Shown here in pieces: positions 1 to 64,000 of a stretch of 64,000 nucleotides of DNA (positions are counted from its first letter, which is position 1; each line of letters begins with the position of its first letter). The stretch covers positions 1 through 64,000 of the forward strand of contig JAILBT010000111.1 of assembly GCA_024680755.1 (NCBI GenBank). The letters run 5' to 3'. The notes below the pieces were generated by a model. It saw nothing but the letters and a program-made list of their open reading frames with translations, was not told the origin of the DNA and made no database searches. The DNA is from Prevotella sp. Its GTDB lineage: Bacteria > Bacteroidota > Bacteroidia > Bacteroidales > Bacteroidaceae. Position numbers and translations under genes: made by a program.

Positions 1-448
1 TGATGCGTTGGTTGATCCAAGCCTCGCTATACCCCAGGCGCCTGTAGTCGGCTATGGCTTGGTCAATGCTCAGTTCAGGGTCTTGCATCTGGTCAAGGCG
101 CTGTCTGGCCACCAGTGCCATCCACTGCTTGAAGGGCTCGGCCTTGGGCGAAGGAACAGACTGAATGATACGGAAAAGCTGCTCGGTATCAGCCACATCC
201 GTCAGACGCATTTTGCCGTCGGCAGCGCGAAGTTTCAACTGGTGACAATTTGTCACCGTTTCATTTCCTTCCTCTTTCAGACGTTGTTTCAGTTTATTCC
301 AATACTTACGTGCTGTCAGTGCACCTTTACTATCAGTCAGCACCCCACATACATCCACTACAGAGAAGTACCACTTCTCCTGCTCGTCGTCCCACACGGT
401 GCGCACCTTGCGCTCCTCGAACAGTTGTATCGCTTGTTTCTTGGTCAT
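1..448 (-). CDS. Bro-N / DNA-damage-inducible protein D-like protein, partial (C-terminus beyond the window start)
   Basis: Minus-strand translation from ATG at 448: MTKKQAIQLFEERKVRTVWDDEQEKWYFSVVDVCGVLTDSKGALTARKYWNKLKQRLKEEGNE...; WYFSVVDVCGVLT...ARKYWNKLKQRL matches the Bro-N pattern. Open at the window edge, so absent from the ORF track. Confidence 0.75.
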   Translation of the reverse strand, partial: MTKKQAIQLFEERKVRTVWDDEQEKWYFSVVDVCGVLTDSKGALTARKYWNKLKQRLKEEGNETVTNCHQLKLRAADGKMRLTDVADTEQLFRIIQSVPSPKAEPFKQWMALVARQRLDQMQDPELSIDQAIADYRRLGYSEAWINQRI

Positions 449-663
449 CGTTTTAAGCGTATCTTAAGTAGGTAACACTGAAATCACCCCCAGATGATCT
501 CTGTATTTCTTACCCTTGAATTTGCAAAATTACAAAAATTTTCCGAGACCACCGCAAGCGGGTATGGGTTTTTACACATTATTAATAGTAATGACACAGG
601 AGTTGACCTTAAAAAATCCCGATTCCCTTGCACACCTCGCGAAATCTTTTGTAGGCCGTCAAT

Positions 664-736
664 GTGTCAAGTGCCAGGCAATGCCGCCAGTGCGGATGGG
701 CAATGCCGCCAGTGCGGATGGGCAATGCCGCCAGTG
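664..736. repeat. Tandem ~22-nt repeat (ATGCCGCCAGTGCGGATGGGCA units)
   Basis: Successive copies of caatgccgccagtgcggatggg followed by a degenerate copy (ccgccagtgtagggg). Confidence 0.8.
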
Positions 737-910
737 TAGGGGCAGGCCCCGTGCCAGCCCGATGGCCCGTCAGGGCCAGTGTGCCTTTTATTTTAAGACA
801 ACACAAACAACCCGAACAACTTCTTAGGAAGAGATAAAACAGGGACAACATCCTGGGCGCAAGCGCCCATCCGCAACAACGCATCGGTGGTACGCGGTTT
901 GATCAGAATG

Positions 911-1025
911 GAGTTGAGGAGTTGGGGAGTTGAGGAGTTGAGGAGTTGAGGAGTTGGGGAGTTGAGGAGTGGGGAAGTTGGGGAGGGGGGGAGTTGGGGA
1001 GGTGGGGGGTTGGGGAGAGGAGGAG
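911..1025. repeat. 9-mer tandem array GAGTTGAGG/GAGTTGGGG grading into a G-run tract
   Basis: Visible repeats gagttgaggagttggggagttgaggag...ggggaagttggggagggggggagttggggaggtggggggttgggg. Confidence 0.9.
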
Positions 1026-1296
1026 TTGTTTACTTTTTTCGATTTTTCCGTCAGTTTAGGCAATATGCCTGACCGTTGCAGACACGATAGGTATAAGCTA
1101 TCTGACGTATGAGCTGTAAGACCCGCTCACTGGGTGTGGTTTCTTCTTGAGTAAAAATGTTCATAGGCAACCAGTGGTTTTTTATGTGTTCATATATGGT
1201 TAACGCAGCAACACAACTTTTATTTTACCTTTGTCAAGATATTTCTGCACCCTTTTTTTGTCGTTACGCAGAAAATATGTAATTTCGCGGCCGAAT

Positions 1297-2517
1297 ATGC
1301 ACAAAATCCTTAGACTCACCCTAACGCTGCTACTGATGGCGTGGCTGACAGGCACCATGCAGGCACGCCAGAGCTATACCCTGGTCATCGACGCCGGCCA
1401 CGGCGGCCACGACTCGGGTGCCAAAGGCGCGTTCTCGAAAGAGAAGGACATCAACCTGAAGGTGGCGCTGGTCTTCGGCAGGATGGTTGAGCAGCACTGC
1501 CCCGACGTGAAGGTGATATACACGCGCAAGACAGACGTGTTCGTGCCGCTCATACGGCGCGCCGAGATAGCCAACAAGAACCACGCCGACGTGTTCATCT
1601 CCATACACACCAACGCCATAGCAGGCCGCAAGCAGCTGCGCGGACTGGAGACATACACCATGGGCCTCAGACGCTCAGACGAGAAGCTGAGCGCAGCTCA
1701 AAGGGAGAACGACGTCATTCTGCTTGAGAAGGACTACCAGCAGCACTATGCCGGCTACGACCCGCGCTCGCCCGAGAGCCAGATCATGTTCGAGTTCATC
1801 AACGACCAGAACATGGAGGAGAGCGTCCGCCTGGCCAAGATGATTCAGCAGTGCGTGTGCAGCACGGCCGGCCGGCCCGACAAGGGCGTCAAGCAAGATG
1901 CCTTCCTCGTGCTGCGCGAGACGTCGATGCCCGCCTGTCTGGTAGAGCTGGGATATATCACCACGCCCGCAGAAGAGCGCATCCTCAACGACAAGGCCAA
2001 CATCACAGCCATAGGCAAGGGACTGTATCAAGCCTTCAGACAGTATAAGGAGAAGCGGCCCGTGGCCCTGCCCAAAGACAGCACCCCAAAGCCGGAGGCC
2101 GACGAGCCCGGCCAAGCAGGCGCGAAGGCACCAGCCGCGCCCATAGCCGATACGGACACAGCCCCAGCCACCGTGGACAAGGAGCAAGCCGACACAGAAG
2201 GACAGCCGCGACAGGAGCCTGCAGCCACGACAGGACAAACCGACCCACGACCCGTGTTCAAGGTGCAGATAAGAATGAGCGACCGCAGGCTGCGTGAGAA
2301 CCACCCCAGCTTCAAAGGGCTGAAGGGCATACAATGCTACCGCGAGGGCAAGGCATACAAATACACCTGCGGCGAGAGCACCGACTACCAAGAGATGTTG
2401 CGACTGCGACGCAAGTTGGCAAAGCAATTCCCACAGGCTTTCATCGTGGCCTTCATGGACGGACAACGAATGGAGCTGGACAAAGCCATACGCCTGTGGA
2501 GAGCCAAACGAGACTGA
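1297..2517 (+). CDS. N-acetylmuramoyl-L-alanine amidase (Amidase_3) with signal peptide
   Basis: YTLVIDAGHGGHDSGAKG...KEKDINLKVAL...VFISIHTNA...ACLVELGYITTPAEE motifs. Start chosen at MHKILRLTL, downstream of the ORF-track start. Confidence 0.9.
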   Translation: MHKILRLTLTLLLMAWLTGTMQARQSYTLVIDAGHGGHDSGAKGAFSKEKDINLKVALVFGRMVEQHCPDVKVIYTRKTDVFVPLIRRAEIANKNHADVFISIHTNAIAGRKQLRGLETYTMGLRRSDEKLSAAQRENDVILLEKDYQQHYAGYDPRSPESQIMFEFINDQNMEESVRLAKMIQQCVCSTAGRPDKGVKQDAFLVLRETSMPACLVELGYITTPAEERILNDKANITAIGKGLYQAFRQYKEKRPVALPKDSTPKPEADEPGQAGAKAPAAPIADTDTAPATVDKEQADTEGQPRQEPAATTGQTDPRPVFKVQIRMSDRRLRENHPSFKGLKGIQCYREGKAYKYTCGESTDYQEMLRLRRKLAKQFPQAFIVAFMDGQRMELDKAIRLWRAKRD

Positions 2518-2564
2518 AAACCCGTATAGTAACGTAGAATATTTCTTAAATTACAGTATTTTCT

Positions 2565-3467
2565 ATGAAGTCCATCTTCACCAAAGAAATAAAAGTGGCC
2601 TTCACCGCCGTCGTCGGACTGCTGGTGCTCTTCTTCGGCCTGCAGTTTCTGAAAGGCCTGTCGGTGAAAAAAGGTGCGTCCTACACCGTGGTGTTCACCG
2701 ACGTAAACGGACTGTCGCAGGGCAACCCCATCTATTGCAACGGCTACAAGGTGGGAACGGTGCTCGACGTCCACTACGACTTCAACGACATGACGCGCAT
2801 ACCCGTCACCTTCGGCCTTAACCCGCAGCTGAACGTGCCCGCCGGCAGCTATGCCGAGGTGGAGACCGACATGATGGGCAACGTGAAGATACTGCTCCAC
2901 ATGGGTCCCAACCCGCTGGCTCTGCTCCACCCCGGCGACACGCTGATGGGCCGCCAGGCATCGGGCCTGATGGACAAGGCCGCCGGCATGGTGCCACAGA
3001 TAGAACAGATGTTGCCCAAGCTGGACAGCATACTGACCGCTGTAAACACCCTGATGAACGACCCGGCCCTCAGAAGCGCCCTGCACAATGTCGATGCCAC
3101 CACACAGCAGCTCAACGCCACCACCACACAGCTGGCACAGCTCAGCCGCGAGCTGAACAGGCAGGTGCCCGCCATCATGCAGCACGCCGACGGCACGCTG
3201 GCCAACACCGAGCAGCTGACAGCCCGCCTGAACACAATAGACGTCAGCGGCACTATGGCCAGCGTGCAGCGCACGCTGAACAATGTGGAGCAGATGACGG
3301 CTGCCATCAACAGCCGCGAAGGCACGCTGGGACTGCTGTTGCACGACACGTCGCTCTACGACAACATGAACAACACCATGAAAGATGCCGACGCGCTGAT
3401 GCAGGACCTAAAGCTCAATCCCAAGCGCTATGTGCATTTCTCTGTCTTCGGAAAAAAGGCAAAGTGA
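2565..3467 (+). CDS. MlaD/MCE-family protein, ABC-type lipid transporter substrate-binding component
   Basis: N-terminal TM followed by an MCE domain (GASYTVVFTDVNGLSQGNPIYCNGYKVGTV); follows the amidase gene. Confidence 0.88.
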   Translation: MKSIFTKEIKVAFTAVVGLLVLFFGLQFLKGLSVKKGASYTVVFTDVNGLSQGNPIYCNGYKVGTVLDVHYDFNDMTRIPVTFGLNPQLNVPAGSYAEVETDMMGNVKILLHMGPNPLALLHPGDTLMGRQASGLMDKAAGMVPQIEQMLPKLDSILTAVNTLMNDPALRSALHNVDATTQQLNATTTQLAQLSRELNRQVPAIMQHADGTLANTEQLTARLNTIDVSGTMASVQRTLNNVEQMTAAINSREGTLGLLLHDTSLYDNMNNTMKDADALMQDLKLNPKRYVHFSVFGKKAK

Positions 3468-3473
3468 CAAAGC

Positions 3474-3517
3474 ACATTAAACATTAAACATTAAACATTA
3501 AACATTAAACATTAAAC
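3474..3517. repeat. 7-mer tandem array (CATTAAA)n
   Basis: acattaaacattaaacattaaacattaaacattaaac seen directly. Confidence 0.95.
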
Positions 3518-3518
3518 A

Positions 3519-3619
3519 ATTCAAGTTTCGCAAACATGAATGTACCGTGCACAAACGCCCTGAAAGGGCAACGAGCGGCCAGCCCAGGGCGTGCCTTTCG
3601 GAGTTTGCGAAACTTGAAT
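3519..3619. repeat. 101-bp element bounded by 17-bp perfect inverted repeats
   Basis: ATTCAAGTTTCGCAAAC (3519-3535) and GTTTGCGAAACTTGAAT (3603-3619) are exact reverse complements; the interior holds GCCCTGAAAGGGC. Confidence 0.85.
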
Positions 3620-3629
3620 AAACAATAAA

Positions 3630-3738
3630 AATTAAGAATTAAGAATTAACTGCTGTCGTAGTAATTCTTAATTCTTAATTTTTAATTCTTAATTTTTAAT
3701 TCTTAATTTTTAATTCTTAATTTTTAATTCTTAATTTT
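3630..3738. repeat. AT-rich 7/14-15-mer array (TTAATTCTTAATTTT)n
   Basis: aattaagaattaagaatt ... ttaattcttaatttttaattcttaatttttaattc. Confidence 0.9.
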
Positions 3739-3746
3739 ATCTAAGG

Positions 3747-4214
3747 TCAGGCCCGCGAGATTTTGTCCACGCGCAGCTTGATTATGCCCCGCGGAATCTT
3801 CACCTCCACGATGTCGCCCACCTTATGGTTCAGCAGTCCCTGCGCAATGGGGGTCTGTATGCTTATCTTCCCCTCCCTCAGGTTCGACTCATTCTCCGAC
3901 ACGATGGTGTATGTCATGTGGGCCTTGTTGGCCATGTTTGTCATCTCCACCTTGGTCAGTATCTGCACCTGATCGGTCGATAGTCGCGACGTATCGACTA
4001 TCTTTGCCTCCTGTATGGCTTTCTTCATCTGGTTGATCTTATCCTCCAGATGGGCCTGCGCCTCTTTGGCGGCTTCATACTCAGAGTTCTCGCTCAGGTC
4101 GCCCTTGTCGCGGGCCTCGGCGATGGCAGCGCTGGCCTTGGGCCGTTCCACGGCCTCCAGACGCTGCAGTTCGGCTATCATCTTGTCATAGCCTTCTTGC
4201 GACATGTATCCCAT
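3747..4214 (-). CDS. greA: Transcription elongation factor GreA
   Basis: MGYMSQEGYDKMIAELQRLEAVERPKASAAIAEARDKGDLSENSEYEAAKEAQ; GreA coiled-coil signature. Confidence 0.95.
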   Translation of the reverse strand: MGYMSQEGYDKMIAELQRLEAVERPKASAAIAEARDKGDLSENSEYEAAKEAQAHLEDKINQMKKAIQEAKIVDTSRLSTDQVQILTKVEMTNMANKAHMTYTIVSENESNLREGKISIQTPIAQGLLNHKVGDIVEVKIPRGIIKLRVDKISRA

Positions 4215-4469
4215 TGTCTTTACTTTTTTGTTGTTTTAGTCAGTTAGCGCTTCTACTTGAGGTAGAAAAACAAAAGACCGCCGTCGTCACTGATGACCAC
4301 GGCCTGCCCCTTGCCCACACCATGTAGGAACATTTCAGACGCAAAGGTACGCCTTTTCTTTGAGACCACCAAATTTTAAGCCATTATTTTTCTTTCGCTC
4401 CGCGTTGGCCGCAGCTCAGACAAGCACGATGTGACGAATGTTTTCGCGCCGTAAGGTTGCTGACACCCA

Positions 4470-4960
4470 AAGTAGGGGCAGGCCCTGTGCCAGCCCGATT
4501 GCCCTGAAAGGGCAAAAGCGTTGCTCACAAATAATTCTTTTGCCCTTACAGGGCGTGGGCTACGCCGTCTATTACCCAGGGCGTTCTTGCCTTGCAAGCG
4601 ACCAGAGGTCGAGCGGCCCTGGGCTAACAGCTCATTGCCCCTTCGGGGCGCTATCGGATAATTGCGGATAATCATTAAAAAAATAACAGGAAAAGGCAGC
4701 CTGCCAATTCTCTGTCGTAAAGCAATGTCGTATCGGCGGTACAATATAGGCCCCGCCAAGGTACAAAACAGGCCCCGTCAGGGTACAAAACAGGCCCCGT
4801 CAGGGTTTTTGCTTGTAGCCGAAAAGCCTTGCGCTTGTAGCCGAAAAGCCTTTCGCCTGTAAGCGAAAAGCCTTTCGCCTGTAGGCAAAAACCTTCGCTT
4901 GCCCAGTGTAAGGCACTGCCGCAGTAGTGGCAGGCCCTGTGCCAGCGCCCAAACTGACAT
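4470..4960. repeat. Composite intergenic repeat patch (GTAGGGGCAGGCCCTGTGCCAGCCCGAT, GCCCTGAAAGGGC, and CAGGCCCCGTCAGGGTACAAAA / GCTTGTAGCCGAAAAGCC tandem units)
   Basis: Direct tandem and dispersed copies seen; related copies near 735-765 and 3555-3590. Confidence 0.7.
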
Positions 4961-5066
4961 AAGTCATACGCACACAGGATGAATAATTTTGATTGATTTA
5001 AGTCAAAAAGGTGTCAACCGAACAATATTTTAGATGATTTTGTTTGGCTATTTCACAAAAACCCCA

Positions 5067-5074
5067 TACCTTTG
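5067..5074 (+). promoter_or_regulatory. Bacteroidota -7-type box TACCTTTG
   Basis: Matches TAnnTTTG; starts a short stretch that ends in a hairpin-T-tract. Confidence 0.55.
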
Positions 5075-5079
5075 CACCG

Positions 5080-5147
5080 TGTTTTTCATAGTATTAGATT
5101 TAAGGTTAACAAAAGGTTGGGTCTCAGCGGAGACCCTTTTTTATTTT
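5080..5147 (+). ncRNA. Candidate short RNA between a TAnnTTTG box and an intrinsic terminator
   Basis: TACCTTTGCACC then GTGTTTTTCATAGTATTAGATTTAAGGTTAACAAAAGGTTGGGTCTCAGCGGAGACCCTTTTTTATTTT; no ORF. Confidence 0.5.
5119..5147 (+). terminator. Intrinsic terminator GGGTCTC-AGCG-GAGACCC-TTTTTTATTTT
   Basis: Perfect 7-bp stem plus T-tract; abuts the mfd stop codon on the other strand. Confidence 0.8.
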
Positions 5148-8100
5148 AGCTCTCCGCGTTCGCCATTTCCTTCATTATTTTCACGGCTGCCTCGACGGTA
5201 GGCACGTCGGTGACATACATCGAACGATGTCCGTTCTGCTCGCGCAGCTGGCAGCGTCGGGCGTTGCGTGCCACATAGCTGAGAATGTTGCCGAAGGTAT
5301 CGCTCTGGTAGAACGGACTGCTGTCGGCCTTCACGAAATAGAGGAACATACGCTGCTGCTTGAGCATGACCTGCTCGCAGCCCAAATGCTTTCCCAAGCG
5401 TCGCAGCACGACCACCTGCATCAGCTCCTCTGCCTGTGGCGGCACGGGGCCGAAGCGGTCCTCGAGCCGCTGGCGGTATGCCAGCAGCGCGTCGTCGGTC
5501 TCGATGTTGTCCAGTTCGCGGTAGAGCAGCATACGCTCTGAGTCGGTGGGCACATAGGTGTCAGGAAAATACATCTCCAGGTCGCTGTCCAGGGTGCAGT
5601 CGCTCACGAAGGCCGTCTGCCGGCTGAAGGGTGAGCGGTATGCCGCCGCTTCTGCTTCAGCATCTGCCCGTGACGCACGTCCGTTGCCGTGTTGGCTCTG
5701 CTGGCTGGCAGACCTTTCACCATTCGTTTTCAGACCTTCTTTGTCGCTCACCTCATTTCTGAGCTCGGTCATAGCCTCGTTCAGTATCTTCTGATACGTC
5801 TCGTAGCCCAGGTCAGAGATGAAGCCACTCTGCTCGGCCCCCAGCATGTTGCCGGCGCCGCGTATGTCCAGGTCTTGCATGGCGATGTGTATGCCCGAAC
5901 CCAGTCCGGAGAAATTCTCCAGCGCCTCCAGTCGTCTGCGGCTGTCCACGGGCAGCGCCGACAGCGGGGGTGCCAGCAGGTAGCAGAAGGCCTTGCGGTT
6001 GCCGCGGCCCACGCGTCCGCGCATCTGGTGCAGGTCAGACAGTCCGAAGTTATGCGCACCGTTGATGATGATGGTGTTGGCGTTGGGTATATCGATGCCG
6101 TTCTCGACGATGGTGGTCGAGAGCAGCACGTCGGAGTCGTGATTGGCAAAGTCGAGTATGACCTGCTCCAGCTCGGCCGGCGGCATCTGTCCGTGGCCGA
6201 TGGCCACGCGCGCATCGGGTACATATTTATTTATGAGCTCCTTCAGGTGTGGCAGGTCAGAGATACGGTTATTGACGAAATAGACCTGCCCGTTGCGCGA
6301 CAGCTCGAAGTTGACGGCCTCGGCGATGATATCGGCCGAGAAGATGTGTATCTCCGTCTGTATGGGATAGCGGTTTGGCGGTGGTGTCTGCATGACGCTC
6401 AGGTCGCGCGCCCCGACGAGCGAGAACTGCAGTGTGCGCGGTATGGGTGTGGCGCTCATGGTGAGCGTATCCACGTTGGTCTTCATCTGTCGCAGCTTCT
6501 CTTTGACGGCCACGCCGAACTTCTGTTCCTCGTCGATGATGAGTAGTCCCAGGTCGTGGAAGCGCACCGTCTTACCAATCAGCTTGTGCGTGCCTATCAG
6601 TATGTCTATCTTTCCCTCGGCCAGGTCGGCCAGCAGTTGCTTGGTCTGTCTGGTGCCCCGCGCCCTTGAGAGATACTCCACCCTGACGGGCATGTCGCGC
6701 AGGCGGCTGCTGAAGGTGCGGTAGTGCTGGTAGGCCAGCACCGTTGTCGGCACAAGCACGGCCGTCTGCTTGCCGTCGGTGGCAGCCTTGAAAGCGGCTC
6801 GCACGGCCACCTCCGTCTTGCCGAAGCCCACGTCGCCGCACACCAGCCGGTCCATTGGCCGCGGTCGCTCCATGTCGGCTTTCACGTCTTGCGTGGCCTT
6901 CATCTGGTCGGGAGTGTCCTCATAGAGGAACGACGCTTCGAGCGCCTGCTGCAAGTAGCCGTCGGGACTGTATGCGAAGCCGCGCTGCCGCTGCCGGCTG
7001 GCATACAGGCGTATCAGGTCGCGCGCAATGTCCTTGATGTGCTGCTTGGTGCGCTCCTTCATGCGCTCCCACTGTCCGGTGCCGAGTGTGCTCAGGCGCG
7101 GCGGCTGGCCACCCTCCTGCCCCTTGTATTTCGACACCTTGTGCAGAGCGTGTATGCTGACATAGATGGCGTCGCCCCGCTGATAGACAATCTTGATCAT
7201 CTCCTGATAGGCTGTGGTCTGCCCTGCCCCACCCGCCGGCCGCACTCCGGCCTGCGGTATCGGCAGGCGCACCAGTCCGCCGAAGCGTCCTATGCCGTGG
7301 TCGATGTGCACGATGTAGTCGCCGGGTTCAAACTGCTGCAGCTCCTTCAGCGTGAGTGCCACCTTGCCGCTGCGGGCGTGCTCGCTGCGCAGGCTGTACT
7401 TGTGGAAGCGGTCGAAGATCTGATGGTCGGTGAAAGCGCACGCCCGGGCATCGTCGCAGACGAAGCCCTCGTGCAGCGTGCTGTCGATGGGCTGAAAGGC
7501 GATGTCGCCCGTTCCTTTCTGCTTCAGCTCGTCACTCTCGAGTATCTCTTTGAGTCGCTCCTGCTGCTTGCGGCTGTCGGCCAGTATGTATATGTCGTAG
7601 CCGCGCAGACGGTAGTCGTCGAGCGTCTTGGCCAGCAGCTCAAAATTCTTATGGAACAGTGGCTGCGGAGCTGTCGAGAAGGCTATTGCCGTCGTGCTTC
7701 GTCCCGGTGTCTGCGGCTTTATGGCCTCTGCCGCCGTCAGCTCTATATGTCGCAGTCGGGCCACGTCCTGATTCCATTGTCCGGGCTGGATGAGCTGGCT
7801 CTCGGCCCGCATGGCCTTCACCATCTCTGCCCTGTCCACCTCGGGTGCGTCGGCCAGGCGCTCCTCGATGGCCTGTGCCGAGAAGCCCTCGCGGTAGCAT
7901 CGCTCGACGACGTCGGCCACATAGCGGAAGTTCTTCGCCACCACCAGCGCTCCGTCGGGCAGGAAGGTCAGCAGCGACACCTTGTCTTGCCGTCCGGCCA
8001 TCTCGGGCACAATGTCCACCGCGTCGCGCTGTTCGCTCGAGAGCTGCGTCTCTACCTCGAACGAGCGGAGCGAGTCAACCTCGTTGCCGAAGAAGTCGAT

Positions 8101-8718
8101 ACGGCACGGCTGTTCGGCGCTGAAGCTATACACGTCGAGCAGGCTGCCGCGCGTGGCAAACTGCCCGGGTTCGTACACATAGTCCACCTCTCGGAAGCCC
8201 CACTGCCTGAGCGTGTCTGTCAGCCTATCCACATCGGCCGTCTGCCCCCTCTGCAGGTGCATGGTGCTGTCGGCCAGCTGCCGCTTCGAGACGACCAGCT
8301 CGGCCACGGCCTCAGGATAGGTGACGACATAGAGCGGCGCTCCGGCGCGCTCTGTCGTCAGCCGTGCCAGCACCTCGGTGCGCAGCACCTCGTTGGCGGC
8401 ATCGCGCTGTCCGTACTTGATGGCGCGCCGGTAGCTGCCCGGCATGAAGAGCACGCGCTGCTGTCCGAGCAGCTGCGACAGGTCGTGATAGAAGTAACCG
8501 GCCTCGTCGGCATCCTGGAGTATAAACAGCAGCACAGCCTGCCGACCGCCGTCGGTGGCGGTCAGCAGGCTGTCTGCACTGCCGAAAACCATCGCTGCCG
8601 CAGAACCTGTCAGGCCCTGCAGCGCCACGTCGCCGCCATCGGGCGACACTATGGTCTCAGCCAGCTGCTTCACCTGCGGCAGCCGGGCAAAGCGCTGAGA
8701 CAGTTCGGCCAGCGTCAT
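5146..8718 (-). CDS. mfd: Transcription-repair coupling factor Mfd
   Basis: 1190 aa; UvrB-interaction, CarD-like and helicase regions (RPMDRLVCGDVGFGKTEVAVRAAFKA, LLIIDEEQKFGV, MSATPIPRTLQFSL, HQMRGRVGR). Confidence 0.97.
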   Translation of the reverse strand: MTLAELSQRFARLPQVKQLAETIVSPDGGDVALQGLTGSAAAMVFGSADSLLTATDGGRQAVLLFILQDADEAGYFYHDLSQLLGQQRVLFMPGSYRRAIKYGQRDAANEVLRTEVLARLTTERAGAPLYVVTYPEAVAELVVSKRQLADSTMHLQRGQTADVDRLTDTLRQWGFREVDYVYEPGQFATRGSLLDVYSFSAEQPCRIDFFGNEVDSLRSFEVETQLSSEQRDAVDIVPEMAGRQDKVSLLTFLPDGALVVAKNFRYVADVVERCYREGFSAQAIEERLADAPEVDRAEMVKAMRAESQLIQPGQWNQDVARLRHIELTAAEAIKPQTPGRSTTAIAFSTAPQPLFHKNFELLAKTLDDYRLRGYDIYILADSRKQQERLKEILESDELKQKGTGDIAFQPIDSTLHEGFVCDDARACAFTDHQIFDRFHKYSLRSEHARSGKVALTLKELQQFEPGDYIVHIDHGIGRFGGLVRLPIPQAGVRPAGGAGQTTAYQEMIKIVYQRGDAIYVSIHALHKVSKYKGQEGGQPPRLSTLGTGQWERMKERTKQHIKDIARDLIRLYASRQRQRGFAYSPDGYLQQALEASFLYEDTPDQMKATQDVKADMERPRPMDRLVCGDVGFGKTEVAVRAAFKAATDGKQTAVLVPTTVLAYQHYRTFSSRLRDMPVRVEYLSRARGTRQTKQLLADLAEGKIDILIGTHKLIGKTVRFHDLGLLIIDEEQKFGVAVKEKLRQMKTNVDTLTMSATPIPRTLQFSLVGARDLSVMQTPPPNRYPIQTEIHIFSADIIAEAVNFELSRNGQVYFVNNRISDLPHLKELINKYVPDARVAIGHGQMPPAELEQVILDFANHDSDVLLSTTIVENGIDIPNANTIIINGAHNFGLSDLHQMRGRVGRGNRKAFCYLLAPPLSALPVDSRRRLEALENFSGLGSGIHIAMQDLDIRGAGNMLGAEQSGFISDLGYETYQKILNEAMTELRNEVSDKEGLKTNGERSASQQSQHGNGRASRADAEAEAAAYRSPFSRQTAFVSDCTLDSDLEMYFPDTYVPTDSERMLLYRELDNIETDDALLAYRQRLEDRFGPVPPQAEELMQVVVLRRLGKHLGCEQVMLKQQRMFLYFVKADSSPFYQSDTFGNILSYVARNARRCQLREQNGHRSMYVTDVPTVEAAVKIMKEMANAES

Positions 8719-9353
8719 TCGGCAACCAGTGGTGTGGCGGCCTCGGCCGCTGCCTGTTCAGCGGCGGCCTGCTCGGCCTCTTTCCGCGCGTGGCGGCGGT
8801 TGAGGTAGTATTTCGTCTCGTTGATATATTCCGTCACGCCGTAGAGCAGCAGGCACCAGCCCAGGATCAGCAGCGGCATCTGCGCCGTCTGCATGGGATA
8901 GAGAATGACGAACAGTCCGGTCAGCAGCAGCACCGCCGGACATACGACGAAGGCCCAAGCCACGGTCGGTATGCGCCGCGCACTGATGAACGACACTATC
9001 TGCAGGCCGGCGGCCATCACCACCACGGCGCCAATGATGTACATCAGCCACGAGATGAACACGCGGGGCATCAGGGCCAGTATCAGCCCCAGCAGCACGC
9101 TGCCGATGCCCACTATGGGGAACATGGGCTTCTGCCCGGCTATCTGCCGGCCCTGAGCGTCGAACACAGCCACGTCGGTGGCCTCTTTGCGAGCAACAAT
9201 ATATGTGGCGATACTGCCCACGCCCGAGATTAGAAACAACACGCCGATGGCAATAGTGATGCCCACCATCGTGTTGTCGGGGAAGCGTATCAGCAGCAGG
9301 CCCATCACAATGGCGCATAAGGCGCGGAACACATAGCTTTGAAAGAATTTCAT
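8715..9353 (-). CDS. HdeD/DUF308-like multi-TM membrane protein
   Basis: Start placed at MKFFQSYVFRALCAIVMGLLLIRFPDNTMVGITIAIGVLFLISG; the longer track ORF would translate the intergenic 9-mer array and overlap the fumarase. Confidence 0.75.
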   Translation of the reverse strand: MKFFQSYVFRALCAIVMGLLLIRFPDNTMVGITIAIGVLFLISGVGSIATYIVARKEATDVAVFDAQGRQIAGQKPMFPIVGIGSVLLGLILALMPRVFISWLMYIIGAVVVMAAGLQIVSFISARRIPTVAWAFVVCPAVLLLTGLFVILYPMQTAQMPLLILGWCLLLYGVTEYINETKYYLNRRHARKEAEQAAAEQAAAEAATPLVAE

Positions 9354-9359
9354 CGTTGT

Positions 9360-9550
9360 CGGTGTAATCGGAGAAATCGGAGAAATCAGAGTATTCTGAG
9401 TAATCGGAGTAATCGGAGTAATCTGAGTATTCGGAGTAATCTGAGTATTCAGAGTAATCTGAGTATTCAGAGTAATCAGAGTAATCTGAATAATCTGAGT
9501 ATTCAGAGTAATCAGAGTAATCAGAATACTCTGACCACTCAGAATAATCA
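9360..9550. repeat. 9-mer tandem array (AGAGTAATC/CGGAGTAAT)n, locus 1
   Basis: gagtaatcggagtaatcggagtaatctgagtattcggagtaatctgag...; GATTACTCT on the minus strand. Confidence 0.95.
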
Positions 9551-9570
9551 GGCTGTTCGCTGCTCCTGCT

Positions 9571-11223
9571 TCATGCTTTGCAGCCGGGGCACCAGGGCTT
9601 GAGCTGCTTGAAGAAGTCGTTGCCCTTGTCATCGACGAGGATGAAGGCGGGGAAATCCTCCACCCTGATCTTCCAGATGGCCTCCATGCCCAGCTCGGGA
9701 TACTCCACGCACTCTATCGACTTGATGCTCGACTGCGACAGCACAGCCGCCACACCGCCTATGGTGCCGAGGTAGAAGCCGCCGTGCTTCTGGCAGGCGT
9801 CTGTCACCTGCTGCGAGCGGTTGCCCTTGGCTATCATCACGAGCGAGGCGCCGTGGTCCTGGAACTCATCTACATACGGGTCCATGCGGTTGGCCGTGGT
9901 CGGGCCCATCGAGCCGCAGGGGTAGCCCTCGGGGGTCTTGGCCGGACCGGCATAGAGGATGGGGTGGTCCTTGAAGTAGGCGGGCATCGGCTCGCCTGCG
10001 TCCAGGCGTGCCTTCAGCTTGGCATGGGCTATGTCGCGCGCCACAATGATGGTGCCCTTCAGGTTGACGCGGGTAGAGACGGGATACTTCGTCAGCTCCT
10101 GGCGCACGGCGTCAATGCCGCGGTCCAGGTCTATCACTATCTGCTTCTGGCCCTCGCCGGCCCTGGCATACTCGGCGGGGATGAGCTCAGCGGGATTCTC
10201 GTCCATCTGCTCTATCCACACGCCCTGCTCGTTGATGACGGCCTTTATGTTGCGGTCGGCCGAGCAGCTCACGCCCATGCCGATGGGACACGACGCTCCG
10301 TGGCGCGGCAGACGCACCACACGGATGTCGTGGGCCAGGTACTTGCCGCCAAACTGCGCGCCAAGGCCTATCTTCTGCGCCTCGCGCAGCAGTTTCTGCT
10401 CAAGGTCGAGGTCGCGGAAGGCACGTCCCGTCTCGTCGCCCGTGGTGGGCAGCGAGTCGTAGTACTTGATGCTGGCCAGCTTGACCGTCAGCAGGTTCTT
10501 CTCTGCCGAGGTGCCGCCGATGACGAAGGCGATGTGGTATGGCGGGCAAGCAGCCGTGCCAAGGCTCTTCATCTTCTCCACAAGGAAGGGCAGCAGCGTG
10601 CCCTCGTTCTGTATGGTGGCCTTGGTCATGGGGTAGAAATAGGTCTTGTTGGCCGAGCCGCCACCCTTGGCCACCATGACGAAGCGATACTCCATGCCCT
10701 CGGTGGCCTCGATGTCTATCTGGGCCGGCAGGTTGCAGCGGGTGTTCACCTCGTCGTACATATTGAGTGGGGCGTTCTGCGAGTAGCGCAGGTTCTCCTC
10801 GGTGTAAGCCTTATAGACGCCGAGCGAGAGGGCCTCTTCGTCTTCGAAGCCTGTCCACACCTGCTGGCCCTTCTCGCCGTGTATGATGGCGGTGCCGGTG
10901 TCCTGGCAGAAGGGCAGCACGCCCTTGACGGCTGTCTCGGCATTGCGCAGGAACTGCAGCGCCACATACTTGTCGTTGTCCGAGGCCTCGGGGTCGGCCA
11001 GTATCTTTGCCACCTGCAGGTTGTGCTCGCGGCGCAACATGAACTCGCAGTCGTGGAAAGCCTGACGCGCCAGCAACGTCAGGGCCTCGGGCGCAACCTT
11101 CAGTATCTTGTGTCCTTCAAACTCGCCCACGCTGATGCCCTCTTTCGTCAGCAGGCGATACTGCGTGGTGTCTTTGCCCAGCTGGAACATGGGCGCATAC
11201 TTAAACTCTGGTGTCTTTGCCAT
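9571..11223 (-). CDS. Fumarate hydratase class I (Fe-S)
   Basis: 550 aa; [118 protein letters not shown]. Confidence 0.95.
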
Positions 11224-11380
11224 AGCGATTGTATTGTATGTTAGCTATCAGGTTATGTTTTTCGGCCGCTAAGGTACGCATTATTTTTCACACCGCAAAA
11301 CACATGCGCCAAAAAAACGCCCCGCCGCGCACTATCCATCAGTTTTCCGCCCCAGACTTTGCGTAATGAAAGAAAAAACG

Positions 11381-11388
11381 TAACTTTG
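11381..11388 (+). promoter_or_regulatory. -7 box TAACTTTG with TTTG about 19 nt upstream (-33-like)
   Basis: gactTTTGcg-like element near 11358 and TAACTTTGCGGCGCACAAG; hairpin copy A follows directly. Confidence 0.6.
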
Positions 11389-11398
11389 CGGCGCACAA

Positions 11399-11466
11399 GT
11401 AGGAGGCGACGTGCCCCACGTCGCAATCAAGCAGACTGTTGCGACGTACCCCACGTCGCCTCCTAC
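11399..11466. repeat. Composite palindrome, copy A
   Basis: GTAGGAGGCGACGTGCCCCACGTCGCAA - tcaagcagactg - TTGCGACGTACCCCACGTCGCCTCCTAC; the arms pair with each other and each arm is also a small hairpin. Confidence 0.95.
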
Positions 11467-11504
11467 TACAAAGCTACACACAAATAGCCACGACAAACGA
11501 AAAG

Positions 11505-11550
11505 TCCGGGCCGTGACACCCACGAGAGGTTCACGGCCCGGATTCTTTTG
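11505..11550. terminator. Bidirectional intrinsic terminator TCCGGGCCGTGA-N14-TCACGGCCCGGA
   Basis: Perfect 12-bp stem; TTCTTTTG on plus, CTTTTCG on minus. Likely terminates the minus-strand gene ending at 11621. Confidence 0.85.
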
Positions 11551-11620
11551 TTATGTTACAGGCTTGAGCTGACGCTCAAAGCTATACGCGCTCGGGGAAA
11601 AGAGCGGGTTCTCAGTCTGC

Positions 11621-14600
11621 TCACTTGACGACAACCTTCTTGCCACCAATGATGTTCAGACCCTTGCGGGCTTTCGTCACACGCTGGCCGTTCAGGTTAT
11701 AGATCTGAGCTCCGTTCAGCACGGCTGTCTTGACGTTGCTGATGCCGGTGGGCTCGCCGTTGTAGTTGCAATAGATGTAGCCTCCGAACCAGTCGTCACC
11801 ACCGTCGGCGTTCGGACGGAAGTAGATGGTGTAGTTGCCCTCGCTGTCTACTTTGAAGTTGTCACCTGTGGCAGGATACCAGACACCATTGGTGTCGTTC
11901 ACCTTCATCTCGCTGTTGGCAGGTATGTCGAGCGTTATCATATACTCCACAGTGCCCTCGGCGGCATTCTCGTTAAGCGTGAGCTTGTAGGTGTCAGAAG
12001 CGGTCCAGTTGTTGAACGTACCCACGAGGTAGTAGTCGGGACTGTAGGTATTTTTCACATACTTCACGTTCTTGAACGACAGCCAGTGAATGTTGTTGTC
12101 GGCAGCCACGTTGAACTTGATCTTGAGCACGCCGTCCTCTCCAACAGTGCCGATGGCTACGAAGTTACCATGTATGCGCTGGTTGTTGTTAGCGCCAGCG
12201 ACCTTTACGTCGCCGCCACAGACATTGACGGCCTGGCCGTCGTTCAGCTGCATGGTGACGCCATATCCATCGGCTTCGCCAGCATTCTCTTTGGTTGCAA
12301 CGCGCACCCAAGCCGACACCTTATATGTGCCGGGCTCCAGGCCGGTCATGGTAGCGGTCATCGTCTTTTCTGCCAGAGCAGCATTGGCATCGGCGTAATA
12401 TTCGAAGAAAGGAACCTTGAAGTCGGTGCCGTCGCTTTCGCCCTCTGTTGACCAGCTGTTGATGTAGTAAGGAGCGTCAACGAAATCGGGATTGGTGTCC
12501 CAGGCCGACAGCAGGATGTTGTCAATCAGTATGGGAGCTCGCCAGCTTGTGAGAGACGTGCCACTCACGGCGGCCGCCAGGCTATTGGCCTCGGCGTCGG
12601 TCAGTTCCTCAGCCTCGTACTTGGTGTAGTAGCTGTTGAAGACTGTGGTGTAAACATCCTGCTTATAGACGTTGGTATTGGCCAGCTCGGCATCAATCTC
12701 AGCCTTCACCTTGACGAGGTTGGCCACAGCAGCGGCGTAGGCAGCGGCACTGGCCTTAGCGGCAACGATGGCCTTGTCGAGAGCCTCGTAGGTCTCAATT
12801 CCGATTGTAGCCTTTGCAGCGGCGTATGCCGTTGCGGCTGCACTGCGCACGTCCTTGTTCATCTTGCCCTCAGGCATAGTGGCATACAAGTCGTCAACCG
12901 ACTGCTCGGTGATGGCTGCGCCAACATACTCTACCTTGCAGTTCTTGAAGGCCATCCAGTTGAAGTTGGCATCTTCAATCTTCACGCCGAAGCGGAACAC
13001 GCCGTCGTCGCCTACCTCGGCCGTCATGGCATAGTTGTCGTAGATACCCTTCATGTTGTTATACTCGAAGCTGTTGCCTGTAGTAAAGGCAATGTCGCGG
13101 CTGCCGGCGAAGAGAGAAGCACCTGCGGGAGCATTGCCGCTCTCGCTGTATGCACGAATCAGGGCCGAGAACTTGTAGAGGCCAGGATCCAAGCCAGCCA
13201 GCGTGTAATAAATCTCGCCGTTGCCCAGTACGCCAGCCTTATCGCACCAGTTCTCAATGAACGGTGTCACCATGCCAGTGCCGTCGCTGTTACCCTCTAT
13301 CGACCATGTGTTGATATGGAAGGTCTGGCTGTTGGTGCAGGTCCAGCCATTGAGGCTGTTGTCGGGCAGCTGGCCACCGGCAGCCAGCAGCTTGTAGCTG
13401 TTCACGCTGACGTTGGCAGTGTTGATGGCTTCCGTCAGGGCAGCAACAGCGGTCTCTAAGGCCGTCTGCGATGTCTGGTCAACACCAGTATTGGCAGTGA
13501 TAGCAGCCTGAAGTGCTGCTTTGTAAGAGGCAGACATTGTTTCGTTGAGCAGGGCATTGGCCTCTGCCAGCCTGGCATTATATGACTCAACAAGATCCGA
13601 CATATCGAGCGGTCCGTAGTACATCAGCTGGATGTTGTCAAAGATGCACCAAGCATCAGTACGTGTACATTTTGCGCCAACGGTAATTGTACTGTTCTTC
13701 ACAGCTACCATTTCTGTCCATTCAGTCATGTAATCACCATTGGCAAAATGACCAGAGAATGCATTCATGCCACCATCCTGATTTGTCATCTTAATGAAAT
13801 TGGTTGTGGCATCATTAACATAAAAGACGGGATAATTTTCGTCTGTGACAGTTGCATCGCCGTACGCGCCCTGTCCTCTTAATTTATAGTAACCATTGGG
13901 GACAGTAATAGTCTGGCTCAAGGTGAAGGTGGCATGCCATGACTCTGCACACTTGTTCTCGTCTTTACCGCCGCAAAGGTTCTTGTTGCTGGCCTCCATT
14001 GTCCAAGCACCACTATTACGGTTGTTGCGGTCGAAGTTCTGGTCAAGAATCATGAACGTTGCATCAACGGGGTTCTCCTCGGTAGCGTCGGCCAGTGCCT
14101 CGTCGTAGCCGATAATCTGCCACTGTGCATTGTCAGCAGTGGCGTCGGTAAGATTATTGGCCAGCACCGTGCTGGTGCCATCATAGCCATAGTAGGTAGA
14201 GCCGCTTGACATCGAGTAATTTCCATTGGGAAGCTTGCTAATGGTGACATTAGCGGCAGCACCATCCATGAATGTACCAGTGAAGTAATAGTTGGTTCCA
14301 CCATTGCTCACCTGCGACTCGATGGTGTAAACGCCCTCTCCGGCATGGATGGTGTTGTAGTGACTCTGTGCAAGGAGCGTGGCCTGCGTGCCCCATGAGT
14401 TGCCCGGGCCAAGATACTTGTCGGAGCCTACGTTCTTGAACAGGTACTTGCCGCCGTCAGTGAAGCTGGCGGCTGTTGCACCGTAGAAGCTGATGGTGTA
14501 AGCACTACTATTGATGTCGGTAATGGTGTAAAGCAGTCCGTCAGCGGCAGGAGCTGCAAGGTCGGCCGTCTGGTTCCACCTGCTGTCCCAGTTGTTCTCA

Positions 14601-14857
14601 TTAGATGCGCCGTCCATGCGGCAGAGAATCATGCTGGCATAACTGTCGTCAAACTCAGCACTCCAAACACCATCTGCACCTTCAGTAAACGAGACCCAGG
14701 CGTTTTTCGTGTCCGAGAACATGTAGAGCGCATAACGCTCCGTCGCGTCATCGACATCCCATGCACCAGGTGCAAGGTACACCGTCTTTGCGGCATCAGC
14801 ACTTACTGCTGCGCCCATAGTTAGGGCGGCCGCGAGTAAAAGTTTAAGTTTTCTCAT
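11621..14857 (-). CDS. Large secreted multidomain protein with T9SS-like C-terminal motif
   Basis: Signal peptide MRKLKLLLAAALTMGAAVSADA; repeated beta-rich domains; C-terminus AQIYNLNGQRVTKARKGLNIIGGKKVVVK. Confidence 0.8.
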   Translation of the reverse strand: MRKLKLLLAAALTMGAAVSADAAKTVYLAPGAWDVDDATERYALYMFSDTKNAWVSFTEGADGVWSAEFDDSYASMILCRMDGASNENNWDSRWNQTADLAAPAADGLLYTITDINSSAYTISFYGATAASFTDGGKYLFKNVGSDKYLGPGNSWGTQATLLAQSHYNTIHAGEGVYTIESQVSNGGTNYYFTGTFMDGAAANVTISKLPNGNYSMSSGSTYYGYDGTSTVLANNLTDATADNAQWQIIGYDEALADATEENPVDATFMILDQNFDRNNRNSGAWTMEASNKNLCGGKDENKCAESWHATFTLSQTITVPNGYYKLRGQGAYGDATVTDENYPVFYVNDATTNFIKMTNQDGGMNAFSGHFANGDYMTEWTEMVAVKNSTITVGAKCTRTDAWCIFDNIQLMYYGPLDMSDLVESYNARLAEANALLNETMSASYKAALQAAITANTGVDQTSQTALETAVAALTEAINTANVSVNSYKLLAAGGQLPDNSLNGWTCTNSQTFHINTWSIEGNSDGTGMVTPFIENWCDKAGVLGNGEIYYTLAGLDPGLYKFSALIRAYSESGNAPAGASLFAGSRDIAFTTGNSFEYNNMKGIYDNYAMTAEVGDDGVFRFGVKIEDANFNWMAFKNCKVEYVGAAITEQSVDDLYATMPEGKMNKDVRSAAATAYAAAKATIGIETYEALDKAIVAAKASAAAYAAAVANLVKVKAEIDAELANTNVYKQDVYTTVFNSYYTKYEAEELTDAEANSLAAAVSGTSLTSWRAPILIDNILLSAWDTNPDFVDAPYYINSWSTEGESDGTDFKVPFFEYYADANAALAEKTMTATMTGLEPGTYKVSAWVRVATKENAGEADGYGVTMQLNDGQAVNVCGGDVKVAGANNNQRIHGNFVAIGTVGEDGVLKIKFNVAADNNIHWLSFKNVKYVKNTYSPDYYLVGTFNNWTASDTYKLTLNENAAEGTVEYMITLDIPANSEMKVNDTNGVWYPATGDNFKVDSEGNYTIYFRPNADGGDDWFGGYIYCNYNGEPTGISNVKTAVLNGAQIYNLNGQRVTKARKGLNIIGGKKVVVK

Positions 14858-15068
14858 GAGATAATAAGTTTGGTTAGTAAAAAAGTGTGATTAATTGTTT
14901 ATTTATAGATAGGTGATTGGTCAATGATTGCTTATGTTCAGGATGTTACTGCTTATTGTTTTCGTTAGTTTTTAGTTCTCTGCCGGTGTTCGGTCGGGCA
15001 AGTGCCGGTTGTCATTGTGCATAATTCTGTATCTTCTATGTATCTAATGGCTGTTTCACCGCTTTGCA

Positions 15069-15136
15069 GTAGGAGGCGACGTGTCTCACCTCGCAACAAC
15101 ATGTCAGATTGCGACGTTAGACACGTCGCCCCCTAC
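15069..15136. repeat. Composite palindrome, copy B
   Basis: GTAGGAGGCGACGTGTCTCACCTCGCAA - caacatgtcaga - TTGCGACGTTAGACACGTCGCCCCCTAC. Confidence 0.93.
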
Positions 15137-15146
15137 TTATGCGCTG

Positions 15147-15154
15147 CAAAATTA
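15147..15154 (-). promoter_or_regulatory. -7 box TAATTTTG (minus strand) upstream of the gene at 14857
   Basis: Minus strand TCGTAATTTTGCAGCGCATAAGTAGGGGGCGACGTG: box immediately followed by copy B. Confidence 0.6.
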
Positions 15155-15336
15155 CGATTTTTTTTGATACCAACAACTTTTACCGTTGTTTTTTTTTGCC
15201 ATAGGATAATAATTTCTGTTTCGCAAGGCTACATTCTCGACGAGATGTGCGCACAATGCTGTTACGTTTGCTGTCTCGGCAGGTCTTACTGGCGAGACGG
15301 ACGCACAAAGCGGCAGTGCTGTGTGGCGGAGGTGTG

Positions 15337-18300
15337 TCAGTTGACTCGGTAGTCGAGCGCCGGTGTCTGCTCGATGTAGCTCATCAGCGACGGACTCAGA
15401 TCGACGGTGTGCTTTGCCGAGTGCATCAGCACCTGCTGCTTACCGTCGGCACTGCGCAGCTGGAAGAAGAGCTGCGTACGGCCCGGGCACTCTCTGACCA
15501 GCTCGCCCAGCTCCTGCACCACTTGTGCGTCGATGGTCTGTGCATCGACGGTGATGGTGAGCCGCTCTATGGCCCTCTCCTTGACGGTCTGCAGATATTC
15601 CACCTGGCTCACCTTGAGGTCCATGAGCGACGAGTCGCGCCATCGCGGCACCATCTTGCCCCTGACGAACACGGTGGTGCCCTCGACAAACATGCCGCTG
15701 TTGTTACCCCAGTCCTCGCCGAAGAGCGCCAGCCGTCCGCCGCCATTGAAGTCCTCGATGGTGACGAAGCCACAGGGCTTGCCCTGCTTGGTGAGCTTCG
15801 ACTCGACCTTGGTCACGATGCCTCCGAGCGTCACCTCGTCGCGTCCGTTGATGGACGAGACATCGTCCAGCTCCTGACAGCGCGTGTTGCACAGGTGGTC
15901 GAGCACCATGCGGAACTCGTCGAGCGGGTGGGCCGAGATATAGATACCCACCAGATCGCGCTCGCGGTTGAGCCTTTCTATGGCGCTCCATCGCTCGACG
16001 TTCTTCGGCACGACTGGCGTGGCTATCTCGACGGCGTCCATGCCTCCGAAGAGCGAGTTGCGGGCCTGTGCCATCTCCTGCTGATACATCTGTCCGTAGC
16101 GCAGCAGCGTGTCGAGGAAGGCCTCGCCCCTGGCATTGGCCACGGCGAAATAGGTCTCGCGCGGCAGTCCGAAGCTGTCGAAGCCACCGCTCAGGGCCAG
16201 GCTCTCCATTGCCTTCCGGTTGACGGCCTGCATGCTGACGCGTTGAGCGAAGTCGAAGATGTCTTTATATTGTCCGTTCTTCTCCCGCTCGCTGATGATG
16301 GCCTGTGCCGCCGCGTCGCCCATGCCCTTGATGGCTGCCAGTCCGAAGCGTATCTCGCCGCGCTTGTTGACGCCGAACTTCTGGAACGACTCGTTCACGT
16401 CGGGCCCCAGCGTGGCAATGCCCAGCTGCTTGCACTCGTCCATGAGCTTCGTTATCTCCGTTATCTGGTCGCGCCGGCGCGACATGATGGCTGCCATGAA
16501 CTCTGCCGGGTAGTTGGCCTTCAGGTAGGCCGTCTGATAGGCCACCCACGAGTAGCAGGCGGCGTGCGACTTGTTGAAGGCGTAGGAGGCGAATTTCTCC
16601 CAGTCGGTCCATATCTTCTCCAGCACGTCGGGGTCGTGGCCGTTTTTCTTGCCACCCTCGATGAAGAGAGGCTTCATCGCATCGACTATCTCGTGCTTCT
16701 TCTTACCCATAGCCTTACGCAGGGCATCGCTCTGTCCGCGGGTGAAGTCGGCCAGCTGGCGCGACAGCAACATGACCTGCTCCTGATAGACGGTAATGCC
16801 GTAGGTGTCTTTCAGGTATTTCTCCATGCAGGCGATGGGGTATGTGATGGGTTCGCGGCCGTTCTTGCGGGCAATGAACTGCGGTATGTAGTCCATTGGT
16901 CCCGGGCGATAGAGGGCGTTCATGGCTATCAGGTCCTCGAACACGGTGGGGTGCAGCTCGCGCAGGTATTTCTGCATGCCCGCCGACTCAAACTGGAAGG
17001 TGCCTATGGTCCGGCCCTGCTGATAGAGCTCGTAGGTCTTTGGGTCGTCGATGGGTATGGTGTCGAGGTTGATGTCAACGCCTCGCGTCTGCTTGATGAT
17101 GGCGCAGGCTTCCTTCAGCTCTGACAGCGTCTTCAGTCCGAGGAAGTCCATCTTTATCAGTCCGGTTTCCTCGATGACGTGTCCGTCGTACTGCGTGCAG
17201 TTGGTCTTGGTGTCCTTGAAGTCGGGGTCGTCGGCGGTCGAGACGGGCACCCAGTCGCTGATGGGGTCGCGACAGATGATGAAGCCGCAGGCGTGTATGC
17301 CCGTTCCGCGCACGGTGCCCTCCAGCATCTTGGCATACTTGATGGTGTTGGCCTCCTGCGGGTCCTGGCTTACCTCGGCATCGCGCAGCTCGGGTGTGCA
17401 CTTGATGGCGTTGGTCAGGTTCATCTTCATGCCGTCGGGCAGCCGGTCGGGTATGGCCTTACAGAGGGCGTTGCTCCTGGCCAGGGGCAGCTTCTCGACG
17501 CGTGCCACGTCCTTGATGCTGTTCTTGGTGGCCATGGTGGCGTAGGTGATGATGTGGGCGCAGTTTTCGTGGCCATACTTGTCCATGACCCACTTGAGCA
17601 CGCGTCCGCGTCCGTCGTCGTCGAAGTCGGTGTCGATATCCGGCAGCGAGATACGGTCGGGGTTGAGGAAGCGTTCGAACAGCAGGTCATACTTCAGCGG
17701 GTCGATCTTTGTTATGCCAAGGCAGTAGGCCACGACGCTGCCTGCGGCCGAGCCACGGCCTGGGCCCACCCATACGTCGAGCTGGTCGCGGGCCGAGTTG
17801 ATGAAGTCCTGCACGATGAGGAAGTAGCCCGGGAAGCCCATCGTCTTCATGATGTGCAGCTCAAACCTGACCCTCTCGTCCACCTCTGCCGGCAGCGGGT
17901 CGCCATAGAGCCGTCTGGCGCCGTTGTATGCGAGCTGTGCCAGATAGTCGGCCTCAAACTTTATGCGGTACAGCTTGTCGTAGCCGCCCAGCTTCTTTAT
18001 CTTCTTCTCGCCCTCGTCGGGCGGCAGCGGGTTCTGTCCGTTCTCGTCGGTGGTGAACTCCTGGTAGAGCTGCTGCTCGGTGAACTTGGCTCGCCACTCC
18101 TCCTCGGTGCCAAACTGTTCGGGTATGGGGAAGAAGGGCATGATGGGGTCGTGGTTGATGCTGTATATCTCGACTTTGTCCAGTATCTCGAGCGTGTTGC
18201 TCAGCGCCTCGGGCACGTCGCTGAAGATGTCGTTCATCTCCTCGCGCGTCTTGAACCACTCCTGCTTGGTGTAGAGCATGCGCGTTGGGTCGTCGAGTTC

Positions 18301-19050
18301 CTTTCCGGTGGAGAGGCACAGCAGGTGGTCGTGTGCCTCGGCGTTCTCCTGATCGACGAAGTGGCAGTCGTTAGTACACACCAGCTTGATGCCATACTCG
18401 CGCGCCAGTTCGATGAGCACCTTGTTGGCCCTCTGCTGCTCGGGGAAGGTCTCGCGGTTGGCCCTCAGCGTGGGGTCCTTCACCTCGTGTCGCTGCAGCT
18501 CGAGGTAGTAGTCGTCGCCGAAGACGCGCTTATACCACTCCACGGCCTCGCGTGCTCCGGCCATGTCGCCGCTGAGTATCTTGCGTGGCACCTCGCCGGC
18601 GATGCAGGCCGAGCAGACTATCAGGTCCTCGTGGTAGCGCTCCAGGTCGGCGCGGTCTGTACGCGGACGCATGTAGTAGCCATCGACCCACGAGCGCGAC
18701 ACCAGCTTGATCAGGTTCTTGTAGCCGCGGTAGTTCTTTGCCAGCACTATCAGGTGGTAGCCACTCTGGTCCTGCTTGCCGTTGCGCTGCTCCTTGGGCC
18801 CGTGTTTCGCCACATACATCTCGCAGCCGAAGATGGGCTTGAAGGGCTCCTGCCCGTTCTCCTTGCGCTTCTTGTTAATCTTGTTGCAGTAGTCGTGCAG
18901 CTCCTTCACGCCGAACATGTTGCCGTGGTCCGTAATGGCCATGCCGCGCATGCCGTCGGCCACGGCCTTGTCAACCAGGCGCGTGACGGGGCTCTGCCCG
19001 TCTAATATACTATAATATGTGTGTACATGCAGGTGGATGAAGTCTTCCAT
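15337..19050 (-). CDS. dnaE: DNA polymerase III subunit alpha
   Basis: 1237 aa; N-terminal PHP (FIHLHVHTYYSILDG), VGPGRGSAAGSVVAYCLGIT, LPDIDTDFDDDGR, ALYRPGPMDYIPQFIARKNG. Confidence 0.97.
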   Translation of the reverse strand: MEDFIHLHVHTYYSILDGQSPVTRLVDKAVADGMRGMAITDHGNMFGVKELHDYCNKINKKRKENGQEPFKPIFGCEMYVAKHGPKEQRNGKQDQSGYHLIVLAKNYRGYKNLIKLVSRSWVDGYYMRPRTDRADLERYHEDLIVCSACIAGEVPRKILSGDMAGAREAVEWYKRVFGDDYYLELQRHEVKDPTLRANRETFPEQQRANKVLIELAREYGIKLVCTNDCHFVDQENAEAHDHLLCLSTGKELDDPTRMLYTKQEWFKTREEMNDIFSDVPEALSNTLEILDKVEIYSINHDPIMPFFPIPEQFGTEEEWRAKFTEQQLYQEFTTDENGQNPLPPDEGEKKIKKLGGYDKLYRIKFEADYLAQLAYNGARRLYGDPLPAEVDERVRFELHIMKTMGFPGYFLIVQDFINSARDQLDVWVGPGRGSAAGSVVAYCLGITKIDPLKYDLLFERFLNPDRISLPDIDTDFDDDGRGRVLKWVMDKYGHENCAHIITYATMATKNSIKDVARVEKLPLARSNALCKAIPDRLPDGMKMNLTNAIKCTPELRDAEVSQDPQEANTIKYAKMLEGTVRGTGIHACGFIICRDPISDWVPVSTADDPDFKDTKTNCTQYDGHVIEETGLIKMDFLGLKTLSELKEACAIIKQTRGVDINLDTIPIDDPKTYELYQQGRTIGTFQFESAGMQKYLRELHPTVFEDLIAMNALYRPGPMDYIPQFIARKNGREPITYPIACMEKYLKDTYGITVYQEQVMLLSRQLADFTRGQSDALRKAMGKKKHEIVDAMKPLFIEGGKKNGHDPDVLEKIWTDWEKFASYAFNKSHAACYSWVAYQTAYLKANYPAEFMAAIMSRRRDQITEITKLMDECKQLGIATLGPDVNESFQKFGVNKRGEIRFGLAAIKGMGDAAAQAIISEREKNGQYKDIFDFAQRVSMQAVNRKAMESLALSGGFDSFGLPRETYFAVANARGEAFLDTLLRYGQMYQQEMAQARNSLFGGMDAVEIATPVVPKNVERWSAIERLNRERDLVGIYISAHPLDEFRMVLDHLCNTRCQELDDVSSINGRDEVTLGGIVTKVESKLTKQGKPCGFVTIEDFNGGGRLALFGEDWGNNSGMFVEGTTVFVRGKMVPRWRDSSLMDLKVSQVEYLQTVKERAIERLTITVDAQTIDAQVVQELGELVRECPGRTQLFFQLRSADGKQQVLMHSAKHTVDLSPSLMSYIEQTPALDYRVN

Positions 19051-19072
19051 TCTTTCGGCTGCAAAATGTTAG

Positions 19073-19336
19073 TTACGATACAGGCTCGGTCACATTATGT
19101 GCGGCCATTATTTCAGAGATGATGTGCATCGTCGAAGGCTTTCCTATCGAGTAATGTTCGTCTGAATAGTCGGCCACCAAATTTGACAGAAGCTCCAACT
19201 CAATGCTGTTCGGGTCAGAGCGCGGGGTCTCGTCTGTAACCAATGGCAACAGCTGCTCCACGCGGGCCACAGCCCATTCGTATTGTTGTTCGTTTGCAAT
19301 TCTTGTCATATTTTCAAGTATTATATCGTTGAACAA
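19073..19336 (-). CDS. HigA-like antitoxin, short form lacking the C-terminal HTH
   Basis: EQQYEWAVARVEQLLPLVTDETPRSDPNSIELELLSNLVADYSDEHYSIGKPS resembles the HigA N-terminal region; stops at 87 aa. Confidence 0.7.
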   Translation of the reverse strand: MFNDIILENMTRIANEQQYEWAVARVEQLLPLVTDETPRSDPNSIELELLSNLVADYSDEHYSIGKPSTMHIISEIMAAHNVTEPVS

Positions 19337-19614
19337 TCTATCCTGTCGTATTCCTTATGTGTTCCCACGAAGCGAATATATACGAATCCTATCGTAAATT
19401 TGATTACAGCGACAATACGATAGGCATTTCCTTTTATATCAAACACATAACGTTGGTTCCCTACACCATCCACACTGTTGAATGTCTGCTTCACGTCGGC
19501 AAAACATGTCCAGTGGCTGCTCTTCACTATATCCGCCCAAATCTGCAGAGAGAGCAATGCGTCAGGATGTGTTTCTGCAAACTCTCGTAGCGTCTTTTCA
19601 GTAAAGATTCTCAT
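19321..19614 (-). CDS. HigB-type toxin (HigB_toxin, mRNA interferase-like)
   Basis: MRIFTEKTLREFAETHPDALLSLQIWADIVKSSHWTCFADVKQTFNSVDGVGNQRYVFDIKGNAYRIVAVIKF...YIRFVGTHKEYDRID. Confidence 0.85.
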   Translation of the reverse strand: MRIFTEKTLREFAETHPDALLSLQIWADIVKSSHWTCFADVKQTFNSVDGVGNQRYVFDIKGNAYRIVAVIKFTIGFVYIRFVGTHKEYDRIDCSTI

Positions 19615-19639
19615 AGAAGGTTCTCATACAACAAAATAT

Positions 19640-21967
19640 TCAGCATCGCTCTACCTGCTTGACGCCGCGCACCGTCCGCAGCTTCTTGAGCAGTGCCTCA
19701 AGCCGGTGTGTGTCGTCGATGTTTACCACGAGAGTGCCGCTGAAGAGCCCGTCGTGCGAGTCGATGTTGACGCTGCGCAGGGTGAGCTTCTCGTCTTTTG
19801 AGATTATGCTTGTCAGGTTGTTCAGTATGCCCAGGTCGTCCACGCCGACCACCCTGAGCGCTATGCTGTACTGTGCCAGTCCCTTCCCGCTCCATACGGC
19901 GCGCACCACGCGGTAAGGGTAACGGCGACGCATCTCGGGCGCGTTGGGGCAGTCGGCCCGGTGTATCTTTATGCCCGAGGCAATGGATACGAAGCCGAAC
20001 ACGGGGTCGCCATAGATAGGGTTGCAGCAGCGGGCCAGCTGATAATCGACGCCCTTTAGGTTGCGGTCGATGACGAGCACGTCGTCCTGCCCCTGTGCGG
20101 CCGACGTCTGCCTGTGTGCGTCGAGTGAGAACTCCTCGGCCGAGCGTTTGTCGGCCGGCGGCTGCCAGGTGCCGGCGTCGCGCTGCAGCTGCTCCTGATA
20201 CTGGTCGACGACGGCCGTGGCGTCGAGCGCGCCCGTGGCCATGTCGCGATAGAAGTCGCTTGTCTCCTTGTAGCCCAGGCGCTTTATCAGGTGGGCCATG
20301 ACGCCCTCTTGCAGCTCCAGCTTGCGGTTCTTCAGCTTCCGCTCCAGGTTCTCCTTGGCCAAGAGGCCCTCTTTCTGCTGTGTCTCCTTCAGCGCAAGGC
20401 GTATCTTCGCCCTGGCGCGCGACGTCTGTGCCACCTGCAGCCACTCCTGTCGCGGGCGTTGCTGCGAACTGGTGGTCACCTCTACCTCGTCGCCGCTCTT
20501 GAGCTGATAGCGCAGCGGCACCTGCCGGCCCATGCTGCTGTTGTCCTCATGGGCCGAGCGTATGCGTGCGCCGACGCACTGGTTGCCCACGCGCGAGTGG
20601 ATATGGTATGCGAAGTCGAGCACGGTGGCGCCCCGCAGGAAGCGCAGCAGGTCGCCCTTGGGCGTGAAGACGAACACCTCGGCGTAGTCGTGTATGCGGA
20701 AGCCGCTGTCGTCGGCAGCCGTGTCGGTGTCGCTGCCGCTCTCTAATAGTTGCCTGACGGACGTGAGCCACTCGTCGATGCCCTGCTCACCCTTGATGCC
20801 CTTGTAGCGCCAGTGGGCAGCCACGCCGCGCTCGGCCACCTCGTCCATGCGCTCGGTGCGTATCTGCACCTCCACCCATTTCCGCTGCGGGCCCAGCACG
20901 GTGATGTGCAGGCTCTCGTAGCCGTTGCCCTTGGGCACGGACAGCCAGTCGCGCAGCCGCTTGGGGTTGGGCTGGTACATATCGGTCACGATAGAGTAGG
21001 CCTGCCAGCACAGGGCATGCTCCGACGCGCCCGGCGGCGTGGCGATGATGATGCGTATGGCGAACAGGTCGTAGATACCCTCGAAGGCGCAGCGCTGCTT
21101 CTTCATCTTCTGCCAGATGCTGTGTATCGACTTGGTGCGCCCCTTGATATGGAAGTGCAGTCCGGCAGCGGTCAGCCTGTCGCTGACGGGGCGAATGAAG
21201 TCGGCGATGTATGCGTCGCGTGCGGCTTTCGTGGCCGAGAGTTTCTCACGGATGTGATAGTAGGCTTCGGTCTCGATGTATTTCAGCGACAGGTCTTCCA
21301 GCTCGCTCTTCAGCTTATACAGACCGAGCTTGTGTGCCAGCGGCGCGAAGATCTGTGCGGCCTCTTCTGCCGCCTGCCGTCGTGCCGACGTGTTCTCGGT
21401 GTCGCGTATCTGGCGCATGAGGCAGACGCTGTCGGCTATCATTATCAGTATGACGCGCATGTCGCCCGCCATGGTCAGCAGCAGGTTGCGCATGTTGTCG
21501 CCCAGGGGTGTCCGTTCGCCCGCGTGCCTGTCGGCCCCGGCAGCCATGCCGCGGTGGTAGATGCTGCGTGTGCGCCGCAGTCCGTCCAGGATGTTGGCCA
21601 CGGTGGAGCCGAAGTCGCGTGCCACGGCTGCGCTGTCGTCGGGACCGTCGGTCGTCGTGGCCGGCAGCAGCATGAGCGCCATGAGCGTGTCGCGTCTGAG
21701 GCCCATCTCCTCCACCGTGACGCGGGCCGTCAGCAGGGCCGTCAGCAGGGGGTTCAGTCCGAACACGTCGCGCTCGATACGTCCCTGCACCACGGCACGA
21801 CCCAGATGAGCATACAGCAGGCGCACGTCGCGGGGCGTGACCGTCTGGCCCAGTCCCTGGCCGAGAGTGCGCACCAGCTCCTTGGCCTGCTGCCACTCGT
21901 CGTGGGTGAAGAGATACCTGCTGTCCATTAGCTCGTTTCGTTTCTGCCCGCCACGCATGTTCGCCAT
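19640..21967 (-). CDS. RelA/SpoT bifunctional (p)ppGpp synthetase/hydrolase
   Basis: 775 aa; IYDLFAIRIII, GYESLHITVLGPQRKWVEVQIRTERMDEVAERGVAAHWRYKG, TGS and ACT domains. True start may be MDSRYLF (21928). Confidence 0.93.
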   Translation of the reverse strand: MANMRGGQKRNELMDSRYLFTHDEWQQAKELVRTLGQGLGQTVTPRDVRLLYAHLGRAVVQGRIERDVFGLNPLLTALLTARVTVEEMGLRRDTLMALMLLPATTTDGPDDSAAVARDFGSTVANILDGLRRTRSIYHRGMAAGADRHAGERTPLGDNMRNLLLTMAGDMRVILIMIADSVCLMRQIRDTENTSARRQAAEEAAQIFAPLAHKLGLYKLKSELEDLSLKYIETEAYYHIREKLSATKAARDAYIADFIRPVSDRLTAAGLHFHIKGRTKSIHSIWQKMKKQRCAFEGIYDLFAIRIIIATPPGASEHALCWQAYSIVTDMYQPNPKRLRDWLSVPKGNGYESLHITVLGPQRKWVEVQIRTERMDEVAERGVAAHWRYKGIKGEQGIDEWLTSVRQLLESGSDTDTAADDSGFRIHDYAEVFVFTPKGDLLRFLRGATVLDFAYHIHSRVGNQCVGARIRSAHEDNSSMGRQVPLRYQLKSGDEVEVTTSSQQRPRQEWLQVAQTSRARAKIRLALKETQQKEGLLAKENLERKLKNRKLELQEGVMAHLIKRLGYKETSDFYRDMATGALDATAVVDQYQEQLQRDAGTWQPPADKRSAEEFSLDAHRQTSAAQGQDDVLVIDRNLKGVDYQLARCCNPIYGDPVFGFVSIASGIKIHRADCPNAPEMRRRYPYRVVRAVWSGKGLAQYSIALRVVGVDDLGILNNLTSIISKDEKLTLRSVNIDSHDGLFSGTLVVNIDDTHRLEALLKKLRTVRGVKQVERC

Positions 21968-21982
21968 CGGGCGGGCTGCCGT

Positions 21983-23788
21983 TTACTTACTGTTCTTGGC
22001 GCGTTTGCGCTCGTTGTGGTCCAGTATGGCCTTGCGCATGCGCATGGCCTTGGGCGTAACCTCTACCAGCTCGTCGCCCTTGATATACTCCAGGCACTCT
22101 TCGAGCGACATGACGGTCTTCGGTATGACGCGGGCCTTCTCGTCGGAGCCCGAGGCGCGCACGTTGGTCAGCTGCTTGGCCTTGCAGACGTTGACCACCA
22201 GGTCGTTGTCGTGCACATGCTCGCCCACCACCTGACCCATATAGACCTCGTCGCCCGGGTCGATGAAGAACTTGCCGCGGTCTTGCAGCTTGTCGATGGC
22301 ATAGGCATAGCTGGTGCCTGTCTCCAGGGCTATCATCGAGCCATTGATGCGCCGCTCTATCTCACCCTTGTAGGGCTGATATTCCTTGTAGCGGTGGGCC
22401 ATGATGGCCTCGCCCTGGCTGGCGGTGAGCACGTTGGTTCTGAGGCCGATGATGCCGCGCGACGGTATCTCGAACTCGATGTTCACGCGGTCAGCCTGAC
22501 TCTCCATTGACGTCATCTCGCCCTTGCGTCGCGTCACCATGTCAATCATCTTCGAGGCAAACTCCTCGGGCACGTTGATGGTCAGCTCTTCGATGGGCTC
22601 GCAACGCTGGCCGTCTATCTCCTTGTATATCACCTGCGGCTGTCCCACCTGCAGCTCGTAGCCTTCGCGCCGCATGGTCTCTATCAGCACCGACAGGTGC
22701 AGCACGCCGCGTCCCGACACCACCCACTTGTCGGTCGCGTCCTCGAAAGGCTCCACCCGCAGTGCCAGGTTGCGCTCCAGCTCTTTCTGCAGCCGGTCGT
22801 TGATGTGTCGCGATGTGACAAACTTGCCGTCGCGGCCGAAGAAGGGTGAGTCGTTGATGGTGAAGAGCATCGACATCGTGGGCTCGTCGATGGCTATTGG
22901 CGGCAGCGCCTCGGGGCAGTCGGCATCGCAGATGGTGTCGCCTATCTCGAAGCGCTCCAGGCCGATAATGGCACAGATGTCGCCGCAGGGCACCTCAGTG
23001 GTGCGCACATGACCCATGCCCTCGAAGGTGTGCAGCTCTTTTATCTTCGTGCGTTCCTGTGTGCCGTCGCGATGGCAGATGGTCACGGCCATGCCGTCGG
23101 CGAAGGTGCCACGGTGGACGCGGCCTACGGCTATGCGGCCCGTGTAGCTCGAGAAATCGAGACTGGTGATGAGCATCTGCGGGGTGCCCTCAATCGGTTT
23201 GGGAGCTGGTATCACTTCCACAATCTTGTCCAGCAGATATGTGATGTCGCCGGTTGGCTTGCTGTAGTCTTCGCCCATCCAGCCGTTCTTGGCCGAGCCA
23301 TAGACCACGGGGAAATCGAGCTGGTCCTCGGTGCCGCCAAGCGAGAACATCAGGTCGAACACCATCTCATAGACCTCTTCGGGCCGGCAGTTGGGCTTGT
23401 CCACCTTGTTCACCACCACGATAGGCTTCAGCCCGAGCTCGAGTGCCTTCTGAAGCACGAAGCGTGTCTGCGGCATGGGGCCCTCAAAGGCATCGACCAG
23501 CAGCAGACAGCCGTCGGCCATGTTGAGCACTCGCTCCACCTCGCCGCCGAAGTCGGAGTGACCCGGCGTGTCAATGATGTTTATCTTTGTCCCGCGCCAG
23601 TTGATGCTGACGTTCTTCGAGAGGATAGTTATGCCGCGCTCGCGCTCCAGGTCGTTGGCATCGAGCACCTGGCCCGACAGGTTCTGTCCCTCGCGGAAGA
23701 GGTGTCCGGCCAGCATCATCTTATCGACCAGCGTTGTCTTGCCGTGATCGACATGCGCAATGATGGCAATGTTTCTGATGTCCTGCAT
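21983..23788 (-). CDS. typA: GTP-binding protein TypA/BipA
   Basis: [49 protein letters not shown]; 601 aa. Confidence 0.97.
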
Positions 23789-23872
23789 GTCTTCTACTTA
23801 TTTCTGTTGTTTTCAGCCGGCAAAGTTACTCACTTTTTTCTTAACGGCAAAATAATCGAAGGAAAAGTGAGT

Positions 23873-24000
23873 GCTCTGATTATTCTGATTATTCAGATTA
23901 TTCTGATTACTCTGATTACTCTGATTATTCTGATTACTCTGATTACTCCGATTACTCAGATTACTCCGATTACTCTGATTACTCTGATTACTCAGCATAA
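23873..24000. repeat. 9-mer tandem array (GATTACTCT)n, locus 2
   Basis: ctgattattctgattattcagattattctgattactctgattactctgatt. Confidence 0.95.
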
Positions 24001-24441
24001 TCAGCCTTCCTGCCCTTGACCGCCGTCTTCCATCAGCACCACCTCTATGCCGGCACGCCGCAGCAGGTCGATGCCGTCTGTCAAGCGGTAAGGCTCGCCA
24101 TACACCACACGACGTATGCCGGCCTGAATGATCAGCTTGGCGCACTCTATGCAGGGCGAAGCAGTGATATATATGGTGGCGCCGTCGCTGTTGTTTGACG
24201 AGCGCGCCAGCTTCGTGATGGCGTTGGCCTCGGCATGAAGGACGTATGGCTTGGTCACGCCAGCGGCATCCTCACACACATTCTCGAAGCCGCTGGGGGT
24301 GCCGTTGTAGCCGTCGCTGATGATCATCTTGTCTTTCACCACCAGCGCACCCACCTGACGGCGATGGCAGTAGCTGTTCTCTGCCCATATACGCGCCATG
24401 CGCAGATAGCGCCAGTCCAGTTTGCGTTGCTTGTCGTCCAT
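24001..24441 (-). CDS. dCMP/cytidine deaminase family protein (ComEB-like)
   Basis: MDDKQRKLDWRYLRMARIWAENSYCHRRQVGALVVKD...HAEANAI...ITASPCIECAKLIIQAGIRRVVY. Start trimmed from the ORF track. Confidence 0.92.
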   Translation of the reverse strand: MDDKQRKLDWRYLRMARIWAENSYCHRRQVGALVVKDKMIISDGYNGTPSGFENVCEDAAGVTKPYVLHAEANAITKLARSSNNSDGATIYITASPCIECAKLIIQAGIRRVVYGEPYRLTDGIDLLRRAGIEVVLMEDGGQGQEG

Positions 24442-24685
24442 GTTTGAAAAGGGGATAAAGAGAAAAAAGGTAAAAAGATATGGTGAACTTAGGATTGTCG
24501 CAGGCAAATGTACGAAGAAAAGGGCGACCGGACAAAAAAAAGCAGCGAAAAGATTAAATAATGTGTAAATTGCTGCCTTGCGGTGCAGGCTTTCGCAAAA
24601 AAAACGTAACTTTGCGGGCCAAGTTCAATTCTGGCCATTAGGCCTGTGGGCACCCTGCCCCCTGCGCCTGTCAACGACAACAGAT

Positions 24686-25222
24686 ATGCATATACTAAAG
24701 ATAGAAGAGATGGACCGCCTGACGGTGGAGCAGTTTCGGCTGGCAGAGAAGCTGCCGCTCGTGGTGGTGCTTGACAACGTGCGCTCCATGCACAACGTGG
24801 GCAGCGTGTTCCGCACGGCCGATGCCTTCAGGCTCAAGGGCCTGGTGCTGTGCGGCATTACGGGCAGGCCCCCGCACAACGAGATACACAAGACGGCCCT
24901 GGGTGCCGAGGACAGCGTCAGCTGGCAGTATGCACCGTCGGCAGCAGAGGCCGTCAGGCAGCTGCGGGCAGCGGGCTACTGCGTCATGGCCGTGGAGCAG
25001 GTGGAGCACAGCACCAAGCTGCCGCGCTTTGCGCCGGAGCCTGGCCGACGCTACGCCATCGTGCTGGGCAACGAGGTGCACGGCGTCAGTCAGGACGTGG
25101 TGGATGCCTGCGACGGCTGCTTGGAGATACCCCAGCTGGGCACCAAGCATTCCATGAACGTCTCTGTCACCGCCGGCATCGTGATGTACAAGTTCTTCGA
25201 GCAGTGGCAGACAAAAGGCTGA
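24686..25222 (+). CDS. TrmH/SpoU-family RNA 2'-O-methyltransferase
   Basis: LVVVLDNVRSMHNVGSVFRTADAF, YAIVLGNEVHGVSQDVVDACDGCLEIPQLGTKHSMNVSVTAGIVMYKF. Confidence 0.92.
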   Translation: MHILKIEEMDRLTVEQFRLAEKLPLVVVLDNVRSMHNVGSVFRTADAFRLKGLVLCGITGRPPHNEIHKTALGAEDSVSWQYAPSAAEAVRQLRAAGYCVMAVEQVEHSTKLPRFAPEPGRRYAIVLGNEVHGVSQDVVDACDGCLEIPQLGTKHSMNVSVTAGIVMYKFFEQWQTKG

Positions 25223-25353
25223 CAGCGCGCACGGCGCGTGCCGCATGGACGAAGGCTGCAGACGGCACAAACAAAGATTTTCTGCCAATTGCTTTGTGGT
25301 CTGAAGGAAAACATGTAACTTTGCGGCCACGAAACTTATCACACCGGGCATAA

Positions 25354-26043
25354 ATGTCAACCATACTACATATAGAGACCAGCGACCGCGTGACGTCAGT
25401 GGCTGTCAGCCAAGACGGGCAGGTCATCTTCGACAAGGCCGACCGCGAGGGTATGAACCACGCCGAACACATAGGCGGCTATGTGGCAGAGGCGCTGTCG
25501 TTTGCTGACAGCCATGCCATACCCTTCGACGCGGTGGCCGTCAGCCAGGGACCGGGGTCATACACAGGCCTGCGCATAGGCACGTCGATGGCCAAGGGCG
25601 TGTGCTTCGGCCGTGACCTGAAGCTGATAGCCGTACCCACGCTGCAGCTGATGTGCGTGCCGGTGCTGCTCAGGGAGCTCGTGCCCGAGGGCGCACTGCT
25701 CTGCCCCATGCTCGACGCGCGGCGCATGGAGGTCTATGCCGCCGTCTATGACCGTGCGCTCGGCGAGCAGCGGCCCACAAGCGCCGACGTGGTCACGACC
25801 GACACCTATCGCGAGCTGCTGGACCAGGCCCCCGTCTATTTCTTCGGCCCGGGGGCCGCCAAGTGCATGGACGTGATAGACCATCCTGACGCCCACCTGA
25901 TTGAAGGCATTGAGCCCCTGGCCAAATGGATGATGCCCTTGGCAGAGCGCCGCTTTCTCAGAGGCGAGTTTGAAGACGTGGCCTATTTCACACCATTCTA
26001 TCTGAAAGACTATGTAGCCAAACTGCCCCGCAAGCTGCTCTGA
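25354..26043 (+). CDS. tsaB: tRNA t6A biosynthesis protein TsaB
   Basis: ILHIETSDRVTSVAVSQDGQ, GPGSYTGLRIGTSMAKGVCFG. Confidence 0.93.
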   Translation: MSTILHIETSDRVTSVAVSQDGQVIFDKADREGMNHAEHIGGYVAEALSFADSHAIPFDAVAVSQGPGSYTGLRIGTSMAKGVCFGRDLKLIAVPTLQLMCVPVLLRELVPEGALLCPMLDARRMEVYAAVYDRALGEQRPTSADVVTTDTYRELLDQAPVYFFGPGAAKCMDVIDHPDAHLIEGIEPLAKWMMPLAERRFLRGEFEDVAYFTPFYLKDYVAKLPRKLL

Positions 26044-26118
26044 TTACTCAGATTATTCAGATTACTCCGATTACTCAGATTATTCAGATTACTCCGATTA
26101 CTCCGAAAAACTCCGATT
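26041..26118. repeat. 9-mer tandem array (GATTACTCN)n, locus 3
   Basis: ctgattactcagattattcagattactccgattactcagattattcagattactcc. Confidence 0.93.
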
Positions 26119-26128
26119 ACCCCCACCC

Positions 26129-26731
26129 ATGAACCTTCCCGGATTAGACTATAACACCCAGCGGCCGCGTCTCGTGCTACCCGAGTATGGCCGCGAGATA
26201 CACCGCATGGTGGATCACTGCCGCCAGCTGCCCGACCGCGACCAGCGCCTGGCCTGCGCCAAGGAGATCACGCGCCTCATGCTGACGCGCGTGCCGTCGC
26301 TGCGGCAGAACCAAAACTACCAGCAGACGCTATGGGACCATCTCTACCTGATGGCCGACGGCAATCTCGACATCGACTGGCCCCTGTCGCCCGAAGGGGC
26401 CAAGGAGCTTAACGAGCAGCCACAGCCCGTGCCACTGAACAAGAGCAACATCAGGCTGCGCCACTATGGGCGACTGGTGGAAGAGCTGTGCCGACAGCTG
26501 CGCGACATGCCGGAGGGCAGCGAACGCGACGAGCTGGCATGGCTGACGGCCAACCAGATGAGGCGCATGCTGATAGACTGGGGGCATGGCTCTATGGACG
26601 GCGAGCGCGTGCTGAGCGACCTGGCTGACATGACAGACGGACGCATACAGATAGATGCCAGCAAGATGGAGTTTAACGACTACCGCCAACAGCCCACACA
26701 GCCCACAGGCAAGAAGAAGAGGAAAAAATAG
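26129..26731 (+). CDS. DUF4290-like conserved Bacteroidota protein
   Basis: LDYNTQRPRLVLPEYGREIHRMVDHC...LWDHLYLMADGNLDIDWP; sits upstream of murA. Confidence 0.8.
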   Translation: MNLPGLDYNTQRPRLVLPEYGREIHRMVDHCRQLPDRDQRLACAKEITRLMLTRVPSLRQNQNYQQTLWDHLYLMADGNLDIDWPLSPEGAKELNEQPQPVPLNKSNIRLRHYGRLVEELCRQLRDMPEGSERDELAWLTANQMRRMLIDWGHGSMDGERVLSDLADMTDGRIQIDASKMEFNDYRQQPTQPTGKKKRKK

Positions 26732-28038
26732 TGGGAACATTCATCATAGAAGGTGGTCGCCCGCTGCAGGGCGACATCACCCCGCAGGGCGCAAAGAACG
26801 AGGCCCTGCAGGTCATATCGGCCGTGCTGCTCACGTCTGACGAGGTGCGCATAAGCAACGTGCCCGACATACGCGACGTGCAGAACCTGATAAAGCTGCT
26901 CACGGACGTGGGGGTCAGCGTGCATACCAACGCCCCGGGCGACTACACGTTTCGGGCCGACCACCTGGACCTGCACAGCCTGGAGAGCGACACCTTCGTA
27001 GAGCGCAGCGCCGCCCTCAGGGGCAGTGTGCTGATGATGGGGCCGCTGCTGGCGCGCACGGGGCGTGCCGTGATGGCCAAGCCCGGAGGCGACAAGATAG
27101 GGCGCCGGCGCATGGACACACACATACAGGGCTTCATAGCGCTGGGCGCAAAGCTCAGACGACTGCACGGACGCGATGTCTATGAGCTGAACGGACACCA
27201 ACTGCGCGGCAGCTATATGCTGCTCGACGAGGCCAGCGTGACCGGCACGGCAAACATCGTCATGGCCGCCGTGCGAGCCGAAGGAACCACCACGATATAC
27301 AACGCGGCCTGCGAGCCATACGTGCAGCAGCTCTGCCGTATGCTGGTGCGCATGGGAGCACACATAGACGGCATCGGCAGCAACCTGCTGACCATACACG
27401 GAGTGGCCGAACTGCACGGCACACAGCACCGGCTGCTGCCAGACATGATAGAGGTGGGCTCGTTCATAGGCATGGCGGCAATGGTGGGTCAGGGCATACG
27501 CATACGCGACGTGTCGCCCGCCGACCTGGGTATCATCCCGCAGGCCTTCCGACGGCTGGGGGTGAAGATAGATGTCGATGGCACAGACATAGTGGTGCCC
27601 TGGCAGCGACACTATGCCGTGGATACCTTCCTCGACGGCTCGACGATGACACTGGCCGACGCACCATGGCCCGGACTGACACCAGACCTGCTCTCGGTGT
27701 TCATCACCGTGGCCACGCAGGCCCGCGGCACCGTGCTGATACATCAGAAGATGTTCGAGAGCCGCCTCTTCTTCGTCGATAAGCTCATCGACATGGGGGC
27801 ACAGATCATCTTGTGCGACCCGCACCGAGCCGTCATCGTGGGCCACGACCACCAGCGCAAGTTGCACGCACAGCGCATGTCGAGCCCCGACATACGCGCC
27901 GGCATAGCTCTGCTCATTGCCGCCATGAGCGCCAACGGCACCAGCCGCATTGACAACATAGAGCAGATTGACCGAGGATACGAGCACATAGAACAAAGGC
28001 TGAACGCACTCGGTGCCTGCATAAGACGAGAAGGCTGA
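26731..28038 (+). CDS. murA: UDP-N-acetylglucosamine 1-carboxyvinyltransferase MurA
   Basis: GTG start; FIIEGGRPLQGDITPQGAKNEALQVISAVLLT, MAKPGGDKIGRRRMDTHIQGF. Confidence 0.95.
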   Translation: MGTFIIEGGRPLQGDITPQGAKNEALQVISAVLLTSDEVRISNVPDIRDVQNLIKLLTDVGVSVHTNAPGDYTFRADHLDLHSLESDTFVERSAALRGSVLMMGPLLARTGRAVMAKPGGDKIGRRRMDTHIQGFIALGAKLRRLHGRDVYELNGHQLRGSYMLLDEASVTGTANIVMAAVRAEGTTTIYNAACEPYVQQLCRMLVRMGAHIDGIGSNLLTIHGVAELHGTQHRLLPDMIEVGSFIGMAAMVGQGIRIRDVSPADLGIIPQAFRRLGVKIDVDGTDIVVPWQRHYAVDTFLDGSTMTLADAPWPGLTPDLLSVFITVATQARGTVLIHQKMFESRLFFVDKLIDMGAQIILCDPHRAVIVGHDHQRKLHAQRMSSPDIRAGIALLIAAMSANGTSRIDNIEQIDRGYEHIEQRLNALGACIRREG

Positions 28039-28041
28039 AGA

Positions 28042-28215
28042 AAAAATCTGAGAAATCTGAGTAATCAGAGAACTCAGAATAATCAGAGTAATCAGAATAA
28101 TCAGAGAACTCAGAGTAATCAGAGAACTCAGAGCAATCAGAAAACTCAGAATAATCAGAGAACTCAGAGCAATCAGAGAACTCAGAACAATCAGACAACA
28201 ATCAGAATAATCAGC
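28042..28215. repeat. 9-mer tandem array (AGAGTAATC / AGAGAACTC)n, locus 4
   Basis: gagtaatcagagaactcagaataatcagagtaatcagaataatcagagaactcagag...; reaches to about 9 nt before the rimM start. Confidence 0.95.
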
Positions 28216-28223
28216 AACTACCA

Positions 28224-28745
28224 TTGACAAACAACCCCTACCCCGAGCTGCAACCCGAAAGCCTGCGCCCCATAGGGCGCATAGGCAAGCCCCACGGTGT
28301 GAAGGGGGAAGTGATGTTCCTCTTCGACGACGACTGCTTCGACACCGACGATGCCGACAGCCTCTTCGTCATGGTCGACGGGCTGCCCGTGCCCTTCTTC
28401 ATCGAGGAGTATCGCTTCCGCAGCAACGAGACATGCCTGCTGAAGCTGCTGGACATCGACAGCGAGCAACAGGCGCGACGGCTGACGGGCTGCCGCGTGC
28501 TCTACCCGCGCAGCCAGGCCGACACCGACACCCTGACATGGGACGAGCTGCCGGGCTACACATTAATTAATAAGGGACACGGTCCCGTGGGCACAATAGC
28601 CCGCGTGGACACGCAGACCATCAACACCCTGTTCTGCCTGGACGACGGACGACTCGTACCGGCAGCCGACGAGTGGGTTACGGACATCGACCGGCAGCAG
28701 CGCACCATCACCATGACACTGCCCGACGGACTGCTGGACATATAG
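28224..28745 (+). CDS. rimM: Ribosome maturation factor RimM
   Basis: LRPIGRIGKPHGVKGEVMF...LFVMVDGLPVPFFIEE; TTG start. Confidence 0.92.
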   Translation: MTNNPYPELQPESLRPIGRIGKPHGVKGEVMFLFDDDCFDTDDADSLFVMVDGLPVPFFIEEYRFRSNETCLLKLLDIDSEQQARRLTGCRVLYPRSQADTDTLTWDELPGYTLINKGHGPVGTIARVDTQTINTLFCLDDGRLVPAADEWVTDIDRQQRTITMTLPDGLLDI

Positions 28746-28754
28746 AACACACGA

Positions 28755-31172
28755 ATGAGCGAAAGAAAAACCGACCTTTGGGTCTTCAACGAGCTGATAG
28801 CTAAAGGATATACCAACGCTGCTCTGCAGGACGTGCAACCGGGGCTGCACGTCTGGGCTGAGCGGTCGGATATGCCCGTGATAGACCAGCTACTGGCCAA
28901 GGCATCGAAAAACGGAGCTGGACACCAGGGCTATCCAGAATATATCATATACGAGGAGACAAAGAGGCTGGTGGTCGTCATAGAAGACAGGAAAGACCGT
29001 CGCTACCACGTCTCTACCGACGACTTCTTCAGTAACACAGAGAAATATGCGGTCAACGGCGTACTGTGGTATGCCTCGTTCCTGAAAGAGGAGTTCGATG
29101 TTGTGGCTATTGCATGTTCGGGGCAAGGGCCAGACAACGTGATGACAGACACCTTTGCCTGGAGCAAAGGCATGGAGACATTCACAAACCTCAACCTTCA
29201 CGAGATACAGCCCCTGCAACAATATCTCGCCTGCTTCGACCAAAAGAGCGGGCCTGAGACCAGCACCGACAAGGTTAAAGAGCTGCTACGCTCTGCCAAG
29301 GATGTCAACGACTTCATGCAGAACGAGCTTGGCGTGATCGAACACAATCGTCTGTATATACTCGGGGCGATACTGCTTGCACTCGAAGACCCTGTGTTCA
29401 AGTCGTCGTATTCTCTATACAGCAACAACCGCGACATAGCCGATTTTCTATGGGCAACCGTAGAACGCAAACTGAAAGCAGCACAGATAGCTGAGAAAGA
29501 GCTGTTCGCCACAAGTCTGAAGCCCGTGCTGCTGTCGCTGCAGCAGGAAGAGAAAAAAAGTTTAGAGGGCAACTATGCCAAAGGCACGCTGCACAAACTG
29601 GTGTTGGACATTGACCAGCTGCTCTATAGACACTATAAGGACAGCGAGCTCGACCTCATCTCACTCTTCTTCAACACCTTCCTCTCGTACACCACCAAGG
29701 GTGGGTCTGACCTGGGCATCGTTCTCACTCCACCGCACATCACCAAGATGTTCTCTGAAATGGCACATGTGACACCACAGTCGCGAGTGCTGGACATCTG
29801 TGCCGGGACAGCTGGCTTTCTCACTGCCGCCTGGCGCAAGGTGGCCCTAAGCGCCGACTATACTCAGGCCGAGAAGGAGCAGTTCAGACGAAACAACCTC
29901 TTCGGAGTGGAAGTGGAGCCATCAATCTATATCGTCAGTTGCCTCAACATGTTTCTCAACAAAGACGGGAAATCGCACCTCTACAACAGAGACTGTTTCC
30001 GCATAAGCGAAGAGCTGCGGGCACAAGACTGTACGGTGGGCTTTCTCAATCCGCCCTATTCAAACAAGGCATACTCTGAGATAGCCTTTGTGGAACTGAT
30101 GCTCGACACGCTGCTGCCAGACAGCATAGGCATTGCCATCGTACCCGTCAACGCTGTATCGTCGCGCACAAAGGTGCACAGCGACAATGACTCGTACAAG
30201 GAACGTATTCTGAAGAAACACACGCTCCTGGCATCGGTGGAAATGCCGAAGAACCTTTTCTTTCCCAAGGGAACGGAAACAGTGGTCCTGGTGTTCCGCA
30301 CCGGCACGGCCAACGAAGGACACCAGACGTGGTTTGCCAAGTTTGACGATGGCTACGAGCTGCTGAAGCACCAGAAGACACGCACGCCGGGTGTCAACAG
30401 CGAGGCGATGATGGAACAGTTTCTCGACAACTACGAACGAAGGGCCGTGACCGGACAGTCGTTCCTGCGCAAGGTAAACCACACCGAGCAATGGGTCTAT
30501 ACACTCTTTGCCGACAACGACTATCAGGTGACACCTTCAGACCTGCAGAAGGTGACCAACGAGTATATAGCATACCTCATCTCAAATCAATACGACCTGC
30601 CGACAGACACACACCCTGCCGAACAGAAGACACACCGGAGCGTGCCTGCCACACGAAAGGTCCGGCTTATAGACTGTTTTGAGATTGTGCCATCAAGACA
30701 GATAGACAAGATGAACACCACAGATGCAAGTGCAAACGACATCGATGCCGTGCCATTCCTGTCTCGAAGTGACCGCAACAACGGCATGTCGGGCTTCGTG
30801 GAGCCGCTCGACGGTAAAATCAATCCCGGCACGTGCATCTCCGTAGCACTCGACGGCAGCACAGGAGCTACATTCTACCAGCACCACCCGTTTATGAGCG
30901 GACAGAACATCTGGCTGCTCAAACCCTATGCCGCACGCTTCGGCAACTTCCAGCCATTGACAGCCTTGTATTGTGTGGCAAGCATAAGAAAAGCTGTCAG
31001 ACACTATACATACAACCTCAGCCTTACCAAGACCAGACTGAAGAACATCAGTATCTTTCTGCCACTCGCCGACGACGATACGGTTGACACTACATACATA
31101 CGGGAGGAAATGGCAAAGCTGAGACACACTGACCTGATAGAAACCATTCCTACAGAAAGATACCAAATATGA
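28755..31172 (+). CDS. Single-polypeptide restriction-modification-like protein (N-terminal nuclease-like region, N6-adenine methylase, C-terminal specificity-like domain)
   Basis: Motif I-like LDICAGTAGFL, motif IV NPPY, N-terminal PEYIIYEETKRLVVVIEDRKD (PD-(D/E)xK-like), C-terminal INPGTCISVALDGSTGATFYQHHPFMSGQNIWLLKP (type I S-like TRD). Confidence 0.85.
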   Translation: MSERKTDLWVFNELIAKGYTNAALQDVQPGLHVWAERSDMPVIDQLLAKASKNGAGHQGYPEYIIYEETKRLVVVIEDRKDRRYHVSTDDFFSNTEKYAVNGVLWYASFLKEEFDVVAIACSGQGPDNVMTDTFAWSKGMETFTNLNLHEIQPLQQYLACFDQKSGPETSTDKVKELLRSAKDVNDFMQNELGVIEHNRLYILGAILLALEDPVFKSSYSLYSNNRDIADFLWATVERKLKAAQIAEKELFATSLKPVLLSLQQEEKKSLEGNYAKGTLHKLVLDIDQLLYRHYKDSELDLISLFFNTFLSYTTKGGSDLGIVLTPPHITKMFSEMAHVTPQSRVLDICAGTAGFLTAAWRKVALSADYTQAEKEQFRRNNLFGVEVEPSIYIVSCLNMFLNKDGKSHLYNRDCFRISEELRAQDCTVGFLNPPYSNKAYSEIAFVELMLDTLLPDSIGIAIVPVNAVSSRTKVHSDNDSYKERILKKHTLLASVEMPKNLFFPKGTETVVLVFRTGTANEGHQTWFAKFDDGYELLKHQKTRTPGVNSEAMMEQFLDNYERRAVTGQSFLRKVNHTEQWVYTLFADNDYQVTPSDLQKVTNEYIAYLISNQYDLPTDTHPAEQKTHRSVPATRKVRLIDCFEIVPSRQIDKMNTTDASANDIDAVPFLSRSDRNNGMSGFVEPLDGKINPGTCISVALDGSTGATFYQHHPFMSGQNIWLLKPYAARFGNFQPLTALYCVASIRKAVRHYTYNLSLTKTRLKNISIFLPLADDDTVDTTYIREEMAKLRHTDLIETIPTERYQI

Positions 31173-32329
31173 AGAAACAACAGATATGCATCCTCGGCTC
31201 TACGGGCAGCATCGGTACGCAGGCCCTGGACGTCATTGCACAACACCCCGACCGCTACGAGGCTTACGCCCTGACGGCCAACAACAATGTGGAACTGCTG
31301 GCCCGACAGGCACACCGCTTCCACCCCGCTGCCGTCATCACAGCGCGCAAGGACAAGTATGACGAACTGAAAAGCCTCATGCAGGACCTGCCCGACGTGA
31401 AGGTCTATGCCGGGGCCGATGCACTGGAACAGATTGTGGAGGCCGACCCCATCGACATGGTGCTGGCCTCGATGGTGGGCTTCGCCGGACTCAAGCCCAC
31501 CATCGCCGCCATCAAGGCGCGGAAGAAGATTTGCCTGGCCAACAAGGAGACACTCGTCGTGGCCGGCGAGCTGATATGCGGGCTGGCACAACAGTACCAC
31601 ACACCGATACTGCCCGTGGACAGCGAGCACTCGGCCATCTTCCAGAGCCTCGTGGGCGAAGACAGCAACGAGATAGACAAGATACTGCTAACGGCCAGCG
31701 GAGGACCGTTCCGGCTCTTCACGGCCGAACAGATGGCCCGCGTCACCAAGGCCGACGCTCTGCGCCACCCGACATGGGACATGGGGGCAAAGATAACCAT
31801 CGACTCAGCCACCATGATGAACAAAGGCTTCGAGGTGATAGAGGCTAAATGGCTCTTCGGAGTGCCGGCAGACAGGATACAGGTGCTGGTACACCCGCAG
31901 AGCATCGTGCACTCGGCCGTGCAGTTCCGCGACGGAGCGGTGAAGGCGCAGCTCGGCGTGCCCGACATGCGGCTGCCGATACAGTATGCTTTCTCCTTCC
32001 CCGAACGGCTCTCGCTGCAGGGCGAACGCCTCGACCTGTTCCGGCACCGGCTGGAGTTCTTCGAACCCGACATGCAGAAGTTCCGCTGCCTGCAGCTGGC
32101 ATACGACGCCATTGCCCGCGGCGGCAACATGCCATGCATAATGAACGCGGCGAACGAGGTGGTCAACCGCGCCTTCCTGGAAGAACGCTGCTCCTTCCCG
32201 CAGATGGCCGACGTCATTGCCGAGACCATGCAGCGGGCCACCTTCGTCAAGCAGCCCACCATCGAAGCATACATGCACACCGACGCCGAGGCAAGACGCA
32301 TTGCTGCCGATTTATTATTTAATTCATAA
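31169..32329 (+). CDS. dxr: 1-deoxy-D-xylulose 5-phosphate reductoisomerase
   Basis: ICILGSTGSIGTQALDVIAQHP, ANKETLVVAGELI, PVDSEHSAIFQSL. Confidence 0.96.
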   Translation: MKKQQICILGSTGSIGTQALDVIAQHPDRYEAYALTANNNVELLARQAHRFHPAAVITARKDKYDELKSLMQDLPDVKVYAGADALEQIVEADPIDMVLASMVGFAGLKPTIAAIKARKKICLANKETLVVAGELICGLAQQYHTPILPVDSEHSAIFQSLVGEDSNEIDKILLTASGGPFRLFTAEQMARVTKADALRHPTWDMGAKITIDSATMMNKGFEVIEAKWLFGVPADRIQVLVHPQSIVHSAVQFRDGAVKAQLGVPDMRLPIQYAFSFPERLSLQGERLDLFRHRLEFFEPDMQKFRCLQLAYDAIARGGNMPCIMNAANEVVNRAFLEERCSFPQMADVIAETMQRATFVKQPTIEAYMHTDAEARRIAADLLFNS

Positions 32330-32379
32330 TTGCCGAAGCAATAACCATAGACACTGAAATCAAAACTCTTAACTCAAGA

Positions 32380-33783
32380 ATGGAAGTATTTATCATAAGA
32401 CTGCTACAATTCATGCTCAGCATCTCGCTGCTCGTGCTGCTGCACGAGGGCGGACATTTCTTCTTCGCCCGACTCTTCGGAGTGTGGGTGGAGAAGTTCT
32501 ACCTCTTCTTCGACGTCAAACTGGGCAAATGGGACGGCTCGATAGTCAAGACCAAGGCCGACAAGCTGGTGGAAGGCAAGACCACACAGTATGGCATAGG
32601 CTGGCTGCCCCTGGGCGGCTACTGCAAGATAGCGGGCATGATCGACGAGAGTTTCGACACCGAACAGATGAAGCAGCCGGCAAAGTCATGGGAGTTCCGA
32701 ACGAAACCGGCCTGGCAGCGACTGCTCATCATGACGGGCGGCGTGATGGTCAATTTCCTGCTCGCACTGTTCATCTACTCGATGGTGCTCTTCACCTGGG
32801 GCGACCAGTATTTTAAGGTGAGCGACATGACAGAAGGCATGAAGTTCAACAGCGAGGCGAAGGCCCTGGGCTTCCATGACCACGACGTGCTGATAGGCAC
32901 AGAGCAGGGCGACTTCAAAGACTTCTCGGCCGACCTGTTCCGCGACCTGGCGGTGGCCCATCAGGTGCGACTCGTGCGCCAGGGGCAGCAGATGACGCTC
33001 TCGCTGCCCGGCAACCTCAACCTGCTGGACATGCTGAAGAGCGACCCGACGTTCTGCCGACCATTCATACCGGCCGTCATCGACAGCATCATGCCGGGCA
33101 CAGAGGCCGAGCGGCTACACCTGGCCAAGGGCGACACCGTGAAAGCCATCGGCGGAAAAACCATCGACTCGTGGAACGAATACACATACCAGACGGGCAT
33201 ACTCTCCGACATGCTGGCAGCGGCAACAACGGCCGACGACAGCCTGCAGATACGCTCGACACACATCGTCGTGGCACGAGCCACACAGGGCGTGACAGAC
33301 ACGCTGGCCGTGACGCTCGATAAGGAGCTGCACCTCGGCGTGGTGCAGCTGCCGCTATACAAGCTCTACCAGCCGACAAAGGTGGAGTATGGCTTCCTTG
33401 AGAGCTTCCCCGCCGGCATCAGCTACGGGCTGAACGTGCTCGGAGGATATGTGGGCGACCTGAAATATCTCTTCTCGGCCGACGGAGCTAAGTCGCTCGG
33501 CGGCTTCGGAGCCATCGGCAGCCTCTTCCCGCCAGTATGGGACTGGCACATGTTCTGGCTAATGACGGCCTTCCTGAGCATCATCCTCGCCTTCATGAAC
33601 ATACTGCCCATACCGGCACTCGACGGCGGACATGTGCTCTTCCTCATCTACGAGATGCTGACAGGACGCAAACCGTCGGAGAAGTTCATGATCGGCGCCG
33701 AGTATGTGGGCTTCGGCATCGTGATACTGCTCATGGTGGTGGCCAACCTGAACGACATACTTCGATGGCTGGGATATATGTAG
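32380..33783 (+). CDS. rseP: RIP metalloprotease RseP (site-2 protease, M50)
   Basis: LHEGGHFFFARLFG (HExxH), two PDZ-like regions, MNILPIPALDGGHVLF. Confidence 0.95.
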   Translation: MEVFIIRLLQFMLSISLLVLLHEGGHFFFARLFGVWVEKFYLFFDVKLGKWDGSIVKTKADKLVEGKTTQYGIGWLPLGGYCKIAGMIDESFDTEQMKQPAKSWEFRTKPAWQRLLIMTGGVMVNFLLALFIYSMVLFTWGDQYFKVSDMTEGMKFNSEAKALGFHDHDVLIGTEQGDFKDFSADLFRDLAVAHQVRLVRQGQQMTLSLPGNLNLLDMLKSDPTFCRPFIPAVIDSIMPGTEAERLHLAKGDTVKAIGGKTIDSWNEYTYQTGILSDMLAAATTADDSLQIRSTHIVVARATQGVTDTLAVTLDKELHLGVVQLPLYKLYQPTKVEYGFLESFPAGISYGLNVLGGYVGDLKYLFSADGAKSLGGFGAIGSLFPPVWDWHMFWLMTAFLSIILAFMNILPIPALDGGHVLFLIYEMLTGRKPSEKFMIGAEYVGFGIVILLMVVANLNDILRWLGYM

Positions 33784-33868
33784 ATTAAAGATTAAACATT
33801 AAACATTAAACATTAAACATTAAACATTAAAGATTAAACATTGGACATTGAACATTAAACATTCGTTG
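33784..33868. repeat. 7-mer tandem array (CATTAAA/GATTAAA)n
   Basis: gattaaagattaaacattaaacattaaacattaaacattaaac... Confidence 0.93.
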
Positions 33869-33941
33869 AAAAACTGAGCATAGGAAACCGTCGTATGTCC
33901 TGTATGTTGCGTTGCCAACGCAACATCTCTCCCCCACACCG

Positions 33942-35507
33942 ATGAACAACACACTAACCCAGAACCTCACCCAAGAGCAGCGGCTGCAGCAGACCATCTC
34001 GCAGCAGCAGCTGCTGCAGTCGCAGCTGGCCGAGATGCCGCTCGAACACCTGCTGGAGCGTGTCAACGACGAGCTGAACGACAACCCCGCACTGGAGCAG
34101 GGCAGCGACGAGCTGCACCTGCCCGGCGATGCCACGCCCGACAACACGCCGACAGACAGCGCTGCCGACGACATCAGCACCCACGGCTCTGCCGACGAGA
34201 CCGACACCTTCGACGCAGAACTGGACCGCGCTGACCGGCGCGACGCACTCGACATGGCGCTCGAGGGCATCGGACGCGACGACGAAGACCTGCCCGTCTA
34301 TAGCGGCGGACGGCAGCAGGCCGACGACGACCGCGACGAGATGGTCTATGGACAAGACACATCATTCATCGACACGCTCGAACAGCAGGCGGGCGAACTG
34401 GAACTGGACCAGAGGCAGCGATACATCATGGACTACCTGATAGGGTCGCTTGACGCCGACGGACTGCTGCGCACAAGCAATGCGGCCATCTGCGACGACC
34501 TGGCACTCTATCACAGCATCGAATGTAGCGAACAGGAGGTGGAACAGATGGTCGGCCTCTTGCAGCGCTTCGACCCGGCCGGCATAGGGACACGCTCGCT
34601 GAAAGAGTGTCTGCAGGTGCAGGCGCAACGACGACTGACCGCGACAAAGACAGGCGACAGACAGCAGCGACAGCTGCTCAGACTGGTCCTGGAGGTGGTG
34701 GAAAACCATTTCGACGACTTCGCACACAACCGCTGGCAGACCATCAGCCGCAGCATGCAACTGACAGAGGCACAGACCGAACAGGTGCAGCACGAGCTGC
34801 TCAGGCTGAACCCAAAGCCGGGAGCCGCGATGGGCGAGACAGTGGGACGGAGCATGGACGGCGTCACACCCGACTTCACCGTCTATGTGCACGACGACCA
34901 GACCATCACCTTCCACATCAACGACGACGAGCTGCCACAACTGCAGGTGTCGCAGACCTTTGCCGACATGCTGAGGCAATACCGCGACAACCGACAGAGC
35001 ATGACACGCCAGGCCAAGGAAGCACTGCTCTATGCACGCACCAAGGTAGCAGCGGCACAAGGCTTCATCGACGCTCTAAGACAGCGACATCGCAGCATGA
35101 CGCTCACCATGCAGGCCATCATCGACCTGCAGCGGCCTTTCTTCATCTACGGCGACGAAGCGTCGCTGCGCCCCATGACGCTACGCGACGTGGCAGCCAA
35201 GACGGGGCTCGACCTCAGCACCATCTCACGTGTCTGTCGCGGCAAGTATGCCGACACACCCTGGGGCCTCTTCCCGCTCAGACATTTCTTCGCCTCGGGC
35301 GTGGCCAACGAACAGGGCGAGGAGCTGTCTAACCGACACATCAAGGCAGCACTGCGCGAGCTGATAGACCACGAGGACAAGCGACACCCACTGAGCGACG
35401 AAGCCCTGAGCCAGCTGCTGCAGCAGCAGGGCCTGCCCGTGGCCCGCCGCACCGTAGCAAAATATCGCATCGTCATGGGCATACCATCAACACGACTCAG
35501 AAGATAA
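33942..35507 (+). CDS. rpoN: RNA polymerase sigma-54 factor RpoN
   Basis: MNNTLTQNLTQEQRLQQTISQQQLLQSQLAEMPLEHLLERVNDELNDNPALE; RpoN-box-like VARRTVAKYRIVMGIPSTRLRR. Confidence 0.96.
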   Translation: MNNTLTQNLTQEQRLQQTISQQQLLQSQLAEMPLEHLLERVNDELNDNPALEQGSDELHLPGDATPDNTPTDSAADDISTHGSADETDTFDAELDRADRRDALDMALEGIGRDDEDLPVYSGGRQQADDDRDEMVYGQDTSFIDTLEQQAGELELDQRQRYIMDYLIGSLDADGLLRTSNAAICDDLALYHSIECSEQEVEQMVGLLQRFDPAGIGTRSLKECLQVQAQRRLTATKTGDRQQRQLLRLVLEVVENHFDDFAHNRWQTISRSMQLTEAQTEQVQHELLRLNPKPGAAMGETVGRSMDGVTPDFTVYVHDDQTITFHINDDELPQLQVSQTFADMLRQYRDNRQSMTRQAKEALLYARTKVAAAQGFIDALRQRHRSMTLTMQAIIDLQRPFFIYGDEASLRPMTLRDVAAKTGLDLSTISRVCRGKYADTPWGLFPLRHFFASGVANEQGEELSNRHIKAALRELIDHEDKRHPLSDEALSQLLQQQGLPVARRTVAKYRIVMGIPSTRLRR

Positions 35508-35511
35508 ATTT

Positions 35512-35636
35512 CTCTGATTACTCAGATTATTCCGATTACTCAGAATACTCTGATTACTCTGATTACTCTGATTACTCTGATTACTCTGATTACTCTGATT
35601 ACTCCGATTACTCCGATTACTCTGATTACTCAGAAA
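35512..35636. repeat. 9-mer tandem array (GATTACTCT)n, locus 5
   Basis: ctgattactcagattattccgattactcagaatactctgattactctgattactctgatt. Confidence 0.95.
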
Positions 35637-35673
35637 ATCCACCACCCAGAAATCTCCACCATTCCCTCATAGC

Positions 35674-36420
35674 ATGGACGGCAGAAAATTCATAGACGAG
35701 CAAGGCTCGCGGCTGCGCGCCGAGGGTGAGAAGCTGCGCGCCGAAGGCGAACGCCTCAAGGCCGAGGGCCGTCGGCTGCGTCAGCGCGGCCGTCGCTCGT
35801 TCACCCCGCAGCGCAACATTATCAACGCCGCACGGCTGCTCAGCCTGATGACAGACCCGTTCTATCTGCCCGTGCTGGGACTGCTGCTGCTCTTCACTCT
35901 GAGCTACCTCAACATGCTGCCGCTGGCCTTCAGGCTACAGGTGCTGCTGATGGTCTATCTGCTCACCGCCTTAGTGCCGCGGCTGCTCATCAGAGCCTAC
36001 CGGCGCTATCATGGCTGGACACCCTGGCAGCTCGGCTACCGCGAACGCCGCATGGTACCATACATCATCTCTGTCAGCTGCTACATGCTGTGCGTATGGT
36101 TGATGCACCTGCTGCACATACCACATTTCATGGGGGCCATCGTCACTGCCGCCCTGGTGGTGCAGATGGTGTGCCTGCTGGTCAATATATGGTGGAAAAT
36201 CAGCATTCACACTGCCAGCATTGGCGGTGTGGCAGGAGCGCTGATGTTCTTCGCCCTGATCTTCGGCTTCAACCCCGTAGGCTGGCTCGCGCTGTGCTTC
36301 ATCCTGGCCGGCATACTCGGCACCAGCCGTATGTTGCTGCGTCAGCACACCCTGGGCCAGGTCGTCGGCGGATTCCTTGCAGGCGTGGTGGCCTGCGTCG
36401 GGGGGCTGCTCATTGCATAG
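35674..36420 (+). CDS. PAP2-family membrane protein with charged N-terminal heptapeptide repeats
   Basis: N-terminus GSRLRAEGEKLRAEGERLKAEGRRLRQRGRR, multiple TMs, C-terminal GTSRMLLRQHTLGQVVGGFLAGVVAC. Confidence 0.65.
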   Translation: MDGRKFIDEQGSRLRAEGEKLRAEGERLKAEGRRLRQRGRRSFTPQRNIINAARLLSLMTDPFYLPVLGLLLLFTLSYLNMLPLAFRLQVLLMVYLLTALVPRLLIRAYRRYHGWTPWQLGYRERRMVPYIISVSCYMLCVWLMHLLHIPHFMGAIVTAALVVQMVCLLVNIWWKISIHTASIGGVAGALMFFALIFGFNPVGWLALCFILAGILGTSRMLLRQHTLGQVVGGFLAGVVACVGGLLIA

Positions 36421-36589
36421 CGCAGCACCACACACATCTGTCCGCCGCCCGTCTGTCCGATTGCCTATCCCGCATTAACCATGCACTTTAGAGTTGAAAT
36501 CAAGACTGAGAACTCGCTACGCCCTTAGCTCGTCTCATACCTCTCTAAATTCCAAAATCTTAAATCCCAAAATATAAGCTATCACTCCA

Positions 36590-36722
36590 ATTGTCTAATT
36601 GTCTATCTGTCTAAATGTCTAATTGTCTATCTGTCTAATTGTCTATCTGTCTAAATGTCTAATTGTCTAACTGTCTATCTGTCTAATTGTCTATCTGTCT
36701 AATTGTCTATCTGTCTATCTGT
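36590..36722. repeat. 8-mer tandem array (TGTCTAAT/TGTCTATC)n
   Basis: ttgtctaattgtctatctgtctaaatgtctaattgtctatctgtc... Confidence 0.95.
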
Positions 36723-36748
36723 CAAACCTTAAAGCATAAAGATCTATC

Positions 36749-37255
36749 ATGCAACCTTTAGTAAGCATTATCATGGGCAGCACGAGTGACCTGCCCGTCA
36801 TGGAGAAAGCCTGTCAGCTGCTCGACCAGCTGCAGGTGCCCTTTGAGGTGAACGCCCTCTCGGCCCACCGCACGCCCCAGGCCGTCGAGCTGTTTGCGTC
36901 GCAGGCCCAGAGCCGCGGTCTGCGTGTCATCATCGCTGCGGCAGGCATGGCGGCCGCCCTGCCGGGTGTTATAGCCGCCCAGACCACCCTGCCAGTCATT
37001 GGCGTGCCCATCAAGGGTATGCTCGACGGTCTCGATGCCATGCTCAGTATCATACAGATGCCACCGGGCATACCCGTGGCCACCGTCGGTGTCAATGCCG
37101 CACAGAACGCCGCCCTCCTCGCCGTCGAGATACTGTCACTCAGCGACACCGCCCTGGCAGAGCGTCTGGCCGACTACAAGCAGAGCCTCAAGCAGAAGAT
37201 AGAGAAAGCCAACCGCAACCTGGCCGAAGTGAAATACGCATACAAGACGAACTAA
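36749..37255 (+). CDS. purE: N5-carboxyaminoimidazole ribonucleotide mutase PurE
   Basis: VSIIMGSTSDLPVMEKACQLLDQLQVPFEVNALSAHRTP, VIIAAAGMAAALPGVIAAQTTLPVIGVP. Confidence 0.96.
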   Translation: MQPLVSIIMGSTSDLPVMEKACQLLDQLQVPFEVNALSAHRTPQAVELFASQAQSRGLRVIIAAAGMAAALPGVIAAQTTLPVIGVPIKGMLDGLDAMLSIIQMPPGIPVATVGVNAAQNAALLAVEILSLSDTALAERLADYKQSLKQKIEKANRNLAEVKYAYKTN

Positions 37256-37298
37256 AAAAAACTCTCCGTTTTTTCTTGCTCATTTCGGGTCTTTTATA

Positions 37299-37306
37299 TA
37301 ACTTTG
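37299..37306 (+). promoter_or_regulatory. -7 box TAACTTTG upstream of the secreted-protein gene at 37425
   Basis: tataTAACTTTGCAGCGCACAAGTCGACTCCTACTACAAG: same leader as copy A but with the palindrome collapsed. Confidence 0.65.
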
Positions 37307-37424
37307 CAGCGCACAAGTCGACTCCTACTACAAGCCTTGCTAAGTATATATAAATCGATTAGAAAGTGTTAATTATCTGCATAACCATCATTAAACCATA
37401 TTACTAACCAATTCTTTTAACACA

Positions 37425-39602
37425 ATGAACAAAAATTTACTCAAATCCATGCTCGTAGCAGCCGGCATGACTGCCAGCATGGGGGCATGGGCGCAGGCTG
37501 ATGTCACAAGCCAGTACCTAACCAATGCCGATTTCTCTCAGGGTACACCTATCACCGTGGGCGTTTGCACCTATGCAAAGGACATGACAAACAATGGTAC
37601 TGAGTACAGCCAGCTTGTTCCTGTTGAAGGCTGGGATATTCCTGCAAACGGCGATGCCCGTGCCGGAGGTCTAGTGGCCTTTGGCTCTGGAGTATGGATT
37701 GGTGGACCCGGCTATGTGGCCCCGTTGACCAACAGCGACGGTGAATCTACAGGCAACATTCTGGGTCTGGTGGGCGTATGGACCGGTACAGCTCAGTACA
37801 CTCAGAACGCTACTCTCCCCGCAGGCACATACACCTTGGTGCTTGGAGTTTACAATTCTAAAGGTGGCACATCGGCCTTCAGCAAGAATTTGATAGGCTT
37901 CATTGAGAACGGCGGAACAGAACACCTTGCCACCACAACTACCTATGCTGTGAATACATGGAAATATGAGTTCATCACATTCACACTTGCAGAGGAAACA
38001 GCAGGTAAGTTCTCACTTGGTTATACATCTGCAAATGCTGGTTCTGGAAGTATGCCACATCTGTTCCTCTCGGGTATCCAACTGTTCAATGGTGAAATTA
38101 ACGCCGAAGAGTACGAGGCAGCCAAGCAGGAGACTCGCGAGTTCAAGGAATACACAATACTTTTGACCGAAGAGATTAACAAAGTCAAGGCTTCCGAGGA
38201 TGCCGACGAATTGGCCGACGCCATAGCTGCTGCAGAGCAGGCTCTTGCTAACGCCACCACCTCTGCGGAGCTGAAGCAGGCCTTGGAGGCACTGAAAGCT
38301 GCAGAGGAGGCTCTGGCCGACAGCAAGGAACTGGCCGAGAATACAGCAAAGCTTGAGGGTTCCAGCTATGCCAATCCTTCGGCAGACCAGCTTGTTAATG
38401 GCAGCTTTGACACCGCTGACCTGGGTTGGAGCCTGAACAATATGAAATATCAGGCGAACAATGAGCGTCCCACCCGTTACATTGAGCAATGGACCTCACA
38501 AGCCAACAATGGCCATCTAAACGATGGTTCTGCTACCCAGACACTGACAAACATGCCTGCTGGTGCATACGTCCTGACGGGTGAAGCAAACGCTGTACAG
38601 CAGGCTAATGCCGAACTGGAAATTACAGGCGTAACAATTAGCGTAAACAGTCAGCCTGTCGATGTGGCTGGACCTTGGCACAACTATGAGATAATCTACA
38701 ACCATCAGGAGGCTGGCGACATCACTGTCACCATCGCATTTACTGAAACCAATGCCAACTGGGTAGCCTTTGATGATTTCAAGCTCGTTTATGGCGGCGA
38801 CTACGAAAAGTATATGCAGGACAAGGACAATCCTCTCCTTGGCGCGAAGAAGGAACTGCAGGAAGCTATTGCTAATGCAACAAGCATAGCAGATGTTCCC
38901 ACAGGCAAGCTTTTCCAGAAAGATGCAGCCGATAAGAAGGCACTCGAAGATGCCGTTGCAGCCGCTCAGGCTGCACTTGACGCAGAGGATGCTACTCAGG
39001 AGAGCCTTGCAGCCGCTAAGACCACGCTTGAGGCAGCTGTTGAAGCATTTAAGGCTGCCGGTGTAGTCTTGCCTGACGCAGACAAGGCCTATGTGTTCCA
39101 GCTGATGCAGAAAGACAGCAACACAAAGCCCGCCGCTTCTGTTTACCTCGCTCTTAACGTAACGGAAGAGACCAGCGACGTTGTGCTGTCTGACGCAGAG
39201 TATCCTTTCTATTTCGAAGCAACTGAAGGAGGCTATTTCCTGAAAGCTACCGATACAGAGAACTATGTTGGCATAGCAGGCAACAACAACTGGACTATGA
39301 GTGCAGATGCTGACAAGAAGGCTGTCATCACGGTCGAAGTAATGGCTGATGGATACTACGCCTTGAAAGAAGCTAAAGGTTACATAGGTGTTGATAACGT
39401 AGAGGCAGGTTCTTTATGCTATGCAAACAAGGCCGTCAGCAACGAATGGGAAATCATTGCCGGCACTCCGACCGGCCTTACCACCGTCAACACTGCTGCC
39501 GCTGCCGGCAACGCTGCCATCTACAACCTCGCTGGCCAGCAGGTGAAGAGCGCTCAGAAGGGCCTCTACATCAAAAACGGACGCAAGTATATCGTAAAGT
39601 AA
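37425..39602 (+). CDS. Large secreted protein with T9SS-like C-terminal motif
   Basis: Signal peptide MNKNLLKSMLVAAGMTASMGAWAQA; C-terminus AAIYNLAGQQVKSAQKGLYIKNGRKYIVK. Confidence 0.8.
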   Translation: MNKNLLKSMLVAAGMTASMGAWAQADVTSQYLTNADFSQGTPITVGVCTYAKDMTNNGTEYSQLVPVEGWDIPANGDARAGGLVAFGSGVWIGGPGYVAPLTNSDGESTGNILGLVGVWTGTAQYTQNATLPAGTYTLVLGVYNSKGGTSAFSKNLIGFIENGGTEHLATTTTYAVNTWKYEFITFTLAEETAGKFSLGYTSANAGSGSMPHLFLSGIQLFNGEINAEEYEAAKQETREFKEYTILLTEEINKVKASEDADELADAIAAAEQALANATTSAELKQALEALKAAEEALADSKELAENTAKLEGSSYANPSADQLVNGSFDTADLGWSLNNMKYQANNERPTRYIEQWTSQANNGHLNDGSATQTLTNMPAGAYVLTGEANAVQQANAELEITGVTISVNSQPVDVAGPWHNYEIIYNHQEAGDITVTIAFTETNANWVAFDDFKLVYGGDYEKYMQDKDNPLLGAKKELQEAIANATSIADVPTGKLFQKDAADKKALEDAVAAAQAALDAEDATQESLAAAKTTLEAAVEAFKAAGVVLPDADKAYVFQLMQKDSNTKPAASVYLALNVTEETSDVVLSDAEYPFYFEATEGGYFLKATDTENYVGIAGNNNWTMSADADKKAVITVEVMADGYYALKEAKGYIGVDNVEAGSLCYANKAVSNEWEIIAGTPTGLTTVNTAAAAGNAAIYNLAGQQVKSAQKGLYIKNGRKYIVK

Positions 39603-39635
39603 ATACAAGCCCCGCAAAGGGATAAGACATAGTCA

Positions 39636-39665
39636 GGGGGCGCAACCATTAAAGGTTGTGCCCCC
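39636..39665 (+). terminator. Intrinsic terminator GGGGGCGCAACC-ATTAAA-GGTTGTGCCCCC
   Basis: 12-bp stem (one G-T) just after the stop of the secreted-protein gene. Confidence 0.8.
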
Positions 39666-39671
39666 TATTAT

Positions 39672-39820
39672 ATGTCTATCTGTCTAAATGTCTAATTGTC
39701 TAACTGTCTAATTGTCTAACTGTCTAATTGTCTAACTGTCTAATTGTCTAACTGTCTAACTGTCTAACTGTCTAATTGTCTAACTGTCTAACTGTCTAAT
39801 TGTCTAAATGTCTATCTGTC
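39672..39820. repeat. 8-mer tandem array (TGTCTAAT/TGTCTAAC)n
   Basis: tgtctaactgtctaattgtctaactgtctaattgtc... Confidence 0.95.
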
Positions 39821-39827
39821 CGAGCCG

Positions 39828-42071
39828 TTATTTCTCAAATCGCATCAGGATTGCTTTCGACAGGTCGGACCATGCAATGCCAACGCGACAAGAGTCTAAC
39901 TTAGACAAATATGATGATTTAGACACTTCGTCCGTCACATTGCTGGAAACAGAGACATGCTGTCGCTGGGCGGCCAATGCTGCAGAAGCAGCCATGTTGC
40001 CTTGAATGGCTGCCATGCGGGCAATGGGGTGGACATGCTGCGGGATGTCACACACCACATCGCCCCAGCTGTCTGCCCTGAACGTAGAGCTATCCAGGTT
40101 TACGTCAGAGAGAGTGACGGCATAGCCTTCGCCTGTCCAAAAGAAAGAAGCTGGCGTGGCGTGACAAGTGCCATTAACTCTATAAGTTGTCTCTCCGCGA
40201 TACTTCTCGTTGTTGCCGTCGTCGCTCATCTCATAGAGACTTGTCACGCTTATCGTATCAGGGATATATGGCAGGAACAACAGCGCGGCGAGGCGCACCG
40301 TGCCTAATGAGGCAGCAAGCTGGGTCGGAGCGAAAGTCTGCGATGGCGCGGGCGTGAGGCTGACGGAAGCGCGCTTCACTTTGTATCTCATTCCGTCGGT
40401 CTGTTCAAAATAAGAATCGTCTGACGAAAGTCTATATTCGGCTTTCTTTTCGTTGTCGTCGAAAAAACAGCTGCAGTCCAGTGTGGCCAGCGTGTCGCCT
40501 TGTTCCGTCAGCGTGACCACAGCATCTAGTTTTTCTAAACCTGTCGTCTCGCCGGCATAGCTCAGGACGTTGTTGCTACAGCTACGCTCGACGCGTATCT
40601 GTGTGTCCGTGTTGCCCCCACCTTTGATGTAGCACAGCACGAAATACTCTCCGTCTGCGTTATAGTACTCTTCTTCCACCTGGCACTCGAAGCCAGCGAA
40701 CATATAGCGGTCGGCCCATTCATACTGCTCTAACGACTGAAGGCCTTCGGCTGCGCTGCTGTTTTCGCCACTGTAGCCGTTGTTGTCGATGTGATGTTTT
40801 ACCAATTGCCTCACCTGTCCTCCCGCCATGCTGCGAGCATAGTGGAGTATGGCCGCGGTGATGGCTGCATGTCGCCCTTTCTGCGCGTCGGCCGTAGGTG
40901 GCGAGATGCCCAGCCAGCGGTCTGTCTGTGGCTGCACGGCCCAGGCGGGCAACGTTTTAGCTCGTGCCGTCTGCTGCGCCACGGGCTGCTGGGCAAGCAG
41001 GGCCTTGAGCTGGCCTTTGAGCAGTGTGGCCTCATAGTTGGCAGTCTGTCCCTCCCTAATGACTATAGTGTCACAGCGGTCGGCATACCCCTCGCGTTTG
41101 AGACACAGCGCGTGGTGGCCGATGAGCAGGTTTTGCACCCGCTGTGGCGTCCGCCCCATTTTCTGCCCATCGATATAGATGTCGGCCACAGCCGGCGTGC
41201 TGCTTATTTCGACGCTGCCGCAGATTGGCTGCGGGGAGGCAATATGTATGGTGTCGCCACCTGGCACCACGTCCACCTGGCGTTCCATGCGTGTGGTGCG
41301 GTGAGAGGCGAGCTTTGCCTCTATCACATAGACACCGGTGCTCAGCTGTCCCGTCCACTGGCTGCGGCCCATCAGTTCTCCGTTGACCCATATCTCAGCG
41401 TTGTTGTCCACGCAGAGCGTCACCTGGGCTATGTTAGGCTTCAGTCTGACGACCACCTCGACGGTGCTGTCAGGATTGTTGACGAGGACCTGTCCGGCTT
41501 CGGGTAAACAGTCTGGTGCCTGCACGCGCCAGTGGTAGGTGCCAAAGGCCATCATCTTCTGTGCGGTGCCGTCGGTGGTCTTCAGCATCTGTCCGTCGAG
41601 CATGACGATGGCATCCTTCGGCTCGACACGGAAGAGCACCCACTGCGTGGTGGGCTGCTCGTCCAACATGACCTGCACATGTCCGGTGGCCAGTTGCATG
41701 ACGTATGTCTGTGCCGCACCGACGGCCAGCCCAAGGTCTTTGTCGCGCAGCACACCGAGCCGCGGGTGTTGTATGGTAAGGCGCTTCACGCCTTCGGGCA
41801 CATAGACCCATATCTCGGCTGGGTGGTGCTGGTTCTGCTGCTCCACCTTCATCACTCCGAGCATACCCGGGTCGAAGCTGAAGCCGCGTTCGGTTGTCTC
41901 CACCTTTATCAGGGCGCAGCGCTTGCCGTTGACATCAAAGACCTCCGTGCCAGGCGTGATGGCTGTGAGGTCGTTAGCGGCATGATAGAACTGCTTGACA
42001 AGGATGTTCTGCGCCTGCAACGGGGCGAGAATCAGCAGCAATATGAAGAGTATTGTGGTGCGTTTTTTCAT
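39828..42071 (-). CDS. PEGA-domain secreted protein
   Basis: MKKRTTILFILLLILAPLQAQ signal peptide; GSVEISSTPAVADIYIDGQKMGRTPQRVQNLLIGHHALCLKREGYA PEGA repeat. Confidence 0.8.
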   Translation of the reverse strand: MKKRTTILFILLLILAPLQAQNILVKQFYHAANDLTAITPGTEVFDVNGKRCALIKVETTERGFSFDPGMLGVMKVEQQNQHHPAEIWVYVPEGVKRLTIQHPRLGVLRDKDLGLAVGAAQTYVMQLATGHVQVMLDEQPTTQWVLFRVEPKDAIVMLDGQMLKTTDGTAQKMMAFGTYHWRVQAPDCLPEAGQVLVNNPDSTVEVVVRLKPNIAQVTLCVDNNAEIWVNGELMGRSQWTGQLSTGVYVIEAKLASHRTTRMERQVDVVPGGDTIHIASPQPICGSVEISSTPAVADIYIDGQKMGRTPQRVQNLLIGHHALCLKREGYADRCDTIVIREGQTANYEATLLKGQLKALLAQQPVAQQTARAKTLPAWAVQPQTDRWLGISPPTADAQKGRHAAITAAILHYARSMAGGQVRQLVKHHIDNNGYSGENSSAAEGLQSLEQYEWADRYMFAGFECQVEEEYYNADGEYFVLCYIKGGGNTDTQIRVERSCSNNVLSYAGETTGLEKLDAVVTLTEQGDTLATLDCSCFFDDNEKKAEYRLSSDDSYFEQTDGMRYKVKRASVSLTPAPSQTFAPTQLAASLGTVRLAALLFLPYIPDTISVTSLYEMSDDGNNEKYRGETTYRVNGTCHATPASFFWTGEGYAVTLSDVNLDSSTFRADSWGDVVCDIPQHVHPIARMAAIQGNMAASAALAAQRQHVSVSSNVTDEVSKSSYLSKLDSCRVGIAWSDLSKAILMRFEK

Positions 42072-42108
42072 AGGGGCGATAATAAATATGGTGGAGGAAT
42101 ATAAAAAA

Positions 42109-42132
42109 GCCTCGCCCCATAAGGGGCGGGGC
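42109..42132 (-). terminator. Intrinsic terminator of the TPR gene
   Basis: Minus strand GCCCCGCCCCTTATGGGGCGAGGCTTTTTT. Confidence 0.75.
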
Positions 42133-42189
42133 ATGTGGGTTTGCGGGGGATTGATTGATTCCGAAATTGCCTGAGAGTGACTGAGGATT

Positions 42190-42235
42190 CTTAGGATTGC
42201 CTAAGGATTTCTATGACTTCTTAGGATTGCCTAAG
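42190..42235. repeat. Two copies of CTTAGGATTGCCTAAG hairpin, 30-nt period
   Basis: 42190-42205 and 42220-42235 are identical; each is CTTAGG-ATTG-CCTAAG. Confidence 0.85.
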
Positions 42236-42286
42236 ACCGTATAGGATTACCGAGGACTTCCCAGGATTTCCTAGTGCCTCCTAAGA

Positions 42287-43693
42287 TTATTTCAGCTCCA
42301 GGACCTGGGTGGCAACCTGATTCTCGGGGTCGATCTCCAGGAGCTTGGTGGCAACAGCCTTGGCAGCCTCCATATCGTCGGCCACGCGGGCATCGTAAGA
42401 GATCAGATAGAGATAAGCCTCCTTCAGACGGGCGATGTCGGCGCGGCTCTTCTCTGCCTTGTCGCCAAGCGAAGCAACGATTTTCTCATAGAAGGGCTTG
42501 GCCAGGCCGCCCTGCTGGTCGTTGTCCATAGCGTTGTTGACACGGGCGCGCCAGAAGGTGGCATACTCGTCGGCGTCGGGATATTTCTGTGCCAGCTGCT
42601 CGTAGAGCTCATCGGCAGTTTTCAGCGTAGCCAGACGGTCGTCTCCCTCCAGCTTTGCCGACTTGTAGTAGTGCAGCTGCGGCAGGCCAGCATAGTCGGT
42701 GGCTGTGGGAGTGCTGTACTCCTGCAGGTACTGCTGATAGAACTCGATGGCCTCGTCATACTGCTCCTGGTTGCTGTATGCCTCAGACAGCTGCTTGAGC
42801 ACACCGGCCTTCTTGTCGTTCGAGTCGAACTCCTGCTCGAGCGCCTTCTTATAGGCGGCGATGGCCTCGTCGTGCTTCTTGGCACCGGCCAGGGCGTTGC
42901 CGTGGTACGAATAGTCGAAATAGGTCAGCTTGGCCGAGTCGCTCTTGTTGAACAGGCGGTCGGCATACTCCAGTGCGCGGTCGAAGTTCTTCAGGTCGGT
43001 GTTGCAGAAGAAAGCCAGGCGGTTGAAGCCTGCGTCGCGGGGGCTCTTCTGCAGGGCATACTCGGCCACCTCGAGCGCCTTGTCGTGCTTGGCGGTGAGA
43101 TAGTATGACATGGCAAACGAGCGCAGGTCGCGTTCCTCCATCTTGCTGCGGTCGGCCTTTGCAAACTCAGCGATGGCGCGGTCGAACTCGTTCGACTGAT
43201 AGTAGATACGTCCCTTGAGTGCGTCCACCTCCAGGTCGGGACGCTGAGCCTTCAGGTCGTCCAGCTTTCCGACGGCCGATGTGGGACTGATCTTGCGGTA
43301 CACCTGAGCATACTTGATGTATGGCTCAGGATTCTTGGGGTCGAAGTAAATGGCCTGCTCATACTGCTTGGCTGCGGTGCCACCATCGTCGGCCATAGCA
43401 GCAATGTCGCCCAGCATGATGAAGCCGGGAGCATACTTCGGCTTCAGGTTAGTGGCATACTCGGCATAGACACGGGCATTGGCCGTGTCCTTCACCTCGT
43501 AGAACGCCTTGGAGAGCTTCATTATCTCCTCGCCGTTCTTCTTGTTCTTCTTGTAGGCGGCCTTGGCCTGCTTTTCGGCATCTGCGGCCTTGCTCTTGAT
43601 AGCGTTCACTGCTTCAGGTACCAGCTCCTGAGCCAGGGCAGGTGCTGCCCCCATGAGCATGGCACCCGCGAAAAGGTATTTCATTGTTCTCAT
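42287..43693 (-). CDS. TPR-repeat secreted protein
   Basis: MRTMKYLFAGAMLMGAAPALAQ signal; repeated AKQYEQAIYFDPKNPEPYIKYAQVYRK-type TPR units. Confidence 0.8.
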   Translation of the reverse strand: MRTMKYLFAGAMLMGAAPALAQELVPEAVNAIKSKAADAEKQAKAAYKKNKKNGEEIMKLSKAFYEVKDTANARVYAEYATNLKPKYAPGFIMLGDIAAMADDGGTAAKQYEQAIYFDPKNPEPYIKYAQVYRKISPTSAVGKLDDLKAQRPDLEVDALKGRIYYQSNEFDRAIAEFAKADRSKMEERDLRSFAMSYYLTAKHDKALEVAEYALQKSPRDAGFNRLAFFCNTDLKNFDRALEYADRLFNKSDSAKLTYFDYSYHGNALAGAKKHDEAIAAYKKALEQEFDSNDKKAGVLKQLSEAYSNQEQYDEAIEFYQQYLQEYSTPTATDYAGLPQLHYYKSAKLEGDDRLATLKTADELYEQLAQKYPDADEYATFWRARVNNAMDNDQQGGLAKPFYEKIVASLGDKAEKSRADIARLKEAYLYLISYDARVADDMEAAKAVATKLLEIDPENQVATQVLELK

Positions 43694-43891
43694 AATTCTT
43701 TTTATGTTTATATGTGTGTTACCGTTTTCTTGTCTCAAACACTATGTGTGCATGCTTTCTAATTAAATAACGCGCCGCAGGTGCAGAATGTTACTTTTCT
43801 TGCCTTTTCTTAACGTATTTGTCACTTCTTTTCAGATTTCTTTACGCTTCAGCACAGGTCTGTCATTTTTTTACTTTCAATGTCTCATCAT

Positions 43892-44860
43892 TCAATCTCG
43901 CACAATTTCCACGTTTCTGACCTCCATGTTACCCTGCACCGGCAGCAGCGAACTTTTGAAGATGATGAGTTGTCCGACGGGCAGTGTGAGGAAGTTGCTG
44001 AAGCGATATGGCAGTGCCCGCATGGGGTCGTTGACGAGCACATAGATGGTGCGTATCAGCGGGTAGTAGCCCATAGCCAGGTTATACTGATAGGGCTTAT
44101 AGCTATTGTATCGTGCTGCGGAGTCCATTTTAGAGACTCCCATCACGGTTATTTCCTTCTTGAATGTGACGTTTGTTGTGTCTCGCTTGTCATTGAGCCA
44201 GTTGTTACCGATGATGCCTATAGCACCGGGTGTTTTCTCCACATAGTTGATTACCTCGGGACTGCTTTTCACGGCAGCGATATTAGGGCTGTTGATGGGA
44301 CGGCCGTCGAGCAGCGAATCGACGCAGAAGTGTACGGCAGCCGACTTCTCGCTGTCGAAGCAGACGTCAATCTCGCCCAGCTTTGAGCCGGGATAAATCT
44401 CGCTCCACTGTCTTACCTCGCCGCTCAGTATGCGCTTGAGGTTCTTAACGGTTATGATGGAGTCGGGGTTTGAGCGGTGGCATATCAGCGCCAGTCCGTC
44501 ATAGCATATCTTTTTTGTTATTGGCAGGAAGCGTCTGTCTTTCAGGTTCTGTCGCTCCTTGTCGTTCAGGTCGCGTGTGGCCACGGTGAGCCACACCTTG
44601 TTTTCCATCAGCATGTTGATGGCGTCCAGCTCGTTGGTGTATATAGCCTCTACGGTGTCGCCGGGGTGCTGGGCGTTGAACACGTCGAGCAGTTCGTCCA
44701 TGATAGGAGCGAAGCTTTCGTCGGCAGCGAAATAGACGTGTCCGGTCACGGCGGCAGTGCCTGTGTATTCATCACTTTTAGGCTTGCTCCCACAAGCGGA
44801 GAGCAAGCCTAATGTCAGTATTGTCAAGCCCGCAAGGGCGTTGAGTGAGTTCTTTTTCAT
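43892..44860 (-). CDS. PstS-like phosphate ABC transporter substrate-binding lipoprotein
   Basis: LTLGLLSACGSKPKSDEYTGTAAVTGHVYFAADESFAPIMDELLDVF; KTPGAIGIIGNNWLND. Confidence 0.8.
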   Translation of the reverse strand: MKKNSLNALAGLTILTLGLLSACGSKPKSDEYTGTAAVTGHVYFAADESFAPIMDELLDVFNAQHPGDTVEAIYTNELDAINMLMENKVWLTVATRDLNDKERQNLKDRRFLPITKKICYDGLALICHRSNPDSIITVKNLKRILSGEVRQWSEIYPGSKLGEIDVCFDSEKSAAVHFCVDSLLDGRPINSPNIAAVKSSPEVINYVEKTPGAIGIIGNNWLNDKRDTTNVTFKKEITVMGVSKMDSAARYNSYKPYQYNLAMGYYPLIRTIYVLVNDPMRALPYRFSNFLTLPVGQLIIFKSSLLPVQGNMEVRNVEIVRD

Positions 44861-44880
44861 TCGGGGTTGTTGTAGGTGTG

Positions 44881-45714
44881 TTACTGCAGTCGGAACGTGA
44901 CGGGCACGGTGAACTTCACGCGCACTGCCGAGCCGTTCTGCTTACCGGGTATCCACTTAGGCATGGAGCGTACGACGCGCTGTGCTTCCTTGTCGAGCGA
45001 CGGGTCGACGCTCTTGACCACCTTGACATCAGTGATAGAGCCGTCGCGCTCAACGACGAACGTTACGATGACGCGTCCCTGAATACCGTTCTCTTCGGCC
45101 ACGACGGGGTACTTGATGTTCTTCGAGAGATACTCGAACAGGGCACCCTGTCCGCCAGGGAACTCAGGCATCTGCTCGACCACGTCGAACACCTTGGTCT
45201 CTTCCTCCTTGGGTTTCTCGTCGGCGATGACCTCCTTGGCCTTCAGCACCTCGCCTTCAGCCTCGTCGTTACCTTTCACGTCGAAGGTACCGATGGCGGT
45301 GTTGGTCTTGGCCAGCTCGTCCTGCGACTTGAGCTCGTCCTCTTCCTTCACCTCGTCGTCCTTCTTGATTTCGGGGGCGGTAAACTTCACCGAGCTCTTC
45401 ACCTTCTCGACAACCTTCTGTTCGACCTCGACCTTGATGGGCTCTTTACGTTCCACCTTGGCCTCCTTCTTCTGTGCGAGCTGCGAGAGCTCGACATCGG
45501 TCTCGATGGCCACATTGCTCTTCATGGCGTTCTGCACGACCATGTTCAGCACGACCACGGCCACAATAGTGGCGATGCCCGCCAGCATGAGCAAGATGGC
45601 CTTGATGTTGCGGCTGCCGGTGCCTTTGCGCAGCTGGTATGCACCATAAGCTTGGTTCTTGCCTTCAAAGACGAGGTCCACCCATTGGCTGTCCAACAAA
45701 TCTATTTTTGACAT
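44881..45714 (-). CDS. tonB: TonB energy transducer
   Basis: Single TM, charged linker, C-terminal FPGGQGALFEYLSKNIKYPVVAEENGIQGRVIVTFVVERDGSITDVKVVKSVDPSLDKEAQRVVRSMPKW. Confidence 0.92.
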   Translation of the reverse strand: MSKIDLLDSQWVDLVFEGKNQAYGAYQLRKGTGSRNIKAILLMLAGIATIVAVVVLNMVVQNAMKSNVAIETDVELSQLAQKKEAKVERKEPIKVEVEQKVVEKVKSSVKFTAPEIKKDDEVKEEDELKSQDELAKTNTAIGTFDVKGNDEAEGEVLKAKEVIADEKPKEEETKVFDVVEQMPEFPGGQGALFEYLSKNIKYPVVAEENGIQGRVIVTFVVERDGSITDVKVVKSVDPSLDKEAQRVVRSMPKWIPGKQNGSAVRVKFTVPVTFRLQ

Positions 45715-45750
45715 AGCTGTTTCAGTGTTTTAATGTGTTAAACCTTGTCT

Positions 45751-46398
45751 TTACTTAATACCCTTCTTCCCGAGCAGCTCGAGATCCTGGGGATTAATCT
45801 TGTCAATCACGTACTTGCTGATGCTGCATATCTGCATCTCGTCGAGCGCTTCCACCATGTTCTTATACGAGCAACTGTCGAGCGGCTTGATGATGATGGT
45901 CATCGTCTCGATCTTACCTGTGGGCAGCTCACCCTTACGTATGGCGTCGAGCTGCTTCTGGTATTGCTCGTCTGTCATGGTGCTGTTGATGGCCTGCTTC
46001 TTGGCATCGAGCTCCTTCTTGGCCTGCATGATCATTGCCACGGGGTTGTAGCCGAGCTCGATGGTGTGGTGTATCAGTATGCTACGCACACCGTCCTTGC
46101 CCCATGTGGTCTCCTTGATACAGTCGGGGTTCTCGTAGTCGGGCAGTCCCTCGACGTAGTAGAGCTTGTCGTCAGAAGCCAGATAGAGAGTGATGGTCTG
46201 CGAGGCCTTTGTCACGCTCTTGTCCTCCTTGCTCATGTTCTCGTCGTTGCTGGGCATACTGAGCTGCATGGCCTGAGGCTTGCTGAGGGAGGTACAGAGC
46301 ATGAAGAAGGTAATCAGCAGCATCATCATGTCCACCATGGGCGTGAAGTCCACGCGGACACTCATCTTCTTCTGTTTACTGTTATTTTTCTTTGCCAT
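45751..46398 (-). CDS. exbD: ExbD/TolR family biopolymer transporter
   Basis: KKMSVRVDFTPMVDMMMLLITFFMLC. Confidence 0.9.
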   Translation of the reverse strand: MAKKNNSKQKKMSVRVDFTPMVDMMMLLITFFMLCTSLSKPQAMQLSMPSNDENMSKEDKSVTKASQTITLYLASDDKLYYVEGLPDYENPDCIKETTWGKDGVRSILIHHTIELGYNPVAMIMQAKKELDAKKQAINSTMTDEQYQKQLDAIRKGELPTGKIETMTIIIKPLDSCSYKNMVEALDEMQICSISKYVIDKINPQDLELLGKKGIK

Positions 46399-46401
46399 GT
46401 T

Positions 46402-47028
46402 TTATTCCTCCGCTTTTTTGTAAGACGTGAGCAGCTGGTAACGGTTTTCGTTCATGTCCTGCAGCTCACTCATCACTTTCTTAATACTGCTGTAGGGCGT
46501 GGTGACGTCGGCCTTGATACAGAGCTTCAGGTCAGGGTTGTTGCCCTTTGCGGCTTTCACCCAGTGCTGGAACTCGGACATCTGCTTGCTTTCGCCTTCA
46601 CCAATGCTGTCGGTGGGAATGCCTCCTCCGACCTTTAGCCCTTCAGACATCTTCTCGCGCGGCAGAGTCAGGTAGGCCGACAGCTTTGTCATCGAGATGC
46701 CAAACTGCGGGTCGTCTCTGAACTTTGTGCGCTGCTCTCCGCTAAGCTGAACACCGAACAGGTCGCACATCTCGTCGAGCGCAGCCACCAGGTCGCTGGT
46801 TTTGTCCATGCTCATAAAGACTTGCCCCTGAGGATTGACGGTGATGTTCAGCACGTCTGCGGTAGGCACCTTAGCCTCTGTCACAGATCCGGGCGTTACC
46901 ACCTTCACTGCCTCGTTCTTGACGAAGGTAGAGGTCAGCATGAAGAAGGTGAGCAGCAGCACCATCACGTCGGACATAGGCGTCATGTCTATCCAGACGT
47001 CGTTTTTCTTTATTTTTACTTTACCCAT
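46402..47028 (-). CDS. exbD: ExbD/TolR family biopolymer transporter
   Basis: KKNDVWIDMTPMSDVMVLLLTFFMLTSTF. Confidence 0.9.
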   Translation of the reverse strand: MGKVKIKKNDVWIDMTPMSDVMVLLLTFFMLTSTFVKNEAVKVVTPGSVTEAKVPTADVLNITVNPQGQVFMSMDKTSDLVAALDEMCDLFGVQLSGEQRTKFRDDPQFGISMTKLSAYLTLPREKMSEGLKVGGGIPTDSIGEGESKQMSEFQHWVKAAKGNNPDLKLCIKADVTTPYSSIKKVMSELQDMNENRYQLLTSYKKAEE

Positions 47029-47061
47029 AGTAACTCAGATAGATTAAAGGGTTAGTAAAAA

Positions 47062-47892
47062 TTAAGCTTCGTCGGTGTGAGATGCAGCGTAGGTCTGTGC
47101 GATGGAGTAACCAATCTCGTCCAGTGCGAAGGAAATCTTGTCGATGCGGTTTGTGAAGAAGTTGTATGAGATCACAGCGCACCAAGATGTACCGATACCG
47201 AAGGCGGTGTTGATCAGAGCCTCAGAGATACCGGTTGACAGCTCGAGCGAGTCGCCGCCGCCGCCTGCAGCCAGAGCCTGGAACGACTTGATCATACCGA
47301 CCACCGTACCGAGCAGACCGGTCAGCGTACCGAGCGTGACGATGGTAGCGATGATGGGCAGGTTCATAGTCATGGTGGGCATTTCCACGGCGATGGCCTC
47401 CTCGTGTGCCTGCTGGATCTTGGCAATCTTCAGCTCCTTCTTCACTCCGGTGGTGTTCTCGGCCTCCTTGTATGCATTGACGCTTGCAGCCACGATGTTA
47501 GCCACCGAGCCACCCTGATACTGACAGTCCTTGAGGGCCTTGTCGAAGTCCTTAGCCTTCAGGTCGGCCTTAATCTTTGCCAGGAACTTGGCCAGCTTCT
47601 CCTTACCGATGCACTTGCTGAGAGCCAGAACGCGCTCGAGCGACATGCAGAGCACAGTGAGCAGCAGAGCGTGGATGACAGGCACGATGACACCGCCCTT
47701 GTAGATGGTGCCAAGGATGTCAAGAGGAGCGCCCTCGCTGGTGCCGCCGGCGAAGTGGCTGCCGTTACCAAGGTTGAACTCGAAGTTGCAGAATGCGATG
47801 ACGAGACATGCGACGATAATCCAGATCGCGTCTTTCACTCCGATGCTGCTCTGCTTCTTTGCAGGGGCAGCTGCTTTTGTGTTTGTTGCCAT
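47062..47892 (-). CDS. exbB: ExbB/TolQ/MotA family proton channel
   Basis: MTMNLPIIATIVTLGTLTGLLGTVVGMIKSFQALAAGGGGDSLELSTGISEALINTAFGIG. Confidence 0.92.
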   Translation of the reverse strand: MATNTKAAAPAKKQSSIGVKDAIWIIVACLVIAFCNFEFNLGNGSHFAGGTSEGAPLDILGTIYKGGVIVPVIHALLLTVLCMSLERVLALSKCIGKEKLAKFLAKIKADLKAKDFDKALKDCQYQGGSVANIVAASVNAYKEAENTTGVKKELKIAKIQQAHEEAIAVEMPTMTMNLPIIATIVTLGTLTGLLGTVVGMIKSFQALAAGGGGDSLELSTGISEALINTAFGIGTSWCAVISYNFFTNRIDKISFALDEIGYSIAQTYAASHTDEA

Positions 47893-48125
47893 AAAGCTGT
47901 GTTTTGGTTTTTGGTTATAAATAATAAATTAGTTAGTAAATAAAAATCTCTGTCTCGGTCAGTTATACGTTTTTGTCTGCTTTTGTTTTAAGGTTAAACG
48001 TGTGTTTCACCCCGCAAAGATAGATATTTTCTGAGTATTGCTTGCAGGTTTAACAAGTTTTAACGTGCTTTTTCTCTCGTTTTTCGTTCGCTGACGTGTG
48101 TTGTGCGCGTGTGTGGTATTTTTTT

Positions 48126-49340
48126 TCATTGCAGCCGGCCGAGACTGTCGGCAATGCGCTTCAGGGCCTGCCGTATATTGTCGTCGCTGGTGGCATAGCT
48201 CATGCGGAAACAATCGGGCGCGCCGAAGGCATCGCCGCCCACGGTGGCCACATGTCCGTCTTCGAGCAGGTAGAGTGCCAGGTCTGAGCTGCCGGCAATG
48301 GTCTTTCCTGCCAGCGAGCTTGCCGACGTGGCTGGCACCTGGCGTCCGTAGAAGCTGCTGCACCTGGGGAAGAGGTAGAAGGCCCCCTGCGGCACGTTGA
48401 CCTCGAGCCCGGGTATCTGGCTGGCCAGATGGACGATGAGGTCGCGTCGGCGCTGGAAGGCCAGCCGCATGTCTTCCACACACTGCTGCGAGGCCTGGTA
48501 AGCCTCGAGTGCAGCTTTCTGGCTGACGCTGCACGGGCCACTGGTGTATTGCCCCTGCAGCTTGTTGCAGCCCTTCACTATCCACTGCGGCGCGGCTATG
48601 TAGCCTATGCGCCAGCCTGTCATGGCGTATGCTTTCGATACGCCGTTGACCACGATGGTACGCTCTTTCATGCCGGCAAACTGCGCTATCGACTCATGTC
48701 GGCCCACATAATTAATGTGTTCGTATATCTCGTCGGCCAGGACAAACAGGTTATCTTGGCTGAGCACGATGTCTGCTATCTGCTTCAGTTCGTCGCGGCT
48801 ATAGACGCTGCCTGTAGGGTTGCTGGGCGAACAGAGTATGAGCAGGCGTGTCTGTGGTGTGATGGCCCGACGGAGCTGTTCGGCAGTAATCTTGAAGTCT
48901 TGCTCGATGGTGGCTTCGACGAACACGGGCCGCCCGCCGGCCAGCAGCACCATCTGCGGGTAGCTGACCCAGTAGGGTGCTGGAATAATGACCTCGTCGC
49001 CCGGGTTGACCAGGGCCATCACCGTGTTGCACACGCTCTGCTTTGCGCCGTTGCTGACTAGCAGTTCGTCGGTGCTGTAGTCGAGACCGTTTTCCCGTTT
49101 CAGCTTGTCGCTGATGGCCTGACGCAGGTCGATGTATCCCGGCACGGGCGAGTAGCGACTGTAGTTGTGGTCGATGGCCAGCTTGGCCGCTTCCTTGATA
49201 TGCTGGGGCGTGTTGAAGTCGGGCTCGCCCACGCTCATATTGATGACGTCGATGCCCTGTGCCTTCATCTCGGCACTTTTCTGCGACATGGCCAGCGTGG
49301 CCGATGGAGCCAGACGCTGAAGACGGTTAGAGAGCTGCAT
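48126..49340 (-). CDS. Aspartate/aromatic aminotransferase class I
   Basis: MQLSNRLQRLAPSATLAMSQKSAEMKAQGIDVINMSVGEPDFNTP, NGVSKAYAMTGWRIGYIAAP. Confidence 0.93.
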   Translation of the reverse strand: MQLSNRLQRLAPSATLAMSQKSAEMKAQGIDVINMSVGEPDFNTPQHIKEAAKLAIDHNYSRYSPVPGYIDLRQAISDKLKRENGLDYSTDELLVSNGAKQSVCNTVMALVNPGDEVIIPAPYWVSYPQMVLLAGGRPVFVEATIEQDFKITAEQLRRAITPQTRLLILCSPSNPTGSVYSRDELKQIADIVLSQDNLFVLADEIYEHINYVGRHESIAQFAGMKERTIVVNGVSKAYAMTGWRIGYIAAPQWIVKGCNKLQGQYTSGPCSVSQKAALEAYQASQQCVEDMRLAFQRRRDLIVHLASQIPGLEVNVPQGAFYLFPRCSSFYGRQVPATSASSLAGKTIAGSSDLALYLLEDGHVATVGGDAFGAPDCFRMSYATSDDNIRQALKRIADSLGRLQ

Positions 49341-49344
49341 GTTA

Positions 49345-49405
49345 TTTAGTTGAGAGTTGAGAGTTGAGAGATGAAAGATGAGAGATGAAAGATGAAAGAT
49401 GAAAA
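49345..49405. repeat. 7-mer tandem array (GAGTTGA / GAAAGAT) upstream of the aminotransferase start
   Basis: agttgagagttgagagttgagagatgaaagatgagagatgaaagatgaaagatg. Confidence 0.85.
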
Positions 49406-49552
49406 TGGTGAGACGATGCCCTTGCGATCTGGTCAGGCTGGCACATGGCCTTTCCGCACACAAACCAAGCTTACAGGTCGGTATAATCCGCTTTTATTCG
49501 TTGTCTAAAAAAAAAGATTGTAAACTATATGTAGTGCCAGTTCCTCATTTGT

Positions 49553-50029
49553 TCAGAACTTTGCCATCTTAATGGCCACGACTGCACACTCGTCGCCTTT
49601 GTTGCCGAGTCGTCCGCCGGAGCGGTCCTTTGCCTGCTGCAGGTCGTTGGTAGTGAGCAGTCCATAGACCACTGGTATCTCGCTGGTGGCGTTCAGTCGG
49701 GCAATGCCCTCGGTCACGCCCTGACAGATGTAGTCGAAGTGTGGTGTCTCGCCGCGTATGACGCTGCCGAGGATGATAATGGCGTCGTAGCCGCCGTTGA
49801 GCGACATCTGATGTGCGCCATAGATGAGCTCGAAGCTGCCGGGCACGGTCTTGACGTGTATGTTCTCTGGCAGGGCGCCGTGTTTCTCCAGTGTGCTGAC
49901 GCAGCCGCTGAGCAGGGCTCCCGTCACCTCGGGGTTCCATTCTGCCACCACCACTCCGAAGCACATGTTGCTTGCGTCGGGCACCTTTGAGAAATCGTAG
50001 TCGGAAAGGTTGTGCAGTGCTGTTGCCAT
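49553..50029 (-). CDS. ribH: 6,7-dimethyl-8-ribityllumazine synthase
   Basis: [59 protein letters not shown]. Confidence 0.95.
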
Positions 50030-50253
50030 AGTTGTAATGAAGAATGAATGGTGTTTGTGTTTAATCAGGAATGTCAATATCTCACGTTGGACGAGCCAGG
50101 CGAGCTGAAGCCGGGCTGCCAACTGGCGTACATCCGAGCAACGAAAAACTGAGAACCGAGAACTGGCTTCAATTCTCAATTCTCAGTTATCGTTTGTCCG
50201 CTGTGACATTCAAGTCTCGGCTTCCAGCTGTCAACTCTCAGCTCTCTCAAGTG

Positions 50254-50931
50254 TCATTTCACCCGCTCGATATATGCGTCTATCGACTGGTAGGCCATAG
50301 AGTTGAAGTACTTGTCCTTGACCTGCTGATAGCACTTCAGCGCATCTTCCTTCTTGCCCTGGCTCTCAAGTATCTCTCCGGCCTGGACGAGGAAGGTTGG
50401 CGAAAGGGAGTTGTTGTCGGCTTTCTCGGCAGCTTTCTTCAGCGTTGTGACGGCCTTGTCGAGCTGGTTCAGGTGTGCGTATGCGTTGCCGAGGGCACCG
50501 AGGGCAGCTGGCGAAATCATCTGGTCGTCGCGTGCAGAGAAGTCTTCGAGGCATTTCACGGCCTCTTCCCACTTGCTCAGGTTAGCGTTGCACAGTCCGG
50601 CATAGAGCTTGGCCAGGTTGCCGGCATCGGTGCCGCCGTGCTCCTTTGCAATCTGCTCGAAGCCGACCACGCCGGTGCTGTCGCCCTTGAGGGCCTGCTC
50701 ATAGCGCTGCTGGGCGAAGAGCTGCTGTGCCTTAGCCAGCTCGGTGCTGGCTTTTTCCTCACCGGGCACCGACACGAAATTGTGGTACATCACGGCACCG
50801 GCTACGATGACAATCACGGCGCACACGCAGCCTACAATCATTTTCTTGTTCTTGAGGAACCAGGCCTCGTTCTTTGAGAGCGTCTCTTCCAGGTTGGTTG
50901 CGCCCTGCTGTTGCAAGTTTTCTTTTGCCAT
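50254..50931 (-). CDS. TPR membrane-anchored protein (YfgM-like)
   Basis: NKKMIVGCVCAVIVIVAGAVMYHNF TM followed by TPR repeats. Confidence 0.75.
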   Translation of the reverse strand: MAKENLQQQGATNLEETLSKNEAWFLKNKKMIVGCVCAVIVIVAGAVMYHNFVSVPGEEKASTELAKAQQLFAQQRYEQALKGDSTGVVGFEQIAKEHGGTDAGNLAKLYAGLCNANLSKWEEAVKCLEDFSARDDQMISPAALGALGNAYAHLNQLDKAVTTLKKAAEKADNNSLSPTFLVQAGEILESQGKKEDALKCYQQVKDKYFNSMAYQSIDAYIERVK

Positions 50932-51112
50932 TATTACTATTTAATTTTATGTTTCTCTCCCATTGCCGCACGGCGGCTTTCTGCCTGTACGGGCGTAAAG
51001 GCGCGGCAAAGTTACATATTATTTTCTGAACGACGAAATTTTGTGCTGTTTTTTTTCTTATATTCACTTTCGGTCTGTTTGCGCCGTCTGCCTGGGTGCC
51101 TCCCTGCTGCAG

Positions 51113-51679
51113 CTATCTGAAGCCCGCCAGCTTGTGTGTCTGTAGCGAGAGGCGCCATTCGGGGTGCTGCAAGACGTAGGCTGTTGCGGCCTCAATAATC
51201 AGACGGTTGCGACGGGCATCGCCTGTGTCGCATGGCTGCAGATAGTAGTAGTCAGCGTCAATGCCCTGCGTGTCTGGCCTGAATGACGGCGAGAGAAAGA
51301 GCAGCTTCAGCTCGTTGCAGCGTCGCAGCACCACGGGCGCGGCTTTGGGCGAGAGCGTCACCCAGTCGATGCCCTTGGGCAGTGTGTGCGTGCCGTTGGT
51401 CTCTATGGCTATGGTGTATCCCGCGGCATGCAGGGCGTCGGTCAGCGGCTCGTCGGCCTGCAGCGCCGGCTCGCCACCCGTCAGCACCACGAAGCGCGCG
51501 GGGTATGTTGCGATGGCCTGTACGATGTCGGCAGCCGACATCTGACGGAAGCTGTCGTGGGCGGTGTCGCAGAAAGGGCAACGGAGATTGCACCCGCTGA
51601 AGCGCACGAACACGGCGGCGCGGCCCGTGTGCCGGCCCTCGCCCTGCAGACTGTAGAATATCTCGTTGACGCGATACAC
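51113..51679 (-). CDS. queE: 7-carboxy-7-deazaguanine synthase QueE (radical SAM)
   Basis: MYRVNEIFYSLQGEGRHTGRAAVFVRFSGCNLRCPFCDT, VLTGGEPALQ. Confidence 0.95.
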   Translation of the reverse strand: MYRVNEIFYSLQGEGRHTGRAAVFVRFSGCNLRCPFCDTAHDSFRQMSAADIVQAIATYPARFVVLTGGEPALQADEPLTDALHAAGYTIAIETNGTHTLPKGIDWVTLSPKAAPVVLRRCNELKLLFLSPSFRPDTQGIDADYYYLQPCDTGDARRNRLIIEAATAYVLQHPEWRLSLQTHKLAGFR

Positions 51680-51703
51680 AGAGGTAGTGTTTACTCGATA
51701 GTA

Positions 51704-52033
51704 TTACTGCTCGTAGGTAGCAATGTTGTTGCGACTCTCCTCAACGACACACTTGTAGCAGCATGGCACCTGCTCCACACACCATCGGGCGATGTTCTCT
51801 GCCGTGGGATTGAAGGGCAGCACCTGGTTCAGGTCCTGATGGTCGAGCGGCTCCTTTATCAGCCGTTTCACCTCGGAAAAATCAATCACCATACCGTCGG
51901 CATTGAGCTGCTCGGCACGGCAGAATATCGTTATGCGCCAGTTGTGGCCATGTGGCCGGCTACATTTGCTGTCGTACGACAGCCGCAGGTGGTGGCTGGC
52001 TGACACCTCTATAGTCTTCTCTATGTAGTACAC
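51704..52033 (-). CDS. queD: 6-carboxytetrahydropterin synthase QueD
   Basis: MYYIEKTIEVSASHHLRLSYDSKCSRPHGHNWRITIFCR...GMVIDFSEVKRLI. Confidence 0.93.
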   Translation of the reverse strand: MYYIEKTIEVSASHHLRLSYDSKCSRPHGHNWRITIFCRAEQLNADGMVIDFSEVKRLIKEPLDHQDLNQVLPFNPTAENIARWCVEQVPCCYKCVVEESRNNIATYEQ

Positions 52034-52157
52034 GTTATGTATGATTGTGCAAAGGTTTCAAGGGCGCAAAGGTACACATTATTTCGGATATAATGGCAAT
52101 TTTGAGCGAAAAGTTTCCGAAAGTCCACTTTCTTTTTGTCTGTAGCAGTTTTTTTCG

Positions 52158-52165
52158 TACTTTTG
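52158..52165 (+). promoter_or_regulatory. -7 box TACTTTTG upstream of the Fe-ADH gene
   Basis: tcgTACTTTTGCAGCCGGCAAGCAGGAGGCGACGTG: box followed directly by copy C; TTTTTG about 19 nt upstream. Confidence 0.6.
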
Positions 52166-52176
52166 CAGCCGGCAAG

Positions 52177-52278
52177 CAGGAGGCGACGTGTCTCACGTCG
52201 CTATCCAGCTGACTGTTGCGACGTGTCTAACATAATATTATAGCTGGTTGTTGCGACGTGAGACACGTCGCCTTCTAC
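52177..52278. repeat. Composite palindrome, copy C (expanded, three GCGACGTG units)
   Basis: CAGGAGGCGACGTGTCTCACGTCGC...TTGCGACGTGTCTAAC...TTGCGACGTGAGACACGTCGCCTTCTAC. Confidence 0.92.
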
Positions 52279-52318
52279 AGCACAGCGGTGTGACAACAAA
52301 AAAACTCATATATCGTTT

Positions 52319-53506
52319 ATGCTTAAAGACTTTAACTTTTACGCTCCGACGCGTGTGGTGTTCGGCCGCGATAGCGAGGAGCAGCTTCCGTCGCTGCTGC
52401 GTCAGGCCGGTGCCACGAAGGTGCTGTTACACTATGGCGGCGGCTCGGCGCGTCGTTCCGGCCTGTTGGACAAGGTGGAGCAGATGCTTCAGCGCGAGGC
52501 TATCAGCTACGTCGAGCTTGGTGGCGTGGTGCCCAATCCTCTGCTGTCAAAGGTGGTAGAGGGTATCGCCCTTTGCCGTCGTGAGAATGTCGATTTCATT
52601 CTGGCCGTTGGCGGCGGCAGCGTCATCGACTCAGCCAAGGCCATAGGCTATGGTGTGGGCTACGACGGCGACGTGTGGGACTTCTGGTGCGGGCGTGCCG
52701 TGCCAGCGTCGTGCCTGCCGATAGGTGTGATGCTGACCATACCGGCAGCCGGCAGCGAGATGTCGAGCAGCTGCGTCATCACGCGCGACGAGGGGCTGCT
52801 GAAGCGCGGCGTCAACAGCGACCTGTGTCGCTGTCGCTTCTGCATCATGAATCCCGAGCGCACCTATACCCTCCCACCCTATCAGACGGCAGCCGGAGCC
52901 ACCGACATCATGATGCACACGATGGAGCGCTACTTCTCGCGCTATGAAGACATGGCCCTGACCGACGCCCTGAGCGAGGCCCTGCTGCGCACGGTCAAGG
53001 AGGCGGTGTTCCATGTGCTGGCGCGGCCCGACGACTACCGCTGGCGCTCGCAACTGATGTGGGCCGGGTCGCTGGCCCACAACGATCTGACGGAGTGTGG
53101 CACGGAGAAGGACTTCGGCACCCACCGCCTGGAACACGAGCTGAGCGCCCTGTTCGGCGTGACCCACGGCGCTGGCCTGGCTGCCCTGTGGGGGTCGTGG
53201 GCCCGGTATGTGGCCGACCGCCACGTGTCGCGCTTCGTGCAGTATGCCGTCAACGTCATGCAGGTGCCAGCCGACTTTGCCCATCCGCGCGAGACGGCGC
53301 TGGCCGGCATCGAAGCCACCGAACGCTTCTACCGCGCCATAGGCATGCCCACCAGCATACCTGAGCTGATAGGCAGGCCGGCCACCGATGCCGAGATACG
53401 GCAGATGGCCGACAAGTGCAGTCGCGGCGGCACCATCACCGTGGGGGCAATGGAGGTGCTTCAGCAGCCCGACATGGAGGCCATCTATCGCATGGCAAAC
53501 GTATAG
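52319..53506 (+). CDS. Iron-containing alcohol dehydrogenase (BDH-like)
   Basis: FDFILAVGGGSVIDSAKAIGYG; metal-site region FGVTHGAGLAALWGSWARYV. Confidence 0.92.
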   Translation: MLKDFNFYAPTRVVFGRDSEEQLPSLLRQAGATKVLLHYGGGSARRSGLLDKVEQMLQREAISYVELGGVVPNPLLSKVVEGIALCRRENVDFILAVGGGSVIDSAKAIGYGVGYDGDVWDFWCGRAVPASCLPIGVMLTIPAAGSEMSSSCVITRDEGLLKRGVNSDLCRCRFCIMNPERTYTLPPYQTAAGATDIMMHTMERYFSRYEDMALTDALSEALLRTVKEAVFHVLARPDDYRWRSQLMWAGSLAHNDLTECGTEKDFGTHRLEHELSALFGVTHGAGLAALWGSWARYVADRHVSRFVQYAVNVMQVPADFAHPRETALAGIEATERFYRAIGMPTSIPELIGRPATDAEIRQMADKCSRGGTITVGAMEVLQQPDMEAIYRMANV

Positions 53507-53515
53507 ACCCGACAC

Positions 53516-53563
53516 GGCGACGCCGCCAACCGCGCCTCATGGCATGCGGTTGGCGGCGTCGCC
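53516..53563. terminator. 18-bp perfect-stem bidirectional terminator-like hairpin between convergent genes
   Basis: GGCGACGCCGCCAACCGC-gcctcatggcat-GCGGTTGGCGGCGTCGCC. Confidence 0.75.
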
Positions 53564-53616
53564 GCGTGTGGTTGTTTCGGTCGGGCAATGCTGCCGACGC
53601 GTGTCGTCCGCTCCGG

Positions 53617-54249
53617 CTATCGCGCGGTGCTGATGGCGCGCAACAGACGCTTCAGGCTTTCCACGCTGGTCCAGCTGAAGTCGGGCAGAGCCATCTGCAC
53701 GTCCAGCTGTCGGCGCTGCGCCTTTGTCAGCGAGCGTTTCAGCGTGCGCTCGTGCACGTTGACAAGCCGGTCGCCCAGACGGAAATAGTAGTGGTGGACA
53801 ATGGGCAGCGTCCGCTCGTCGCCCGGCAACAATTCCACCGACGTCACGCCCACGTTCTCGTCGAGCGTCAGGTTGGTTATGACGTTGGCGTTTCTCACCT
53901 GCTGCTTGTAGGCTTCCATGTCTATCAGGCAGACGTCGAGCAGCTGGTTGTCGGCCACGGTGGTGAGCAGCTCGGCCATCTTGCCATCGACGTTCAGGAA
54001 GTGTCGCTGTCCGAAATCCACTGCGGCCACGGTCGCCATGTTTGCCTGCTTGGTCTTGGTGCCGCTCATATAGAGCAGCGTGGCGTTCTTCAGGAAAATG
54101 TTTGCCAGGGGGACCTTCAGCAGTTTACCCGTGGTGAGCGATATTGTGGCCGACTGAAAGTCTTTCATCAGCGTCAGGTCGGTTGTTTCGTCCTGTGCGC
54201 TGACAGCAACAGCGGCCAGCAGCAACAGCGACAGCAGTAACTTTCTCAT
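53617..54249 (-). CDS. Secreted protein of unknown function
   Basis: Signal peptide MRKLLLSLLLLAAVAVSAQ; no recognised domain. Confidence 0.6.
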   Translation of the reverse strand: MRKLLLSLLLLAAVAVSAQDETTDLTLMKDFQSATISLTTGKLLKVPLANIFLKNATLLYMSGTKTKQANMATVAAVDFGQRHFLNVDGKMAELLTTVADNQLLDVCLIDMEAYKQQVRNANVITNLTLDENVGVTSVELLPGDERTLPIVHHYYFRLGDRLVNVHERTLKRSLTKAQRRQLDVQMALPDFSWTSVESLKRLLRAISTAR

Positions 54250-54684
54250 GGTTAAAAGACTACGTTTGATGTAGTTCTAAATTCCTTAAACATCGCAGCG
54301 GTTCATCCAAATGCGACGCAAAGGTACAAATAATTTCTGAAAGTACCTCAGAAAAACGAGGAAATTTTGCAAAAAGGATAAAAAAAGTTGCTATGGCAAG
54401 TAAAAAACTGATTTCTGAGCTGGAAAACTGGCTTTTTCTGCCCACGATTGGAGTACTTTTTCTATCTTCCTTCTATACATATAATCACATTTTCGTGCCG
54501 ACTTTTTGATACGATGAACACATTATCCCGCCGACTTTCGGTGCAAAGATACACATTTTCTTACATTCAAGGGAAATGTTACAGCTTTTTTTCGTTATGG
54601 ATACTTTTTTGTATGCTTGAAGCCCAAACATGAGGGGGAAATGATTATCAGTTACTTACGCCTTTTGAAAGGGTAAAAAAACAA

Positions 54685-54713
54685 GAGCGTCAGACTTTGT
54701 AAGTCAAACGCTC
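54685..54713 (-). terminator. Intrinsic terminator downstream of the tRNA-Asp pair
   Basis: Minus strand GAGCGTTTGACTTACAAAGTCTGACGCTC followed by TTGTTTTTTT. Confidence 0.75.
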
Positions 54714-54736
54714 TCGATACATGGGGATATTTTTTG

Positions 54737-54810
54737 CGGTGCGTACGGGACTCGGACCCGTGACCTCCAGCGTGACAGGCTGGCATTCTAACCAACTGAA
54801 CTAACGCACC
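54737..54810 (-). tRNA. tRNA-Asp(GTC)
   Basis: Minus strand GGTGCGTTAGTTCAGTTGGTTAGAATGCCAGCCTGTCACGCTGGAGGTCACGGGTCCGAGTCCCGTACGCACCG; cloverleaf with GTC anticodon; CCA not encoded. Confidence 0.95.
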
Positions 54811-54857
54811 AATAGAGGCAAATAAAAATTTCTCACGTTCACTCGGCAACATGGCGG

Positions 54858-54931
54858 CGGTGCGTACGGGACTCGGACCCGTGACCTCCAGCGTGACAGG
54901 CTGGCATTCTAACCAACTGAACTAACGCACC
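54858..54931 (-). tRNA. tRNA-Asp(GTC), identical second copy
   Basis: Same 74-nt sequence as 54737-54810, 47-nt spacer. Confidence 0.95.
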
Positions 54932-55068
54932 AATGCCTTTGCTTTGTTTGCGGGTGCAAAGGTAGGTATATTTTTTGAACCTCGCAAACTTTTTCGCTAT
55001 TTTTTTATTATATTTTTTCCATTGCGCTTCTGTCCGTCTGCGGGCTTAGGGTCGCGACAGCTCTGATG

Positions 55069-55572
55069 TCATTCGAGCGTGATGACATACATCAGCGCGT
55101 CGCGGTATGTGTGTCCGTCGTAGAGCCACTGCGGCAGCCGGGCCTGCGGCTTCAGTCCGAGGCTGGCGAACATGGCTGCGCAGCGGGTGTTCGAGCTATC
55201 CACAATGCTGTACATCTGGTGCAGATACAGCGTCTGGCTGGCATAGCTGCGCAGCCTGTCTATCGTGGCGGTGGCATAGCCGCGATGTCGGTGGTCGGGC
55301 AGAATGAGCAGGCCCAGCTCGGCCCTGCGGTGTGCCGGCGAGAAATTGACCAGGTCGGCCATGCCCACCACCTGCCCCTGGGCGTTCTCCACCATCAGTC
55401 GCACCTGGCCGTCGCGGTAAATGTCGGCCGTGCTGTTCAGTATGAACTCACGCAACACATGCCGCGAGTAGGGCACGTTTGTGATGCCGTCTCGCCACAG
55501 CTCAGGCTGGTTCTCTATCTGGTAGAGCAGCTCCAGGTCTTCAGGTTCAAGGGCGCGCAGCTTTATTTCCAT
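55069..55572 (-). CDS. GNAT-family N-acetyltransferase
   Basis: MEIKLRALEPEDLELLYQIENQPELW...RAELGLLILPDHRHRGYATATIDRLRSYA. Start trimmed from the ORF track. Confidence 0.88.
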   Translation of the reverse strand: MEIKLRALEPEDLELLYQIENQPELWRDGITNVPYSRHVLREFILNSTADIYRDGQVRLMVENAQGQVVGMADLVNFSPAHRRAELGLLILPDHRHRGYATATIDRLRSYASQTLYLHQMYSIVDSSNTRCAAMFASLGLKPQARLPQWLYDGHTYRDALMYVITLE

Positions 55573-55598
55573 TTGCTGACGATGTCTGTGTGTGTTGA

Positions 55599-56759
55599 CT
55601 ATTCTATTATCTCCTTCGGCGTGATGATTTTCATGCTGCCGGGCTCGTAGGTGCATATAGACAGGTCGTGTTGTGACCTGCGGGCAAAGGTGCTGATGAT
55701 GGTGTCGTAGCTGAAGGCGCTTGTGTCGCAGACCACGCATACGCCGGTCTCGATGTTGTCTAAACTCAGGGTGTCGCTCTGGCGGAACAGCGCTTTCAGG
55801 CCCTTGCGTGCTGCCATGCTCTGTGTCTCGGCCATCATGTCTCTGCCGCCGATGAAGAGGTATGTTGGCTGCAGGTCGCGCGTGTCGATGAAGCCCATGC
55901 TTCGGCGCATGTTGCTGTAGAGCAGCTGGCACAGGGCCATGGCGGCCCTGCCATAGATGGCTGCACGCACGGGCAGGGTGATGAGCGGCGACAGATGGCC
56001 GTAGTGCTTGCCGAAGAAGATGTGCATGGCCTGGTAGAACACATGTACATAACGGAACGACGACTTCTGCGTGCTCTCGCCCTTATAGTGCAGTATGGGC
56101 AGCGGCAGATACCAGTTCTGCCACCCGCCCTTCAGCAGCCTGTAGCTCAGGTCGATGTCTTCGCCATACATGAAGAAGCTTTCGTCCAGCAGTCCCACCT
56201 GCTCTATTGCCTTGCGTCGCAGCAGGCAGAAGGCTCCGCTGATGACCTCTATCGGCGCGGGGCTGTCCCACGGCAGGTGGCTCATATAGTAGTGGCGGTC
56301 CATGCCCAGCATCTTCTTCAGCGACACGAGGGGTGTGGGTATGCTTCGGCGGCTCTCGCGCGCCAGGCTGCCGTCGCTGTTGTGCATCTTGACGCCGGCG
56401 GCACCGGCCTCGGGGTGGCCGTCCATGAAACGTATGGCTTCGCCGAGCGTCTGCTCGGCCACGATGGTGTCTGGATTGAGCAACAGCACATACTCGCCAC
56501 GCGTCAGCCGTATGGCCATGTTGTTGCCACGGGCAAAGCCCAGGTTGTGGTTGCTTTCTATAATGCGGATGGGTACATTGCTGTCCGCGATGGGCAAGGT
56601 CTGTCGCAGGTAGGAGACAGAGCCGTCGGTCGAGGCGTTATCCACGATGAACACCTCGGTGGCTATGCCGGCCGAGCCGCGCAGCACGCTGCGGACGCAT
56701 TGCTCTGTGAAGTGCTTCACGTTATAGTTGACTATCACCACTGACAGCTTCATACACAT
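55599..56759 (-). CDS. Family 2 glycosyltransferase
   Basis: KLSVVIVNYNVKHFTEQCVRSVL, VDNASTDGSV, NHNLGFARGNNMAIRLTRGEYVLLLNPDT. Confidence 0.92.
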   Translation of the reverse strand: MCMKLSVVIVNYNVKHFTEQCVRSVLRGSAGIATEVFIVDNASTDGSVSYLRQTLPIADSNVPIRIIESNHNLGFARGNNMAIRLTRGEYVLLLNPDTIVAEQTLGEAIRFMDGHPEAGAAGVKMHNSDGSLARESRRSIPTPLVSLKKMLGMDRHYYMSHLPWDSPAPIEVISGAFCLLRRKAIEQVGLLDESFFMYGEDIDLSYRLLKGGWQNWYLPLPILHYKGESTQKSSFRYVHVFYQAMHIFFGKHYGHLSPLITLPVRAAIYGRAAMALCQLLYSNMRRSMGFIDTRDLQPTYLFIGGRDMMAETQSMAARKGLKALFRQSDTLSLDNIETGVCVVCDTSAFSYDTIISTFARRSQHDLSICTYEPGSMKIITPKEIIE

Positions 56760-56834
56760 TCTCTCTTGTCTTCTCGCGCGCGTATATATATTAATGTGTA
56801 GCCACGCTACTATAGTAACGTGCCGGCCGCCTCA

Positions 56835-57197
56835 TTATTGTTTGTCGTCGTGATATTCCCTGCGCGGATAGGCAAAAGCCAGCACGATGAGCAGTATTAT
56901 GGCCATATAGCCGAACGAAGTGTTCATGAAGAGATAGTAGAGCAGGGTGTTCAGCGTCAGCAGGTCGTTCAGTATGGCAATGCGCAGCACTTGCCTTTTG
57001 GCATACTTCAGCGTGAGCGGTATGGCCGCCACGGTCAGCAGCTCGACCACAGTCAGCGTGAAAAACTCCGCCTGCTCTCCCATATCGATAAACAGTCCTG
57101 TGGGTATGGTGCCGGTCTCGAAAAGCAGCGCCAGCACGGCACACATTACGATGGGCATCCAGAAGGCTACGAGCAGCGCCTTATATTGTTTATTCAT
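56835..57197 (-). CDS. Small integral membrane protein of unknown function
   Basis: 120 aa, four predicted hydrophobic segments. Confidence 0.65.
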   Translation of the reverse strand: MNKQYKALLVAFWMPIVMCAVLALLFETGTIPTGLFIDMGEQAEFFTLTVVELLTVAAIPLTLKYAKRQVLRIAILNDLLTLNTLLYYLFMNTSFGYMAIILLIVLAFAYPRREYHDDKQ

Positions 57198-57283
57198 CAG
57201 TGTTCGTTCTTGTGATTATCTGTGTTTTTCTCGTGCAGGACGCTTGATGGCAGACCCGTCAGGCGCTGCGCCGCCGTTGAAAA

Positions 57284-57322
57284 GACAGAGGCGCAAAGTG
57301 TACTGCCTTGCGCCTCTTGTCT
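57284..57322 (-). terminator. Intrinsic terminator downstream of rpsA
   Basis: Minus strand GACAAGAGGCGCAAGGCAGTACACTTTGCGCCTCTGTCTTTT. Confidence 0.8.
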
Positions 57323-57392
57323 GTCGTTTTTATGTGCTGATGGGCCACAGGTCTGCTGTGTCAGGCCGTCGGCCCGTCGTGGCGGGTGTCGC

Positions 57393-59180
57393 TTACTTGC
57401 CGCCCTCCATCTTCTCCTTCAGCTGGGCCAGCACGTCGAAGTCGCCCAGTGTGGTGCCCGATGTCTGGTTCTCAATCTTCACGGCCTGTTCCTCCTTCTT
57501 TGCGGCGGGACGTGCGGCGCGTGCAGCCTTGCGCTTCTCCTCGCGCTGTGCGTCCTCGAAGGTGCGGCTGTGGGAGAGGATGATGCGCTTCGAGTCCTTG
57601 TTGAACTCGATGACCTTGAAGGGCAGCGTCTCGCCCTGCTGGGCGCTGGTGCCGTCCTGCTTGACGAGGTGCTTGGGTGTGGCGAAGCCATCGACATCTT
57701 TCTCCAGGCTGACCACGGCGCCCTTCTCAAGCAGCTCGGTGATGGTGCCCTCGTGGACAGAGCCCACGGTGTATTTCTCCTCGAACTGGTTCCAGGGGTT
57801 GTCCTCCAGCTGCTTGTGGCCGAGCGACAGTCGGCGGTTCTCCTTGTCGATGTCGAGCACCATCACGTCGATGGGCTGACCCACCTGTGTGAACTCTGAG
57901 GGGTGCTTCACCTTCTTGGTCCAGCTCAGGTCGCTGATGTGTATCAGGCCATCGACACCCTCCTCCAGCTCGACAAAGATGCCGAAGTTGGTGAAGTTGC
58001 GCACCTTGGCCGTGTGCTTCGAGCCGACGGGATATTTCACCTCTATGGCCTCCCACGGGTCTTCCTTGAGCTGCTTGATGCCGAGCGACATCTTGCGCTC
58101 GCTGCGGTCGAGGGTCAGGATGACGGCCTCCACCTCGTCGCCCACATGCAGGAACTCCTGTGCCGAGCGCAGGTGCTGGCTCCACGACATCTCGCTCACG
58201 TGTATCAGACCCTCCACGCCGGGCTGCACCTCTACGAAAGCGCCGTAGTCGGCCAGCACGACCACCTTGCCGTGGATGTGGTCGCCCACCTTGAGGTTCT
58301 CGTCCAGAGCATCCCAGGGGTGCGGGGTCAGCTGCTTCAGGCCGAGGGCGATGCGCTTCTTCTCTTCGTCGAAGTCGAGTATGACCACGTTGATCTTCTG
58401 TGCCAGCTCGACCACCTTATGCGGGTCGTCCACGCGGCCCCACGACAGGTCTGTGATGTGTATCAGACCGTCCACGCCGCCCAGATCGACAAACACGCCG
58501 TAGTTGGTGATGTTCTTCACCGTGCCCTCGAGCACCATGCCCTTCTCGAGCTTGGCCATGATCTCCTTCTTCTGTATCTCGAGCTCGGCCTCGATGAGGG
58601 CCTTGTGCGAGACGACGACGTTGCGGAACTCCTGGTTGATCTTCACCACCTTGAACTCCATCGTCTTGCCAACGAACTGGTCGTAGTCGCGTATGGGATG
58701 AACGTCAATCTGTGAGCCGGGCAGGAATGCCTCGATGCCGAAGACGTCGACAATCATGCCGCCCTTCGTGCGGCACTTGATGTAGCCCTGGACAATCTCT
58801 TCGTTGTCGAGTGCTGCGTTGACGCGGTCCCAAGCCTTGCTCAGGCGAGCCTTCTTGTGAGAGAGCAGCAGCTTGCCGCTCTTGTCCTCGACGCTCTCGA
58901 CATAGACTTCCACCACGTCGCCCTCTTTCAGGTCGGGGTTGTAACGGAACTCAGCGGAGGGAATGATGCCATCGCTCTTGTAGCCGATGTTCACCACCAC
59001 CTCTTTCTTGTCGACCGAGATGACCTTTCCGTCCACCACTTGGTGGTCGGCCACCTTGTTCAGGGTTTCATCGTAGGCCTTGTCAAGCTCTTCTTTGCTC
59101 ACATTGGCCACGGTGCCGTTTTCAAACTCGTCCCAGTTGAAATCCTGCAACGGCTGAACGTTCTTTGTTAATTCTGACAT
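57393..59180 (-). CDS. rpsA: 30S ribosomal protein S1
   Basis: Multiple S1 domains (GTVKNITNYGVFVDLGGVDGLIHITDLSWGRV; VLADYGAFVEVQPGVEGLIHVSEMSW). Confidence 0.95.
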   Translation of the reverse strand: MSELTKNVQPLQDFNWDEFENGTVANVSKEELDKAYDETLNKVADHQVVDGKVISVDKKEVVVNIGYKSDGIIPSAEFRYNPDLKEGDVVEVYVESVEDKSGKLLLSHKKARLSKAWDRVNAALDNEEIVQGYIKCRTKGGMIVDVFGIEAFLPGSQIDVHPIRDYDQFVGKTMEFKVVKINQEFRNVVVSHKALIEAELEIQKKEIMAKLEKGMVLEGTVKNITNYGVFVDLGGVDGLIHITDLSWGRVDDPHKVVELAQKINVVILDFDEEKKRIALGLKQLTPHPWDALDENLKVGDHIHGKVVVLADYGAFVEVQPGVEGLIHVSEMSWSQHLRSAQEFLHVGDEVEAVILTLDRSERKMSLGIKQLKEDPWEAIEVKYPVGSKHTAKVRNFTNFGIFVELEEGVDGLIHISDLSWTKKVKHPSEFTQVGQPIDVMVLDIDKENRRLSLGHKQLEDNPWNQFEEKYTVGSVHEGTITELLEKGAVVSLEKDVDGFATPKHLVKQDGTSAQQGETLPFKVIEFNKDSKRIILSHSRTFEDAQREEKRKAARAARPAAKKEEQAVKIENQTSGTTLGDFDVLAQLKEKMEGGK

Positions 59181-59512
59181 TTCTTTGCCCCAATCTCTTG
59201 GGGTAGCGGTCTGAACAGACGTTTATCAGACCCGTTTTAATGGTTAATAATCATGGAAGCCAGCGCCTGTTCCGGCCTCCAGCGCCCCACGATGGGGCAA
59301 AGCGGCTGCAAAGGTACTCATTTTCTTTGAGTTTCAGCCCTTTACGCCCAGACTTTCCTTTGCGTTTTAAATTTATTTAACTATGCGAGCACAACTTGGT
59401 AACGCCTTTTCCACACAAAATCTCGCAGGACTATCAGAATTATGTCACGTATGACCGACTGAATAAAATTCGTAATTCAGCGCCCGTCCACACATATAAG
59501 CCCGCCCGCTCG

Positions 59513-59542
59513 CATTAATAAGGGCGGCCGCCCTTATTAATG
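59513..59542. repeat. 30-bp perfect palindrome containing a NotI site
   Basis: CATTAATAAGGGCGG|CCGCCCTTATTAATG, followed by a second palindrome CGGGCGG|CCGCCCG (59543-59556). Confidence 0.95.
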
Positions 59543-59694
59543 CGGGCGGCCGCCCGAATCGGGCATCCGGTACACTTTTTCCCTATTACCCAGTGCCTTA
59601 TCCCCTTTTCTCGCGTGTCTTTCCCCCTTTCTCCAGCGATTCGTTTCAGCAGACAGGAGTTTCTGAGTGAAAAAGCATGGCAGGGGCGCGGCCA

Positions 59695-60687
59695 CTAACG
59701 CTTGGGCGGCAGGAGGAAACGGTAGTAGTAGGGCTGCATGGCGCCATAGAGGACGGCGCGCAGCAGGTTGGTGATGCCCCTGCCCTCGGCATAGAAAAGA
59801 TGGTGGCGATGCTTCACGTGGAGGCGGCACAGGCGCAGCAGGCCGAGAAAGCCCCCTCGGGCCGTTCCCCCGGCGATGGCCAGCGCATCATCGTAAAGCG
59901 GGCTGTCGGCCCTGATGCCCCGCAACAGGCTTTGACGGCGCTGGAAGAACGTCCGCAGGAAGGGCTGCATCTGCCGATGATGCCACAACGACCAGCCCAG
60001 GATGTAGAGGCCGTTGCCCATCGACGGCGACCGCCGCCTGTCGACCGGCTCGTAGGTGGCGGCACCGGCATGTCGCCGCCAGTTCACCAGGAACCGGTCT
60101 ACCAGCACGACGCTGTCGTTGGCCGCCGCCGTGAGCGACAGCAGTACGTCGTAGTTGGTATGGTAGTCGTGGTCCTGTGGCGGCAAAAGGCTGAGCAGCC
60201 GCCGATGGAGCAGCATGGTGTGGCCCGGAATGGAGCAATAGAGCAGGCGAATAGGGTGGTAGTTGGGTGTGCGCGGGTCGTAGGCCACGCTCACGCCGTC
60301 GTCGGAGAACGGCTTGCTGCGGCACACGCACAGCAGATGATGGCCAATGGCCGCCATTTGCAGCTCCAGCTTCTGCGGGTGCCACAGGTCGTCCTGGTCG
60401 CAGATGGCGATATACTCCCCCGTGGCCTTGCGCATGGCGCTGAGGAAATTGCCGTTGAAGCCAGGCGCCGACTCGTTGAGGAGCACCCGTATGAAGCTGT
60501 GGCTACGGGCATAGCTGCGGGCAATGCTCAGCGTGTCGTCGGTGGAATGGTCGTCCTGAATGAGGATTTCGCTGATGGGATAGGTCTGTTGCAGCAGGGT
60601 GTCGAGCTGGGCCGACAGATAGCGTGCGCCATTGTAGGTGCACAATACTACTGATACGCTTTTGGCGTCTGTGAGGTTCTTGGTCAT
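59695..60687 (-). CDS. Family 2 glycosyltransferase
   Basis: VSVVLCTYNGARYLSAQLDTLLQQTYPISEILIQDDHSTDDTL, ICDQDDLWHPQKL. Confidence 0.92.
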   Translation of the reverse strand: MTKNLTDAKSVSVVLCTYNGARYLSAQLDTLLQQTYPISEILIQDDHSTDDTLSIARSYARSHSFIRVLLNESAPGFNGNFLSAMRKATGEYIAICDQDDLWHPQKLELQMAAIGHHLLCVCRSKPFSDDGVSVAYDPRTPNYHPIRLLYCSIPGHTMLLHRRLLSLLPPQDHDYHTNYDVLLSLTAAANDSVVLVDRFLVNWRRHAGAATYEPVDRRRSPSMGNGLYILGWSLWHHRQMQPFLRTFFQRRQSLLRGIRADSPLYDDALAIAGGTARGGFLGLLRLCRLHVKHRHHLFYAEGRGITNLLRAVLYGAMQPYYYRFLLPPKR

Positions 60688-60832
60688 TGTCTACTTTGCT
60701 TTTTTGGTGGCAAAGGTAGCAATGGCCCTTAGGATGGCCCGTTTTTTCAGTACGCAATGGGTAAACAGCGGACGAAAAGCGTACGATGAAGTCCGCAAAG
60801 CGTACCCATGAGGCGGCAGGCCGTTGGCAAGG

Positions 60833-62158
60833 TCATAGCGACTGGATGAACTCGTCCCACTGCGAGGGCGTCCCCTTCTGTCCGAACACTTTCTCGTAGA
60901 GGCGGGCCCTCGCGCTGGACACCGACTGCTTGGCGTGGGCCGTCAGCTGGGCTATCTCCGCAGGGGTCAAACCTATCTTCAGCAGCAGGTTGACGTGCAT
61001 CTCGTGGGGCGAGAAGCGGTGGAACGACTGCAACCGCTCCACGAAGCCTGGGTGGGTCTTTTCAATGGTGGCTTTCAGGATGATCCAGTCCTCATCGGTC
61101 ATGGAGGGATGGTGGGAGTCGGCCAGCAGCTGCTCGATGCGCTGGCGGATGGGGGTGGCGGTCAGTATCTGCTGCTGGCGCTCGGCATGTGGCACGTCGC
61201 GTTGGCGATAGTCGGCCAAGAGTTTTTCAAGGCGCTGCACTTTCAGCTGATAGTAGAGCCGGCGGCGACTGAAATATAGGAGGATGGCCGTGAGCAGACA
61301 GGCCAGCACCACCACCAAGGCCACCGCGAACACCACGCGACGCTGCCACTGGGCACTCTGCTGCTGATGGCGGTTGTAGTTGTATAGCGCGTCCACGCGG
61401 CGCATGGCCTCGGTGTCGGTTTCCTCCATCAGCGAGTCGGTCAGCAGCTCGTATTGCTCCAGATGACGGGCTGCCTCGGCCGAAAGACCTTCGCTCAGCA
61501 GCTGTTCAGCCTGCCATTTGTGGCCCATCTGCCGCAGCACCACGTCGTCCTCGCTGAGCAGCGACGCGATGTAGAGGCGGGCCGAATCAGCCGGACCCGT
61601 GTGGTGGAAGAGGTCTGCCGCCATGAAGCGGATGCCTGCGGGCACCTGGCCGATGGGGCCTTGCAGGGCGGGGAGCAGCAGGCTGCGGGCGCGGGCGTAG
61701 TCCTTCTTCCACAGGTAGTAACCCGCCTTCTGGCTGTTGATGTCATCCACGAGCAGGGTATCGGCCTGCGCTTGTGCCAGGCGTAGTGACAGGTCGAAAT
61801 AGTAGAGGCAGCTGTCGTCGTGCTCGCGGCTGCGGCAAACGTTGGCCATGTCAAACAGGCAGCAGGCCATGGCCAGCGTGTCGGCGCGCCGCTGCTGCGC
61901 CTCGTAGGCTTGGCGATAGGCGGCGAACGACTGCTCCTGCAGTCCTTCAAAGAAGAGCAGGCGTCCCATGTCGCTGCAAATCATGGCTAACAACGAGTCG
62001 TCGTCGGCCTTGTCGGCCGCCTGCTGAAAATGCTCCAGGGCCGCTGGCGCGTCGCCCTGCTCCATCAGCTGGCAGCCTTTCTCGAAATAGGTCTGCGCGC
62101 TGTCGGAGCTGCACGACAAGAGCAGCAACAGGAGGGAGGTGATGGTTAGCTGTCGCAT
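60833..62158 (-). CDS. TPR lipoprotein-like regulator with TM and C-terminal LuxR-like HTH
   Basis: Signal/lipobox MRQLTITSLLLLLLSCSS; TPRs; TM VVFAVALVVVLACLLTAILLYF; FSPHEMHVNLLLKIGLTPAEIAQLTAHAKQSVSSARARLYEKVFG. Confidence 0.75.
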   Translation of the reverse strand: MRQLTITSLLLLLLSCSSDSAQTYFEKGCQLMEQGDAPAALEHFQQAADKADDDSLLAMICSDMGRLLFFEGLQEQSFAAYRQAYEAQQRRADTLAMACCLFDMANVCRSREHDDSCLYYFDLSLRLAQAQADTLLVDDINSQKAGYYLWKKDYARARSLLLPALQGPIGQVPAGIRFMAADLFHHTGPADSARLYIASLLSEDDVVLRQMGHKWQAEQLLSEGLSAEAARHLEQYELLTDSLMEETDTEAMRRVDALYNYNRHQQQSAQWQRRVVFAVALVVVLACLLTAILLYFSRRRLYYQLKVQRLEKLLADYRQRDVPHAERQQQILTATPIRQRIEQLLADSHHPSMTDEDWIILKATIEKTHPGFVERLQSFHRFSPHEMHVNLLLKIGLTPAEIAQLTAHAKQSVSSARARLYEKVFGQKGTPSQWDEFIQSL

Positions 62159-62161
62159 GGC

Positions 62162-63187
62162 TTACTCTCCACTACGGATAAACACTGGGCGGTGCATGTC
62201 GAGGTCGTAGCGCACCAGCCAGCGGCGCACTTCCTCGGGGGCTACGGGATCGAAGGACTCCACCACGGTGATGCTGTTGCCGTGCAAGCCGATGCGGAGC
62301 GACTCGCTGGCCGCGTGGCTAAACTCCTCGAAATCGCGAGCCACCATCCAGTCGGTTTTGTAAGAAATGGTCATGGAGTCGCCGACGACCATCAGCTGGT
62401 CTTCTTTCCATTCATAGACGGGCTTGACAAGGATGGTCACAGAATCGCCAGGAAGCGTCATGGCGTGGGATAGGAACAGCCCGTCGCCGTCGTATTCGCT
62501 TTGGCCAAAGAGCGGCGCCAATGGCATCTGGCTCTGAATGGTGGGCTGATACCAGAAGTTCACCGCCCGTCGCACCTCGCTCATGGGGCGCTGCTTCAAT
62601 AAAGGGCTGAGGTCGATGAAGGCTTTTTCTTCGCCGTTGTAAGCGAGGTCAAAGCCGCCATAGGGGGTGTAGTCGTAGGCATGGGAGCAGAGCTTATGCT
62701 GGCCGGAGAGCGTGCCCCTGACGTAGCGCCACTTGCCGCCCACCTTTCTCGGCCCACGGCTGGCGGCAGTCAACGGGCTGTTGATGTAATAGGCTTTCAG
62801 GCAAATGCTGTCGGTGGCCCAGGTCTCCATGCACGGCTCGTCAGAAGCCTGGCCGTGGTAGCAGACGGCATGGCCGCCGGCCAGGTTGCCCCACCAGCCC
62901 ACATGGCGGAAGGCATCGCTGGGTTCAGTGAAAACAATACTGTCGATGTCTGCCCGCAGATAGACCGCATCGGTTTCTATACTCACCGTGTCGGCTGACA
63001 CGAACATCTGGTCAATGTTGTTCGCATCGTGGGCTAACCAGCCGCTGGCGGTGTGGACAAACATTGCCTTCTGGGCTTGTATGGGCGTGGGCATCAGTAT
63101 GAAAGCAGCCGCGATGCACCGCGCAATAAAACGTTTGTTTAGCATAACTGGCTGCAAAGGTAATAAAAGCAGACGAGAATGCCGCAT
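62162..63187 (-). CDS. Secreted protein of unknown function
   Basis: Signal-like N-terminus, 4 nt upstream of the TPR-HTH gene; no recognised domain. Confidence 0.6.
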   Translation of the reverse strand: MRHSRLLLLPLQPVMLNKRFIARCIAAAFILMPTPIQAQKAMFVHTASGWLAHDANNIDQMFVSADTVSIETDAVYLRADIDSIVFTEPSDAFRHVGWWGNLAGGHAVCYHGQASDEPCMETWATDSICLKAYYINSPLTAASRGPRKVGGKWRYVRGTLSGQHKLCSHAYDYTPYGGFDLAYNGEEKAFIDLSPLLKQRPMSEVRRAVNFWYQPTIQSQMPLAPLFGQSEYDGDGLFLSHAMTLPGDSVTILVKPVYEWKEDQLMVVGDSMTISYKTDWMVARDFEEFSHAASESLRIGLHGNSITVVESFDPVAPEEVRRWLVRYDLDMHRPVFIRSGE

Positions 63188-63257
63188 TTTTCAGTACGCA
63201 ATTAGTACGCAGGGCCGGTTTTCAGGGTTCGGAAGCCCTGACAGGGACTTGGGGAGA

Positions 63258-63292
63258 AGAAAAAAGTGTGCCCTGGGAAGGGACACACTTTT
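63258..63292 (-). terminator. Intrinsic terminator downstream of the Clp ATPase gene
   Basis: Minus strand AAAAGTGTGTCCCTTCCCAGGGCACACTTTTTTC. Confidence 0.75.
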
Positions 63293-63303
63293 GGGATGAT
63301 GGT

Positions 63304-64000
63304 CTATACCTGGAAGGTCAGCTCCTCTTTCTCGGGATGCTTGTCGACGTGGATGGTGGCAGTGGCCGGCAACTCGCCGTTGATGATGAGCTCGCAGATG
63401 CCGTCCTCCACATAGGTCTGGAGGGCTCGCTTCAGCGGGCGGGCGCCGAACTGCACATCGTAGCCCTTGGTGGCCACAAACTCCTTGGCGGCGTCGGTCA
63501 GCTCCACCTCGTAGCCCAGGTCGGCGATGCGCTTGAGCAGCGGCTTCAGCTCGACATTCACAATTTTCTTGATGGCGTCGAGGTCCAGCTGGTCGAAGGT
63601 GATGATTTCGTCGAGGCGGTTGAGGAACTCGGGCGAGAACTGCTTGCTCAGCGCCTTCTGCACGATGCTGCGGGCATGCTCGCGGTCCTGCTCGTTCATG
63701 GCCAGGCCGGCAGTACCGGCCGTGAAGCCCACGCCACGGCCAAAGTCCTTCAGCTGGCGGGTGCCCGCGTTCGACGTCATGATGATGACGGTGTTGCGGA
63801 AGTCCACGAAACGGCCGTTGCCGTCGGTGAGGCGTCCCTCGTCGAGCACCTGGAGCAGAAGATTGAACACGTTGCCGTGAGCTTTCTCAATCTCGTCGAG
63901 CAGGACGATGGAGTAGGGCTTGCGTCGCACACGCTCGGTGAGCTGTCCGCCCTCCTCGTAGCCCACATAGCCCGGAGGAGCGCCAATGAGGCGGCTGACG
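63304..64000 (-). CDS. ClpB/ClpC-type AAA+ ATPase, C-terminal part (5' end beyond the window)
   Basis: VSRLIGAPPGYVGYEEGGQLTERVRRKPYSIVLLDEIEKAH...IIMTSNAGTRQL...FGARPLKRALQTYVED; reading frame open at window end. Confidence 0.93.
   Translation of the reverse strand, partial: VSRLIGAPPGYVGYEEGGQLTERVRRKPYSIVLLDEIEKAHGNVFNLLLQVLDEGRLTDGNGRFVDFRNTVIIMTSNAGTRQLKDFGRGVGFTAGTAGLAMNEQDREHARSIVQKALSKQFSPEFLNRLDEIITFDQLDLDAIKKIVNVELKPLLKRIADLGYEVELTDAAKEFVATKGYDVQFGARPLKRALQTYVEDGICELIINGELPATATIHVDKHPEKEELTFQV

Follow-up and report, generated by a model that had tools for sequence, protein, structure and literature searches.

A collapsed REPIN in a Prevotella promoter leader, probably the outcome of hairpin-driven deletion

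Why does the gene at positions 37425-39602 have a short leader that matches both flanks of a palindromic element found elsewhere in the same genome, with the centre of the palindrome missing? The stretch concerned (37299-37335, TAACTTTGCAGCGCACAAGTCGACTCCTACTACAAGC) could represent a deletion, an enzymatic excision or a site that the palindrome had never entered. The window, by which we mean the whole 64,000-nucleotide stretch of DNA analysed, lies on contig C115 of a Prevotella MAG of 2.53 Mb in 146 contigs that is 80% complete, referred to below as the host genome. The 5' leader of the gene reads TAACTTTGCAGCGCACAA-GTCGACTCCTAC-TACAAG and, together with its promoter box and gene, is made up as follows.

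37299-37306, plus strand: Bacteroidetes-type -7 promoter box TAACTTTG (TAnnTTTG), assigned from the sequence with the consensus of PMC7366714.
37307-37316, plus strand: head of the leader element, CAGCGCACAA; an identical head precedes intact REPINs at many promoters.
37317-37328, plus strand: remnant of the right-hand REP arm, GTCGACTCCTAC, the 12 nt of the right palindrome arm that were kept (consensus GTCGCCTCCTAC, with one change); the scar is at its left edge, with GT microhomology.
37329-37334, plus strand: TACAAG, where a diverged 3' tail begins; copy A has TACAAAG here and most copies TGCAAAG.
37425-39602, plus strand: the gene led by the collapsed element, encoding 725 aa with a probable signal peptide, the C-terminal motif KGLYIKNGRKYIVK and no Pfam match.

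The initial annotation had matched these flanks to those of copy A (11380-11475), and the match stands on both sides of the focal site, extending beyond the promoter consensus. The sequence CTCCTACTACAA occurs exactly three times in the host genome, namely in copy A, at the focal site and at C27:10500, where the context is coding-like. About 0.0001 exact matches are expected by chance over 174 promoter slots, and about 0.006 matches to the right arm (at most 2 mismatches in 14) over the promoter slots, making chance a poor explanation that we ruled out; the focal 3' tail is too diverged for confident alignment. The palindrome had been described as almost entirely missing, and its core is indeed gone, but the flank CTCCTAC itself belongs to an arm of the palindrome (GTAGGAG...CTCCTAC); the left GTAG foot is absent and CTCCTAC alone remains. 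The focal stretch is the scar of a GTAG-type REPIN after loss of its core, and a scar as such is ordinary decay.

Three further copies in the window provide the forms with which the scar can be compared.

11399-11466, plus strand: copy A, an intact two-unit REPIN (68-bp palindrome) after TAACTTTGCGGCGCACAA; RNA fold -50.5 kcal/mol, z -7.2.
15069-15136, minus strand: intact REPIN of two units; it stands in the leader of gene 11621-14857, also on the minus strand; RNA fold z -8.2.
52176-52278, plus strand: three-unit REPIN with a degenerate middle unit; the gene whose leader it occupies (52319-53506) encodes an iron-containing alcohol dehydrogenase; RNA fold z -6.5.

No same-strand ORF lies downstream of copy A, which is followed by a terminator-like hairpin at 11500-11547; promoter, REPIN and hairpin together (window 11386-11550) may give rise to a short RNA of about 150 nt. 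Two further structured stretches were seen in the window, a match to the Bacteroidetes FopS small RNA family at 5079-5148 (Rfam RF04319, 80.3 bits) and a long imperfect inverted repeat at 9377-9549, with 83-nt arms that are 73% complementary, overlapping an ORF.

Members of the palindrome family share the structure GTAGGAG-GCGACGTG..CACGTCGC-(16-nt spacer)-GCGACGTG..CACGTCGC-CTCCTAC. We assign the family to the GTAG-type REP doublets (REPINs) because its GTAG-footed palindromes stand in an inverted doublet, the arrangement by which REPs and REPINs are recognised (PMC3733652, PMC3116915). The GTAG tetranucleotide is found at the palindrome foot of family copies, the two inverted REPs form one long predicted hairpin (fold -50 to -68 kcal/mol), and many dispersed extragenic copies occur within one genome. 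The likeness to the REPINs and BIMEs of Pseudomonas and Escherichia covers the GTAG foot, the palindromic stem-loop, the multicopy extragenic occurrence, the folding of an inverted pair and its spacer as one long hairpin, and the asymmetric excision or deletion of doublets, which has been reported there too (PMC3116915, PMC3733652). The family likewise resembles the double-foot REPs of TnpAREP subclass 2.4, single palindromes with GTAG...CTAC at both ends, which are abundant in Cyanobacteria and Bacteroidetes and are thought to come from central deletion of an inverted dimer (PMC6006769).

The host genome has at least 17 promoter-slot copies, and congeners have up to 13; this inventory was compiled from pattern searches and the stretches read, and the assembly is incomplete, with frequent contig breaks at these repeats. 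Almost every copy starts at a fixed distance of 6-7 nt after TTTGCAGC, nearly all lie within about 10-20 nt downstream of the -7 box TAnnTTTG, and a common 3' tail, TGCAAAGCRGTGAAATAACCATTAGTTATATAGAAGC, ends the copies directly before unrelated start codons. We take TANNTTTGCAGC as a marker of promoters because it occurs 174 times in the genome and twice in a reversed control. A tested palindrome or tail pattern was matched by 29 of the 99 promoters read and by none of the other 70; as some of these 70 hold other palindromes on inspection, 29 is a minimum. It is unusual for a repeat family to sit almost always at the transcript start. REP doublets in Pseudomonas fluorescens SBW25 are reported to be random in extragenic space, whereas nearly all those described here are promoter-bound, with a conserved head and 3' tail; the bias could reflect target choice or selection. 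The open-access literature yielded papers on REPINs, RAYTs, GTAG-type REPs and BrickBuilt, but no account of REPINs at the promoters of Prevotella. In the host genome, a second palindrome family (CTACCGGTACGCAGG...) uses this promoter slot too and shares the 3' tail, with near-identical palindromes CTACCGGTACGCAGGTGTCTCACCTGCGG...GTACCAG in L044, L129/L150, L158, L168-L170, L186 and other loci; in L044, a palindrome of this second family precedes a GTAG-type REP within one leader.

The number of units in a copy is 1, 2, 3 or 4, in steps of 35 bp, the four-unit form being found in the congener G085. G085 and the congener G141 differ at one orthologous site, with four units in the former and two in the latter; the flanks there are 93-99% identical and the difference is exactly 70 bp, from which we conclude that unit number changes in place. 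A variable number of internal units (1-4) between a leader and a tail is also the arrangement of the BrickBuilt MITE of Porphyromonas gingivalis, which likewise belongs to Bacteroidales and is intergenic (PMC4596501). In BrickBuilt, however, the units are 23-nt tandem repeats without spacers and promoter elements lie inside the element, whereas here each 35-bp step consists of a 19-bp palindrome and a 16-nt spacer and the promoter lies outside (PMC4596501). No target-site duplication could be demonstrated, apparent AGC+4 repeats being present in some copies (L044, L175 and L164) and absent from most. The repeat at both element ends is of AGC type only, inseparable from the promoter consensus, and no parent transposon was identified.

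RAYT is the enzyme thought to mobilise REPs, and some of the relatives encode one beside the same repeats. Both G085 and G141 have a 214-aa RAYT (Pfam Y1_Tnp) between GTAGGAGGCGACG repeats, and the HuH motif PNHVHLL is visible in the RAYT protein. A third congener, G041, has a RAYT that is 58% identical to that of G085 and has the exact core GCGACGTGTCTCACGTCGC on both sides; RAYT and REPs lie in frame inside an MmeI-like restriction-methylase gene, whose reading frame runs on for 1067 codons of the stretch read. RAYT genes with REPs and the tolerance of an in-frame REP inside genes are shared with TnpAREP subclass 2.4, although there the REPs are inserted within the RAYT gene, and in G041 both RAYT and REPs are inside the methylase-restriction gene (PMC6006769). 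In the G041 reading frame L289 (contig C35, 13-3216), the RAYT part (about 1180-1760) lies within the methyltransferase domain while the frame stays unbroken, and a further in-frame REP lies near 2253-2277. Elsewhere, in G110 (L296, contig C28, 22-2055), a protein resembling a precorrin methyltransferase continues in frame, through a repetitive APREDD stretch, into a RAYT-like domain. Strong RAYT homologues were found in 3 of 7 element-bearing genomes and in 1 of 193 others (Fisher P = 1e-4), a statement of co-occurrence only. A search of the host MAG (80% complete) with the relatives' RAYTs found no cognate RAYT, so the REPINs are either orphaned or served by a RAYT in the missing fifth of the genome. 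The two Y1_Tnp genes that the host does have (L057 and L058) were ruled out as cognate, since these REPs do not occur within about 1.5 kb of either.

A single 56-bp deletion with GT microhomology (2 bp) and one substitution lead from the two-unit consensus to the focal site. The same 56-bp scar is present at two other promoters of the host genome (C3:34337-34362 and C70:100032-100057), the microhomology being 2 bp at the focal site, 2 bp on C3 and 4 bp on C70; with up to 3 mismatches allowed, these three were the only matches, none being found in 397 other congeners. Fully collapsed promoters comprise those at C3:34337 and C70:100032 and others on C125, C45, C5 and C59, and in the congener G034 the head joins the tail directly. 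When the collapsed forms were each modelled as one deletion of the two-unit consensus, the other junctions fell at differing positions with microhomologies of 1-4 bp. Breakpoints placed at random would seldom give a summed microhomology this large (six junctions, P = 0.003; the four strictest, P = 0.015), in a test that covers few events and uses heads inferred from the consensus. The arm remnant, the single deletion with one substitution, the recurrence of the scar at two more promoters and the other collapsed forms bear out the initial reading of the short leader as a deletion or excision product.

We consider it likely that the focal leader belongs to a RAYT-family REPIN lineage residing in promoter leaders and that this copy collapsed by hairpin-driven deletion. 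Under this reading, a REPIN family spread by RAYT in trans would once have placed a copy in the 5' leader of the 37425-39602 gene, immediately downstream of the -7 box, where its perfect palindrome would have made the locus unstable. Once the hairpin was extruded, replication would slip past it from one short direct repeat to another (GT at the focal site; GCC, GACA or 8-bp REP repeats elsewhere), so that copies would shorten from 4 to 3, 2 and 1 units and end as scars. The focal core would have been lost in a single 56-bp deletion that left promoter and gene intact and deprived the transcript of its predicted 5' hairpin (about -50 kcal/mol). Published accounts already derive single palindromes from REPINs by deletion between the two REPs (PMC3116915, PMC6006769). 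A difficulty for slippage is that three scars have a 56-bp footprint in common although the microhomology is only 2 bp and longer repeats were available.

The shared footprint at three promoters also fits the main rival, excision of the REPIN by RAYT, for which the evidence relative to slippage is mixed. The deletion runs from the left REP, at its GTAG foot, into the right REP, an asymmetry mirroring that of the REPIN excision reads reported in Pseudomonas fluorescens SBW25 (PMC3116915). Nevertheless, 10-12 bp are left here compared with about 6 bp in SBW25, and we adopt slippage as the mechanism because no cognate RAYT was detected in the 80%-complete host genome, the focal scar is absent from all three RAYT-bearing relatives (G041, G085 and G141), and the other collapsed sites have different junctions with microhomology; RAYT excision as the origin of the focal scar seems somewhat unlikely to us. 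A broader proposal, that REPINs prefer the single-stranded bubble of open promoters and become mobile 5'-leader modules of head, hairpin and tail, with the focal site as one of at least three fixed asymmetric RAYT scars, we regard as rather unlikely. It is improbable that one deletion produced all three identical scars through copying of an already collapsed leader unit to other promoters. The junction is common to the three sites, and head and tail do travel with the palindrome across unrelated genes, but the heads and tails of the three scars differ (GCGCACAA/TACAAGCC, CCCACAA/TGCAAAGCATTTGAC and CCGACA/TGCAAAGCAGTGAAATAACC), and we saw no sign that a unit without its hairpin can move.

With hairpin-driven deletion as the preferred reading, the consequence for the transcript can be described from predicted RNA folds, with transcription start sites inferred from the -7 box. 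For intact leaders, the folds predict a hairpin close to the transcript 5' end with about -50 to -68 kcal/mol (z -6 to -8); the focal leader, in contrast, folds no better than its shuffles (z 0.2). The hairpin may plausibly affect mRNA stability or translation. No Rfam riboswitch or leader RNA was found near the focal site at gathering score in a search of the window, and four leaders searched at E up to 0.1 gave a spurious miRNA match only. An invertible promoter (phase variation) was discarded, as the palindrome does not enclose the -7 box, which is upstream of it, and the 16-nt spacer contains no promoter.

The genes behind the element are varied. A tie to secreted proteins, as the initial annotation implied, is contradicted by element-bearing leaders that precede genes for phenylalanyl-tRNA synthetase, an AEC-type transporter, a restriction enzyme, nucleotidyl- and glycosyltransferases and the iron-containing alcohol dehydrogenase; glycosyl hydrolases were also found behind it. 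The C-terminal likeness noted between the focal protein and that of another element-led gene does hold for the minus-strand gene 11621-14857 (...KGLNIIGGKKVVVK), but the palindrome leading that gene is the one at 15069-15136, and the copy at 52176 leads the dehydrogenase. We dropped the idea of a regulon, the downstream genes being too diverse. A regulatory switch, in which gain and loss of the hairpin would tune expression of the downstream secreted protein, is highly improbable: the element does sit in the 5' leader and unit number does vary at an orthologous site, but the downstream genes have no common function and no dedicated recombinase is present.

How REPINs move and how their positions are chosen is largely unsettled. 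In the host lineage, nearly all copies stand at one set position behind promoters, their unit numbers run cleanly from 4 through 3, 2 and 1 to 0, and some relatives have a cognate RAYT and others do not; with this combination, insertion targeting, hairpin-driven deletion and RAYT excision can be tested in parallel. A further consequence would be that many 5' leaders in this group hold a mobile hairpin whose gain or loss alters the 5' end of the transcript while leaving promoter and gene untouched.

The remaining alternative offered at the outset, an ancestral empty site preceding entry of the palindrome, is scarcely credible: short leaders starting TTTGCAGC are common in the host genome, but the focal leader has 12 nt of REP arm in the correct place and orientation, the unoccupied leaders of the genome's plain promoters lack this arm, and GTCGNCTCCTAC was found in none of 397 other congeners searched. 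Across 200 congeneric genomes, one per species, the junction between purE and the leader was kept in none, and among the matches listed, similarity at the locus ends within or just after the upstream purE, a few weak gene matches excepted. Homologues of the 37425-39602 gene occur in other contexts with other leaders. A homologue in an uncultured Bacteroides MAG (L134) has a leader with another palindrome, GGACGCGACACGTCGCGTCC, behind a TAAATTTGC box. In the window itself, imperfect tandem repeats of the type TCTAATTGTCTATCTG at 36590-36725 and 39674-39820 flank the region of purE and the 37425-39602 gene.
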